Source of the DNA: a virus
Length of the DNA: 39,444 bases
Direction: 5' to 3' (one strand)
IMG/VR virus record: IMGVR_UViG_3300033153_009965
Coordinates: 1-39,444 of that record
Below are positions 1-39,444 of the stretch, piece by piece; position 1 is the stretch's first letter; the number at the start of each line of letters is the position of its first letter. Below the pieces are notes generated by a model that saw only the letters and a program-made list of their open reading frames with translations, had not been told where the DNA came from and did no database searches. A program made the position numbers and the translations under genes.

Positions 1-78
1 ACTGCTATAGAATTAATAGAAATGTTTATGGATTTTGACGATGGTACAAGTGCAAATCTGTATTGGACGATAGGATGA
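1..78 (+). CDS. C-terminal end of a truncated gene, unknown
   Basis: An open frame runs in from the left edge with no start and ends in TGA at 76-78. The visible tail is 25 residues (ending NLYWTIG) and acidic (MDFDDG). Its stop overlaps an ATG at 75 (ATGA) that opens a 13-codon frame ending at 116, which in turn overlaps the lysozyme ATG at 113. This chain of overlaps suggests an operon, but the pieces are too short to assign. Confidence 0.4.
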   Translation, partial: TAIELIEMFMDFDDGTSANLYWTIG

Positions 79-112
79 GAGAAGAGATTGAACCTTTAAT
101 TGAGGAGAAGAA

Positions 113-760
113 ATGAGTGGAATGATGAGATTTATAAGGAACCCCTTTAGATGGAAGCCTAAACCAGCTCCCCCTAAACCAATTAGCGACACATTAGACT
201 ACTGGTTAAGTACCGCCTATTCGGGGGCTACTTGGACCTCTTTTTGGCTGGATGAACTACACACTATTAGTGAAGTATATAGTGTTTGGGGTAGAAGGTA
301 TGGGGCTGTCTCATTTCATACTGGAGTACCTCCTGAAGTTGTTTGTGCTATTCATTTTATGGAGTGCTCAGGCAGTTGGATTAAAGTGCTTCACAATGGG
401 CAAACCCTAAAACACGTTGATAAGAATGGAACTACTTGGGAGCCTAAGGGTAGAGGTAAGGGAGAGAATTGGTCGTGGGAAGCAGCTGCTATTGACGCTC
501 TTAATCTGAAGAAAGGTAATTTCCCTAAGGTATGGGATGTCCCTAACACCCTAAATTTCTTAGAGGGGTATAATGGGTTAGGTTATAGATTGTACCATAT
601 GGACGTTAATACCCCTTACCTTTGGAGTGGTACTCAATACTATACCAAGGGGAAATATGTTAAGGATGGGAAATTCGATAAGGAAGCAATTAGTTCTCAA
701 ATTGGTTGTGTTCCGATTTTAAAGACGCTTGGGTTTAAAAGTGAAGACTTGACAAAGTAG
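113..760 (+). CDS. Lysozyme-like peptidoglycan hydrolase (putative endolysin)
   Basis: 215 residues. It likely cleaves peptidoglycan glycan strands at lysis. It matches a phage and bacterial lysozyme-like family: CAIHFMECSGSW carries the probable catalytic Glu (residue 84), followed by LHNGQTL, a WSWEAAAIDAL helix, and a C-terminal block with EGYNGLGYR, TPYLWSGT and GKYVKDG. The N terminus is a basic Pro-rich stretch with no signal peptide, so export would depend on a holin. GAGGAGAAGAA precedes the ATG. It is unlinked to the holin and spanin candidates near 9.3-10.1 kb. The fold assignment is confident; the exact bond cleaved is not. Confidence 0.75.
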   Translation: MSGMMRFIRNPFRWKPKPAPPKPISDTLDYWLSTAYSGATWTSFWLDELHTISEVYSVWGRRYGAVSFHTGVPPEVVCAIHFMECSGSWIKVLHNGQTLKHVDKNGTTWEPKGRGKGENWSWEAAAIDALNLKKGNFPKVWDVPNTLNFLEGYNGLGYRLYHMDVNTPYLWSGTQYYTKGKYVKDGKFDKEAISSQIGCVPILKTLGFKSEDLTK

Positions 761-777
761 TACCTTAAGAATAGATT
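749..777 (+). promoter_or_regulatory. Sigma70-like promoter, ACTTGACA class
   Basis: TTGACA (749-754), a 17-base spacer, then TAGATT (772-777). It overlaps the end of the lysozyme gene and lies 21 bases before the next ATG. The ACTTGACA octamer recurs at the starts of the right-arm transcription units. It probably drives the replication genes. Confidence 0.5.
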
Positions 778-783
778 ATAAAT

Positions 784-795
784 AACAAGGATAAG
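784..795 (+). promoter_or_regulatory. Ribosome-binding motif AACAAGGATAAG
   Basis: AACAAGGATAAG ends 2 bases before the ATG at 798. The AAGGA core is the Shine-Dalgarno. The flanking AAC and TAA are conserved at the starts of four right-arm genes, which is more than ribosome pairing alone requires. Confidence 0.6.
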
Positions 796-797
796 AA

Positions 798-1079
798 ATG
801 AGCGAAAAACACACCATAGATGTAAAAGCTAATAGCGTTGCTGAGATAGTGGTGAAACTAATCTATGCGGAAAGAATAATGAATAGGGAGCCAAACACAA
901 TAATCCTTAGTGAGCTAACAGGTCACAGACTCCTCCATGAAATGGAACCTACCAGATTTGGGAACCCTTCAAAGGATATTAAAGAAATAAGTGGTGCCTC
1001 ATTATTTTTCGGACTAAACGTGATTATTATTAAGGGTGACTTTACAGAATTTATTAAAGTTTTTGAGGCTATAAAATGA
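798..1079 (+). CDS. Hypothetical protein, 93 residues
   Basis: Small soluble protein with an N-terminal VAEIVVKLIYAERIMNREPN helix and a C-terminal LNVIIIKGDFTEF segment, suggesting an alpha/beta fold. No family recognised. Its stop overlaps the polymerase start (ATGA at 1076), so the two are translationally coupled; it probably has an early or replication-linked role. Confidence 0.7.
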   Translation: MSEKHTIDVKANSVAEIVVKLIYAERIMNREPNTIILSELTGHRLLHEMEPTRFGNPSKDIKEISGASLFFGLNVIIIKGDFTEFIKVFEAIK

Positions 1080-3103
1080 GCAAATACTGCTATTTAGACT
1101 TTGAGTATAATGGGACTAAAGAGAAGAATCTCAATTTAGTTTCTTGTGCTTGGCAAGCAGGCGAGTGGTCTTCTATTTGTTGGCTTTTTAATGGTGGCTC
1201 GGACCACTATAAACTTGGACCGGACTTAGAGACTATGGCTGCTGAGGGCTATATATTTGTAGCCTATGCGGTTACTGCTGAAGCCAGAGCAATGCTATCC
1301 CTCCAAATGGATGTTTTAAAGGTGCAGTACATTGACCTCTATTTGGAATACCGTTGCTTACTAAACCACCACCACGACTGGATGTATGGCAAGCAATTGA
1401 TTAAAGGTGTAAAGAGGTTTACTAAACCCCCTAAGGATAAATGGAAGCAATCTGAGGAGGAGTCTAGGAAGGCTGATAATTCTAAACCAGAATACTCTCT
1501 TTCAGCAGCCTGTTATAAGGTGCTTGGGGAGGTTATTGACACTAATGAGAAGAATGAGGTCAGGGATATAATAATTCATGGTACTGATGAAGAGATAGAG
1601 GAGAACAAGGAACGTATTTTAAGGTATAATGAGAGTGATATCAAGTACCTTCCAAGGTTATTTAAGGGAATACTTAATGAATACCAAAAAAGACTTAAGG
1701 ACTACCCCGAGCACCTCAAAACCCTTAAAGAAGAAATGCTCCTTCGAGGAAATTATTCTGCAAGAACAGCTGTCATGGAGTCCTTGGGATACCCTATTGA
1801 TTTTGCAGCCACTAAATCATTTTCAGAATCAGTCCCCACAATCCTGTGGGAGGTACAAGACGAAATTAACAAATTATTTCCAAGAATATTACCTTTCACA
1901 AAAAGTAAACTCGGAGTCCACTCATGGAGTCATGTACGAACTAGACTGTGGATAGAGGAACAGGGGTTTAAAGGATGGGTTAAAACAGATACCAAGTTGG
2001 ACTCCCTTGCGCTCAAAGCTTGGAAAAAGTTCTTTCCATTCTCTCATTCGTATCCCAAGGATAACTTCGGGGCGCAAATGGTACGTTACCTCACCCTCAG
2101 ACAACAGCTTAACGGATTTCTTCAATCCAAGTCTGCAAAGCGAAAAGGAAATTTTTGGGACTATGTGGGCTCCGATAAAAGAGTCAGACCCTATTTTGGT
2201 ATCTATGGCAGCCAAAGTGCTAGGTCTCAGCCTAAAGCTACAGGATTTCTATTTCTCAAATCAGCATGGATGCGAGCTCTATGCGTCCCTAGAAAGGGTA
2301 GGGCAATCTGTGGAATTGACTATAAAAGCCAAGAGTTTCTTCTGGCAGCACTCCTTTCAGGAGATGCAGCTATGCTTAAAGCTTACCAGTCCGGCGACCC
2401 TTACTTATACCTTGCGAAGATAGCAGGGAAGGTCCCTTGGGACGGTGAAAGGAAGGACTATCAGAAGGAAAGAAATGTATTTAAGGTGGTTACCTTAGCT
2501 CTACAATATGGGATGGGTAAGTACAGTTTATCTAATGACTTAACTCAAAAACTAGGTAAGAGATTTAGTGAGAGTAAAGCAGAACAATTAATTTATAAAT
2601 TCAACCGGGCTTATCCAGTCCACGCTAAGTGGAAAAGGAAAGTTCTTAGTCAGTACCGAAAGCAGAAGTTCTGGAAGCTTCCTTGTGGCTGGTATATGTG
2701 GGGAGATAACAAAAATGAAAGGTCAATCGGTAATGTTCCAATTCAAGGTTTTGGGTCGTCAATTATGCGTAAAGCGGTGGAGTTTGCACAGGACAAAGGG
2801 TTACAAGTTATCCTTACTCTTCATGACGCTATATACGTCGAGTACGATAGCGGCAATCACTGTGCTGTTGATTTACTCCAAGAGTCCATGGCTAGTGCTT
2901 TTAGCTTCTACTTTAATGGTGGTAGGAGGGACAATGCGTTGGTGGGACTGGATGCAAATATATGGGGTCAGGATTTCGTGGACGGAAAATTCAGAACTGA
3001 AAAAGTAGAAGGAAAGATGCAGAAAACCTATATGGATGAAAGAGGAGCTAAGGAATATGCTTCCTTTAAACAGTACTTTGAACCAACAGATTACAATATT
3101 TAG
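1076..3103 (+). CDS. Family A DNA polymerase with 3'-5' exonuclease domain
   Basis: 675 residues; the phage replicative polymerase. The N-terminal proofreading domain has LDFEYNG (Exo I Asp-x-Glu, near residue 8) and RYNESDIKYL (Exo III Tyr-x3-Asp, near 185-194). Polymerase motifs: A is GIDYKSQE (near 413), B is RNVFKVVTLALQYG (near 465-478), C is LTLHDAIYVE (near 580-590). Motif C reads His-Asp-Ala, where E. coli Pol I has His-Asp-Glu. Palm, fingers and thumb order is normal and the length is usual for phage PolA without a 5' nuclease. It is followed by the helicase and DUF2800/DUF2815 genes that often accompany this polymerase in phages. Confidence 0.95.
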   Translation: MSKYCYLDFEYNGTKEKNLNLVSCAWQAGEWSSICWLFNGGSDHYKLGPDLETMAAEGYIFVAYAVTAEARAMLSLQMDVLKVQYIDLYLEYRCLLNHHHDWMYGKQLIKGVKRFTKPPKDKWKQSEEESRKADNSKPEYSLSAACYKVLGEVIDTNEKNEVRDIIIHGTDEEIEENKERILRYNESDIKYLPRLFKGILNEYQKRLKDYPEHLKTLKEEMLLRGNYSARTAVMESLGYPIDFAATKSFSESVPTILWEVQDEINKLFPRILPFTKSKLGVHSWSHVRTRLWIEEQGFKGWVKTDTKLDSLALKAWKKFFPFSHSYPKDNFGAQMVRYLTLRQQLNGFLQSKSAKRKGNFWDYVGSDKRVRPYFGIYGSQSARSQPKATGFLFLKSAWMRALCVPRKGRAICGIDYKSQEFLLAALLSGDAAMLKAYQSGDPYLYLAKIAGKVPWDGERKDYQKERNVFKVVTLALQYGMGKYSLSNDLTQKLGKRFSESKAEQLIYKFNRAYPVHAKWKRKVLSQYRKQKFWKLPCGWYMWGDNKNERSIGNVPIQGFGSSIMRKAVEFAQDKGLQVILTLHDAIYVEYDSGNHCAVDLLQESMASAFSFYFNGGRRDNALVGLDANIWGQDFVDGKFRTEKVEGKMQKTYMDERGAKEYASFKQYFEPTDYNI

Positions 3104-3327
3104 AGAGGGAAGGTATCTTGAAAAATAACATTGTTAATAGCCTCTACAAAGTCATTATAAGTTGGAGTGGTGGTTGGGTCATACTTCTCTGCCTCTGGCT
3201 CTGTGACCTCTATGCACTTCTTAGGTCTTTCCGTGTAGTCATACACAATGATTGCATCAGTAAGTTCATCGGGCTCATAGATTACGACTGGGGAATTAAG
3301 GGCGAAGCATATTATCAGGACCTTCAT
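3100..3327 (-). CDS. Small acidic protein, reverse strand, possibly leaderless
   Basis: 75 residues with a hydrophobic start (MKVLIICFAL) and an acidic body (YEPDELTD, VTEPEAEKYD). It lies opposite to its neighbours. The codons show the purine-N-pyrimidine bias of real coding, and the peptide looks more natural than the Trp- and Leu-rich + strand frame over the same bases. TGATATAAT, an extended -10, ends 6 bases before the ATG and there is no Shine-Dalgarno, which fits a leaderless mRNA. Its stop overlaps the polymerase stop. The competing + frame (TTG at 3118) has a good Shine-Dalgarno, so the choice is uncertain. Confidence 0.5.
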   Translation of the reverse strand: MKVLIICFALNSPVVIYEPDELTDAIIVYDYTERPKKCIEVTEPEAEKYDPTTTPTYNDFVEAINNVIFQDTFPL

Positions 3328-3341
3328 AGGGATATTATATC

Positions 3342-3608
3342 ATGAAAAAAGAGCACAAAATGGTTATTGTCCACCACCCTACAAATAAAGTTACTACACA
3401 TATTGAGGTGTCAGCTTACTGCCATCCTTTGCAAATTTACAACTATTGGGAAGACAGGGACGATAGGGGGAATAGAAATTTCATTGACTTAAAGGCAGAC
3501 TATCAACGCCTACAAAGAGAGGTGTTTAGAAAAGAAGAGCTATTAAAGAATAGGCTAAGAGGAATAAAATATTGGCAGAAAAGGGCGGGACATGAAAAAA
3601 TTAGTTGA
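3342..3608 (+). CDS. Hypothetical protein, 88 residues
   Basis: Basic, mostly helical C-terminal half (LKADYQRLQREVFRKEELLKNRLRG looks like a coiled coil) after a short N-terminal strand region (MVIVHHPTNKVTTHIEV). AGGGAT at 3328-3333 is about 8 bases before the ATG at 3342; the ATG at 3360 is an alternative. It overlaps the helicase start by 17 bases, so it is in the replication operon. No family recognised. Confidence 0.65.
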   Translation: MKKEHKMVIVHHPTNKVTTHIEVSAYCHPLQIYNYWEDRDDRGNRNFIDLKADYQRLQREVFRKEELLKNRLRGIKYWQKRAGHEKIS

Positions 3609-4908
3609 GGTTATGACTGATAATCCCAAGCTGAAAATGAAAGACTTTCAGATTGAGGGAGTTAAATTCATCCTAAGGCACCTATATGCAATCATTGGGG
3701 ACCAAATGGGGCTAGGGAAGACTGTTCAAGCTATAGCCCTCTCCCTTATCACAGATTCTAGAACCTTAATTATGTGCCCTGCAAGTCTCCGATATAACTG
3801 GGAAAACGAGTTTGCAAAATGGTCACTAGTATGCCCCACCATTCATGTAGTTGGGACTGAGGACCTAGATGCAGACTTCTCTATGTTCAAGGTTATTATA
3901 GTGTCCTACGACTTAGTGGCTAGGTATCCAGAATTATTGGATGAAAGGGAACTGGTTGTATTAGATGAAATTCAAGCAATTAAGAATGAGAAAACTAACC
4001 GATTTGAAGGAGTTGAAGAATATGTTAAAAGAATCAAACCGAAGTACCTTGTGGGTCTGTCTGGCACTCCAATCACTAAATCTGTTACTGATTGGTACGC
4101 TCTATTATGTCTCCTATCCCTTTGTCCCGAAGATACTAATGGGTATAATGTTAAGTACCTTTTTCCTCACTTCTATAATTTTGCTACGCACTTCTCTTTT
4201 GAAAGGAAGCAAACACTAACCAATAAGAAAACTAAGAAGAAGTTTAAGGTGACCTCATTCTCGGGAGTTCAAAGGTATGAGGAGTTACAGAGACTTAAGA
4301 AAGGAAAGTATATTAGGAGGTTAGCTAAGGACCACCTAGACCTACCTACCTTCACAAGGAAGGATGTAATCATTGATAGGGATATTGATGCTGATTTAAA
4401 GAGGGCTTGGGAGAATGGGGATATAGATAACGAGTCAGTAATGACAGCTAAGGCTCACTCTGCATTTCTTAAAGGTCCAAGTACAGGTAATTATGTTAAG
4501 GATTTAATTAGGGATGGAGAAGGTCCAGTTGTTATTTTTACCGACCATATAAATCCAATAGTTGAGATAAAGAAAAGATTAAAAAAGTATAAGGGTGAAG
4601 TAATCCAAGGACTTATCAAGTCAGAAAAACGTCAAGAAATAGTTGACAGATTTCAGGCTGGAGAGTTAGACTACCTTATCGCTACTTATGAAACAGCAGC
4701 CGAAGGTTACACAATGACCAGAGCAAGGAATATGGTGCTGAATGATTTACCTTGGAAACCTAAACTTATCGAGCAAGCAGAATATAGATTGATAAGAATT
4801 AGTCAGGAGAGGAAAGTAGTTATCCATAGGATTATTAAGGGTATTGTGGATGAAAGAATTGTAGTTAAGTTAACAAGTAAAATTCGTGACATAGATAAAG
4901 TCACATAA
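3592..4908 (+). CDS. SNF2-family (superfamily 2) DNA helicase
   Basis: 438 residues; an ATP-driven DNA translocase of the short phage SNF2 type found beside PolA and DUF2800/DUF2815. N lobe: FQIEGVKFIL, Walker A GDQMGLGKT (near 35-43), CPASLRYNW (Ia), Walker B VVLDEIQAIKN (near 125, DEIQ rather than DEAH), LSGTPI (III). C lobe: VVIFTDHINP (IV), IATYETAAEGYTM (V) and QAEYRLIRISQ (VI, normally QAxDRxxRIGQ). No nuclease domain is fused. A GGGCGGGA Shine-Dalgarno lies just before the ATG. Confidence 0.92.
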   Translation: MKKLVEVMTDNPKLKMKDFQIEGVKFILRHLYAIIGDQMGLGKTVQAIALSLITDSRTLIMCPASLRYNWENEFAKWSLVCPTIHVVGTEDLDADFSMFKVIIVSYDLVARYPELLDERELVVLDEIQAIKNEKTNRFEGVEEYVKRIKPKYLVGLSGTPITKSVTDWYALLCLLSLCPEDTNGYNVKYLFPHFYNFATHFSFERKQTLTNKKTKKKFKVTSFSGVQRYEELQRLKKGKYIRRLAKDHLDLPTFTRKDVIIDRDIDADLKRAWENGDIDNESVMTAKAHSAFLKGPSTGNYVKDLIRDGEGPVVIFTDHINPIVEIKKRLKKYKGEVIQGLIKSEKRQEIVDRFQAGELDYLIATYETAAEGYTMTRARNMVLNDLPWKPKLIEQAEYRLIRISQERKVVIHRIIKGIVDERIVVKLTSKIRDIDKVT

Positions 4909-4909
4909 C

Positions 4910-4922
4910 AAGGAAAATAAGA
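4910..4922 (+). promoter_or_regulatory. Variant ribosome-binding motif AACAAGGAAAATA
   Basis: AACAAGGAAAATAAG precedes the ATG at 4923. It keeps AACAAGGA but not the full ATAA of the other sites. No TTGACA element is close by, so the site is probably internal to the operon. Confidence 0.45.
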
Positions 4923-5528
4923 ATGCATATCAATGAATTTAGATTTATGAAAAGAAAGAACTTAGGTAACTATGAGCATGAAGAAGTCACTATGGCTGCT
5001 AGTGTTGATGAGTCCGACAATGTAGTTGAAGTGGCTCTATTTGTTAAACAAGAAGTATATAGAGCACTAGGAGAAGTATATGTTTCCAATGTTGAAGTTG
5101 CTGCCAAAAGCGATACTGCATCTAATAAAGAGGAATTACCTCCTAAGGTACCTGCGACTAAGAAAGCTGCGAAAAAAGCACCTAGAAAGAAGGCAGCAAA
5201 GAAGGTGGCAGGAAAACAGAATGTTTCATCGGTACAACATGAGTCCGGGGACGATAATGGAGTTTCGAGGGAAACCCCCACTAATAATAAAGGACAAAAT
5301 AATGCTTCCGAGAGGAACGGAGATAAAGGACGACTGGGACATGACGGAGTAAAGGTAACAGCAGCCACTCTTGAGGATGTTAGAAAGAACCTCAGCCAAG
5401 TTTGGAAGAGCGAAGGTAAGGGAGTAGCTTTTGGTATTCTTGAAAACTTTGGAGCTAAGAAGTCCGAAGAACTTACTCCTGATGTCTACACTGAAGTTAT
5501 AGATAAATGTCAGCAGGTGTTGGCGTGA
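4923..5528 (+). CDS. Lys/Ala-rich two-domain phage protein
   Basis: 201 residues. The N-terminal domain (INEFRFMKRKNLGNYEHEEV) matches a conserved phage replication-module protein. The middle linker (near 75-100) is AAKKAPRKKAAKKVAGK-like, resembling histone H1 tails, and probably binds DNA or is disordered. The C-terminal domain (TLEDVRKNLSQVW to FGAKKSEELTPDVY) is a small helical module also found in other phage proteins. Its position between helicase and nuclease suggests an accessory role in replication or recombination. The function is not established. Confidence 0.8.
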   Translation: MHINEFRFMKRKNLGNYEHEEVTMAASVDESDNVVEVALFVKQEVYRALGEVYVSNVEVAAKSDTASNKEELPPKVPATKKAAKKAPRKKAAKKVAGKQNVSSVQHESGDDNGVSRETPTNNKGQNNASERNGDKGRLGHDGVKVTAATLEDVRKNLSQVWKSEGKGVAFGILENFGAKKSEELTPDVYTEVIDKCQQVLA

Positions 5529-6712
5529 GCGAGATAAACCACTCTAATAGAGAGCACTCCGATTTAGGAGCCTCCGCTGCAGAGAGGTGGTTTGCTTGTC
5601 CAGCAAGTATCCCATTGTCGGTGGGGGTTGAACAAGAGACCTCCATTCATGCGGAAAAGGGAACAGCAGCCCATGAGTTAGCTGAACTAACACTACTAGA
5701 GAATAATGAAGCTATTGACCACACTGGACAAATGTATAACGACATTACAGTGACTACGGAAATGGCAGAGGCGGTACAGGTTTATGTGGATGAAGTTAGA
5801 AGACGAGCAGGAGAAGAAGGAGAAGTCACGGTTGAGGAGCGTTTTTCTCTCGACTGGATTGACCCTGAATTATTTGGGACTAATGATTGTAGCATCCTCA
5901 GTCCTTTGGGAAAACTCACTGTACTCGACTATAAAAACGGAAGAAAGCTTGTTGAAGTTGTTAATAATCCCCAACTTCTTTATTATGCTTTGGGTGCGGC
6001 TAGGGGGCTTGAAATCACCTCAGTCGAGCTGGTTATTGTTCAGCCTAACGGTGACCATCCTGACGGTCCTATTAGGGCTTGGACTACTACCCCTGAAAGG
6101 TTAAGGGAGTTTGAAGTAGAACTTAAGGAAAGGGTGAAAGTGGTTAATAAGGCTAGAGCCTATAAAACAGCTAAAGAGGTTAATGAAATATTCTATGACG
6201 CTTTTGCCGAAGCAGGAGACCATTGCACCTTTTGTAAGGCTGCAGGATTCTGTGAGACTTTGAGGAATAAATCCCTCACTATAGCTAAGCAAGAATTTTC
6301 TGTCCCAGTCACTATGGATACCTTACCGGAGCCAACAAAAATGGAGCCAGAGGATATCTCTAAGGTGTTAAGTGGTGCGGATATGTTGGAGAGTTGGCTT
6401 AAGTCTGTGCGTTCCTTCGCTCAAACTGAAGCTAAAAGAGGAGTAGTAATCCCTAATTTTAAGTTAGTTAAGAAGAGAAGCAATAGGAAATGGATTGATG
6501 AAGGACTAGTGGTTAATGAGTTTGATGCCCTATTTGGGGACGACTTATACACTAAGAAGCTGAAGAGTCCTGCTCAGATTGAAAAGCTTGTAGGTAAGCC
6601 TAGTTTGCTTAACCTAGTAGAGAAACCAGATGCAGGCACTACTTTAGTGCCGTCAACAGATAAAAGACCTGCTGCTCTAATTAGTGCAGAAGAGGACTTT
6701 TTAGATATTTAA
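5525..6712 (+). CDS. DUF2800 PD-(D/E)XK nuclease with Cas4-like iron-sulfur cysteines
   Basis: About 395 residues from the GTG at 5525, which overlaps the previous stop (GTGA) with AGGTG before it; an ATG at 5507 would add six residues. Counting from the ATG, the nuclease core has FGTNDCS (Asp127) and LTVLDYKNGRK (Asp141, Lys143), then NNPQLLYY. Four cysteines fit a 4Fe-4S cluster as in Cas4/AddB: RWFACPAS (Cys31) and CTFCKAAGFC (240, 243, 249). Family knowledge: RecB-like phage nuclease. It probably processes DNA ends in recombination with the downstream DUF2815 protein. Confidence 0.9.
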   Translation: MSEINHSNREHSDLGASAAERWFACPASIPLSVGVEQETSIHAEKGTAAHELAELTLLENNEAIDHTGQMYNDITVTTEMAEAVQVYVDEVRRRAGEEGEVTVEERFSLDWIDPELFGTNDCSILSPLGKLTVLDYKNGRKLVEVVNNPQLLYYALGAARGLEITSVELVIVQPNGDHPDGPIRAWTTTPERLREFEVELKERVKVVNKARAYKTAKEVNEIFYDAFAEAGDHCTFCKAAGFCETLRNKSLTIAKQEFSVPVTMDTLPEPTKMEPEDISKVLSGADMLESWLKSVRSFAQTEAKRGVVIPNFKLVKKRSNRKWIDEGLVVNEFDALFGDDLYTKKLKSPAQIEKLVGKPSLLNLVEKPDAGTTLVPSTDKRPAALISAEEDFLDI

Positions 6713-6738
6713 CAGGCAATGCAGCCTAAGGAGTTTTT

Positions 6739-7266
6739 ATGAGTGATAGAGTATTATTACCTAAAGCAAGAGTAGTTTTCGTTAACGTGTTTGAGCCCAA
6801 CGATAAGGGGAAATACGCCCTTTGTATGTTGTTTGATAAGGGTACAAATTTGGACGAATTGAAGACACTGGCTAATGAAACAGCAGAAGAGAAGTACGGG
6901 AAGAAAATCCCCAAGAACTTCAATTACCCTTGGAAAGACGGGAATGATAAGGACGAAGAGGACTATCCTGACTTCCAAAATAAGATTGTGGTTAATGCCA
7001 AGTCGATTTATCAGCCTACGGTTGTCGATGAGGATGTTGAGATTATTATCAATCCTAAGGAATTTTATTCTGGTTGCTATGCTAGAGCATCAGTAACAGC
7101 CTCTTGTTATGATGTTGATGGAAATAAGGGAATTAACTTATACCTTCAAAATGTTCAGAAACTGGGGGATGGAGAGAGAATTGGTGGTGGAGTAGAAGCC
7201 AAGGATGAATTTCAAGCTGTTGCCCGTGAAGAGAACTCAACAGTAGAATCAGACTTTAATATTTAA
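6739..7266 (+). CDS. DUF2815 single-strand DNA binding protein
   Basis: 175 residues matching DUF2815: KARVVFVNVFEPN, KYALCMLFDKG, PWKDGN, VNAKSIYQPTVVD, the signature PKEFYSGCYARASV, GNKGINLYLQNVQKLGDGERIGGG and an acidic tail (EENSTVESDF). Members act as single-strand DNA binding or annealing proteins in phage recombination modules, and the acidic C tail is typical of SSBs that recruit partners. AAGGAG lies before the ATG. It is the last large gene of the replication operon, placed directly after the DUF2800 nuclease as in many phages. Confidence 0.88.
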   Translation: MSDRVLLPKARVVFVNVFEPNDKGKYALCMLFDKGTNLDELKTLANETAEEKYGKKIPKNFNYPWKDGNDKDEEDYPDFQNKIVVNAKSIYQPTVVDEDVEIIINPKEFYSGCYARASVTASCYDVDGNKGINLYLQNVQKLGDGERIGGGVEAKDEFQAVAREENSTVESDFNI

Positions 7267-7274
7267 TGGTGATG

Positions 7275-7391
7275 GGGGTTGTAGCTCAGCTGGTAGAGCA
7301 CCTAGGAGACTAAAGTTCGATTCTTTAGGCACCTCCGTGTGTAGTGGTCTATCCCGGGAGGTCGCTGGTTCGAGTCCAGCCAGCCCCTCCA
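7275..7391 (+). tRNA. tRNA-like gene interrupted in the anticodon region
   Basis: The ends are canonical: acceptor GGGGTTG (7275-7281) pairs fully with CAGCCCC (7381-7387, one G-T), then discriminator T and encoded CCA. The D arm is GCTC-AGCTGGTA-GAGC (7284-7299); the T arm is GCTGG-TTCGAGT-CCAGC (7364-7380), preceded by a normal AGGTC variable loop. Between base 26 (7300) and the T arm there are about 41 more bases than in a normal tRNA. The extra part contains CTAAAG-TTCGATT-CTTTAG (7310-7328), a second T-arm-like hairpin that could instead be an anticodon arm reading CGA (Ser), and ACCTCC/GGAGGT (7331-7362). Identity is undetermined; it may be an intron, a chimera or a pseudo-tRNA. Confidence 0.65.
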
Positions 7392-7406
7392 CTTTTAGGA
7401 GAATAA

Positions 7407-7661
7407 ATGAAATGCGAAACAGATGAAGAATGGGCAGCTTTTGGTAGGAGAATCTACGACACAGCAATAAACCATTTTAAGGACAAACCAATTAGGGAGT
7501 TAGTTATCCCTATAGAGATGTGGGGGCATGAGGTGCTTAAAGTATCTGTAACAGATGTCAGACACTTTTGGGAGCCTACAGGACCAATAGGCGATAGATA
7601 CAGTAGCAGTAGGAAAGGGTATATGCTCTCTACTGGGGAAATAGAATGGGAGAATAAATGA
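7407..7661 (+). CDS. Hypothetical protein, 84 residues
   Basis: Small soluble protein rich in Trp and charged residues (CETDEEWAAFGRRIYD, PIEMWGHEVLKVSVTDVRHFWEP). AGGAG at 7397-7401 precedes the ATG. Its stop overlaps the next start (ATGA at 7658), so the two are coupled. No family recognised. Confidence 0.7.
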   Translation: MKCETDEEWAAFGRRIYDTAINHFKDKPIRELVIPIEMWGHEVLKVSVTDVRHFWEPTGPIGDRYSSSRKGYMLSTGEIEWENK

Positions 7662-7912
7662 AATACGAGAGAAAGACCGTTAAGGTTAATAAGTCCAATG
7701 ATAGGCTACCTATAGTGTTGGAGAGTGTTTTTAAACTAAAGCTTAAGATTAAGCAGAGAGATATTTGTCTGTTGACTGGGTTAGATGAAGGACTAGTCAG
7801 CAATATGTTTTCAGGGAAGAGATATCCATCATTTGAGGCTTTTGAGTCCTTAGTAAGGATATCCCAAGGTAAACTGAAAATGAAGGATTGGGACCTTGAA
7901 TACAAAAAATAA
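7658..7912 (+). CDS. Small helix-turn-helix protein (XRE/Cro-like)
   Basis: 84 residues. The middle reads IKQRDICLLTGLDEGLVSNMFSGKRYPSFEAFESLVRISQGKL, matching the XRE pattern: Gln at the first helix, turn LTGLD, recognition helix EGLVSNMFSGKR, then the conserved G-K-R-x-P-S. It probably binds DNA as a regulator; the basic N terminus (KYERKTVKVNKSN) may extend the contact. It is the only obvious transcription-factor fold in the window, and a candidate for the protein that reads the ACTTGACA or inverted-repeat sites, though that link is inference. Confidence 0.65.
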   Translation: MKYERKTVKVNKSNDRLPIVLESVFKLKLKIKQRDICLLTGLDEGLVSNMFSGKRYPSFEAFESLVRISQGKLKMKDWDLEYKK

Positions 7913-8273
7913 GTTAGAATTTAAACTTGCAAAAAGTAAAGTCCTAGTTGCTCTGACAGTAATGAAAACTATAGTTAATGAGAATATCCCTGCTACTCAA
8001 GCAGAGATAGGGGTTATCTTCTCAGCTATGACTGCGTTATCTCATGCCCACGATGCAGAGGGAGTTAAGGATACAGTAACTATTTCCATCCCTTATGAGC
8101 AGGCTTGCTCAATCTGGCATAGCTGTAATGTAGTTATTCAAAATGAGCTTTACCATTCAAAGCTGGATGAGACCTACATATTAGAGGTGATGAACACTAT
8201 TGCACCTGCACTGGATGAGTTTATAGCTGTGCAAGCTAACAGACCAAAATTGGAGTTAATCAATGGCAACTAA
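7896..8273 (+). CDS. Hypothetical helical protein, 125 residues
   Basis: Starts at TTG 7896, overlapping the HTH gene, with AAGGA about 8 bases upstream. Helical throughout (KSKVLVALTVMKTIVNEN, AEIGVIFSAMTALSHAHDAEG, LEVMNTIAPALDEFIAVQ). No catalytic motif and no membrane segment. It is probably co-transcribed with the HTH gene and the 59-residue gene that it overlaps at 8263. Function unknown. Confidence 0.6.
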   Translation: MNTKNKLEFKLAKSKVLVALTVMKTIVNENIPATQAEIGVIFSAMTALSHAHDAEGVKDTVTISIPYEQACSIWHSCNVVIQNELYHSKLDETYILEVMNTIAPALDEFIAVQANRPKLELINGN

Positions 8274-8442
8274 AGAAGATGGTGGAGACAGTAAGGAAGT
8301 TAAATTAGGAACTAAAATTGTTAACATCAGCCTTATAAGGAATGCTAAAATAATTAATGACTTACTTAATGAACATGGGGAAGTTTATGTAACAAATCCC
8401 CATGGTTTACCTATAAAGATAACTTTTGCTACTTTAGGTTAG
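8263..8442 (+). CDS. Small hypothetical protein, 59 residues
   Basis: ATG at 8263, overlapping the previous gene by 11 bases, and stop TAG at 8440-8442. The product runs from MATKEDGGDSKEVKLG through KIVNISLIRNAKIINDLLNE to a beta-like HGEVYVTNPHGLPIKITFATLG. It is the last + strand gene before the convergent late operon and overlaps that operon's final stop by 4 bases. No family recognised. Confidence 0.55.
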   Translation: MATKEDGGDSKEVKLGTKIVNISLIRNAKIINDLLNEHGEVYVTNPHGLPIKITFATLG

Positions 8443-8582
8443 TCCCCCTCAAAAGGTGGGTCCGGGGGGTGCAATTTATCGTACTTATCCCTACGTTTCC
8501 ACCATTTAGGCTTATTACGCCTGCTCCATTTTTTAGGTTTTGGTTTCTTTTCAGGATTAGTTGGAGTAGATGAACCCATCAT
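8439..8582 (-). CDS. Small Lys/Pro/Trp-rich protein, about 47 residues
   Basis: The frame is open from 8651, but the sensible start is the ATG pair at 8582/8579, overlapping the end of the phosphoesterase gene by 26 bases. The product is strongly basic and disordered: TNPEKKPKPKKWSRRNKPKWW, ending HPPDPPFEGD. It is the last gene of the late operon. Its composition suggests nucleic-acid or membrane contact; no family recognised. Confidence 0.5.
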   Translation of the reverse strand: MMGSSTPTNPEKKPKPKKWSRRNKPKWWKRRDKYDKLHPPDPPFEGD

Positions 8583-9318
8583 ACACCGCTTTGTTATTCT
8601 TAATGTTAATTGGGTAAAAATACCAATCATCTTTCCCATTACTGTACACAAAGTTAAACATTTTAGTCCAATTGTCGGAGTCCATATATCCGAAGACTGG
8701 CGCAGTTTCGTCCCCTAACCATCCACCAGAGATACAGGTTACAGAGACTCCATCGGCTCTCTTATAAGTATACACCTGTTCCCTATGAGTATGACCAAAC
8801 ATGAGAGAAATGCCCTTATTATGGGCTGTACCAGACGCACAGTTCTTTCCTGCGTTGTAAGGCTGATGTCTCATAAATAGGTTTGAATCCAGAACCCTAT
8901 GAAGTTGGGTCTTTCCGAATGGGATATAGTTTATGCCTAAGCGGTCGAATTGAAGTAATTCTGGCAAGGAGAACAGTTCATAGAGTTCTGGACATTTTTT
9001 GATTATGTACCTAACCATGCGAAATTCATGGTTACCCTCTACGAAATTTATCTCAGCATTGGGGAATAAGGTACGCAATTCCTCCAGCTTCTTTATACTC
9101 TGATAAATCTCGTCCTTGAGAGTCTCCTTGATGCTCATAGCCTCAGGGAGTTTATCGTGGAGACTAAACCAATAAAAATCGCAGAAGTCTCCCATAATGT
9201 TAATTTGGTCAATAGCCAGCTTTTTATCATGGTCAATAGCAATTGAGAGCATGATATCGTAGGCTTTCTCGTCATGCCATGGAATGTGGCAATCAGGGAT
9301 ATTTAACGCAACTTTCAA
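8557..9318 (-). CDS. Calcineurin-like metallophosphoesterase
   Basis: 253 residues with the full dimetal phosphoesterase set: IPDCHIPWHD (Asp-x-His), NIMGDFCDFYWFS (GDxxD), FVEGNHEFR (GNHE), MRHQPYN (His) and LMFGHTHRE (GHxH). Many phages encode such an enzyme; substrates (nucleotides, RNA ends or phosphoproteins) are rarely known. The start is TTG at 9318, because the conserved VALNIPDCH follows at once and AAGGA is 7 bases upstream. That AAGGA sits in a perfect 7-bp hairpin filling the gap to the spanin gene. Confidence 0.9.
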   Translation of the reverse strand: MKVALNIPDCHIPWHDEKAYDIMLSIAIDHDKKLAIDQINIMGDFCDFYWFSLHDKLPEAMSIKETLKDEIYQSIKKLEELRTLFPNAEINFVEGNHEFRMVRYIIKKCPELYELFSLPELLQFDRLGINYIPFGKTQLHRVLDSNLFMRHQPYNAGKNCASGTAHNKGISLMFGHTHREQVYTYKRADGVSVTCISGGWLGDETAPVFGYMDSDNWTKMFNFVYSNGKDDWYFYPINIKNNKAVYDGFIYSN

Positions 9319-9335
9319 TAACTAATCCTTAGTTA
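9319..9335 (-). promoter_or_regulatory. Hairpin enclosing the phosphoesterase ribosome-binding site
   Basis: On the transcribed strand, TAACTAA-GGA-TTAGTTA is a perfect 7-bp stem with a three-base loop that contains the Shine-Dalgarno core. It fills the whole intergenic gap, and the TTG start follows directly. Confidence 0.5.
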
Positions 9336-9635
9336 CTAGGGCACTTGAAACCTCATTGGCGAGGTACAAGTAAATTTCATGGCTCTAATATCTGCCCAAA
9401 GCTTCTTGTCTTCGGGGTTAACGTATCCTTCTACTCTTTTACATTTCTTTTTCTGCCACCATTTCTTCTTTTCACAGATTTCATGGGGGTAACAAAGACC
9501 GGACTTATCGGCACATATTTCTAACCTACGGTCCTTTAATTTCAGCAATGACGAGCCTAGAGAGGCGCACGATATCACGCTCAATGTGGTCAAGAACATT
9601 CCTACCGTGAGGATTTTTATCCGCTTCTTCGTCAT
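9336..9635 (-). CDS. Putative outer-membrane spanin lipoprotein (Rz1-like)
   Basis: 99 residues from the ATG at 9635 (GGAGA 7 bases upstream; the frame is open back to 9680). The N terminus is a lipoprotein signal: KKRIK, hydrophobic core ILTVGMFLTTLSV and lipobox VISC followed by ASLG. The mature part is basic, with several cysteines (EICADKSGLCYPHEICEKKKWW). It starts inside the preceding membrane-anchored gene in another frame, the classic Rz/Rz1 arrangement for disrupting the outer membrane at lysis. Function is assigned from architecture and position. Confidence 0.65.
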   Translation of the reverse strand: MTKKRIKILTVGMFLTTLSVISCASLGSSLLKLKDRRLEICADKSGLCYPHEICEKKKWWQKKKCKRVEGYVNPEDKKLWADIRAMKFTCTSPMRFQVP

Positions 9636-9738
9636 ACTTTTTCTCCAAAGCCAGTAGTTTTCTAGAATATTTGGTGGCATTTTTATGTTGCCAAAGACCT
9701 ATAGTAGTCCCTAGCAATCCCAATATTGCTTTAACCAC
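9526..9738 (-). CDS. Putative inner-membrane spanin (Rz-like)
   Basis: 70 residues from GTG 9738, overlapping the holin-candidate stop (TAGTG). A short hydrophobic N-terminal segment (AILGLLGTTIGLW) is followed by a charged helical stretch (KYSRKLLALEKKYDEEADKNP, then NVLDHIERDIVRLSRLVIAEI) that could be a periplasmic coiled coil. It shares 110 bases out of frame with the lipoprotein gene. It is short for an i-spanin, and the membrane segment is only about 13 residues, so a membrane-associated lysis accessory is an alternative. Confidence 0.5.
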   Translation of the reverse strand: MVKAILGLLGTTIGLWQHKNATKYSRKLLALEKKYDEEADKNPHGRNVLDHIERDIVRLSRLVIAEIKGP

Positions 9739-10073
9739 TATGCTTTCTTAGGTAGTTTAACGGATAGGAGCCAGTCGAGAAAAAAGGCTACTGTCTTATA
9801 AGCCTTATTGTCGCTAAATTCCTTAAGTGGCTCTAGAAACTTAAATTCTGTATCTTTACTGATTGTGAGTAATGCACTCATAAGAGGTTTAATAACTAGT
9901 CTAGCGGTAACCATAATTGATAGCACCTGAGCCAATAAGGGGTACTTCTCTGCGTACTGTGCGAGGAAGGGACCTATAATCATGAATAGGGTATTTAGTT
10001 CTGCTGGGACTTCACCTGCAAAACACACTAAGGGAAATAGCGCAAATAACGCTAAATAAAAAATTGGTTTCAT
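9738..10073 (-). CDS. Putative holin-like membrane protein
   Basis: About 111 residues from the ATG at 10073, with AGGAG 5 bases upstream; an in-frame GTG at 10103 would add ten. It has an N-terminal hydrophobic segment resembling a signal sequence (MKPIFYLALFALFPLVCFAG), then two possible membrane helices (NTLFMIIGPFLAQYAEKYPL and LAQVLSIMVTARLVIKPLMSAL), and a charged C terminus ending KLPKKA. Position just before the spanins supports a holin role; no specific holin family recognised. Confidence 0.55.
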   Translation of the reverse strand: MKPIFYLALFALFPLVCFAGEVPAELNTLFMIIGPFLAQYAEKYPLLAQVLSIMVTARLVIKPLMSALLTISKDTEFKFLEPLKEFSDNKAYKTVAFFLDWLLSVKLPKKA

Positions 10074-10081
10074 ACCTGCTC

Positions 10082-10213
10082 CTATGTATATATAATTAGC
10101 CACTGTCCACCAGTGGTTTTAACTACTATGTTTATAACTGCAACACCACCTATGATGGCATCGAGTCTAACCTTAAGTTGTGCGGGAGTTCCTTCAAATA
10201 ATTCTGTTGTCAT
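10082..10213 (-). CDS. Small conserved phage protein, 43 residues
   Basis: ATG at 10213 overlaps the preceding stop (ATGA); stop TAG at 10082-10084. The product reads TELFEGTPAQLKVRLDAIIG, then GVAVINIVVKTTGGQWLIIYT. This resembles the short phage proteins with a GTPAQ...W-L-I-I-Y pattern seen near late and lysis genes; their role is unknown. The gene fills the gap between a virion gene and the holin candidate. Confidence 0.6.
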   Translation of the reverse strand: MTTELFEGTPAQLKVRLDAIIGGVAVINIVVKTTGGQWLIIYT

Positions 10214-12228
10214 ATTAACATCTCGTTTGTTCGGTTAAGGTGGTCAATAATCTCTGTCTTCTGGTATATATTGAGGTCCTCTCTTCTATTGATATCTCTA
10301 GAGTACAACTGTCTGTCGGCTGGGTCAATTAACTTGCTGTCCCATGCGCCATATTCATCATATTCAAATAGGTTAGGGTACTGCCGAGCCAATATAGGCA
10401 TGAACTTCTTCATCTTTTCAGGGTTCTTCATAGCCTCTTTTACCTGAACAACTAAATCAATATTGTCTGTTTGCTGCGCTAATTTAGCTAATAGTAGGTG
10501 CGGTTTAGCCATAACTTGTTCAGTATTTCTTGGAAGTTCTATATCTAACAGAGCCTCTGGAATTGAATCCGGGCTTCTACTATTATTCACTGGCTCAATA
10601 GACCTTTCTATAGAGGTTCCCATTCTAACTCCTGTAGCTCCCATAGCTGCTCCTCTTTTAATCGGACCGCTGAAAACTTCACCCCGCAACATTTTTCCTG
10701 CTGCTCTGGATTTAACAGAAGGAATAAGCCCACCAATATTTTCAAAGGACTTAGGTTTCATTGTCCGATACCCACCAACTCCCGCAAGAAATCCCATTGT
10801 AGGACTCCCTCCGATAGCTCCCATGGCTCCAGCTCCAGCTCCACCTAGACCTAAAGCGGATAAGAGGTCAATAAACCCCTCAAAACTAGAAGCCTTTGCT
10901 AGTTCTTTGGCAGGAAGTCTGTCCATAGTAGCAACAATATTTAGTAAATTATGTGAGTAATTATTATTTCTAGATATAAGTTGTCCTGCATCCACAAGAC
11001 CACTTCCAGACCGAATCATTACACCTTTAGTAGCTTCTTCTATTGTTCCTTTCAAAGCAGAGACAATATCCATTAATATTTCTGCTTCTTGAGCTACTGC
11101 ATCCGAAGCCGGAGAAAAGTATTTATCTGTCTTTACTAGGCTTCCTAAATACTGTTTTCTAGCTTGTAATTCGGATAAGGAAAGTTTCTTATCTAGGGGT
11201 AACCATTGCCTAATTATATCCTCTCTTACCTTCCTAGCTTTAGGGTCATATTTGGCTCTACCAGTGGCTAAATCCTTAGCACTGGTGCCGCCCTTAGTAG
11301 ATGCTCTATCTCGAATAAGGTTTACGTCTATCTTTTTAGTATTGGGTAACTCCTCTACTTGTTTAACAATATCATTTGTTTGTTCGCTTAATTCCTGTAA
11401 ATAACCACCTTCTCTACCTCCTGATTCAGCAAATTCAGAATATGGTTTTCCTCCAAACCCTTTAGACCCTATACGAGTATGAGTTGTAGAGACTTTACCT
11501 CTAATCTTTTCTAAGAATAATGTAGGGTTTCCTAAGTCTTTCTCTAGACCTAGTTCTAATATAGTTGCTCCGGCTACTTCAGGAGTAGTCCTATCCATAA
11601 GTTTAGCCATTTTTCCAGAAGGGACCATTCTACTAAGTCTAGTAGCTGTTGCTTTACCTCCTATACTCTTTATTGCTTGGGATACTTTAGGGAACATTTC
11701 AGCGGTTTTTTGAATACCTTTCATCCCGCCCTTAGCGAGAATATACGGGTCCATAATAATATCTGTTGCTACCCCGCCAATAGCTTTAAGGGGGAGGTTC
11801 ATTTGCTCTGTACTCTCCAACTCCTCTTGTCTCATCATTATTTCTTGAGGGTTAGCCCCTTCTGTAAGAGCTGCTGTAGGGATAGGGATATCTTTAACCC
11901 CATACTTATCCATAATATCTGAACCAGTTATAGTTTCAGAAGACGGAGCAAAAGTTGAAAACGCTGCTTCACCTAAAGCTTTACCTACCCCTTCTGGAGC
12001 TTCATGTACAAAAGTTCTAAGCTGTCTAGCCCCAAATCGGTCTGCTATTTGCCCTAATTCTTGAACAGTATTTAAGTCTTCATCTTGTGTCCCCCCATAC
12101 TCCTCTTCAGGAACAGCAAGTAGGTCCACTTGCTTAGGAGAGAATGTCCTTCCACTCGCTTTAGGCTTTATCTCATATTTATCAACCTCTTCAGGACTGA
12201 ATGTTCTTGCTTTTTTTGCTTTTCCCAT
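10210..12228 (-). CDS. Large putative internal virion protein, 672 residues
   Basis: Begins with two copies of RTFSPxxVD (near residues 8 and 27), acidic linker sequence, then long helical segments and a Gly/Ala-rich hydrophobic stretch (ALGLGGAGAGAMGAIG, then PTMGFLAGVGGY, near 455-490) that could insert in a membrane. This fits ejected internal proteins of short-tailed phages, which form the conduit through the cell envelope. No enzyme motif seen. It follows the 445-residue gene (ATG at 12228, GAGGAA upstream). Assignment rests on position and composition. Confidence 0.6.
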   Translation of the reverse strand: MGKAKKARTFSPEEVDKYEIKPKASGRTFSPKQVDLLAVPEEEYGGTQDEDLNTVQELGQIADRFGARQLRTFVHEAPEGVGKALGEAAFSTFAPSSETITGSDIMDKYGVKDIPIPTAALTEGANPQEIMMRQEELESTEQMNLPLKAIGGVATDIIMDPYILAKGGMKGIQKTAEMFPKVSQAIKSIGGKATATRLSRMVPSGKMAKLMDRTTPEVAGATILELGLEKDLGNPTLFLEKIRGKVSTTHTRIGSKGFGGKPYSEFAESGGREGGYLQELSEQTNDIVKQVEELPNTKKIDVNLIRDRASTKGGTSAKDLATGRAKYDPKARKVREDIIRQWLPLDKKLSLSELQARKQYLGSLVKTDKYFSPASDAVAQEAEILMDIVSALKGTIEEATKGVMIRSGSGLVDAGQLISRNNNYSHNLLNIVATMDRLPAKELAKASSFEGFIDLLSALGLGGAGAGAMGAIGGSPTMGFLAGVGGYRTMKPKSFENIGGLIPSVKSRAAGKMLRGEVFSGPIKRGAAMGATGVRMGTSIERSIEPVNNSRSPDSIPEALLDIELPRNTEQVMAKPHLLLAKLAQQTDNIDLVVQVKEAMKNPEKMKKFMPILARQYPNLFEYDEYGAWDSKLIDPADRQLYSRDINRREDLNIYQKTEIIDHLNRTNEMLI

Positions 12229-13565
12229 TAGTCAATTTCCTCATATATCCCTTGAGCATTCATCTTAACCTTTAGCTTCTTCTCAGGATTATCCGGGTCA
12301 GTCATATATCTAATACTCATAGGAAGTTCAGCTGTTTTCTTTTTAGCCTTTTTAGCTATGCTTACGGGGTCGAATTTAGGGGCTCTTCTACCTTTTAAAG
12401 CTCCAATGAGTTGTTCTTCTGTTAAATTACCTAGAGAACTTTCATCCGAAATATACCCAGATAGAAGTTGATTTATATTTCTCTTATCGAACTCATTCAT
12501 AACCATAGCAACTTCCATTAAGTCACTAAGGTCCCTTTCTCCTAAATCACCTTTAGTGAACTTGGATAGTAGAGTCTCCCATTTTCTCATTATTTCTGGA
12601 GAGCCTGAGAATCTAGCTTGCTCTGCAGCTGCTAAGTTTCCGACCTCACCAAACATTCTAGGGTAGATAACTGCTAAACCAGACTGGGCAATAGGATTTC
12701 CTGCCTGAATTAAGGCAATAGCTCGATTAGCTGAAGAAACAGCTTTTCTAGAAGCTTGATATTCTTTATCCCCTTGAATATCGTCCCTAATACCTCTCAA
12801 TTCCTTCTGTTGTTTGACTGTGAATTTAGGAAGGTCAGTACCTTTTTGGGCTCCCCCTTTAAGTCGCCGTATATTTTGAGGGTCTGAAGGAGAAGCGGTT
12901 CCCATTTCCTCTGTAGTTGGGTCTTTAAATATTCTCTGTGCGAATCCTACTTGAGGTCCTCGTATTTGTTTCCCTTTATATCTAAGCTCTCCGCTAGAAG
13001 TATTAAAGTCTGCATATACTGTTTTACCTTCTAGCTCTATTGGTTTGAGTTGCCATAAGCCTCTAATGGGCTTATCTCCAGTTTTAGCCTTCTCTTTAGC
13101 TATTAGATATTTGTGCTCTTGGTCTTGAAGACTTTGCTTTCTTTTCACGCTAGAATCAATAGTTTTAATAGCCGTATCTACAACAGCATTATCCCCATAA
13201 CCCCCGAAAAGTATTGCGCCTAAAGCTCCACTAGCTCCTGCCCAAATAGCATCAGTGTCTGAGTCAGCTTGTCTGTTGTGTAATAATTGTAAAAGTGCAT
13301 TTTCATTTGTAGGTAACTGGGATTGTTCTGGTGCAGCTTGTTGTGTTGCAACAGGAGTTTCTGCTCCATATTTTTGGAATCGCTCTAACCCAACATCCTC
13401 AGGTGCAGTCTCTGTTTCAACAGAAGCTACCCCTCTAGCAGGAGTTGCCGCTTGAACAGGAGCCCTCTTTTTCTTCTTAGTCTCGGGAGCATACGGAATT
13501 TGAACTTCCTGCTCCTTAGACTTACCCAATAAATTCATTAATGAGTCTCTACTACTTTCAGCCAT
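12228..13565 (-). CDS. Putative internal virion or ejection protein, 445 residues
   Basis: Disordered N-terminal third rich in Lys, Pro, Ala and Gln (KKKKRAPVQAATPARGV; TPVATQQAAPEQSQLP), a short Gly/Ala hydrophobic patch (AGASGALGAILFGGYG), then helical sequence (TVKQQKELRGIRDDIQGDKE; RDLSDLMEVAMVMNEF). AGAGGATAAA precedes the ATG. With its neighbours on either side it forms a set of probable internal or tail-tip proteins. No family recognised with certainty. Confidence 0.6.
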   Translation of the reverse strand: MAESSRDSLMNLLGKSKEQEVQIPYAPETKKKKRAPVQAATPARGVASVETETAPEDVGLERFQKYGAETPVATQQAAPEQSQLPTNENALLQLLHNRQADSDTDAIWAGASGALGAILFGGYGDNAVVDTAIKTIDSSVKRKQSLQDQEHKYLIAKEKAKTGDKPIRGLWQLKPIELEGKTVYADFNTSSGELRYKGKQIRGPQVGFAQRIFKDPTTEEMGTASPSDPQNIRRLKGGAQKGTDLPKFTVKQQKELRGIRDDIQGDKEYQASRKAVSSANRAIALIQAGNPIAQSGLAVIYPRMFGEVGNLAAAEQARFSGSPEIMRKWETLLSKFTKGDLGERDLSDLMEVAMVMNEFDKRNINQLLSGYISDESSLGNLTEEQLIGALKGRRAPKFDPVSIAKKAKKKTAELPMSIRYMTDPDNPEKKLKVKMNAQGIYEEID

Positions 13566-13573
13566 TTTATCCT

Positions 13574-13756
13574 CTAATATCCAGAACTCTTTCTCTTTAT
13601 TTTCATAGATTTCATACGTCCAGATTCATAAGAATCCTTAGAATCCTTACCCCCTGAACCCATAGGCATTGATGAGTCGGACTCACTTAAAACTGCTTTG
13701 ATTTTGGTCAATGCCAAATTCTTCTTCTTCTTCTTCTTTTTACTGTCATGCGCCAT
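13574..13756 (-). CDS. Lys/Ser-rich small protein, 60 residues
   Basis: Very basic and low in complexity: a run of seven lysines near the start (HDSKKKKKKKNLA), then Ser/Gly/Asp-rich sequence and a KSMKIKRKSSGY tail. AGGAGAATAAA precedes the ATG. Within the virion gene block, so it may be a minor packaged protein. The AAG/AAA run is a possible slippage tract. Confidence 0.55.
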   Translation of the reverse strand: MAHDSKKKKKKKNLALTKIKAVLSESDSSMPMGSGGKDSKDSYESGRMKSMKIKRKSSGY

Positions 13757-13765
13757 TTTATTCTC

Positions 13766-14311
13766 CTAAAAAAGACCTAAAAATTTACCCTTCTTTGCAG
13801 GAGGGATGAATTGACTCGCTAAACCTAATTGAGCACCGCCTAGTGCTAGTGCTGATTGTGTTCCTGCCATATTTCCTAGCAAGGACTCCCAATCACCTAG
13901 TCTTCTCTCGTAATCTGTGTCTTCTTGTTGCCCTGCAGCCATAGCAGTTTTTAGCTCTGTGTTTCTTCTCTGAGCGTCTGAACCACCTTTGGAAGCAGCA
14001 TATCTACTTTGATTTTGTCCTGACCTTCTTATTGATTCCGAAGCCTTTGAAGGCGCATCCATCATCTTTTGTCTGCGCTTGATGAGGTCCTGCATTTGAC
14101 TTCCGGTAGTCTCTTGAGTCTGACCGTAAATCCTTTCACCCATCTGGCGACCAAATTGGTTACCTGAGCCCATCAACCGAATCCGGTCTCGCTGCATCTT
14201 TTTGTCGCCTTCGTCTTTTTTCTCATCCCTTTTGCTGGAAGCATACGCTAAACTACCTCCACCTGTCATAGGAGCCGCTGCCACGCCAATTACATCAGTA
14301 AGCCATCCCAT
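13766..14311 (-). CDS. Putative internal virion protein, 181 residues
   Basis: The N terminus has a short hydrophobic start (GWLTDVIGVAAAPMTGGGS), then a polar, basic, Gln- and Met-rich middle (RIRLMGSGNQFGRQMGERIYG; RRSGQNQSRYAASKGG) and an Ala/Leu-rich C terminus (TQSALALGGAQLGLASQFIPP). This resembles small internal proteins of short-tailed phages. GAGGGAATAAT lies before the ATG. No catalytic motif. Confidence 0.55.
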   Translation of the reverse strand: MGWLTDVIGVAAAPMTGGGSLAYASSKRDEKKDEGDKKMQRDRIRLMGSGNQFGRQMGERIYGQTQETTGSQMQDLIKRRQKMMDAPSKASESIRRSGQNQSRYAASKGGSDAQRRNTELKTAMAAGQQEDTDYERRLGDWESLLGNMAGTQSALALGGAQLGLASQFIPPAKKGKFLGLF

Positions 14312-14312
14312 A

Positions 14313-14750
14313 TTATTCCCTCATAACCATAAATGTTATTGTTAAATTTTCGGTTGCTTGACTAGCTTTTAAATAGACTGTCGAGCCATCCCACGCAGTA
14401 GGACCGTCAATTACTATGCCATTACCCCTATGCCTAAGTATTATCCTATATTTGGGGGTAATCTTCAAGTTATGTCTAATACCTACCTCAGTCCCAGCAG
14501 AAGGAAGGGTAACGGTAAGTATCTGCCCGTTCATATTATTAGTTAGGGTAATGCCCCTCTGAAATAGAGAGTTCAAACCATCTGCTTGCTCTCTAGCTAC
14601 CTTTTCATGATATTCCTGCTTTTCAGTTTTAGGGGGTTTAGAAGGAGGGTTCAATTCACTCTCTTCTACAGTAGATTCTAAAGGAGCAGGCTTTAAGTAC
14701 TTGTCGGAAGGTAAATCTACTAAAACAGGTTTAAATTCAGGGACTCTCAT
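14313..14750 (-). CDS. Putative tail accessory protein, 145 residues
   Basis: Pro-rich, acidic N-terminal half (KPAPLESTVEESELNPPSKP) followed by a beta-rich C-terminal domain (NMNGQILTVTLPSAGTEVGI; PKYRIILRHRGNGIVIDGPT; TVYLKASQATENLTITF). The C-terminal beta domain resembles small phage tail or capsid add-on domains. The start overlaps the end of the 754-residue gene, with AAGGGAA upstream. Specific role unknown. Confidence 0.55.
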   Translation of the reverse strand: MRVPEFKPVLVDLPSDKYLKPAPLESTVEESELNPPSKPPKTEKQEYHEKVAREQADGLNSLFQRGITLTNNMNGQILTVTLPSAGTEVGIRHNLKITPKYRIILRHRGNGIVIDGPTAWDGSTVYLKASQATENLTITFMVMRE

Positions 14751-17011
14751 CGCATTCCCTTTGGCTTACTTTGAGTGAGCTCAAATTCAACCTCATATCC
14801 AGTTATTAGAAGTCCTTCCTTCTTATTGGTACTAGCGATTTTTAACCTCATTGAATGAGTCTTTATATTCGGTAAGTTACCATCGTCTACCTTAATATCA
14901 TCAGTTATTTCAAGCTCAAATCCCCCAACATCCTCTTTCGCCCAGTTGCATTGAGTGGTTATAGTTGGAATCCAATTAGTGACTCCTGCACTTATAAGTA
15001 TAAATCTAACCCATTTTTTCAATAGGGTAGGAGCATCTAGGTCAAACCATCCTGTAGTGTAATAGGAGTTTATCTTACTCCCTGCATCGGTAAGACTCTC
15101 AGAGTTTCTCAAGTAGAGATTGGTCCCATCTGAAATATAGATTTTATCTACTATCGAGATAAAGCCCCCAATAGCATCTAGAGAATCATGTAAATACCAC
15201 TCCTTATAATAGTAGTCGAAGACAAGAATATCCCCACCATTTCCACCTGTGTAGGGTAGGAAGGTGTATATTTTCTCATTGTAGAAATCATTAATAGATT
15301 TTGAATTAGTTAAATCATAAGGTTGTGACACATCATTTCCAAAGAGAGGTTGAATAATATCCGAAATCTCTTTTGGGGGCTGACCACCTGTGGAACCATA
15401 CATCCCTTTTGGAGTGATATAAATATGCCCTCCATCCACTTCCTCAATTGAACGATGGGAAGCTGCACCAATTTCTGCTGTCTGTGTTTTTCTAGTCCTT
15501 AAGGTAGCTGAGATAAAATCCCCATATACATAATAGGATTGCTCTCCCTTATGTACTGCCAAGGAGTCATCATTTCCATGTAAAGCTATAATGGGTCCAT
15601 CATTAGATACACCTACTGCAAATACATAGTCAGGATTAAAGGTTTCAACCGTTGCCCCGTTGGTGCTAGTTGGGAAATCAGACCATTGAATATTATCTGT
15701 TATTAGGGTGTTATCCGCAGTAGTTGCTCCGGCATTGATTATGTTTCCATCACTATCCACACCACTTAAAAGAGCCCCACTAACTAAGTGATTTCCAAAG
15801 GTTGTCCAATATTTAGCCTTTGGAGGCAATTGACGGATAAATGAGTCATCATACACCTCAGTCAATATCTGAGCATCAACAGCAGGAGCTATAACAATAA
15901 TTGACGTAATTGTGGCATCATCTTCCTGCGGAAAGAGAGGATTAACCGATGATTTGGTGTAGTTAAAAAACTTATCCGCTGAATTGTATATTTCTATCCC
16001 ATACGTTTTATCGATGGGTCCTGCGCCAACTAACCAATCAAAAGTTCCAACACTAGCTGCTGTATAGGTTATTGTTGTGGCGGTTACCGACTCTACTTCT
16101 AGATACGCTAATTTGGTGACTGCAAAGGTTGACCCCGAATAACCTTCTATTGTTCCACCTGTATCTTGGACAGATAGAACTTGGTCGCCCACTTCAAAAT
16201 TGTGGTGTGGGGGTCCTGCATGAGTGGCTGTGTCTACTGTTAAAGTTAGAGCTCCAGAGTTTATAAGGACGGGGGATAAGGAAAGTCCAAATCTTTGAAC
16301 AAACCCATCATAGTAAGGGTCCATTATAGAAGGGATATCCCAAGTTCCACTTATTAACTTATCGTCTATTTGCTCAAATTCCGACCATGTAGTGTTTGAT
16401 TGCCCATCCCTCACCAACATTAAAACTCTGTAGAAGGTCGTTCCAGCGAGTACATTGGAGGTTATTTTAGGCTTGGGAGCTCCTGCCCTACTTATTCTAA
16501 ACCCATCGTACTTCCAAAGGTGCTCAATATCTGCAAACTCCTTAGAATCATCAGGGTCATTCCAATAAAGGACCCTATTGTACTCAACCGTCTTTGTAGG
16601 TTTAGTCCAATTTGGGAGCCTTTCAGTCCCTACCCAAACAGGGTTCTTTTGCATATTAGGTATTTCTTTAAGAATAGAACCCGTCAGTTTAAAAAGTCCT
16701 GAGGTATTAACAGTAGCTGGAGTTGCAGGGGTATTTGGATTATCTTTAGTAAATTGAACTAGAGCCAATAACTCCTTATTTTGTCCGTCCCCGATGTACT
16801 CAAATAGGTCTATAATTGTTGTACTTGTAGGTACTTCTATCCCGTCCTTAAGAACAAAAGTTACGGATAGGTCATCTACTCCCCATCTTTGACGAATCTC
16901 TCCCTGAATATTCTTTTCAACATTCTTTAGGTCAGAAGCGTATTCTGGAGGTCTATTGATATCCGAATCTCGTAAATGTAGCCCTTTAAGGGAGTATACT
17001 TTTTTGAGCAT
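14747..17011 (-). CDS. Tail hub or stabilisation protein (P22 gp10-like), 754 residues
   Basis: The N terminus matches the start of podoviral tail hub/stabilisation proteins: SLKGLHLRDSDINRPPEYAS, then LKNVEKNIQGEIRQRWGVDD. The rest is beta-rich, with repeated strand-turn patterns as in beta-propellers (LVSGALLSGVDSDG, AVHKGEQSYYVYGDF, ITPKGMYGSTGGQPP). It would close the head-tail connector in a short-tailed virion. It follows the adaptor-like gene directly. The Shine-Dalgarno is poor (TAAGTTACTAAT), so translation may be coupled to that gene. No tape-measure features. Confidence 0.65.
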   Translation of the reverse strand: MLKKVYSLKGLHLRDSDINRPPEYASDLKNVEKNIQGEIRQRWGVDDLSVTFVLKDGIEVPTSTTIIDLFEYIGDGQNKELLALVQFTKDNPNTPATPATVNTSGLFKLTGSILKEIPNMQKNPVWVGTERLPNWTKPTKTVEYNRVLYWNDPDDSKEFADIEHLWKYDGFRISRAGAPKPKITSNVLAGTTFYRVLMLVRDGQSNTTWSEFEQIDDKLISGTWDIPSIMDPYYDGFVQRFGLSLSPVLINSGALTLTVDTATHAGPPHHNFEVGDQVLSVQDTGGTIEGYSGSTFAVTKLAYLEVESVTATTITYTAASVGTFDWLVGAGPIDKTYGIEIYNSADKFFNYTKSSVNPLFPQEDDATITSIIVIAPAVDAQILTEVYDDSFIRQLPPKAKYWTTFGNHLVSGALLSGVDSDGNIINAGATTADNTLITDNIQWSDFPTSTNGATVETFNPDYVFAVGVSNDGPIIALHGNDDSLAVHKGEQSYYVYGDFISATLRTRKTQTAEIGAASHRSIEEVDGGHIYITPKGMYGSTGGQPPKEISDIIQPLFGNDVSQPYDLTNSKSINDFYNEKIYTFLPYTGGNGGDILVFDYYYKEWYLHDSLDAIGGFISIVDKIYISDGTNLYLRNSESLTDAGSKINSYYTTGWFDLDAPTLLKKWVRFILISAGVTNWIPTITTQCNWAKEDVGGFELEITDDIKVDDGNLPNIKTHSMRLKIASTNKKEGLLITGYEVEFELTQSKPKGMR

Positions 17012-17012
17012 A

Positions 17013-17669
17013 TTAGTAACTTATATATGTGTCTTGTCCAGTAGGGACTTGTTTAGGGTCTCTAGCCATATCAGCATAAAGAGCAACCATTGCAGCCCTT
17101 TCTTCACTAGTGAATATATTACTGTTTAGGATGTCAGCAGAGGAATCAACATAATTAATCTTTCTCTCTACATACATAGTCATGAACTCCTCTAATATCT
17201 CAGGAATCTCTGGAGTCGAGTCTACGCTGTCTATCCTGTCCCATTTCTTAGCGTAGTTTATTCTAATTTTAGATATTGAACTAAGCCCAACTAATGAGGT
17301 TAAGGAGATTTCAAAGAATCTACCCCTAAGTAAATACCCGTATTCGGTGGATACCTCTTGAAGAGACAACCTATGTAGTGGGTCAGACTTTGAACCATCT
17401 AAGCGAAGGGGAACTATTGAATATATGGTGTGAGGTCCCAACATATTTGAAGGGAGTTGAAATGCTGTTTGATTGGGTTCTACGGTGTAGTCTTGAAAGT
17501 TGTAAAACACAGGGTCTTGAGGATAGGCATTGTATACCGTCATCTGGATGTGTCTAGAAGCAGAGTCAAAAAATCTCATTAACATTATATCTGTGAATCT
17601 AGATTTACCATTGTTATTGGTATTGTCCCTGACTTCTGAAATCATATCTTTTACAGTTCGAGTAGACAT
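17013..17669 (-). CDS. Head-to-tail adaptor or tail tubular-like protein, 218 residues
   Basis: Begins TRTVKDMISEVRDNTNNNG, with FTDIMLMRFFDSASRHIQMTV helices, then beta strands (QTAFQLPSNMLGPHTIYSIV) and a helical end (EILEEFMTMYVERKINYVDS). This helical-beta-helical layout is typical of connector proteins between portal and tail nozzle (P22 gp4 or T7 gp11 types). Its place before the hub-like gene agrees. The match is by pattern only. Confidence 0.55.
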   Translation of the reverse strand: MSTRTVKDMISEVRDNTNNNGKSRFTDIMLMRFFDSASRHIQMTVYNAYPQDPVFYNFQDYTVEPNQTAFQLPSNMLGPHTIYSIVPLRLDGSKSDPLHRLSLQEVSTEYGYLLRGRFFEISLTSLVGLSSISKIRINYAKKWDRIDSVDSTPEIPEILEEFMTMYVERKINYVDSSADILNSNIFTSEERAAMVALYADMARDPKQVPTGQDTYISY

Positions 17670-18049
17670 TAGACTATCTTTCCTCTAGTAAGGGTTCTTA
17701 TCATCCCATCCATTGCACTAGACATCTGATTTCTATGGTCTAGTTGAGCTTCTCTTCTCTGTACGTTATCAATATAATCTTCTTTCTTACCTTGTTGGAT
17801 AGTACTTATTGCCATCTTTGCAGCTATGGCATACGGGTTACCTGTAGCAGCTCCGGCTGAAGCTAGATTGTCTATCCCATCTAGGCTACTAGAAAACCCC
17901 GGGTCCTTAGGGTCCTCTGGCATACCAATATTTATTGGTTTAGCTGTTATTTCACTCTGCTGTCCAGCTTGAAATCTCCGCATAGCCATTTCATCGTACA
18001 GGGAAGCATTGTTAGCCCCTCTATTGCTTCCTTCGTCTAACATGCCCAT
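17669..18049 (-). CDS. Hypothetical virion-associated protein, 126 residues
   Basis: Polar and low in hydrophobicity (EGSNRGANNASLYDEMAMRR; DPKDPGFSSSLDGI), an Ala-rich helix (DNLASAGAATGNPYAIAAKM) and a basic C terminus (HRNQMSSAMDGMIRTLTRGK). Composition resembles the small internal proteins further along the operon. GAGGAAACT precedes the ATG. No family recognised. Confidence 0.55.
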   Translation of the reverse strand: MGMLDEGSNRGANNASLYDEMAMRRFQAGQQSEITAKPINIGMPEDPKDPGFSSSLDGIDNLASAGAATGNPYAIAAKMAISTIQQGKKEDYIDNVQRREAQLDHRNQMSSAMDGMIRTLTRGKIV

Positions 18050-18056
18050 AGTTTCC

Positions 18057-18269
18057 TCACTTATCTAATATTTTATCCATTTTGGTATTTAATTTATCTA
18101 AGGATTTAATCATATACACTCTATCATTCTTATAGGTAGCATCAATGGTAGCTATGTCTTTAGTATTGGTAGCTATGGCTTCCTTATCGCTGATAATATT
18201 AGTCCCACCCCATGCCATTAGCGATAGAATCAGGGTTGCGAGAATAGCTGCGGTAGCTTTCTTATCCAT
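18057..18269 (-). CDS. Small membrane protein with coiled coil, 70 residues
   Basis: One N-terminal membrane helix (AAILATLILSLMAWGGTNII), then a soluble helical part (ATNTKDIATIDATYKND; LDKLNTKMDKILDK) with coiled-coil heptads. This anchor-plus-coil layout is common in small phage proteins near tail or lysis genes, such as holin accessory or i-spanin-like proteins. AAAGGAATAAT lies before the ATG. Role not assignable. Confidence 0.55.
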   Translation of the reverse strand: MDKKATAAILATLILSLMAWGGTNIISDKEAIATNTKDIATIDATYKNDRVYMIKSLDKLNTKMDKILDK

Positions 18270-18270
18270 A

Positions 18271-18591
18271 TTATTCCTTTTGAGGTTTATCCTGAGAACA
18301 ATTGTAATGAGTTCCGCTTAACTTAACTTGTGTAACGGTTCCTTTTCCATCACCCGTATGCTTATAAGCTAAACCGTTTCTGCACTCATGGTAAAATGGA
18401 ACCCTCTGCATACTACAAGTTCCTGTAAGTTCCGTTTTCTCTTTTGTAATTCTATTATATCTGTAGTTCTTTCCACCTATACAGGCGTTGGCATCGGCTC
18501 TAATAATTAAAAGTCCATCCTTATTGATTCGATTAAATTTCATTGCCATTAATGGTTGAGAAAATAGGATAAATAATATTAAATACTTCAT
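18271..18591 (-). CDS. Secreted Cys-rich small protein, 106 residues
   Basis: Signal peptide KYLILFILFSQPLMA with probable cleavage after LMA. The mature part is basic with four or five cysteines (DANACIGGKNY, TGTCSMQRVPFYHECRNG, THYNCSQDK), so it may form disulfides in the periplasm. AGGAGTTAAAA precedes the ATG. Followed by a membrane protein gene. No family recognised; a periplasmic or virion-surface role is possible. Confidence 0.6.
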   Translation of the reverse strand: MKYLILFILFSQPLMAMKFNRINKDGLLIIRADANACIGGKNYRYNRITKEKTELTGTCSMQRVPFYHECRNGLAYKHTGDGKGTVTQVKLSGTHYNCSQDKPQKE

Positions 18592-18603
18592 TTTTAACTC
18601 CTG

Positions 18604-19140
18604 TTAGTTGTCGAACTCTTTAACTATTACATAATGCGCGCTGTTACTGGTCGTACTGTGATTTTGCATGCTTATAAATTTCCCACTAGGAACTGATAGC
18701 CCGCAATGTAAATCGGTATGAGGTTCAAAAGCATTATCATTAAACCAAGCTTCTGACCCAGTATCATTATTACAATGGACGGGGTTAGTCGCTGCCGATA
18801 CCTGACTTACTCGCCCTCCGACATCCTCGTATAACATAGCCCCTTGTCCAAAAAGTCCGTCTACTTTTGTGGTGTGCCTGTCGCCCAAAATGATAGCGTG
18901 TCTTCCGGCAGGGGGTGAATAATCTATAAAGGCTGCGCCGGAGGCTACCCGCATAGTGGTATAGCCATTAGCTGCCCCTACATGGGCATAGAGTTCAAAA
19001 GTATCTTCATTTCCCAAATCAATAGTTTTATTTCCTACAACTACGCAATTATTACACCCCAAATCCCCTACAGTTGTCCCTGCTCCTTGGGAGAAAGCTA
19101 CCATCGGAAATAGCAATAATAGTAATAATAATTTCTTCAT
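18604..19140 (-). CDS. Secreted fibre-associated protein, 178 residues
   Basis: Strong signal peptide (KKLLLLLLLFPMVAFSQ). The mature part is beta-rich with paired cysteines (GDLGCNNCVVVGN; NPVHCNNDTGS; TDLHCGLSVPSG). It overlaps the end of the long fibre gene that also has a signal peptide, so the two may act together. AGGAGAAAACC precedes the ATG. Signal peptides are unusual for phage structural proteins assembled in the cytoplasm. No family recognised. Confidence 0.6.
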   Translation of the reverse strand: MKKLLLLLLLFPMVAFSQGAGTTVGDLGCNNCVVVGNKTIDLGNEDTFELYAHVGAANGYTTMRVASGAAFIDYSPPAGRHAIILGDRHTTKVDGLFGQGAMLYEDVGGRVSQVSAATNPVHCNNDTGSEAWFNDNAFEPHTDLHCGLSVPSGKFISMQNHSTTSNSAHYVIVKEFDN

Positions 19141-20720
19141 GGTTTTCTCCTGATTCTTATATAATTTGCGCCAAAAAATGGCTGTGTTACTCTGTTTCCG
19201 CTTGATTGCTGGACATTAATATAAGTCCCATCTTCACCGTAAATATCTAAGTTTCCATCAATTTTTAATCTTTCAATTCCTGAATCATCTACCATTTCAA
19301 TATCACCTTGAATTATTGTATTAAAACCACTTCCCACCAATTGTATTGGGGAGGTGGCTGAAACATTTTCGATAAAAGTTCCTGTAAGGAATGTAATTCT
19401 ATCGATTCCAAGACCTGTCGCCGAGGCAATAGCGTTCGATATTAGCACATGTGTCGCATCGTCACTAGCCACTTGAGCAACCGAACCGACAATGATAGGT
19501 ACTCCTCCACCCCAAGCAGAGTCCAAAGTTGAAGAAGCCGAACTAGCGGCTGGGGTTTGCCAAGTAGTAGTTCCAGAACCATCCGTAGTTAAAACCTGTC
19601 CGGTCAGTCCACCATCATCTGGTAGAGTTATTGTATAACTAGCAGCTAAACTTCCTGATGTTTGAATAGCTATTAGGGCTGTTCCATTTCCAGCCTGTTC
19701 AAACAGTCTGATTGGGGAGTCATTCCTCATATCGAGGACCCCATCAATCTGAACTGTGGCTGAGGCATTTAAAATATCTGTTACATCATCATAAGTTAGG
19801 TCAGGGGAGCTAGAAGCTAATCCAGTCAATCCACCAAACCATATTTCCGTAGGATTTAAGGTAGTTAAAGGTCGATGGTTCGCTACTGAAGCAAACTCAA
19901 TAGTAGGTACTTCAATTATTTGACCACCACTAGCAACCATAATTCCGGTGTTAAGGAGGGCTACTCCTGAATTAGTTCCACCTTGAGCAATAGGTAATAT
20001 TCCTGAGGAAGAAGCAAAAGGAATTGTGGGGACCTCTATAATTGAGCCTCCACTAGCAACCATAATGCCCGTATTTAGGAGGGCTACGCCTGAATTAGTA
20101 CCACCGTTAGCAATAGGTAAAATAGAATTTACGCCAGAAACTAGTGAAATTGTTGCAGTTACTACCTCATTAGCCGCATTTAGGACTAGAGGTAGGTCTC
20201 CGGTTAAGAAAGGGAGAGTGACCTCACCTGCAGGGGCGAGGACTAAATCTCCCGAAGTAGTTGAAAGGGTATTACCGTCCAGCCTTAAATTCTCAAGGTT
20301 AAACTGGATAAGCCCTGAAGCTACTCCTGTATCTGTTATCGAAAGAAAAGAATCTTTAAGAAAACCAGTGTTAGTACCGTCCCAATGCGGAACAAAATCA
20401 TCGGTACCAGAGCCAGAAACAGTACTGACAAAAAAGCCCCAAGTAGTAGTTGTTCCGTTATCAAGCTTACGATAGGGGGTTCCTGTCCCTCCTTTTTGCA
20501 TATAGAAGGTTCCGGCTTCAGCGTCTTTAGCCACCACAGTAGGGTCATCGGTATCCCCCGTCATTATCTTGATATCTCCACCTTTAAAGAGGAGGTTGGG
20601 TTTTAGAATAAGTACGTCCGGACCTTTTGGAATGGCTCCAGTACCAGCACGAAGCTCACCAACGGCAAGTATCATAACTGATAAGCAGCAAATCCATAAT
20701 ATCCATAATTTAATATTCAT
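19137..20720 (-). CDS. Tail fibre-like protein with signal peptide and tandem repeats, 527 residues
   Basis: N-terminal signal-like segment (LWILWICCLSVMILAVGELRA), then a DAEAGTFYMQ...YRKLDNG...W module (near 60-95) shared with two upstream genes. The middle has two 41-residue tandem repeats (LPIANGGTNSGVALLNTG and LPIAQGGTNSGVALLNTG) typical of phage fibres. The C-terminal half is beta-rich (ASYTITLPDDGGLTGQVLTT; GSGTTTWQTP). It probably forms a trimeric fibre or spike shaft. The hydrophobic N terminus is odd for a virion protein and might be a membrane anchor. Confidence 0.65.
   Translation of the reverse strand: MNIKLWILWICCLSVMILAVGELRAGTGAIPKGPDVLILKPNLLFKGGDIKIMTGDTDDPTVVAKDAEAGTFYMQKGGTGTPYRKLDNGTTTTWGFFVSTVSGSGTDDFVPHWDGTNTGFLKDSFLSITDTGVASGLIQFNLENLRLDGNTLSTTSGDLVLAPAGEVTLPFLTGDLPLVLNAANEVVTATISLVSGVNSILPIANGGTNSGVALLNTGIMVASGGSIIEVPTIPFASSSGILPIAQGGTNSGVALLNTGIMVASGGQIIEVPTIEFASVANHRPLTTLNPTEIWFGGLTGLASSSPDLTYDDVTDILNASATVQIDGVLDMRNDSPIRLFEQAGNGTALIAIQTSGSLAASYTITLPDDGGLTGQVLTTDGSGTTTWQTPAASSASSTLDSAWGGGVPIIVGSVAQVASDDATHVLISNAIASATGLGIDRITFLTGTFIENVSATSPIQLVGSGFNTIIQGDIEMVDDSGIERLKIDGNLDIYGEDGTYINVQQSSGNRVTQPFFGANYIRIRRKP
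19878..20123 (-). repeat. Two 123-bp tandem repeats in the fibre gene
   Basis: Two in-frame units, 20001-20123 and 19878-20000. Both encode ILPIA(N/Q)GGTNSG, VALLNTGIMVASGG and IIEVPTI(P/E)FAS. They differ at few positions, mostly synonymous, so the duplication is fairly recent. It lengthens the fibre shaft without breaking the frame. Confidence 0.85.
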
Positions 20721-20725
20721 ATATT

Positions 20726-21490
20726 CTATCCTATGAAATTAATTGCATAAGCACTAGTTACATCATCTATAATTACCGCTTTACCTGCCTGTACTGACAG
20801 TCTAGTTCCTACAGCTATAGCCACAGGTACCTTCTCATCTGGAGTTAGGGGTAAGTGGCATAGAAATACCTCTGCACCTAACAAACCTGTATATAGATTA
20901 ACAAATTCACCCATGTCATGGCTCATCATTAATTCAGTTATTGGGGCTGCTGTGGCAGTTACAATCTCTAGAAAGGCTCCACCTGCGGCTGGAATTGCCC
21001 TACCACCTGTAGGAACATCCAGAGGAATATCCATAATATCAACAACCGTTCTAGGAGGTGGAGTAACGAATTGATTTCCGTTTAAGTCAGCTGTAGCTGA
21101 AACGTACCTAAGTTGGTCGAAGGTATCAGTAACTACAGGAGCTGCTGAAAGACCAATAAGGACTATATAATCAGTCCCTGTACTTATAACTTGAGCCTCT
21201 TCCCCTAATTGGGTTCCAGAGGTCATTCTAATTACATCATATTGTTTTATTGTGTGTGCGGTCACCGGTAGTACAAATCTAGATAATACTCCATTTGCAT
21301 CTACCGCATCTACCGCTAAAGCTGTGGCGACCGAGCCCAAAATCTTGGGAGAGGTCTTTAAAGCGTATATGTCCTTAGAATGATTAGATAAGGAAGCATA
21401 TCCTTGTTCTTGGCGAACATCAGCAGAAAATCCATTCCCGACCGATATTGCTTTGTTCCATAAATTGCTGAGGTAACCTTTCATTGACAT
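20726..21490 (-). CDS. Putative structural protein, 254 residues
   Basis: Beta-rich protein in the fibre cluster: KGYLSNLWNKAISVGNGFSA start, VTAHTIKQYDVIRMTSGTQL, then YIVLIGLSAAPVVTDTF and a C-terminal barrel-like part (VAIAVGTRLSVQAGKAVIID). The alternation of small and hydrophobic residues fits a capsid decoration or fibre-base domain. AAGGAGTGGAGAT precedes the ATG. No family named. Confidence 0.6.
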   Translation of the reverse strand: MSMKGYLSNLWNKAISVGNGFSADVRQEQGYASLSNHSKDIYALKTSPKILGSVATALAVDAVDANGVLSRFVLPVTAHTIKQYDVIRMTSGTQLGEEAQVISTGTDYIVLIGLSAAPVVTDTFDQLRYVSATADLNGNQFVTPPPRTVVDIMDIPLDVPTGGRAIPAAGGAFLEIVTATAAPITELMMSHDMGEFVNLYTGLLGAEVFLCHLPLTPDEKVPVAIAVGTRLSVQAGKAVIIDDVTSAYAINFIG

Positions 21491-21531
21491 ATCTCCACTC
21501 CTTAAGGGCTTCTTTGTATACTCCTGCTATA

Positions 21532-21882
21532 TTAGCAGATTTGTTCTTTTATATCCAATACACCTTTCAACTGTACAATTCTAATCTTAAAAGGTGTATC
21601 CTTATCCAATAGGTCTATTTCAAAATCTTTGGAGGAAGTGTCTAGCAATGCGGTTTGGGCATCTGTTAGGGATATTGTGATATTTCCGCAGTCATTTGAA
21701 CCATTTATAACTATTGTAGTAGCAATCCTATCAGCAGTTATTGCTGCTCCAGTGCTTACAAAACAAGCAGTTATGTTGCCTGTGCCTGAAGCGTATTGGG
21801 TTAAATCTAAATTTGCCCCATCTCCATCTTTGAGTTGAACCGTAATATCTCTATCTTCACCTTGAATTATTTTAAGACTCAT
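21532..21882 (-). CDS. Putative baseplate/fibre-base protein (BppU N-terminal-like), 116 residues
   Basis: Begins SLKIIQGEDRDITVQLKDGD, close to the strand pattern of BppU-type N-terminal domains (kGD-x-...-v.l.d.dG....l), and continues TTIVINGSNDCGNITISLTD and DFEIDLLDKDTPFKIRIVQL. A single small beta domain. The gene overlaps the end of the 157-residue gene. The homology is suggestive only. Confidence 0.55.
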   Translation of the reverse strand: MSLKIIQGEDRDITVQLKDGDGANLDLTQYASGTGNITACFVSTGAAITADRIATTIVINGSNDCGNITISLTDAQTALLDTSSKDFEIDLLDKDTPFKIRIVQLKGVLDIKEQIC

Positions 21883-22345
21883 TAACTACTCCTTCAATTA
21901 TAGTATCTTGTTCTATTGTACCTAGCAATATTTCCTCGATTAAGGCACCTTCTAATCCAGTATCCGAGTTTGCTACTGCGACAATATCTGCTACAGCACC
22001 CCCAATATTGGAAACTTTAGCATCTAAGTTATTCTCGATTAGTTCTCCTATTATGTCTCTCACGAATATCTCCGATAGAAAACGAGGGTTATATTTAGTT
22101 TCAGGACTAGTCCCATTTGATTTCCGAATAAAGTATAACACCTTAATTGCGCCATTTGTAGGCATCGTATGGGTTTCTTCTGTATAAGAGCCATCCCCCT
22201 CGTTATTTAGTTCAAATTCGGAAGTCAATATTGTGCCATCTAGCTCCTCTATCCTAGAAAATACCCTAGTAGAGGGAAACTTAGCCCCGTCACCTAGTTG
22301 AATTTCTAATTCTAAGGTGTCCCCTAGCTTTTTAAAAACAGACAA
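21872..22345 (-). CDS. Putative fibre-associated protein, 157 residues
   Basis: Starts at TTG 22345 with GAGG upstream. The first 95 residues are a beta domain (LGDTLELEIQLGDGAKFPST; NGAIKVLYFIRKSNG) related in pattern to the next gene. The C-terminal part is helical and hydrophobic (FVRDIIGELIENNLDAKVSN; LEGALIEEILLGTIEQDTII). Probably part of the tail fibre base. No family recognised. Confidence 0.55.
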   Translation of the reverse strand: MSVFKKLGDTLELEIQLGDGAKFPSTRVFSRIEELDGTILTSEFELNNEGDGSYTEETHTMPTNGAIKVLYFIRKSNGTSPETKYNPRFLSEIFVRDIIGELIENNLDAKVSNIGGAVADIVAVANSDTGLEGALIEEILLGTIEQDTIIEGVVNES

Positions 22346-22411
22346 AAATTACCTCGTATTTATTTCTATATAAGCCTTAATCATCATAAATAACCCCTAT
22401 ATTTCAAGCCT

Positions 22412-23035
22412 CTACAGGTCTAAGTAAGGTTGTGCTGCTAAAGTTGCTGCGGGTTCGTCAACCGCTAATAATACCGCCACAACGTAAGTATCAAATAAAA
22501 CTCTTTCCGTTATAACCTTTAATGCAATTGCCCCTAGTATCTTAGTTAAGTCGGTGTCATCTATTATATTATAGCTGTCTCGCTCATCAAAAGTGAAAAC
22601 CTTAAAGGTGTAAGTAGCTAACCCTTTTGAAAGAAGCGTTTCTATCTTTGTCCAATTGTCTTGGCTTTCGGTTGAGCAAGAAAACATTTTTCCTGACGAC
22701 GCTGGGTATTCAAATAAAATTTTATGTGAGTTAAATCTATCACTTCTTTTTTCTACAAGTAGTGAAATAATTTCATCTTTAAAAGTATTTAAACTAACGG
22801 GAATAAGTACGCCAATTTTGTGGGTTGTTTCTATAAGTTGAGATAATGAAAAGTCATAGGACCATTGTTTTGATAGGTCGATTGCCGTGGCATCTATTCC
22901 GGTATAATCAGCTACGTTAAAAGGTGGCGTATATTCATTACAAAAATTTAAAACCGCCGTAGTTATGTTTACCGCATCCCTAAATTCTTCTAATGGCACT
23001 AAGCCTATATCACTTTTTACTATTGCTACTTTCAT
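22412..23035 (-). CDS. Putative fibre assembly/attachment protein, 207 residues
   Basis: Mixed alpha/beta (VAIVKSDIGLVPLEEFRDAV; YDFSLSQLIETTHKIGVLIP). The C-terminal half (FSCSTESQDNWTKIETLLSK to LTKILGAIALKVITERVLFD) resembles DUF4376-like domains near tail-fibre genes. Starts immediately after the split fibre fragment's stop, with AGGAGTTAAGTTAA upstream, so it probably works with that fibre. Assignment tentative. Confidence 0.5.
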   Translation of the reverse strand: MKVAIVKSDIGLVPLEEFRDAVNITTAVLNFCNEYTPPFNVADYTGIDATAIDLSKQWSYDFSLSQLIETTHKIGVLIPVSLNTFKDEIISLLVEKRSDRFNSHKILFEYPASSGKMFSCSTESQDNWTKIETLLSKGLATYTFKVFTFDERDSYNIIDDTDLTKILGAIALKVITERVLFDTYVVAVLLAVDEPAATLAAQPYLDL

Positions 23036-23221
23036 TTAACTTAACTCCTGTAGAAAATACATTGTAGTTTCGCCTGGCTTATTGGAGGCGTCCCATTCTA
23101 TCTCTACATAATCGCCCGCAAGAACGCTTACGGAAATAGTTTCGACTCCTGATTTTGCAGCACCGGACAAATTTGTTAAAATTACGGTAGCCTCAACGCT
23201 TCCATTAATATGTATTTTCAT
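23036..23221 (-). CDS. C-terminal fragment of a split fibre gene, 61 residues
   Basis: Begins MKIHINGSVEATVILTNLSG and ends in a beta strand block (VSVLAGDYVEIEWDASNKPG; TTMYFLQELS) typical of the tip domain of fibre trimers. It overlaps the end of the preceding gene by 17 bases, precisely where a 10-bp unit is duplicated. Removing one unit fuses the two frames as ...TTSTQ-MKIHING. It could be made by reinitiation, by frameshifting, or only after slippage restores the frame. Confidence 0.6.
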   Translation of the reverse strand: MKIHINGSVEATVILTNLSGAAKSGVETISVSVLAGDYVEIEWDASNKPGETTMYFLQELS

Positions 23222-23777
23222 TTGAGTTCATTTGAGTTGAAGTAGTTCCGTCTTTAGTTTGGTAAGCTAACTTAGTTAAAGTACCGTCTGAAATAATTGG
23301 TTGGCGCGTTTTAGTTTTCGATAACTCGTCAGCATCACTAGACTTTCCGTTAGCGACTAAAAACCTTCCGAGAGTATCGGACTTAGCTCCGAAAGGGCAG
23401 CAAGCGATTACTTGCGTTCCACCGCCACCACCTGCTGGAACAGAATATGCCCCCGTCCCATCTAAATACTTAGTAGCATCATTAGGTGCCTTAGGGGCTA
23501 ACCCATGCGCTGTAATGGAAACATTCAAATCCGTATTATCATCGGGCTCAGCTAAATCATCTAATTTTATTGCATCACTACCGCCTGATTGGTGGCTAAC
23601 TGCGTGAGCTGCGATAGGTGTTGTGAAATAAGCCAAAGAGGTCCAGACTGTGACCCCATCTCCAAACTTTAATTTTTTAGTGTCAGTCTCAAAACCCATC
23701 TCACCATCGGCTAAAGTAGGATTTACGGAAGTAAAATTAGCGGCGGTGTCTCTTCTGATTTGTATTTGTACTGCCAT
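23205..23777 (-). CDS. Fibre/receptor-binding protein, N-terminal part, 190 residues
   Basis: The N-terminal domain (VQIQIRRDTAANFTSVNPTL; DGEMGFETDTKKLKFGDGVT) matches the fibre-attachment domain of phage tropism and hyaluronidase-like proteins (Q-x-RR-x-T ... GE-x-G-x-ETDT-x-KLK-x-GDG). Then AHAVSHQSGGSDAIKL and a C-terminal beta domain (TQVIACCPFGAKSDTLGRFL). The last eight codons (NSNENTY and stop) are out of register because of a 10-bp duplication. The domain continues in the next gene, so this was probably one longer gene. Confidence 0.7.
   Translation of the reverse strand: MAVQIQIRRDTAANFTSVNPTLADGEMGFETDTKKLKFGDGVTVWTSLAYFTTPIAAHAVSHQSGGSDAIKLDDLAEPDDNTDLNVSITAHGLAPKAPNDATKYLDGTGAYSVPAGGGGGTQVIACCPFGAKSDTLGRFLVANGKSSDADELSKTKTRQPIISDGTLTKLAYQTKDGTTSTQMNSNENTY
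23218..23237. repeat. Exact 10-bp tandem duplication TCATTTGAGT
   Basis: Two perfect head-to-tail copies at 23218-23227 and 23228-23237 (ACTCAAATGA twice on the coding strand). The unit length is not a multiple of three, so it shifts the frame of the fibre gene and creates both the early stop and the new start. Confidence 0.9.
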
Positions 23778-24040
23778 TAGGCTCCTCCCCCATCAGCTAC
23801 TTGAGTTAATAGGTAAACTGTTCCGGCTGAACCCCCTTCTATATTAGAGTCTGTGGAACCTGAAAATTCTTGCCAAACCCCTAACACTCTTTGCCATAGT
23901 TTAGAACTGGCTGTATCGGTATAAAAGGAACCGTTAGGGGCATCATCCGTAGGATTGCCAGAGCCAGAAAAAAACCCTCCAGCTCCATCTATTATGAGTC
24001 CTTCATTTACTTCAAAAGCTTTTTCTTTATCGAAAGCCAT
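23777..24040 (-). CDS. Small fibre-module protein, 87 residues
   Basis: Contains GSGNPTDDAPNGSFYTDTAS, then SKLWQRVLGVWQEFSG: the same small module (G-x-G-x-P-x-x-x-A...G-s-x-Y...W) found in the 395- and 527-residue neighbours. Gly-rich tail (TQVADGGGA). Starts at a TAATG overlap with the upstream gene's stop. Likely a collar or fibre adaptor; role inferred from module sharing. Confidence 0.6.
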   Translation of the reverse strand: MAFDKEKAFEVNEGLIIDGAGGFFSGSGNPTDDAPNGSFYTDTASSKLWQRVLGVWQEFSGSTDSNIEGGSAGTVYLLTQVADGGGA

Positions 24041-25227
24041 TAAATAGCCACCCTTGAAACTCTTTGAGCTCTAACATTTATAGCTGACGAGGCAGCAACA
24101 TTTAGCCCTATAGTTTGGGTGCCTGCACTTCCTGACAATTCAACTGTGACTGTTTTATTAAAACTAGCCCCAAATTTCAATTTACTATAGATAGTATCAT
24201 CTACATTAACAGCATCGGCTGTAGTTTTTCCATCGTGCATTGCCCGTATAATAAATGACCTGACTCGGGATTCGTCAGAGGCTAAGGTTAAATCTACCTG
24301 CCATGTAACAGACCTATAATCATCCACTAGTAATGAATCAATTAGCTGTTTAGTAGTTACGGAGTTTTGAGTAAATTGAGCATCTAGCCCAAAAATAGCA
24401 TCAGCATTTTCTTGAATACCAGCCTTAGCAGTCGTGTTATTGGTTAAATGGGTTTGAGGACCCACATAAGACCCAAAATTGGTATCTCCCTGACTAATAC
24501 CCATTGCCGTGTCTTGAGCATCGTTATTTCCATCAACTTTTTCAATTGCTGATTCAACAGTATCAGCAGAAGTAATATTCCCTGAAGCAGCAGTATAACC
24601 GCTGGATAAATTAATGCCAGTAGCAAAATCCCAATTAACATCACCAATTTTATTTAAAACTGCACCGTCATAATTAACAAGAGCTTGTTTTTCTTGTTCG
24701 TCAGGACTATCTGGTAGGTAATTCTTAACTATAAAATTATCGCCAGCAGTAAGAGGATTTGAAGTTTCTTCAACTAATGTAATATCTGGAGCTGAAACAG
24801 CAGTAACCTCAAATAGTTTTACGGTCCCGCCAATTCCCGAAATTATATAATCCCCAATCACAAAATCTGAAGAGTCCAAAAACGGAGTCTCATCATCACT
24901 AAATGGAGTTGCCGTTAAATCTCTAACACCAGCAGAAAGAGCTTCGCCAGTACCAGCTACAACACTTTCATCTCTAAAACTAAGACTTAAAAGGTCGTCC
25001 AGCGTGGCATCTTTTACCCATTTGTCGGCTCCAGAGCCAGCAGTCTTTTTTGTATATGTTGAGCCTATACTGTCTTGTTGAAAATATTTGGAACCCACAT
25101 CAGCAGCATCTTGGTCTCCTGCGTCACCGCCGGGAACACCAGTTCCTTTTAAAAGAGATATGCCACCATCCCCATTCTCATCGGAGATTTTCCCTCCTCT
25201 TTCTATATCAAATAAATCCCTAGCCAT
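24040..25227 (-). CDS. Putative fibre or decoration protein, 395 residues
   Basis: Starts ARDLFDIERGGKISDENGDG, then the shared module (GTGVPGGDAGDQDAADVGSK; STYTKKTAGSGADKWVKDA), a beta-domain middle (DSSDFVIGDYIISGIGGTVK), a helical spacer (SADTVESAIEKVDGNNDAQD) and a beta-rich end (FGASFNKTVTVELSGSAGTQ). AGGAGGATAAA precedes the ATG. Architecture fits a head fibre or tail fibre. No family named. Confidence 0.6.
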   Translation of the reverse strand: MARDLFDIERGGKISDENGDGGISLLKGTGVPGGDAGDQDAADVGSKYFQQDSIGSTYTKKTAGSGADKWVKDATLDDLLSLSFRDESVVAGTGEALSAGVRDLTATPFSDDETPFLDSSDFVIGDYIISGIGGTVKLFEVTAVSAPDITLVEETSNPLTAGDNFIVKNYLPDSPDEQEKQALVNYDGAVLNKIGDVNWDFATGINLSSGYTAASGNITSADTVESAIEKVDGNNDAQDTAMGISQGDTNFGSYVGPQTHLTNNTTAKAGIQENADAIFGLDAQFTQNSVTTKQLIDSLLVDDYRSVTWQVDLTLASDESRVRSFIIRAMHDGKTTADAVNVDDTIYSKLKFGASFNKTVTVELSGSAGTQTIGLNVAASSAINVRAQRVSRVAI

Positions 25228-25228
25228 T

Positions 25229-25561
25229 TTATCCTCCTAAAATTAACTGCCCAACGGTTACAGTTAATGTAAATAGTTCGTTATTTTTTAATCTTATAAG
25301 TACATTTCCTGCACTTGATATCTCGCTAATTTCCATATCTATAACCCCTAACTTAGCAAATAAGGAACTACTTAAAGCCCCATCCGTCCTATTAACCATT
25401 AAAATCAATGATTTAGACTTATTCTCAGTCTCATTTCTGGCGTTAATTATATAGTACCCCAACCTATATGAGGTTTCGGCATCTGAAGAAATAGTGATGG
25501 TGCTGCCAGAAGTTACAGTCTCTTCTCGCTGTTCCAGTTCACTTATAGGAACAAAAGGCAT
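25229..25561 (-). CDS. Hypothetical beta-rich virion protein, 110 residues
   Basis: Short beta protein (ETVTSGSTITISSDAETSYR; LGYYIINARNETENKSKSLI; AGNVLIRLKNNELFTLTVTV). No Cys, no membrane segment. GAGGAGTATT precedes the ATG. Sits between the decoration candidate and the fibre cluster. No family recognised. Confidence 0.55.
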   Translation of the reverse strand: MPFVPISELEQREETVTSGSTITISSDAETSYRLGYYIINARNETENKSKSLILMVNRTDGALSSSLFAKLGVIDMEISEISSAGNVLIRLKNNELFTLTVTVGQLILGG

Positions 25562-25622
25562 AATACTCCTCTTCTAAAAGGGCTAGATTCATTGAGAACC
25601 CAACCCCATTATAGATTAATAG

Positions 25623-25994
25623 TTATGCTTCGTAATCAAATCTTTGGTCTGTTGCACCCAAAGTCAAACTAATATCAGCATCTTGAGCTGCTCCTGTGGA
25701 AGCTGCTGTACAAGCTACTTGAATAGTTGAACCTGTAACTGCTGTAACTGACAATGTAGTGTCTGCAGTAGAGGTTGACCAACCTTTAAGGAATAAATCC
25801 CTTTCAGCTGATGCTTTACCCGTTAATGTGATTGTGTAGTCTCCTGCACCGTTGTCTGCAACGTCAGCCACTAGAAATCTATCGACTCCTGTAGCTGCGG
25901 GAGTACCAGCTGTACCAGTAATTCCAAAATGCATTTCACGATTTCCGACCTGAGCCGTTTTGATACTGCGTTTAGCAGCTCCTTTTCCAGACAT
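25623..25994 (-). CDS. Putative head decoration protein, 123 residues
   Basis: Gly, Thr and Ala-rich beta protein (TGTAGTPAATGVDRFLVADV; GAGDYTITLTGKASAERDLF; STIQVACTAASTGAAQDADI). First gene downstream of the major capsid protein, separated from it by two hairpins; decoration proteins usually neighbour the capsid gene, though mostly upstream of it. AGGAGAATTTT precedes the ATG. Function inferred from place and composition. Confidence 0.5.
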   Translation of the reverse strand: MSGKGAAKRSIKTAQVGNREMHFGITGTAGTPAATGVDRFLVADVADNGAGDYTITLTGKASAERDLFLKGWSTSTADTTLSVTAVTGSTIQVACTAASTGAAQDADISLTLGATDQRFDYEA

Positions 25995-26008
25995 AAAATT
26001 CTCCTATA

Positions 26009-26057
26009 ACCCTTGGGAGGGTATGTTGAAAGTGAGGAGGTTTTTAAGCCCCCTCAC
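26009..26057 (-). terminator. Two hairpins after the capsid gene (partial terminator or RNA processing site)
   Basis: On the transcribed strand, GTGAGGGGG-CTTAAAAA-CCTCCTCAC (9 bp, one G-U; 26057-26032) lies just after the capsid stop and is followed by only TTT. A second hairpin, ACCCT-CCCA-AGGGT, spans 26022-26009. The weak U-run suggests attenuation or 3' end protection that raises capsid mRNA over downstream genes. Confidence 0.5.
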
Positions 26058-26062
26058 TCATA

Positions 26063-27343
26063 TTACTTGGCTAAGTTCTGTAAAACACCATGAGCAGTTG
26101 GCGTAATATAGTTCTCATAGTAACCACCGTAACGGGCTTCATATCCGTCAGAAGCTGATTTTCTAAGGAAAACAGTTCCGTCATCATCAAACCAACCGAA
26201 GTCAGGTCTGTGATGTACTTCAATGAAGTTGTCATTAAGGAAGTAAATCTTATCTTCTGGACAGAATCTGTCGATAAAGATACCGATGGCACCTCTAGTT
26301 GACATGAACTCTACACCTGAAAATGAAAGGTTACCCTTAATATTTCTGTTAGGTAAGTTGTAAACTTTTTGGTCCTCTAGTAAAGCAAGGATGTTTCTGA
26401 ATTGAGTGTAATGAACAACGATTAGGTTTGGAACCTTACCAAACTTACGCTCTACATCAAGCATAGTGTTATTCATCTTATCGACTGTAACACCTGTTCC
26501 TGTAGCATCTACTTTAGTCATTGACCATCTACGCTCAAAAGGGATTCCGTATAGGGAACCTGAAGAGAAGTTCTCAATTCCGGCAAGACCTTGTGGGTCA
26601 TTCTCATAAGAACCCTGCATACAAATACCTTCGGTAAGTGCAAGAGGTAGAGGAGCAGCTGCAGCGGCGGCAAGAGCTACCGAAACACCAACCAAATCAA
26701 TAGACTGGGCTGCATTATCAACCTCAACAATCTCTAAAAGAGTAAGTTCTGCAGTACCTCCAGCATTAGATGGAAGAGCAGCAATACCTGTAACGGCATT
26801 TACAAAGTCTTTTTCTTCAAAGTTTTCTAAATGGAAATCAGCATCAAAGAACACCTTATAAGGAGAACCTGCAGTACCTGCACCAGTTACGTCTTTTGCA
26901 CTTGAAGCACCACCGAAACCACGACCTAAGATACCTGAACTATCACCAAAAAGGATTCTAGAACAGTTTCTCATGTATGATTCAACAGTCTTCTTAACGG
27001 TTTCTCTTGTTGCTTGAACAAAAGCACCTGCACTATTAGCTGAAGCCTTGATTGATTCTCTGTCGATATCAGCCGTAGCATATACCTTCTTAGATTCAAT
27101 TAAAGCTCCCTTATAACGACCTGCATTTGCAGTTGGTAAAACACCTGAACCAACACCACCTGAGAAACTCAAAGGAGTTGAAACAAAACGCTGCTTACCT
27201 GTGAAGTCATACCGCTTTTTAGCTCGCCCATGTAAAACATTGTACGAGTTGTACATATTTTCTGATTTTTTATAATAATTGATTTTGAATAGGTCCGTCT
27301 GGTCCGTTGGGGATGCAGAGGTACCTAAATTAAATTCTGCCAT
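26063..27343 (-). CDS. Major capsid protein
   Basis: 426 residues, probably HK97 fold. Features include an N-terminal arm (FNLGTSASPTDQTDLFKINY), a glycine-rich E-loop-like part (LSFSGGVGSGVLPTANAGRY), a long helix (NSAGAFVQATRETVKKTVES), Ala-rich strands (VDNAAQSIDLVGVSVALAAA) and a C-terminal block (DRFCPEDKIYFLNDNFIEVH; FGWFDDDGTVFLRKSASDGY) typical of capsid subunits. It follows the portal and scaffold genes. TAGGAGTAACTA gives a strong Shine-Dalgarno. Confidence 0.82.
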   Translation of the reverse strand: MAEFNLGTSASPTDQTDLFKINYYKKSENMYNSYNVLHGRAKKRYDFTGKQRFVSTPLSFSGGVGSGVLPTANAGRYKGALIESKKVYATADIDRESIKASANSAGAFVQATRETVKKTVESYMRNCSRILFGDSSGILGRGFGGASSAKDVTGAGTAGSPYKVFFDADFHLENFEEKDFVNAVTGIAALPSNAGGTAELTLLEIVEVDNAAQSIDLVGVSVALAAAAAAPLPLALTEGICMQGSYENDPQGLAGIENFSSGSLYGIPFERRWSMTKVDATGTGVTVDKMNNTMLDVERKFGKVPNLIVVHYTQFRNILALLEDQKVYNLPNRNIKGNLSFSGVEFMSTRGAIGIFIDRFCPEDKIYFLNDNFIEVHHRPDFGWFDDDGTVFLRKSASDGYEARYGGYYENYITPTAHGVLQNLAK

Positions 27344-27352
27344 TAGTTACTC

Positions 27353-28696
27353 CTAACCGTAATTGAATTGGTCGCTTTCATAATCGTCAAACGACTCAAC
27401 GTGGTCATCGTCCCTAGTTTTACCTACCTTTTTGGGGTTCGTCCCTTTTGAGGACAATTGGTTCTTAGGTTCAACGACTTTTTTGTTTAAACTAGAGATA
27501 TCATCATTGATATCCTCTATTTGGAATCCCAATTTACGTCCGGCTAATTTCACAGCTTCCTCTGGTTCTAAGTAGTCATTAGCTCTTAAAACTTGAGTGG
27601 TTGCTGATATTAGGTTAACCATCTCGTCATCCCCTAATTCTTCTCTAAATTGTCCACAAACGTCTTCAGCTTTTTCGGCAAACGGTACTATTGCTATAAA
27701 CTCGCATACCCTTTCCGCTGAAAGGTCATTTGTATCATAACCTAGCGATATCATTTGGGTCTGGGCTTCCTCAAATTGCTTGTCGTTGACCCCATACTGT
27801 CGCCTTACCTCTACATCCTGATTTACCCGGTCCTCATCGGCTTTCCGGTCCTCAGTTAGTTTGGTTTGGTTAGTCTGGCGGTCAAGAAGTATTTGATTCT
27901 TCTTTTCAGACCAGTAGAGCTTTTGTTCAGCCTCGTCCATATCATTATAATCTAGGGCGAGCTGTCCATAGTGCTCTAACATTCTCTGTTCGTACTTTAA
28001 CACATCATGCCCACCAATATCAACTAAATATCTTAAGGCTTCTGCAGGGTCGGCTTCGGGGTTTCTAAAGATATCATTAATATGAGTCCCGACTCGACCT
28101 AATCTTTCGACTACTTCCTTCTTATCTGACTCAAATGAGTCTCTTTCCTTATTGAAAGTGTTCTTTTGCAGCTCATGGTCTTGGAACTTCTTATCCCAAG
28201 ATTGATTTCCGCTATAATTGCTCATTAGCTCTTTAACTGGGACGAATTGCTTTTTACCGTCTACCTTGACTGCAACAGTGGCATTTTCATCTAAATCTAT
28301 AGAGTCATCTCCGCTTTTAAATCTGACAGCCTTTCCTGTTGGTTGTTCCTTAGGAGCCTCTTCTTTATCCTCTGATTCTCCCTCTGCAGACTTATCTCCA
28401 TCTTCTTCCTCTTTTGAGTCGGCAAGTTGCTCCTTTGCAGCTGCTTTTTCTTCCAGTTCGTTTGCCGAATCCATTGTTTGAGTTGGGTCGTCCTCGTCGT
28501 CTTTTCCTGCTGACTTCTTTGCAACCTCTTGTTTTTCTTCTGTTTTCGCACTATTATCCTCTTTAGTAGGTAGTTCAATAGCGTCTTGGCTATCAAAACT
28601 ATCGAGGTCATCATTGCTCGGAGGTGACCCTTCGGGTGAAAATCCTTCAAATTGCTCTACTTCCTCTACATTCTCATTTTGCTCAACTAAACTCAT
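27353..28696 (-). CDS. Scaffolding protein
   Basis: 447 residues, very acidic (Asp/Glu-rich, ANELEEKAAAKEQLADSKEE, then EDGDKSAEGESEDKEEAPKE) with long coiled-coil helices (SWDKKFQDHELQKNTFNKER; LLDRQTNQTKLTEDRKADED). No enzymatic motif. The place between portal and capsid genes, the charge and the helical content are the standard signs of a procapsid scaffold. AGGAG is 7 bases before the ATG. The C terminus (TRDDDHVESFDDYESDQFNY) is acidic, whereas many scaffold C termini that bind coat are basic. Confidence 0.75.
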   Translation of the reverse strand: MSLVEQNENVEEVEQFEGFSPEGSPPSNDDLDSFDSQDAIELPTKEDNSAKTEEKQEVAKKSAGKDDEDDPTQTMDSANELEEKAAAKEQLADSKEEEDGDKSAEGESEDKEEAPKEQPTGKAVRFKSGDDSIDLDENATVAVKVDGKKQFVPVKELMSNYSGNQSWDKKFQDHELQKNTFNKERDSFESDKKEVVERLGRVGTHINDIFRNPEADPAEALRYLVDIGGHDVLKYEQRMLEHYGQLALDYNDMDEAEQKLYWSEKKNQILLDRQTNQTKLTEDRKADEDRVNQDVEVRRQYGVNDKQFEEAQTQMISLGYDTNDLSAERVCEFIAIVPFAEKAEDVCGQFREELGDDEMVNLISATTQVLRANDYLEPEEAVKLAGRKLGFQIEDINDDISSLNKKVVEPKNQLSSKGTNPKKVGKTRDDDHVESFDDYESDQFNYG

Positions 28697-30792
28697 TCTG
28701 GTGCTCCTTCAGTGGGTTTTTTCATTTGTGTTGCATCTACAGCTCCCTCTTCCATCCCTTGAGGTGGAATACCTTGAGCGTCCATCATATGACCTGCAAT
28801 AACTTTAGTCATAGGCATAGGAGTTTCAAAGAATAACGGGTAGTTATCTAATGCTGCTACTTTTGTAGCGAAATTGATATTCTTTATAGACCTCTCATAC
28901 ATCTGCATTTCAAGAGTCTTCATATACTGCTTCATTAGTGCTTTGGGTCTCTCCTCAATTGATTTATAGGAGAATGCTTGCATAGCTTTCTCAAATACGG
29001 AGTGAGAGGTTAAAAGGTCATCAGAAATCTCAGGAGGGTCAATCTGGTTCCCATCTAAAATCTTCTGGACTGCTGTATTGGCTGCATTTGCTCCAACAGC
29101 GGCTCGGTCCTTAAAATACTCATCATTACCCAAGTCCAGCATTTGAATGATTTCTGGGGTCCTGAATACAGGGTCCATTTGGGTCGCTGTGTTTAGGTCG
29201 ATAATTGCAGAGATTTTACCTGACTTAGTATCGGGCAAAGCTGAACTATTCTGAACCTTAACATCATAAACCTTAGTAAAATCAGCATTTTGCATAGACT
29301 CAATTAGGTACTCATTATCCTTACCTAAAATACGGACAGTTCTACCGTCCTCAGGAGTGTAATACTGCTTCATTCTAGACAGAGCCATTTTTCCTACATC
29401 GACCACTCTTCTCTTCCTCTTACTCTCCTGAACCATAATTCTTTGGGATTCCTGCTCGTCAAGGAATCGGAGGGCTGAGTTAGCGGTGACTCCAGTCGGT
29501 ACTTCACCCCTACTTACATCATATTGAGTTGAGTGCTGAGAAATCTTCTTCTCTAGTCTATCTTGCATTTCAAAAGATTGAGGGGGAGTAGGATTATGAG
29601 TCACAAGCTGAGGGGCTACGGCTCCCTGATATTCCACGATAGTCAAATCATTATTTAAGGAATGTACGTTACAGGCATTTTTAGGCATCATCCATTTAGG
29701 AGCTGAAGCCCAAGAGTAATCCCTAGCTTGTGCTGACTGTATATTATTATAGTATCTTTGCATTTGTTCAATATTTGTGATGAATGAACGACCCCAAAAC
29801 TCACCGTACACATCAATATCTGTGTCAGGTACGCAAGGTAGCTTTCCATCCTCATATGGGAAATCTGTCCATGTCAGGATTAAATCATCACACCAGACTA
29901 TCTTGGCTCCTTCAGGAAGAAACTTCGTAGGTCTGTGGTAGAAGGTGGTTACCATTATTTGAGACTTAGGTCTGATTAGCTCGGCTGAATCAAAGTCATA
30001 AATTTGGCGAGTGTTTTCAGTTATATCATTCGCCTTACTTGGGTACATCTTCTTGAGCTCTTCTACATGGTAGTAGTCGATATGCTCAATATGGTTTATT
30101 TCTTCCCAAGTGAACTTGTTCTGCTCTACATAAATCCTATCGGGTCCATAGGTCTTAATTGTAACATCACCAATATGGACTTCAGCCCCGCCTTTAGGCA
30201 TTTGCTTCTTTATCTCAGTGGGAATCTTATCCCCATACTCCTTCCTTATATTCTCGTAGGCTGGAGAGATTGGTCCTGCGGTTTCATCCCATTCAATAAA
30301 CATGAATTGGTGACCAAAGGTGAATTGCACCCTATCCGCAACCTGATGCTTTTGTTCTAACTTCACATCTTCTGCCCATGAATCGTAGAGTAGCTTACAA
30401 GCCTTAGCATTATTGATATCTGATTGCTCGGCATTATTAGGTATGAAAGCTAAATTGTGCTTCATTCTAGCATTTTGACTGACCCTACCTTCAACCATTT
30501 CCCATACAAAATTAACTGAATGCCTTGGTCTTCGGTGAGTGTATTCCATATCCCTTCTGGTATCTCGTGTGTCGAAGAAACGCCAGTGAATATTTTTATA
30601 CATGGCTTGAAACCTACGATAAACGATACGGCGGGAGTGTGCGGCACGCTCATTATTATCAAAATTTTGAACGAGCCATTCATGAGTCGACTTATCATCC
30701 TTCTTCTCCCTAAATTGAAACGGGGGGATATCTGTATCATCAAGCTGTCGCTCGGTGCTTAGAAAATCATCAAAACTATCTGTCCATACCAT
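28693..30792 (-). CDS. Portal protein
   Basis: 699 residues, forming the DNA entry dodecamer at the capsid vertex. The N-terminal part has AHSRRIVYRRFQAMYKNIHW, RPRHSVNFVWEMVEGRVSQN and a block ending GHQFMFIEWDET. The centre has FWGRSFITNIEQMQRYYNNI and the tunnel-helix region GVTANSALRFLDEQESQRIM, with a helical C terminus. The length fits the larger podoviral portals (P22 type, about 725 residues). Its stop overlaps the scaffold start. AAGGA before the ATG. Confidence 0.82.
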   Translation of the reverse strand: MVWTDSFDDFLSTERQLDDTDIPPFQFREKKDDKSTHEWLVQNFDNNERAAHSRRIVYRRFQAMYKNIHWRFFDTRDTRRDMEYTHRRPRHSVNFVWEMVEGRVSQNARMKHNLAFIPNNAEQSDINNAKACKLLYDSWAEDVKLEQKHQVADRVQFTFGHQFMFIEWDETAGPISPAYENIRKEYGDKIPTEIKKQMPKGGAEVHIGDVTIKTYGPDRIYVEQNKFTWEEINHIEHIDYYHVEELKKMYPSKANDITENTRQIYDFDSAELIRPKSQIMVTTFYHRPTKFLPEGAKIVWCDDLILTWTDFPYEDGKLPCVPDTDIDVYGEFWGRSFITNIEQMQRYYNNIQSAQARDYSWASAPKWMMPKNACNVHSLNNDLTIVEYQGAVAPQLVTHNPTPPQSFEMQDRLEKKISQHSTQYDVSRGEVPTGVTANSALRFLDEQESQRIMVQESKRKRRVVDVGKMALSRMKQYYTPEDGRTVRILGKDNEYLIESMQNADFTKVYDVKVQNSSALPDTKSGKISAIIDLNTATQMDPVFRTPEIIQMLDLGNDEYFKDRAAVGANAANTAVQKILDGNQIDPPEISDDLLTSHSVFEKAMQAFSYKSIEERPKALMKQYMKTLEMQMYERSIKNINFATKVAALDNYPLFFETPMPMTKVIAGHMMDAQGIPPQGMEEGAVDATQMKKPTEGAPE

Positions 30793-31010
30793 TATTGAGT
30801 CCTTTCTTTAAATTGCTCTATTTTATTTGAGATAGCGACCACTTTTAAATTTGTTTCTTCCTGCATAACTAATAGAGGCTCAACTCTATCTAAGTAGAAG
30901 TGTTTCAAAGCTATCTTTACATGATGGTCGTCCACGGTGTATCCGAGCTTGTTACAGTTCTCTAACCACCAAGATTCCACATACTCTAGCCTTATTCTCA
31001 TATCTTCCAT
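30792..31010 (-). CDS. Hypothetical protein, 72 residues
   Basis: Helical acidic-basic protein (RIRLEYVESWWLENCNKLGY; VKIALKHFYLDRVEPLLVMQ; KVVAISNKIEQFKERTQ). The stop overlaps the portal start and the ATG overlaps the previous gene's stop, so expression is coupled to the portal. No family recognised. Confidence 0.55.
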   Translation of the reverse strand: MEDMRIRLEYVESWWLENCNKLGYTVDDHHVKIALKHFYLDRVEPLLVMQEETNLKVVAISNKIEQFKERTQ

Positions 31011-31252
31011 TATGACACCTCAAATCCTTCTTCATCTTTAAATTTATATTCATCTTGAGGAGCGAATTTCCTCAGTATCTCTTCCGCTGAATCTGCTGGG
31101 TCATCTGCAGTCCTTTGAACTGGAGTGAACTCTATTTTATGTGTCGATAGTTTCATACCCCTAACTTCTGAATAGGCTAGAATTGAAAATACGACTGTTG
31201 CTAATGAAAATAGAAATGCAGTACTGCTCAGTACTAATGCTGCTGTTACCAC
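31010..31252 (-). CDS. Small single-span membrane protein, 80 residues
   Basis: GTG start at 31252 with AGGAG upstream. A long hydrophobic helix near the N terminus (ALVLSSTAFLFSLATVVFSI, then LAY), followed by an acidic soluble tail (DDPADSAEEILRKFAPQDEY; KFKDEEGFEVS). Unusual within a head-gene block; it might be a minor membrane or accessory protein. Function unknown. Confidence 0.55.
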   Translation of the reverse strand: MVTAALVLSSTAFLFSLATVVFSILAYSEVRGMKLSTHKIEFTPVQRTADDPADSAEEILRKFAPQDEYKFKDEEGFEVS

Positions 31253-31261
31253 TATCTGCTC

Positions 31262-32452
31262 CTAGTAGAGGGTTTGCTCATTTATAGTTTGCTCGTCATA
31301 ATACCGTCTGTCCACACTTTGCTCCTTATCTAATCCTGCTCTCCTTAGAGCATTGTATTTCTCTTGGGCTGCAAAATGATTTTTAGACTCTGTAGTTTGA
31401 GGGGTTAAGCCCTCAGAACCACTTGGGTCCATAATCTCAAATGCTGCTTCAGCATCCCCTGCCTTATAGGCTAGTGCTGCGGCTATTGGTCCCATCCAAG
31501 GAAGGACCTTTAATCCTGCTCCCTTTAGTCCTTTAGCAAACTTAGCACCCTTTTCCTTAGCATACTTCATAGTGAGTTTCTTATTTCTAGTACTCATAAC
31601 GTCTTTCAATTTAACTGCTTTCCTAATTTTTGGGTCCCCTGTAATCCTTTCTAAATCGCTGGCTACTGAATGCCCTCCAGCAGCATTTGCCCCTAGATTA
31701 CCCATATGAACGTCTTTAAGTATCACGCCTTTAGCTACGCCCCTTTGGTGCATATCCTGCATCTGCTTATATGCCTTTTCCCTAGCTTCAGGACTTAGTT
31801 TACCTAAATCTCCCACCATCTCTTGGCTTAAGGTCACTGGGGCTCCCTTCTTCTTTCTGTGAAAGTAAGAGTCTGCCCCCATATCCCCAAGAGCTTCCTG
31901 CAAGAAAACCCTATTCATTACTCGCCTTCTAGTCTCCTTAATCGGCATTCCTTTGGGGCGATTGAAGCCATGCAATCTTCTTTGATTCGCAGATAGCTTC
32001 GTTCTTTGGGGGATATCCTGTTTAGCAGCCTTAACGAACCTGCCTTCATGTGGTTCTCCTAACATATCTACGCCTTGAGGCATACTTTTTAGGTCGAAAT
32101 CATCCTTCAACCTCATACTCTGTTTAAATTTACGAATTGATTTACGGGCTTGACCTACTTTTTCCGCTTCATACCTTTCCAAAGGTTTAAGGGGTCTATC
32201 TGCAAACTCTAATCTCTTACCCTTTTGCAACCTACTCCTAAGCATCTTATCCTTTAACTTCTTAGCCCCATATTTGCCTGCAGAAACTCCAAGAGCTAAT
32301 CCTGCAGCTACCTCTAACCCACGACTTGGGGTTACTTCGCCACTACCTTCCTTCGCAATGGATTCAGATTTCCTCTTCATCCTTTGATGAGTAACACCTT
32401 CAACAAATGAGGCATTTATCTTCATCCTTTTAATGGAGGTCAGGTCATTCAT
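31262..32452 (-). CDS. Basic virion-block protein with kinase-like catalytic motifs, 396 residues
   Basis: Very basic first 180 residues with a hydrophobic patch (EVAAGLALGVSAGKYGA, near 47-63). Residues 205-275 resemble a protein-kinase C lobe: VTLSQEMVGDL, a helix (PEAREKAYKQMQDMHQRGV), LKDVHMGNLG (candidate catalytic Asp247 and metal Asn252), then SVASDLERI (candidate Asp266). A second hydrophobic stretch is WMGPIAAALAYKAG (near 317-332). The start overlaps the large terminase stop (ATGA). A kinase fold is only a hypothesis; an ejected internal virion protein is the alternative. Confidence 0.55.
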   Translation of the reverse strand: MNDLTSIKRMKINASFVEGVTHQRMKRKSESIAKEGSGEVTPSRGLEVAAGLALGVSAGKYGAKKLKDKMLRSRLQKGKRLEFADRPLKPLERYEAEKVGQARKSIRKFKQSMRLKDDFDLKSMPQGVDMLGEPHEGRFVKAAKQDIPQRTKLSANQRRLHGFNRPKGMPIKETRRRVMNRVFLQEALGDMGADSYFHRKKKGAPVTLSQEMVGDLGKLSPEAREKAYKQMQDMHQRGVAKGVILKDVHMGNLGANAAGGHSVASDLERITGDPKIRKAVKLKDVMSTRNKKLTMKYAKEKGAKFAKGLKGAGLKVLPWMGPIAAALAYKAGDAEAAFEIMDPSGSEGLTPQTTESKNHFAAQEKYNALRRAGLDKEQSVDRRYYDEQTINEQTLY

Positions 32453-33966
32453 TCGTAATACTCCGAGTCAATATGTTCAAAGGGGTTAGCAGCTGCTCTC
32501 TCATCGCGGAGCCCGTCCTCTAACCTAGTATATCTGCTCATCTCTTGCGCCTCGGTTTGGTCAGGAGCCACAACAGGAACTGTATCATAATAATTATTCG
32601 ATAGGATGTATCGTAGGCAATCAATCTCATGGTCGTCCTCTGAACCAGTGTCCTGATTCTTAACAATTCTACCCTTATCATCTACCCTGTACTCCGCAAA
32701 CTCATTGAACGTGTTTGGTGCTTTTTCACAGAAGAGGAGGCACCCCTTAAGGAGTAACATATCCTTAATCAGGTTAATTCGGTCTTCCTTCTTCTTCTTA
32801 AAATCCTTTCGGCAAGGCTCAAGCCCATATTCGTACTCATTGCTTACTTCATTCGCAAACCAAAGGGCTGCATTATCATATATCATTCTACAGTCATCGA
32901 ACAAAATATTCCACTTCCTAAGTAAATCTAGGGCTCTTGGGAATATCTGCTTAGTACTCATTTTAGCTTTTTTGGTCTCATATATCTCATCGAGCACTAT
33001 AACTTGCTTAGTTTCCTTGTGAATTACGGTCAGTTGGACTGCAAAGATTGATGCTGAGGCAGGGTCAAAGCAGAGGAAGAACTCCCAATCCTTATAGTAC
33101 TTTAGCACCCTCTCCCTACAATCTAGTTCAGAGATAATGTGCTCATCCTTATTAATCATCGGAAAGATGTTCCTCTGACCAGCTTGCACTCTCTTGGCAC
33201 CATATTCCCTAAACCACTTATCCTCTTCACCCTTGGCAAATAGCTCTGCTTTCTTCCTCTTCAGCCAATCCTTATCAATGTGGGGATTAACCCAAGAAGG
33301 CATGTTGAAATAAGCTTGATTTTCAGCTGTTCTAGCGTAATCAGCCATAGAGTTGAAATTCTTCTGATTGTCCTCATCGCCTTCACAAGGTGTACCCACG
33401 ATAATGAGAGGGGCGTTGAATGTTGCTAAGTTTGGGTCCATACCAGTATGAAATTTGGGATGATGGTCCTTGAACTCATCATAAACAATAAGATGTGGAT
33501 TGATACCACGATATGCTTGGTGGTTATCCGCCCCATCCAACTTCAGGAAGGAACCATTATTAAACTTTATCCTCATCTCACTATCATTAGGTTTCCCATT
33601 GATGTACTTCTCAGTGAGCTCCTTATATATCTGGTAGGCTTCCTCTCGACTATGTTTACCGTCAAAGGTGCGACCTGTTTCAGGGTTTATTAGGGGGAGG
33701 AAGAAATTCTGGAGTCTGTTGTTTGCCCAAACTAGCTCTTTCGCCTGTTTCTGAAAGGGGGCGATAAAGTAGCAGGCTGAATTGGGGTTACTGAGGGCGT
33801 AACGGTAGAGGAGATAGGCAAGCATCTCAGTCTTTCCAAACTTACGCCCACACTCAAGGAAGATAACTTCCTTACCTTCCCCAAATAGGGCTTTCTTTAT
33901 AAGTGCTTGTCCGTCATGAGGCTGCCAACAAAGCTCTAAATCAAGAATCAGGTCCGATTCATAAAT
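32449..33966 (-). CDS. Terminase large subunit
   Basis: DNA-packaging motor ATPase and nuclease. The frame from 33825 (first ATG) lacks Walker A, which lies upstream: FLECGRKFGKTE, preceded by LDLELCWQPHDGQALIKKAL. Walker B is HLIVYDEFKD; nuclease acidic residues are in FLCFDPAS, MIYDNAA and DDHEIDCLRY. Upstream of 33825 the frame has no ATG, GTG or TTG back to a TAA at 34009-34011. The best candidate start is ATT at 33966-33964, five bases after AGGAACAGG, giving about 505 residues, a normal size; CTG at 33951 or frameshifting from the 57-residue gene are alternatives. The function is certain; the start is not. Confidence 0.9.
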   Translation of the reverse strand: MYESDLILDLELCWQPHDGQALIKKALFGEGKEVIFLECGRKFGKTEMLAYLLYRYALSNPNSACYFIAPFQKQAKELVWANNRLQNFFLPLINPETGRTFDGKHSREEAYQIYKELTEKYINGKPNDSEMRIKFNNGSFLKLDGADNHQAYRGINPHLIVYDEFKDHHPKFHTGMDPNLATFNAPLIIVGTPCEGDEDNQKNFNSMADYARTAENQAYFNMPSWVNPHIDKDWLKRKKAELFAKGEEDKWFREYGAKRVQAGQRNIFPMINKDEHIISELDCRERVLKYYKDWEFFLCFDPASASIFAVQLTVIHKETKQVIVLDEIYETKKAKMSTKQIFPRALDLLRKWNILFDDCRMIYDNAALWFANEVSNEYEYGLEPCRKDFKKKKEDRINLIKDMLLLKGCLLFCEKAPNTFNEFAEYRVDDKGRIVKNQDTGSEDDHEIDCLRYILSNNYYDTVPVVAPDQTEAQEMSRYTRLEDGLRDERAAANPFEHIDSEYYE

Positions 33967-33989
33967 TAGAGCCTGTTCCTGCTCTTGAC

Positions 33990-34163
33990 TTATTTCTTGT
34001 ATACTGGCTTACCCGTATGAGGGTGATTCCCCAAAAGGATACCTTTAGCTTTAGCCTTTTTAGCCTCTGCCTTTTCCTTAGCTTCTAGAGCTTTAAGCTC
34101 CTTAGCCTCTTGGTTCTTCTTATCCTTAGCTTCTTGTTCTTTTTCAGTTAACTTTTTACTCAT
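33990..34163 (-). CDS. Small Lys/Ala/Glu-rich protein between terminase genes, 57 residues
   Basis: ATG 34163 with AAGGAG 6 bases upstream; stop TAA at 33990-33992. A highly charged helix (SKKLTEKEQEAKDKKNQEAK; LKALEAKEKAEAKKAKAKG) ends in a conserved-looking tail (ILLGNHPHTGKPVYKK). The stop lies 23 bases before the proposed large terminase start. Position suggests a packaging accessory; a -1 shift from its end would enter the terminase frame, but no slippery heptamer is present. Confidence 0.65.
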   Translation of the reverse strand: MSKKLTEKEQEAKDKKNQEAKELKALEAKEKAEAKKAKAKGILLGNHPHTGKPVYKK

Positions 34164-34224
34164 TATTTTCTCCTTATTTCTGATAATAACCTTTAGTGGT
34201 TGTGAATGCTAGTAGGGAATATTG

Positions 34225-34839
34225 TCAAGTGCTTTTGGTGGGGGATTTTGCAAAATCTTGATGGGGTTGTGAGTCGCTATCATCACTATCAAACCCATCT
34301 AGGGGGGTCTCCAACTCCTTGTAATTACACTCGATGCTCTCTATGTCCTTGATATCCTTAGCCTCACTACTAGTATCTGACTGCAGCACCAATAGACGCT
34401 CTGCAATGGAGAGTGACCTATTGCGTTGGGTGATGCGTATGGTTATATCTTCATGTACTGCATCATTGTATTGATTCGGTGCGTATCTATTGGCTAACCG
34501 AGTCAATGCCATGACGCTAGGTGGTAAGTGTTTAGTGCTTTGCTTCATTTTTATGATGCGGTCCGGATTGCTGTCATCAATCCACTCTTCAGTATTCGTG
34601 ACCTCAACGGCACCTAACGCCAAGCGTTGTAATCCAGTCCCTATGACTTCCTGAGCTGCTAGGGTTTGCATCGAGTCACATTGCTGCTTGAATATTGAAT
34701 CCCTAGCCATCCAATAACGTATAGCACTAAGGCTAACGCCAAGCATCACACTAATCTCTCTCAACGTCCTCAATTCACTCAATCCATTTACTACTTTTTC
34801 CTTAAGTATTTCAACTGTTTGCCTGTTTGTAAGTCTAAT
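34225..34839 (-). CDS. Terminase small subunit
   Basis: Binds viral DNA for packaging. N-terminal HTH: RTLREISVMLGVSLSAIRYWMARD, then LPPSVMALTRLANRYAPNQY and an ITIRITQRNRSLSIAERLL segment. The frame has TTG at 34782, but terminase-like sequence continues upstream (LTNRQTVEILKEKVVNGLSE) with no ATG, GTG or TTG. ATT at 34839-34837 has GAGGAG exactly 6 bases upstream, whereas the TTG has no Shine-Dalgarno at proper spacing. From ATT the protein is 204 residues. The acidic Ser/Asp-rich C terminus is probably disordered. Confidence 0.75.
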   Translation of the reverse strand: MRLTNRQTVEILKEKVVNGLSELRTLREISVMLGVSLSAIRYWMARDSIFKQQCDSMQTLAAQEVIGTGLQRLALGAVEVTNTEEWIDDSNPDRIIKMKQSTKHLPPSVMALTRLANRYAPNQYNDAVHEDITIRITQRNRSLSIAERLLVLQSDTSSEAKDIKDIESIECNYKELETPLDGFDSDDSDSQPHQDFAKSPTKST

Positions 34840-34870
34840 AAGATACTCCTCACTATATAATGATATCCAC

Positions 34871-34900
34871 TTGACAGAATTATCCCTAATCCTGTATATT
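34871..34900 (+). promoter_or_regulatory. ACTTGACA-class promoter, rightward
   Basis: TTGACA (34871-34876), an 18-base spacer and TATATT (34895-34900), about 20 bases before the palindrome CTCAATTGAG and the AACAAGGATAA ribosome site. It overlaps the region read leftward as the start of the small terminase transcript, so the two arms are controlled from shared DNA. Confidence 0.6.
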
Positions 34901-34951
34901 CCCTCATAGTAACAGAACGCTCAATTGAGAGCAAACAAGGATAATCGCAGA

Positions 34952-35320
34952 ATGGAAATTTACTTAAATTTGCACAAAATGAAGTGGGCTTTGCGTGGCA
35001 AGGTTGATGGAAAGAAGAAAGTTCAAGGCTATTGTGACCAATGTCTTATTAAACCTACTCGCACCTTTATCTCTGAAAAGAGAAGACTAGCTATTGTCGC
35101 TGCATTGCCTAAACGCTCAAAGGAAATTCATGCATTCATTGAGGGAGAGCTACTCTCAACTAATGAGCCTATGGATACCTCCTCACTTGTTGAGATGAGT
35201 TATAATCCCTATTACGCAGGGTATTGGTACACCTCAAAAGACAAGCAACCTATTGACCCTATGCAATTCACTTACCTTTACTTTGATTCAAATACTAGGA
35301 AATGCTACGGCATTAAGTAA
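34952..35320 (+). CDS. Conserved phage protein of unknown function, 122 residues
   Basis: Start chosen at ATG 34952, 10 bases after AACAAGGATAA; a TTG at 34925 would place the ribosome motif inside the gene. The product begins EIYLNLHKMKWALRGKVDG and carries KRSKEIHAFIEGEL and SYNPYYAGYWYTSKDKQP. This N-L-H-K-x-x-W-x-L ... K-x-x-H-A-F pattern belongs to a family of small phage proteins of unknown function. Beta-rich, soluble. Probably early expressed. Confidence 0.7.
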   Translation: MEIYLNLHKMKWALRGKVDGKKKVQGYCDQCLIKPTRTFISEKRRLAIVAALPKRSKEIHAFIEGELLSTNEPMDTSSLVEMSYNPYYAGYWYTSKDKQPIDPMQFTYLYFDSNTRKCYGIK

Positions 35321-35325
35321 CAATC

Positions 35326-35341
35326 GGTGCAATTACGCACC
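35326..35341 (+). other. Short hairpin next to ribosome motif
   Basis: GGTGC-AATTAC-GCACC lies two bases before TAACAAGGATAA of the next gene. A 5-bp stem with no U-run, so not a terminator; it may limit or position ribosome entry. Confidence 0.35.
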
Positions 35342-35358
35342 TTAACAAGGATAATATT

Positions 35359-35787
35359 ATGGGCTTTTCAAGCTCTCTTTGCGCAAAGACTAAAGTTTCA
35401 ATTCCAGCTAATTTAGGGGAAAGCATACCTAGAAAGCATAGTGCGGTAGTTGCCCTCTTTTCAGACGGTTCTATCTTCAAAGGTGACTATGATGGATATC
35501 AGCGTCTAATGATGGATGATGCCCTAGTGATTAACATTATGGATAAGCTAAAGGAAATAGGAGCCTTTAAAGATGATGGTAATTTTATGGACGAGTTCTA
35601 TGCCAATGTTAAGCTAGTACTTCAATCAGCATACACTGGGGAAAAATTCGATGACTTACCCCCTAGCGAGAATTGCCCATATCAAGGTTTCTTCTATCCT
35701 GATTTTGCCTTGCACTACTTTCAAGGCTTAATTGAGCTAGAAGGATATGAGGCTAATTACGCACTGGATATGAAACTAAACCACTAG
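35359..35787 (+). CDS. Conserved phage protein of unknown function, 142 residues
   Basis: AACAAGGATAA precedes the ATG at 35359. It begins GFSSSLCAKTKVSIPANLGE and has AVVALFSDGSIFKGDYDGYQ, matching phage proteins with the G-F-x-S-x-x-C-A-K-T-x-x-S-I-P-A start. The C-terminal half is acidic (FDDLPPSENCPYQGFFYPDF). Likely an early accessory protein acting on the host. No enzymatic motif. Confidence 0.7.
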   Translation: MGFSSSLCAKTKVSIPANLGESIPRKHSAVVALFSDGSIFKGDYDGYQRLMMDDALVINIMDKLKEIGAFKDDGNFMDEFYANVKLVLQSAYTGEKFDDLPPSENCPYQGFFYPDFALHYFQGLIELEGYEANYALDMKLNH

Positions 35788-35789
35788 AC

Positions 35790-35818
35790 TTGACAATCTT
35801 AACCACATTAACTATTTT
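35790..35818 (+). promoter_or_regulatory. ACTTGACA-class promoter directly before a terminator
   Basis: TTGACA (35790-35795), a 17-base spacer, TATTTT (35813-35818). The expected start point falls at the edge of the terminator hairpin at 35824-35842, so transcripts would begin inside it. Either start-site-proximal control or a decoy. Confidence 0.4.
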
Positions 35819-35823
35819 AAAGG

Positions 35824-35847
35824 AGCCTACAATTAGTAGGCTTTTTT
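35824..35847 (+). terminator. Rho-independent terminator
   Basis: AGCCTAC-AATTA-GTAGGCT, a perfect 7-bp stem with five-base loop, followed by five more T. It ends the 34952-35787 unit. Confidence 0.85.
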
Positions 35848-35884
35848 AATACCTAATCATGGGCAACAACAAGGATAAAACACC

Positions 35885-36946
35885 GTGAAAACACAATTTA
35901 AACTTAATGAACTAGCAGCCAAGATTACTCAAGAACAAGCGTCAAAGAAAGACTACCTTGCCAATACTGAACAAGTGAAAGCCCTTCCCAATGGTGAGAT
36001 TGAACTAAAAGACATCGGACTCTTTAAGGTGAATAATAACGCTCACTCCCAACTATCCGCTAGGCTTAACATACCTAAGAAATACTATGACAAAATGACA
36101 GTTGAAGCGCCTGAGCTATGGGCTAACAACGTAAATCACTGGCTTTCTAATAATCCAGAGCAAAGATTAATCAGAACATTAGACGGCAAGGTTAGGGCAT
36201 TTCTATCCGACCGTTATAGGGTACTAGACAACGTCGACCTTTTAGAAGCTGTATTGCCCACATTGATGGAAAGGGATGACTTATCAATTGAATCCTTGGC
36301 ACTGACTGAAAATAAGCTTTATCTTAAGGCTTTCTTCACTAACCTTAACGCTGAGGTCACTAGCTCACCGAGAGTCAATGACTTTGTTAACGCTGGACTA
36401 TGCATTTCTAATTCTGAAGTAGGAGCTGGCTCTCTATCAGTTTCACCTATGCTTAACTTCCTATTCTGCTCTAATGGTCAATATTCCGACCGCTCAACTA
36501 AAAAATACCATACTGGGGTTAAAAATAGCGTTGTAAATGGTAGTGAGATAACAACCTTCCTAACCGATGCGACAAAGCAAGCTAGGGATAGAGCTACCTT
36601 TATGGAATTGAATGACCTTGTTAAGTCTTGCATGAATATTGAATTCTTTAATGATGAAATTGCTAAGATTGAAGGGCTTACTTCTCAGAAAATTGACGGT
36701 GAGATTATTGAAGTTGTTAAATCTACATCAAAGCTATTTGGGTTCAGTGAGGAGCAAAATACAGGCATTTTAAACCACCTCATAAAAGGTGGGGACTTAT
36801 CACGCTATGGGTTAATGAATGCCGTTACTAGGACTAGCCAAGACATCAATTGTTATGAGCAAGCTGATATGATGGAAAAGGTAGGGGGTAAAATAGTAAC
36901 CTTATCAAATCACGACTGGAAAACATTAAGTACTGCCGTTGCATAG
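35885..36946 (+). CDS. DUF932 family phage protein
   Basis: 353 residues. It matches DUF932 through LIRTLDGKVRAFLSDRYRVLDN, followed by a helical and beta region (LYLKAFFTNLNAEVTSSPRV; GLCISNSEVGAGSLSVSPML; FLTDATKQARDRATFM). These proteins occur in phages and plasmids, often among anti-restriction and early genes; the molecular role is unknown. Starts at GTG 35885, 7 bases after AACAAGGATAA. Followed by a terminator, so it is a one-gene unit. Confidence 0.8.
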   Translation: MKTQFKLNELAAKITQEQASKKDYLANTEQVKALPNGEIELKDIGLFKVNNNAHSQLSARLNIPKKYYDKMTVEAPELWANNVNHWLSNNPEQRLIRTLDGKVRAFLSDRYRVLDNVDLLEAVLPTLMERDDLSIESLALTENKLYLKAFFTNLNAEVTSSPRVNDFVNAGLCISNSEVGAGSLSVSPMLNFLFCSNGQYSDRSTKKYHTGVKNSVVNGSEITTFLTDATKQARDRATFMELNDLVKSCMNIEFFNDEIAKIEGLTSQKIDGEIIEVVKSTSKLFGFSEEQNTGILNHLIKGGDLSRYGLMNAVTRTSQDINCYEQADMMEKVGGKIVTLSNHDWKTLSTAVA

Positions 36947-36978
36947 GTAGTAATTAGGGGAAATTAATACAATGGGAT

Positions 36979-37003
36979 AGCCTACTGAATAGTGGGCTTT
37001 CTT
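36979..37003 (+). terminator. Rho-independent terminator
   Basis: AGCCTACT-GAAT-AGTGGGCT, 8 bp with one G-U, followed by TTCTT. It ends the DUF932 unit; the left arm sequence AGCCTAC is the same as in the terminator at 35824. Confidence 0.75.
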
Positions 37004-37019
37004 ATGCCCAATAGCCAAC

Positions 37020-37048
37020 TTGACAAAGCTACCCTATTCCCTCATATT
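37020..37048 (+). promoter_or_regulatory. ACTTGACA-class promoter
   Basis: TTGACA (37020-37025), a 17-base spacer, CATATT (37043-37048). Directly follows the terminator and precedes GTTGCTCAATT and the AACAAGGATAA site at 37067-37077. Confidence 0.55.
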
Positions 37049-37085
37049 TAAAGTTGCTCAATTATGGGCTAACAAGGATAAAGAC

Positions 37086-37445
37086 ATGTTAATTAAAACT
37101 CCCCTGCAAAGGGAAATTGTTTCAATGTTCCAAAGGACTATTATTACCACCTCAATTTATGGGGGAAATAGCTATCTAAATTCCTGTAGTTTGGGGAGTT
37201 TTGAAAACAAACTGCAGCCACCTTTTAATGATACTGATAAAGAGGAGTTAAAAAGAGCCCTCAGTACCCTAGTAAGGCGTAAAGAGCTAGTGAGCTATCG
37301 CCCTTTCACCTATAACGGCAAGTTGAGGCAATGGGGACTACCTGAAATTAAGCAGGATAGATGCCGCAAAGTAGGACTGGACATCAATGCTAAAAATAAA
37401 GCTAGGATAAACGCTAAAAATAAGGGGCTATGTAATGTTAATTAA
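37086..37445 (+). CDS. Hypothetical protein with possible winged-helix part, 119 residues
   Basis: Start chosen at ATG 37086, 8 bases after AACAAGGATAA; the open frame reaches a TTG at 37020 which is really the promoter's TTGACA. Residues 70-105 (DKEELKRALSTLVRRKELVS, then YNGKLRQWGLPE) look like a winged-helix unit. Basic C terminus (KNKARINAKNKGL). Overlaps the GP88-like gene. May bind nucleic acid; not a recognised family. Confidence 0.6.
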   Translation: MLIKTPLQREIVSMFQRTIITTSIYGGNSYLNSCSLGSFENKLQPPFNDTDKEELKRALSTLVRRKELVSYRPFTYNGKLRQWGLPEIKQDRCRKVGLDINAKNKARINAKNKGLCNVN

Positions 37446-38100
37446 TATCAAAGACACTTGGGGCATCAATCGCCTGCTAGTCGAGAATAGGAAAGTTAAA
37501 AAGAGTGAGGGAAAGACTTTCAATTTCCCCCTACCTGCATTCAAGGCTGCTACTGGAGAGACCATTTGCCATCAAGCCAAGGACTGCATTAAGCCTTGCT
37601 ATGCTCAAGTCTACCCTTATGTTATCCCGGTAGTTAATGCAGCTCATAATAGGAATTTTGAGTTCTCAAAGACTCCTCATTTTGTTGACTCGGTAATCAG
37701 TGAGATATCCAAGAAAAAGAAGGTTGATAGGATACGCATTCATGACGGTGGAGACTTCTATAGTAGTGAATACCTTAGCAAGTGGTTTAAGATAGCTCTC
37801 ACGTTCCCTAATATAGAGTTTTATTTCTATACTAAAGAAGTAGGCATGCTTAAGGAATGGGGTCCTATTGTGCCTAAAAATATGACTCCTATCTATTCTT
37901 ATGGTGGAAAGCAAGACCACCTCATTAACCCCAAGACTGATAGGCATTGCAAAGTATTTCCTACTAGTGAGGAGTTAACCGCAGCCAATTATTCAGACGC
38001 TTCAAATGATGACACAGTGGCTACTGGGATTAATAAACACGTTGGCATTGTCTATCATGGTGTAGCGTCTAAAAACACTTTTAATAAAAGGAGAGTATAA
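37435..38100 (+). CDS. GP88-like phage protein with Cys cluster, 221 residues
   Basis: Matches the phage GP88 family: NFPLPAFKAATGETICHQAK leading to a cysteine cluster C-x5-C-x3-C (Cys45, 51, 55), PCYAQVYPYV, then RIRIHDGGDFYSSEYLSKWF and FPNIEFYFYTKEV. The cysteines and the barrel-like strands recall radical SAM or other iron-sulfur enzymes, but the family function is unknown. It overlaps the preceding gene by 11 bases. Probably an early host-takeover gene. Confidence 0.75.
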   Translation: MLINIKDTWGINRLLVENRKVKKSEGKTFNFPLPAFKAATGETICHQAKDCIKPCYAQVYPYVIPVVNAAHNRNFEFSKTPHFVDSVISEISKKKKVDRIRIHDGGDFYSSEYLSKWFKIALTFPNIEFYFYTKEVGMLKEWGPIVPKNMTPIYSYGGKQDHLINPKTDRHCKVFPTSEELTAANYSDASNDDTVATGINKHVGIVYHGVASKNTFNKRRV

Positions 38101-38216
38101 TGTTAACCGATTTAAAATTTCAACTCGCTGCATACTTCCTATTTCTTATAGGGCTAGGAGTAACCATATTATTCACAATTTACTCGTGTTACATAAAGAG
38201 AGGTACAAAATGGTAA
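38100..38216 (+). CDS. Small membrane protein, 38 residues
   Basis: ATG at 38100 overlaps the previous TAA (TAATG). One membrane helix (LAAYFLFLIGLGVTILFTIY) with a short basic tail (CYIKRGTKW). AAGGAGAG precedes it. Overlaps the next gene's start. Role unknown. Confidence 0.55.
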   Translation: MLTDLKFQLAAYFLFLIGLGVTILFTIYSCYIKRGTKW

Positions 38217-38335
38217 ATGAAATGACGTATGAGGAATTTATAGCTTTATTTGATAATAATATAGAGTTACAAGACAAAATAGACTTACTTGAAAATAAAT
38301 TAGGCATACTTGTCGTAATTAAAGAGGAGGAGTAA
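38210..38335 (+). CDS. Small acidic helical protein, 41 residues
   Basis: ATG 38210 with AGAGAGG upstream; the stop overlaps the next ATG (TAATG at 38333-38337). Product VNEMTYEEFIALFDNNIELQ, then DKIDLLENKLGILVVIKEEE: coiled-coil-like and acidic. Possibly an antagonist or adaptor; no family recognised. Confidence 0.55.
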   Translation: MVNEMTYEEFIALFDNNIELQDKIDLLENKLGILVVIKEEE

Positions 38336-38577
38336 TGGCATTAAATGATAAATTTACATTACAGGAAAAGGTTCAATATTCTATGTTAAATAACCGTGAG
38401 GCAGCTATTTATCGTGCTATGTCTAATGCTCTATATGAGAAGCTGGCAGTTCCCACTCAAGAGTTAGAAGACTTTATAAAATATGAAGATGATACTTTGA
38501 CTGGAGACCAATTTATAGAATTAAAATCAATATTAACCGATTTAAACCGTATACAAAAAGAACTTGCGGAGGTATAA
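38335..38577 (+). CDS. Hypothetical protein, 80 residues
   Basis: Helical, acidic (DKFTLQEKVQYSMLNNREAA; LEDFIKYEDDTLTGDQFIEL; LTDLNRIQKELAEV). GAGGAGGAG precedes the ATG. Last gene of the unit starting at 37086 and followed at once by the anti-ribosome-motif hairpin and a terminator. No family recognised. Confidence 0.6.
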   Translation: MALNDKFTLQEKVQYSMLNNREAAIYRAMSNALYEKLAVPTQELEDFIKYEDDTLTGDQFIELKSILTDLNRIQKELAEV

Positions 38578-38590
38578 ATTTCCTACGCAA

Positions 38591-38656
38591 CTAACAACTT
38601 ATCCTTGTTAGGAAGGGGCTCTAAATTCATCCGTGATTTTAGAGCCCTTTCTTTTT
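38591..38656 (+). ncRNA. Candidate 3'-UTR small RNA with anti-ribosome-site loop plus terminator
   Basis: Hairpin CTAACAA-CTTATCC-TTGTTAG (38591-38611) contains CTTATCCTTGTT (38598-38609), the exact reverse complement of AACAAGGATAAG. The loop CUUAUCC would pair with GGAUAAG. It is followed at once by a strong terminator. A seed loop plus terminator at a 3' UTR end is the usual build of processed small RNAs. Targets would be the ribosome sites of the genes at 798, 34952, 35359, 35885 and 37086. Seen: complementarity and hairpins. Inferred: regulation. Confidence 0.45.
38613..38656 (+). terminator. Strong Rho-independent terminator
   Basis: GGGCTCTAAA-TTCATCCGTGAT-TTTAGAGCCC, a 10-bp perfect stem that can extend outward with one G-U, followed by TTTCTTTTT. 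It ends the 37086-38577 operon. Confidence 0.9.
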
Positions 38657-38657
38657 A

Positions 38658-38679
38658 CTATCAAACAAGGAAATGATAG
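38658..38679 (+). other. Hairpin with AACAAGGAAA in its loop
   Basis: CTATCA-AACAAGGAAA-TGATAG, a perfect 6-bp stem whose 10-base loop carries the ribosome motif. The ATG at 38673 would start only a six-codon frame (MIATFK). It could be the remnant of a gene start or a sponge for the anti-site hairpin just upstream. Confidence 0.45.
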
Positions 38680-38698
38680 CTACCTTCAAGTAATTTCA

Positions 38699-39058
38699 TT
38701 ATATTCCAGCACTTATAGCTTTGTCCAATAGGTCAAAGAACTCCTCATGCTTTAAAATAACTATCCAGTCCTTTCCATTCTTTTTATGAAATACTACTGG
38801 CTTATTATCCGACCCTACACAGTCCTTTTCAGCCTGCTCAATAGCCTTATAAGCGTTGAATTGTTCTACTCGCTTAACTTCTACCAAGTACCCCTCTAAA
38901 CTAGTGACAACGTCTGGACTATCCGGAGAGCCACTAAATTGCTGCCCTCTCCTAGCCTTATATCCATTGTCTCTAAATAGGTCCCTGCATTCTCTTTCAC
39001 CACGACAACCTTTAGCCCTTGAATTAATCTTTTTCTTGCCTTTACTTTTCTTATTCAT
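38699..39058 (-). CDS. PD-(D/E)XK nuclease, Holliday-junction-resolvase-like
   Basis: 119 residues. Motifs in order: KGCRGERECRDLFRDNGYKA (Glu of the core), QQFSGSPDSPDVVTSLEG (Asp), YLVEVKRVEQFNAYKAIEQA (Glu-x-Lys plus Gln), then a strand-helix C end (PVVFHKKNGKDWIVILKHEE). This is the small phage resolvase/VRR-like nuclease layout. Basic N terminus. Lone on the reverse strand; TTGTCG-17-TATTAT ends 6 bases before its ATG with almost no Shine-Dalgarno, fitting a leaderless mRNA. Confidence 0.75.
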   Translation of the reverse strand: MNKKSKGKKKINSRAKGCRGERECRDLFRDNGYKARRGQQFSGSPDSPDVVTSLEGYLVEVKRVEQFNAYKAIEQAEKDCVGSDNKPVVFHKKNGKDWIVILKHEEFFDLLDKAISAGI

Positions 39059-39444
39059 GCCATCATAATAACAAGTAATAGAACTGCCGACAAATTAGGA
39101 TGATTTGCTCTAGTGGTTACTTAGAAGAAGCTAATAATTGTCAACTTAACTTGACGGTTGCTCAAAAAGATAGCTTTTTCAAAGAAATTCGGCACTCCAA
39201 AAAATACAACCCCATAGCCTTAAGAAAATATAGATAGTATGAAACACTCTATCTTTAGACGAGAGTTGTCTCTAAGTTACTGATGCGTGGTGTGTCTCAC
39301 TAAATTAACTTCGTATATCCCAATAAACCGTCAAAACAGTTGCTCAAATATTCAAAAATATAAATGACCCTCTGCATTGCACAGGTGTATAAAACTTGAC
39401 AATATAATTGACACAATTTAGAGTTAAATTTACTTAAAACAAGG
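39059..39444. promoter_or_regulatory. Noncoding regulatory region at the right edge
   Basis: No credible gene in 386 bases. It holds: the reverse promoter TTGTCG-17-TATTAT (39065-39093); an inverted repeat GTCAA-CTTAAC-TTGAC (39140-39155); two copies of GTTGCTCAAA (39157 and near 39339), also seen at 37053 as GTTGCTCAA; a hairpin AGATAG...CTATCT; ACTTGACA at 39394 and a second TTGACA at 39408; and AACAAGG at the last bases. This is the leader of a rightward gene lying beyond the window. Confidence 0.55.

Follow-up and report, generated by a model that had tools for sequence, protein, structure and literature searches.

A 10-bp tandem duplication splits the fibre gene of an uncultured phage, probably as a recent and revertible frameshift

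Results and discussion

Gene organization of the locus

The stretch of DNA analysed here (the window; virus record IMGVR_UViG_3300033153_009965) spans 39.4 kb. Its plus strand carries phage replication genes (DNA polymerase, helicase, exonuclease and Gp2.5-like ssDNA binding) and its minus strand a block of structural genes that includes terminase, portal and an SU10-like major capsid protein. The small genes that stand in a row downstream of the capsid genes are probably fibre-type. In this row an 87-aa gene (23777..24040, minus strand) yielded no family match in the family search and is, from its position only, probably virion structural. It is followed by a 190-aa frame (23205..23777, minus strand), preceded by a good Shine-Dalgarno (SD) sequence, GGAGG, and composed of an Mtd_N domain, a linker and the first ~62 residues of a tip domain; after Met183 the frame runs into out-of-frame NSNENTY and a stop, so that its C-terminal end reads ...TTSTQMNSNENTY*. 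The second half of the tip (strands 4-8) is encoded by a 61-aa frame (23036..23221, minus strand) beginning with MKIHING at the ancestral Met183. Both frames overlap by 17 nt and are read in different frames. The whole tip module, as delimited by alignments A2/A3 and a structural model, covers 23036..23417 (minus strand; 123 aa in an intact sister contig) with the duplication inside, and the next gene (22412..23035, minus strand, 207 aa) has homologues that sit after the tip module in other phages (tblastn).

The overlap of the two frames is spanned by a 10-bp exact tandem duplication (23217..23238, minus strand; AACTCAAATG AACTCAAATG AA), an insert that shifts the reading frame. Tandem Repeats Finder reports AACTCAAATGAACTCAAATGAA at 23217-23238 of the minus strand with period 10, 2.2 copies and a 100% match, and thereby bears out the exact 10-bp duplication in the fibre gene that was claimed by a first, sequence-only reading; its description of one gene divided at this point into 190-aa and 61-aa frames is equally correct. 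No other exact tandem run with a period of at least 7 that is not a multiple of 3 is found in the window. In 60 simulations drawn from the window's own trinucleotide statistics, 0.05 such runs arose per sequence, and runs with a period of at least 10 and at least 12 matches did not occur at all. Because the simulated sequences gave so few of these runs, the repeat is real and unusual for the window.

The proposal that the duplication supplies a new start codon proved wrong: the ATG in question is the ancestral Met183, which is kept in nearly all relatives in the alignment. No ribosome-binding site accompanies this start of the 61-aa frame. An SD-like match of 4 nt or longer precedes 24 of the 29 genes that were checked, and a 3-nt match precedes three more; the only genes left with no SD match are the 61-aa frame and a 754-aa gene.

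Domain structure and predicted fold

The fibre-attachment domain assigned to the upper frame is confirmed by Pfam: Mtd_N (PF18454) matches residues 5-43 with an E-value of 6.6e-17 and 61.6 bits (against a curated cut-off of 26.3). Domains of this family occur widely among the fibres and tail proteins of phages (PHROGs; 481 phage records). The same N-terminal attachment family (Pfam Mtd_N) is found in Mtd of Bordetella phage BPP-1. The C-terminal domain of BPP-1 Mtd is a C-type-lectin domain that is diversified by reverse transcriptase. The C-terminal part of the window's fibre is, in contrast, predicted to be a sandwich resembling C1q/TNF heads.

This C-terminal part (123 residues, ACCPFGAKSD...) behaves as a separate module in alignments A2/A3. 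It occurs behind widely differing N-termini, both in ~25 environmental phage contigs and in MAGs labelled Flavobacteriales, Algicola and Myxococcales; searches among named phages and PDB sequences gave no matches, and none above the cut-off was obtained in Pfam. The tip module and the next gene (MKVAIVKSDIGL...) recur together (window 22412-23417), with different fibre N-termini in the other phages. A homologue of the next gene follows the tip module in 10/10 loci tested with tblastn, and the tip and the gene at 22412..23035 seem to travel as a mobile two-gene cassette.

For the intact tip AlphaFold2 confidently predicts an eight-stranded beta sandwich (pLDDT 86.7, pTM 0.82), in which, as anticipated, a single domain crosses the break. 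Its top PDB matches belong to the C1q/TNF family (Foldseek, E 5e-5, TM ~0.5), CBM6/35 sugar-binding modules and some phage tail proteins match about equally well (Z 7-8), and phage fibre proteins are also matched in a viral structure library. The break at Met183 separates strand 3 from strand 4, leaving three of the eight strands to the upper product and five to the lower frame. With regard to the suggested receptor-binding tip, the model thus agrees in predicting a recognition-type beta sandwich; receptor binding itself is a reasonable inference from the fold and the domain order only.

Comparison with a near-identical contig

Scanning the viral contigs with both frames revealed a contig (IMGVR_UViG_3300033388_003112; L002/L080, hereafter the sister) in which the 10-mer is present once and the 243-aa gene is unbroken. 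For 11.3 kb its sequence is nearly that of the window; it aligns to 21416-32750 in one piece, the alignment gap corresponding to window 23229-23238. The differences between the two contigs over 21416-29598 amount to three substitutions, a pair of one-base indels that compensate each other, and the 10-bp insert, the latter being the sole difference in the fibre gene. On either side of the insert the amino acids are those of the window, and the single open frame of the sister reads TTSTQMKIHING. The prediction that removal of one copy restores TTSTQ-MKIHING in a single frame is thus letter-for-letter the protein of the sister. A search with the window's next gene for further near-identical contigs matched just this same contig.

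Beyond 29598 the differences accumulate: 17 substitutions in 29599-30070, one at 31460 and a 21-bp in-frame indel. Because of these 17 substitutions and the 21-bp indel, the sister seems to represent a second strain of this phage species and not the same assembly. The substitutions at 29599-30070 are confined to 470 bp of the portal gene (against three in the adjoining 8 kb), a cluster that looks like a recombination tract. The indel lies at ~31675, where the sister has 21 extra bases within a 396-aa gene (31262-32452). At 21213-21416, inside a 254-aa gene (20726-21490) and exactly at the end of the sister, the sister lacks ~95 bp and identity falls to 93.5%; this reflects either strain variation or an assembly end.

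The two-copy state is known from one contig and the duplication is missing from every other homologue, as would be seen if the phage truly had one copy and the second had been introduced during assembly or sequencing. We consider such an artefact unlikely. The window is a strain distinct from the sister (as judged from the cluster at 29599-30070 and the indel near 31675), and a repeat of 22 bp is far shorter than a read, provided that the platform was short-read. On such a platform, read errors seldom create exact 10-bp tandem copies.

Comparison with more distant relatives

In the relatives compared, the tip locus is fused in nearly all cases and does not consist of two separate genes. One open frame runs through the module in 28/30 homologous tip loci; one of the remaining two runs off the contig end and the other (L106) is split. 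The 10-bp repeat is absent from all relatives, with a single copy wherever the site is present. Since these other relatives likewise have one copy, the single-copy form is ancestral and the duplicated form derived. The exact two-copy 20-mer has three matches elsewhere in viral contigs, none of them in the homologous gene and all in an unrelated context, and a search of 772 genomes (a bacterial class and a phylum) gave no additional split case. In one relative (L005, IMGVR_UViG_3300037245_000403, 5262-5447) the module copy carries GREDFTGPTVSAADNY in place of GVETISVSV-AGDY, a stretch that looks like a compensated double frameshift.

The split in L106 (IMGVR_UViG_3300038629_000118) has an independent origin: one A is missing from CAAATGAAA, a one-base frameshift at the same codon at which the window is broken. 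The frame stops at ...TTTQ* and passes through an ATGA stop-start overlap into MKIHVNG, with the split at positions 120-130 and the break ~125 nt from the contig start. The one-base-deleted junction was also sought in viral contigs, where that of L106 is the only true homologue; a search for closer relatives with an intact allele led at best to ones that share 67% identity in the next gene, and these are intact. The chance of two random indels within 10 nt ranges from 3% (whole gene) to 6% (module), which makes the shared break codon a mild coincidence, suggestive at most. That the TQ-Met183 junction is a recurrent break point, at which independent frameshifts would time and again cut off the outer half of a mobile tip module, we regard as quite improbable.

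The ATGA overlap of L106 is of the classic stop-start type, Met183 is conserved and the break falls between strands, all of which would suit a two-chain tip: termination-reinitiation at Met183 would yield the second piece, which would then reassemble with the first into a working domain. Nonetheless this is very unlikely: the 61-aa frame of the window has no SD, the 17-nt overlap would force a ribosome that terminates there to move backwards, and the relatives are nearly all fused. The same overlap could in principle allow a programmed ribosomal frameshift that yields the fused protein from two-copy DNA. This we deem extremely improbable, as no slippery heptamer is visible by eye and the relatives need no recoding. 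Recoding was furthermore rejected on the direction of the shifts, since opposite ones would be needed: +1 (or -2) in the window against -1 in L106.

Origin and fate of the duplication

Beyond what is established at the locus (the duplication, its one-copy ancestry, the split, the missing SD and the presence of both alleles in near-identical genomes), the two-copy form is probably a recent, revertible loss-of-function frameshift that segregates in the phage population. The ancestral gene would have encoded 243 aa, with an attachment end of the Mtd_N type and a tip predicted to fold as a C1q/TNF-like beta sandwich. Its single unit is flanked by a 2-bp match only (AA...AA, 10 bp apart), which fits simple slippage; slippage between these two AA dinucleotides may thus have duplicated AACTCAAATG. 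The 10-bp insertion would then shift the frame and end the protein at 190 aa, after the third of the eight tip strands, the other five being left in the 61-aa frame. Because only three strands are kept and the other five lie in a frame that has no ribosome-binding site, the tip would most likely not fold; the fibre would lose its recognition head, and a two-copy phage most likely makes a fibre with a ruined head. Homologues have invariant residues on either side of the break, for which reason neither part of the tip is likely to work alone. The mutation would be young and polymorphic, as a near-identical phage retains one copy, and its reversion by slippage would be possible at the low generic rate of any exact tandem duplication.

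Two observations count against this explanation. The downstream half displays no decay in comparison to the sister, which fits a recent origin and fits equally well a retained function or frequent reversion. Moreover, L106 is interrupted at this very codon by another kind of indel, which may point to a peculiarity of the site.

A further possibility, put forward in the sequence-only reading, is that slippage between one and two copies reversibly toggles the full-length tip and has been selected as a host-range bet-hedge. Part of this holds: both states occur in near-identical genomes, and the duplication can collapse, as any exact duplication can. Elsewhere, reversion of tandem duplications of this two-copy type has been measured inside a coding gene, penA of Burkholderia thailandensis, at 9.3e-7 for one duplication and 3.6e-5 for another (PMC4169377). 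The two-copy allele is thus no dead end, although the same is true of any duplication. Marine phage fibre-region proteins with a C1q domain, the class to which this gene probably belongs, are also highly variable (PMC3909814). An evolved switch, however, finds no support in the locus and is improbable. Of the features of phase-variable genes, a frame-changing exact tandem repeat inside an open frame is present (10 bp, 2.2 copies); neither a tract conserved in relatives nor copy numbers beyond one and two were found. There are merely two copies of the 10-mer instead of a multi-copy hypermutable tract, and the 2-bp microhomology of the one-copy form implies that changes from on to off are rare and not programmed. 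Two alleles in two contigs do not demonstrate switching, and our literature search, of incomplete coverage, brought up no phage fibre for which a toggle of this two-copy tandem-repeat kind has been described.

Comparison with known systems points out both likenesses and differences. Like the C1q-domain receptor-binding proteins in the variable islands of marine phages, the fibre of the window is a fibre-region protein of an environmental phage, with a C-terminal head that is predicted to be C1q-like; variation in those proteins shows as under-recruitment and sequence divergence of the domain, whereas here a frameshift removes half of it (PMC3909814). As such heads are reported to be highly variable, loss-of-head variants are not unexpected. 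The penA beta-lactamase provides a likeness for a short exact tandem duplication in a coding gene that is revertible by slippage, but its repeats are multiples of 3 that change specificity in frame, while the 10 bp of the window break the frame and their reversion is only presumed (PMC4169377). In the polyG tracts of Campylobacter surface genes, frame-changing slippage toggles a surface-recognition gene, as it would here; those tracts are homopolymeric and hypermutable, in contrast to two copies of a 10-mer that are absent from relatives (PMC10877375).

In practical terms, gene callers will list two proteins at loci like this where one broken protein exists. Were the TQ-Met183 junction to break recurrently, this would offer phages a general way to shed and regain a recognition head, and if switching were true, a phage would have a simple means of toggling its host range by slippage. 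With one-copy and two-copy genomes of a single phage species at hand, the locus presents a clean natural pair in a gene that is likely to serve host recognition in uncultured phages.

What the first reader, a model, noticed from the sequence alone, without database searches (positions are those of the whole stretch)
38591..38656. Phage 3'-UTR RNA that is antisense to the phage's own repeated ribosome-binding site
Bases 38598-38609 (CTTATCCTTGTT) are the exact reverse complement of AACAAGGATAAG before the gene at 798 (13 matched bases counting the preceding T). They match 11 to 13 bases of the start sites of the genes at 34952, 35359, 35885 and 37086. The segment forms the loop and 3' arm of a 7-bp hairpin and is followed at once by a strong terminator. 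One RNA could therefore block translation of at least five early genes, making a genome-wide off switch or timer. No named RNA family is known to me with this form. The alternative is an inverted relic of the motif.
Basis: partly seen in the sequence, partly recalled or inferred. Interest (0 to 1): 0.85.

Follow-up and report, generated by a model that had tools for sequence, protein, structure and literature searches.

The report
Phage hairpin mirroring its ribosome-binding sites
A phage that starts at least five of its early genes with the same ribosome-landing sequence also carries, just before a transcription stop, a small RNA hairpin whose tip is the mirror image of that sequence; it could shut those genes off, and one group of mycobacterial phages has a similar arrangement, but this phage's own relatives lack it and it may be only an inverted copy.

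Summary
38598-38609 is the reverse complement of AACAAGGATAAG. It forms the loop and 3' arm of a 7-bp hairpin at 38591-38611, directly before a strong terminator. The repeated AACAAGGATAA is a ribosome-binding module of early genes, often with a promoter and a small hairpin upstream. It works like the Start-Associated Sequences (SAS/ESAS) of cluster K mycobacteriophages (PMC3203893), so the repeated start-site motif is a known kind of thing.

The antisense reading is physically feasible: -6 to -11 kcal/mol at all five sites after the cost of unfolding, beaten only by RNA antisense to the leaders themselves. Relatives G006 and G034 keep the repeated start sequence but have no antisense copy. 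They are distant (44-59% polymerase identity).

Unexpected support: in K1 mycobacteriophages the single opposite-orientation SAS, reported as unexplained in 2011, is the 10-nt loop of a covarying hairpin in the gap where late transcription starts. Hence two lineages show an anti-start-sequence hairpin.

Verdict: regulatory anti-start hairpin, confidence 0.4. Rivals are a minus-strand leader copy or relic (0.3) and chance (0.25).

The parts
38591..38611 (+). 7-bp hairpin (arms 38591-38597 and 38605-38611) with 7-nt loop CTTATCC (38598-38604)
38598..38610 (+). anti-start sequence CTTATCCTTGTTA, reverse complement of TAACAAGGATAAG
38612..38656 (+). intrinsic terminator: 18-nt arms about 89% complementary, followed by a T-rich tail
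   Evidence: (I4)
784..794 (+). start sequence AACAAGGATAA before the gene at 798 (12-mer AACAAGGATAAG)
34934..34944 (+). start sequence before the gene at 34952, with promoter-like TTGACA-18-TATATT (34871-34900) and hairpin GCTCAATTGAGAGC (34919-34932)
35344..35354 (+). start sequence before the gene at 35359, with hairpin GGTGCAATTACGCACC (35326-35341)
35868..35878 (+). start sequence before the gene at 35885 (GTG start); promoter-like TTGACA-17-TATTTT at 35790-35818
37071..37081 (+). start sequence before the gene at 37086, with promoter-like TTGACA at 37020 and hairpin GCTCAATTATGGGC (37056-37069)
4907..4914 (+). shorter start sequence AACAAGGA (continues AAATAAGA) before the gene at 4923
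39438..39444 (+). AACAAGG at the contig end, probably a truncated further start sequence; promoter-like TTGACA-17-TAGAGT at 39396-39424
38658..38679 (.). second hairpin CTATCA-AACAAGGAAA-TGATAG just past the terminator; its loop holds the sense start sequence and is complementary to 38602-38609
38513..38590 (-). 25-codon TTG ORF that the minus-strand copy of the motif could serve (rival reading)
38698..38727 (-). promoter-like TGGACA-18-TATAAT (11 of 12) upstream of the minus-strand copy, inside the 38699-39058 gene (rival reading)

Best explanation
The phage marks at least five early genes with one near-identical ribosome-binding element, AACAAGGATAA, usually preceded by its own promoter-like site and often by a small leader hairpin (shown from sequence). 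The hairpin at 38591-38611, in the 3' UTR of an early transcript, presents the complement of that element (CUUAUCC in the loop, UUGUU in the 3' arm). The inferred mechanism is that, as 3'-UTR RNA accumulates, the loop first pairs with GGAUAA of a start site, the weak stem opens, and an 11-13 bp duplex covers the Shine-Dalgarno. This would lower translation of all marked early genes together, a feedback or shut-off device. The terminator gives the RNA a protected 3' end. Complementarity, hairpin, terminator and favourable predicted pairing energy are shown; transcription, processing, binding and the regulatory effect are inferred.
For: Exact 11-13 nt complementarity to five start sites, unlikely by chance. 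Loop fully open and 12-nt opening cost only 3.2 kcal/mol; net pairing -11.3, -8.8, -7.7, -7.2 and -6.2 kcal/mol; all 7 of 1500 random phage segments that scored better are antisense to the leaders themselves. Position 13 nt after an early stop codon and directly before a strong terminator. Parallel in K1 mycobacteriophages: the one opposite-orientation SAS is the loop of a hairpin with compensatory changes, in a gap from which late transcription appears to start; loop-SAS duplex -18.7 kcal/mol.
Against: Relatives G006 and G034 keep several copies or close variants of the start sequence but no antisense copy or intergenic antisense hairpin. AnnaSerena, another SAS phage, has none in 50 of 56.7 kb. 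In cluster K phages outside K1 the SAS is unchanged but the loop is only partly complementary. The minus strand offers a competing reading. No expression data.
Confidence: 0.4

Rival explanations
1. The working strand is the minus strand: the element is a leader copy (live or relic) in inverted orientation, and the plus-strand 'antisense' is just its complement. A minus-strand RNA from the promoter-like site at 38727-38698 would carry a hairpin, then AACAAGGATAAG, then a short TTG ORF (38513-38590), as several real leaders do.
For: Every other copy of the 11-mer is a ribosome-binding site. On the minus strand the motif follows a hairpin by about 6 nt, as in several leaders. Promoter-like site with 11 of 12 matches, the joint best of the region, sharing GACAAAGCTA with the promoter-like site at 37020. 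A 25-codon ORF starts 8 nt after the motif.
Against: The promoter-like site lies in coding sequence of the 38699 gene, and such sites are only slightly above shuffles (20 versus 15.2). The ORF is short, starts with TTG, lies antisense to a gene and has no tested support. Flanks of the motif are not similar to the other leaders beyond chance, apart from one marginal score. On the minus strand the Shine-Dalgarno is predicted to be paired, unlike a working leader.
Confidence: 0.3
2. Chance: a terminator-associated hairpin that happens to contain the complement of an A-rich Shine-Dalgarno sequence.
For: Not kept in relatives. A coding near-copy exists at 21408-21397 on the minus strand.
Against: The 12-14 nt extent, the loop position and the place directly before a terminator are jointly improbable. 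The same layout occurs independently in K1 mycobacteriophages.
Confidence: 0.25
3. A protein-binding or cis element: the start sequence and its mirror are operator sites, or the pair 38602-38609/38664-38671 forms a long-range stem around the terminator in readthrough or minus-strand RNA and tunes termination or translation in cis.
For: Second hairpin with loop AACAAGGAAA at 38658-38679; the minus-strand fold pairs the two.
Against: The other copies sit exactly at ribosome-binding distance from start codons, so a purely DNA-level role is less likely. The minus-strand fold could not be compared in relatives.
Confidence: 0.05

Closest known systems
[quoted passage not shown] 2011, PMC3203893)
   Same: Short, near-identical repeats containing the Shine-Dalgarno, 3-7 nt before start codons, confined to non-structural genes, in one orientation; upstream inverted repeats and promoters; and, in K1 phages, a single opposite-orientation copy away from any gene start.
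   Different: Sequence unrelated (AACAAGGATAA versus GGGATAGGAGCCC), fewer copies, unrelated phage, leader hairpins here not conserved in sequence. The opposite copy lies in a 3' UTR before a terminator here, but in a long intergenic gap at the start of late transcription in Adephagia.
SAS-like repeats of Microbacterium cluster EF phages (PMC7302621)
   Same: Repeated extended ribosome-binding sequence with upstream conserved element.
   Different: No opposite-orientation copy found in the 50 of 56.7 kb examined.
c4 antisense RNA of phages P1 and P7
   Same: Phage RNA whose complementary segments, probably in loops, pair around the ribosome-binding site of a phage mRNA and block translation (review PMC12197685).
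   Different: The review describes one target mRNA (ant) for c4; the candidate here would act on five or more separate genes through a shared start sequence. No Rfam match at gathering score here.
3'-UTR-derived and C-rich-loop bacterial sRNAs that pair with Shine-Dalgarno sequences (from general knowledge)
   Same: Hairpin loop pairing with ribosome-binding sites of several mRNAs; 3'-UTR plus terminator origin.
   Different: Those act on host genes, often with Hfq; nothing here shows a processed RNA.

Membership tests
SAS/ESAS-type start sequences | near-identical repeat containing the Shine-Dalgarno within a few nt of start codons | tested here: met
   five exact AACAAGGATAA, 3-7 nt before ATG/GTG
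SAS/ESAS-type start sequences | restricted to non-structural (early) genes, one orientation | tested here: met
   all before + strand early genes; none before late genes; a single opposite copy
SAS/ESAS-type start sequences | upstream inverted repeat/promoter on a subset | tested here: met
   hairpins at 34919, 35326, 37056; promoter-like sites at 34871, 35790, 37020
SAS/ESAS-type start sequences | homology or shared consensus with cluster K SAS | tested here: not met
   different sequence; no nucleotide match of this region to any phage record; so it works like SAS but is not a member
anti-SAS hairpin of K1 mycobacteriophages | single opposite-orientation start sequence in a non-coding hairpin loop | tested here: met
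   window 38591-38611; K1. Which strand is transcribed here is not known
anti-SAS hairpin of K1 mycobacteriophages | conservation with covarying stem | tested here: not met
   met in cluster K; absent from the window's relatives G006 and G034
c4-type antisense RNA | complementarity to a phage ribosome-binding site | tested here: met
c4-type antisense RNA | expressed, processed RNA that represses translation | not testable with these tools
   no RNA data for this virus record
known Rfam family | gathering-score match | tested here: not met
   (best sub-threshold hits well below cut-off)

The most novel reading that the evidence does not exclude
Phages that tag their early genes with a shared start sequence have repeatedly evolved one anti-start hairpin RNA that silences the whole set at once: here from the 3' UTR of an early operon, in K1 mycobacteriophages from the region where late transcription begins. 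This would be a one-to-many antisense shut-off of early translation.
Probability: 0.25. Interest if true: 0.85.

Novelty: new variant of a known kind. Interest (0 to 1): 0.55.

Why it matters
The function of start-associated sequences has been listed as unknown since 2011, with an open question whether they bind 'RNA or protein' (PMC3203893). The papers that could be read mention the opposite-orientation site of cluster K phages only as an exception. Showing that it is the loop of a covarying hairpin in the gap where late transcription starts gives a direct, testable RNA hypothesis in a tractable phage (Adephagia in Mycobacterium smegmatis), and the window suggests the device may have arisen more than once. 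If true, a single short RNA would switch off a whole early gene set.

Tried and rejected
Search for DNA relatives of 33800-39444 in phage records: none. Scans with the 37435, polA (single sequence) and 38335 proteins: no relatives. Exact 16-mer ACAACTTATCCTTGTT in viral contigs: 11 hits, none with the full stem and none with a second motif copy in the locus, so chance. Extended inverted duplication of a leader: flanks not similar beyond shuffles except one marginal score. Direct analogues in relatives: none. Co-change of SAS and loop in cluster K: SAS is invariant across subclusters while the loop differs, so no covariation between the two could be shown. AnnaSerena anti-SAS: none found. First interaction script gave only zeros because of a notation error and was replaced. 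Weak Rfam hits (plastid psbA, L10 leader, DapZ) are far below cut-offs. The ZoeJ transcriptome paper (Dedrick 2019), which may treat this, was not found in the library, so prior description cannot be excluded.

Full report
The window is a 39,444-bp virus record. Late genes (terminase, portal, capsid) lie on the minus strand at about 9-34 kb. Early genes (polA, SNF2-type helicase, exonuclease, GP88-like and others) lie on the plus strand at 0.1-8.4 kb and 34.9-38.6 kb. In relatives the gene at 38699-39058 and polA are separated by 3.7-5.4 kb, against about 1.5 kb here, and the contig ends in AACAAGG. I therefore infer that a stretch with at least one more early gene is missing after 39444.

38591-38611 reads CTAACAA-CTTATCC-TTGTTAG, a perfect 7-bp hairpin 13 nt after a stop codon and directly before the terminator 38612-38656. 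CTTATCCTTGTT is the exact complement of AACAAGGATAAG at 784, and of 11-13 nt at 34934, 35344, 35868 and 37071. On Markov models the opposite-strand 11-mer is expected 0.03-0.05 times and the 12-mer about 0.01 times. These figures are post hoc but make plain chance less attractive.

What the repeated motif is: each exact + strand copy lies 3-7 nt before a start codon and holds AAGGA. Several are preceded by a promoter-like TTGACA site and a small hairpin (34919, 35326, 37056). Two relatives found through capsid and polymerase searches have their own versions: G006 (polymerase 58-59%), AACAAAGGAAATAAC and variants; G034 (polymerase 44%), six exact copies of TAACAAAGGATAA. The element is thus a repeated, extended ribosome-binding site shared by members of this phage group. 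This is the same kind of thing as the Start-Associated Sequences with upstream inverted repeats of cluster K mycobacteriophages (PMC3203893) and the SAS-like repeats of Microbacterium cluster EF (PMC7302621). It is not a member of either by sequence.

Is the antisense loop conserved in the window's own relatives? No. Neither G006 nor G034 has an opposite-strand copy or an intergenic hairpin with an 8-nt antisense stretch. Among 195 related loci scanned, only those two phages carry repeated leader variants, all in sense. It is weakened by the distance of the relatives, the fact that G034 is a 31.7-kb fragment, and the absence of any close relative covering this region: G001 is 99.5% identical but covers only 21.2-32.75 kb.

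Could it work? With accessibility taken into account, the loop costs nothing to open and the 12-nt segment 3.2 kcal/mol. Net energies are -11.3 (gene 798), -8.8 (35885), -7.7 (34952), -7.2 (35359), -6.2 (37086) and -6.2 (4923). Of 1500 random 66-nt segments only seven scored better over the five leaders, and all seven are the leaders' own antisense strands. Binding is thus plausible, not shown.

An independent parallel: Pope et al. noted that Anaya, Adephagia, Angelica and CrimD have one SAS in the opposite orientation, not at a gene start. In Anaya and Adephagia I find it in a non-coding gap as the 10-nt loop CCUCCUAUCC of a long hairpin. The region is present in at least 177 mycobacteriophage records. 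Across 11 diverse phages the stem keeps 94.9% of pairs with four compensatory positions; no shuffle of 500 reached the observed covariation score, and sliding the partners destroys the pairing. The exact antisense loop is fixed in seven K1-like phages. In Amohnition, Krueger/PhelpsODU and TClif the loop is C/U-rich but only partly complementary, although the SAS itself is unchanged in those read. RNA-seq in Adephagia places the start of late transcription between genes 92 and 93, the gap that holds the hairpin (PMC11373665). The parallel strengthens the antisense reading but also shows that complementarity is not strictly maintained, and AnnaSerena has no such copy in the part read.

The main rival is strand. 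On the minus strand the motif follows a hairpin as several real leaders do, an 11-of-12 promoter-like site lies at 38727-38698, and a TTG ORF of 25 codons follows. Against it: the promoter-like site lies in coding sequence, leader flanks are not similar, and the Shine-Dalgarno is predicted to be paired. Strand-specific RNA data would decide.

Conclusion: the repeated start sequence is a new example of a known kind (SAS-like). The mirror-image hairpin is a credible but unproven anti-start RNA (0.4), with a minus-strand leader copy (0.3) and chance (0.25) as live alternatives. The most valuable outcome is the link to the unexplained opposite-orientation SAS of K1 mycobacteriophages, which makes the idea testable in a laboratory phage. 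I could not check whether the ZoeJ transcriptome paper has already described this; it was not found in the library.

Noticed in passing
L164 (Adephagia JF704105 58677-58724), L163 (Anaya JF704106 about 59850-59900): Conserved non-coding hairpin of cluster K mycobacteriophages with a loop antisense to their own start-associated sequences; stem covaries across 11 phages.
   Followed up: yes
window 7275-7388: tRNA-like gene (Rfam RF00005, 47.5 bits) of 114 nt with an insertion in the anticodon region that contains a second T-arm-like stem-loop (CTAAAG-TTCGATT-CTTTAG); ARAGORN does not call it. Looks like a fused or degenerate tRNA.
   Followed up: no
window 38658-38679: Second hairpin CTATCA-AACAAGGAAA-TGATAG just beyond the terminator; its loop holds the sense start sequence and is complementary to the loop/arm of the 38591 hairpin.
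   Followed up: partly
window 39438-39444 and window 1: The contig ends inside a start sequence (AACAAGG) and lacks a stretch between the 38699 gene and polA that relatives have; the virus record is incomplete there.
   Followed up: partly
G006 (L105-L107), early region: Promoter repeats GTGTTGACATAGTTTAAACACCTAT and several other GTTTAAAC palindromes; possibly an operator of an early regulator.
   Followed up: no
window 34871-37100: Several early genes here appear to have their own promoter-like site, leader hairpin and short terminator (for example 35823-35850, 36979-36998), suggesting gene-by-gene transcription units.
   Followed up: no
window 38699-39058: Minus-strand PDDEXK-type nuclease gene conserved in G006 and G013 and in many other viral contigs.
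   Followed up: partly
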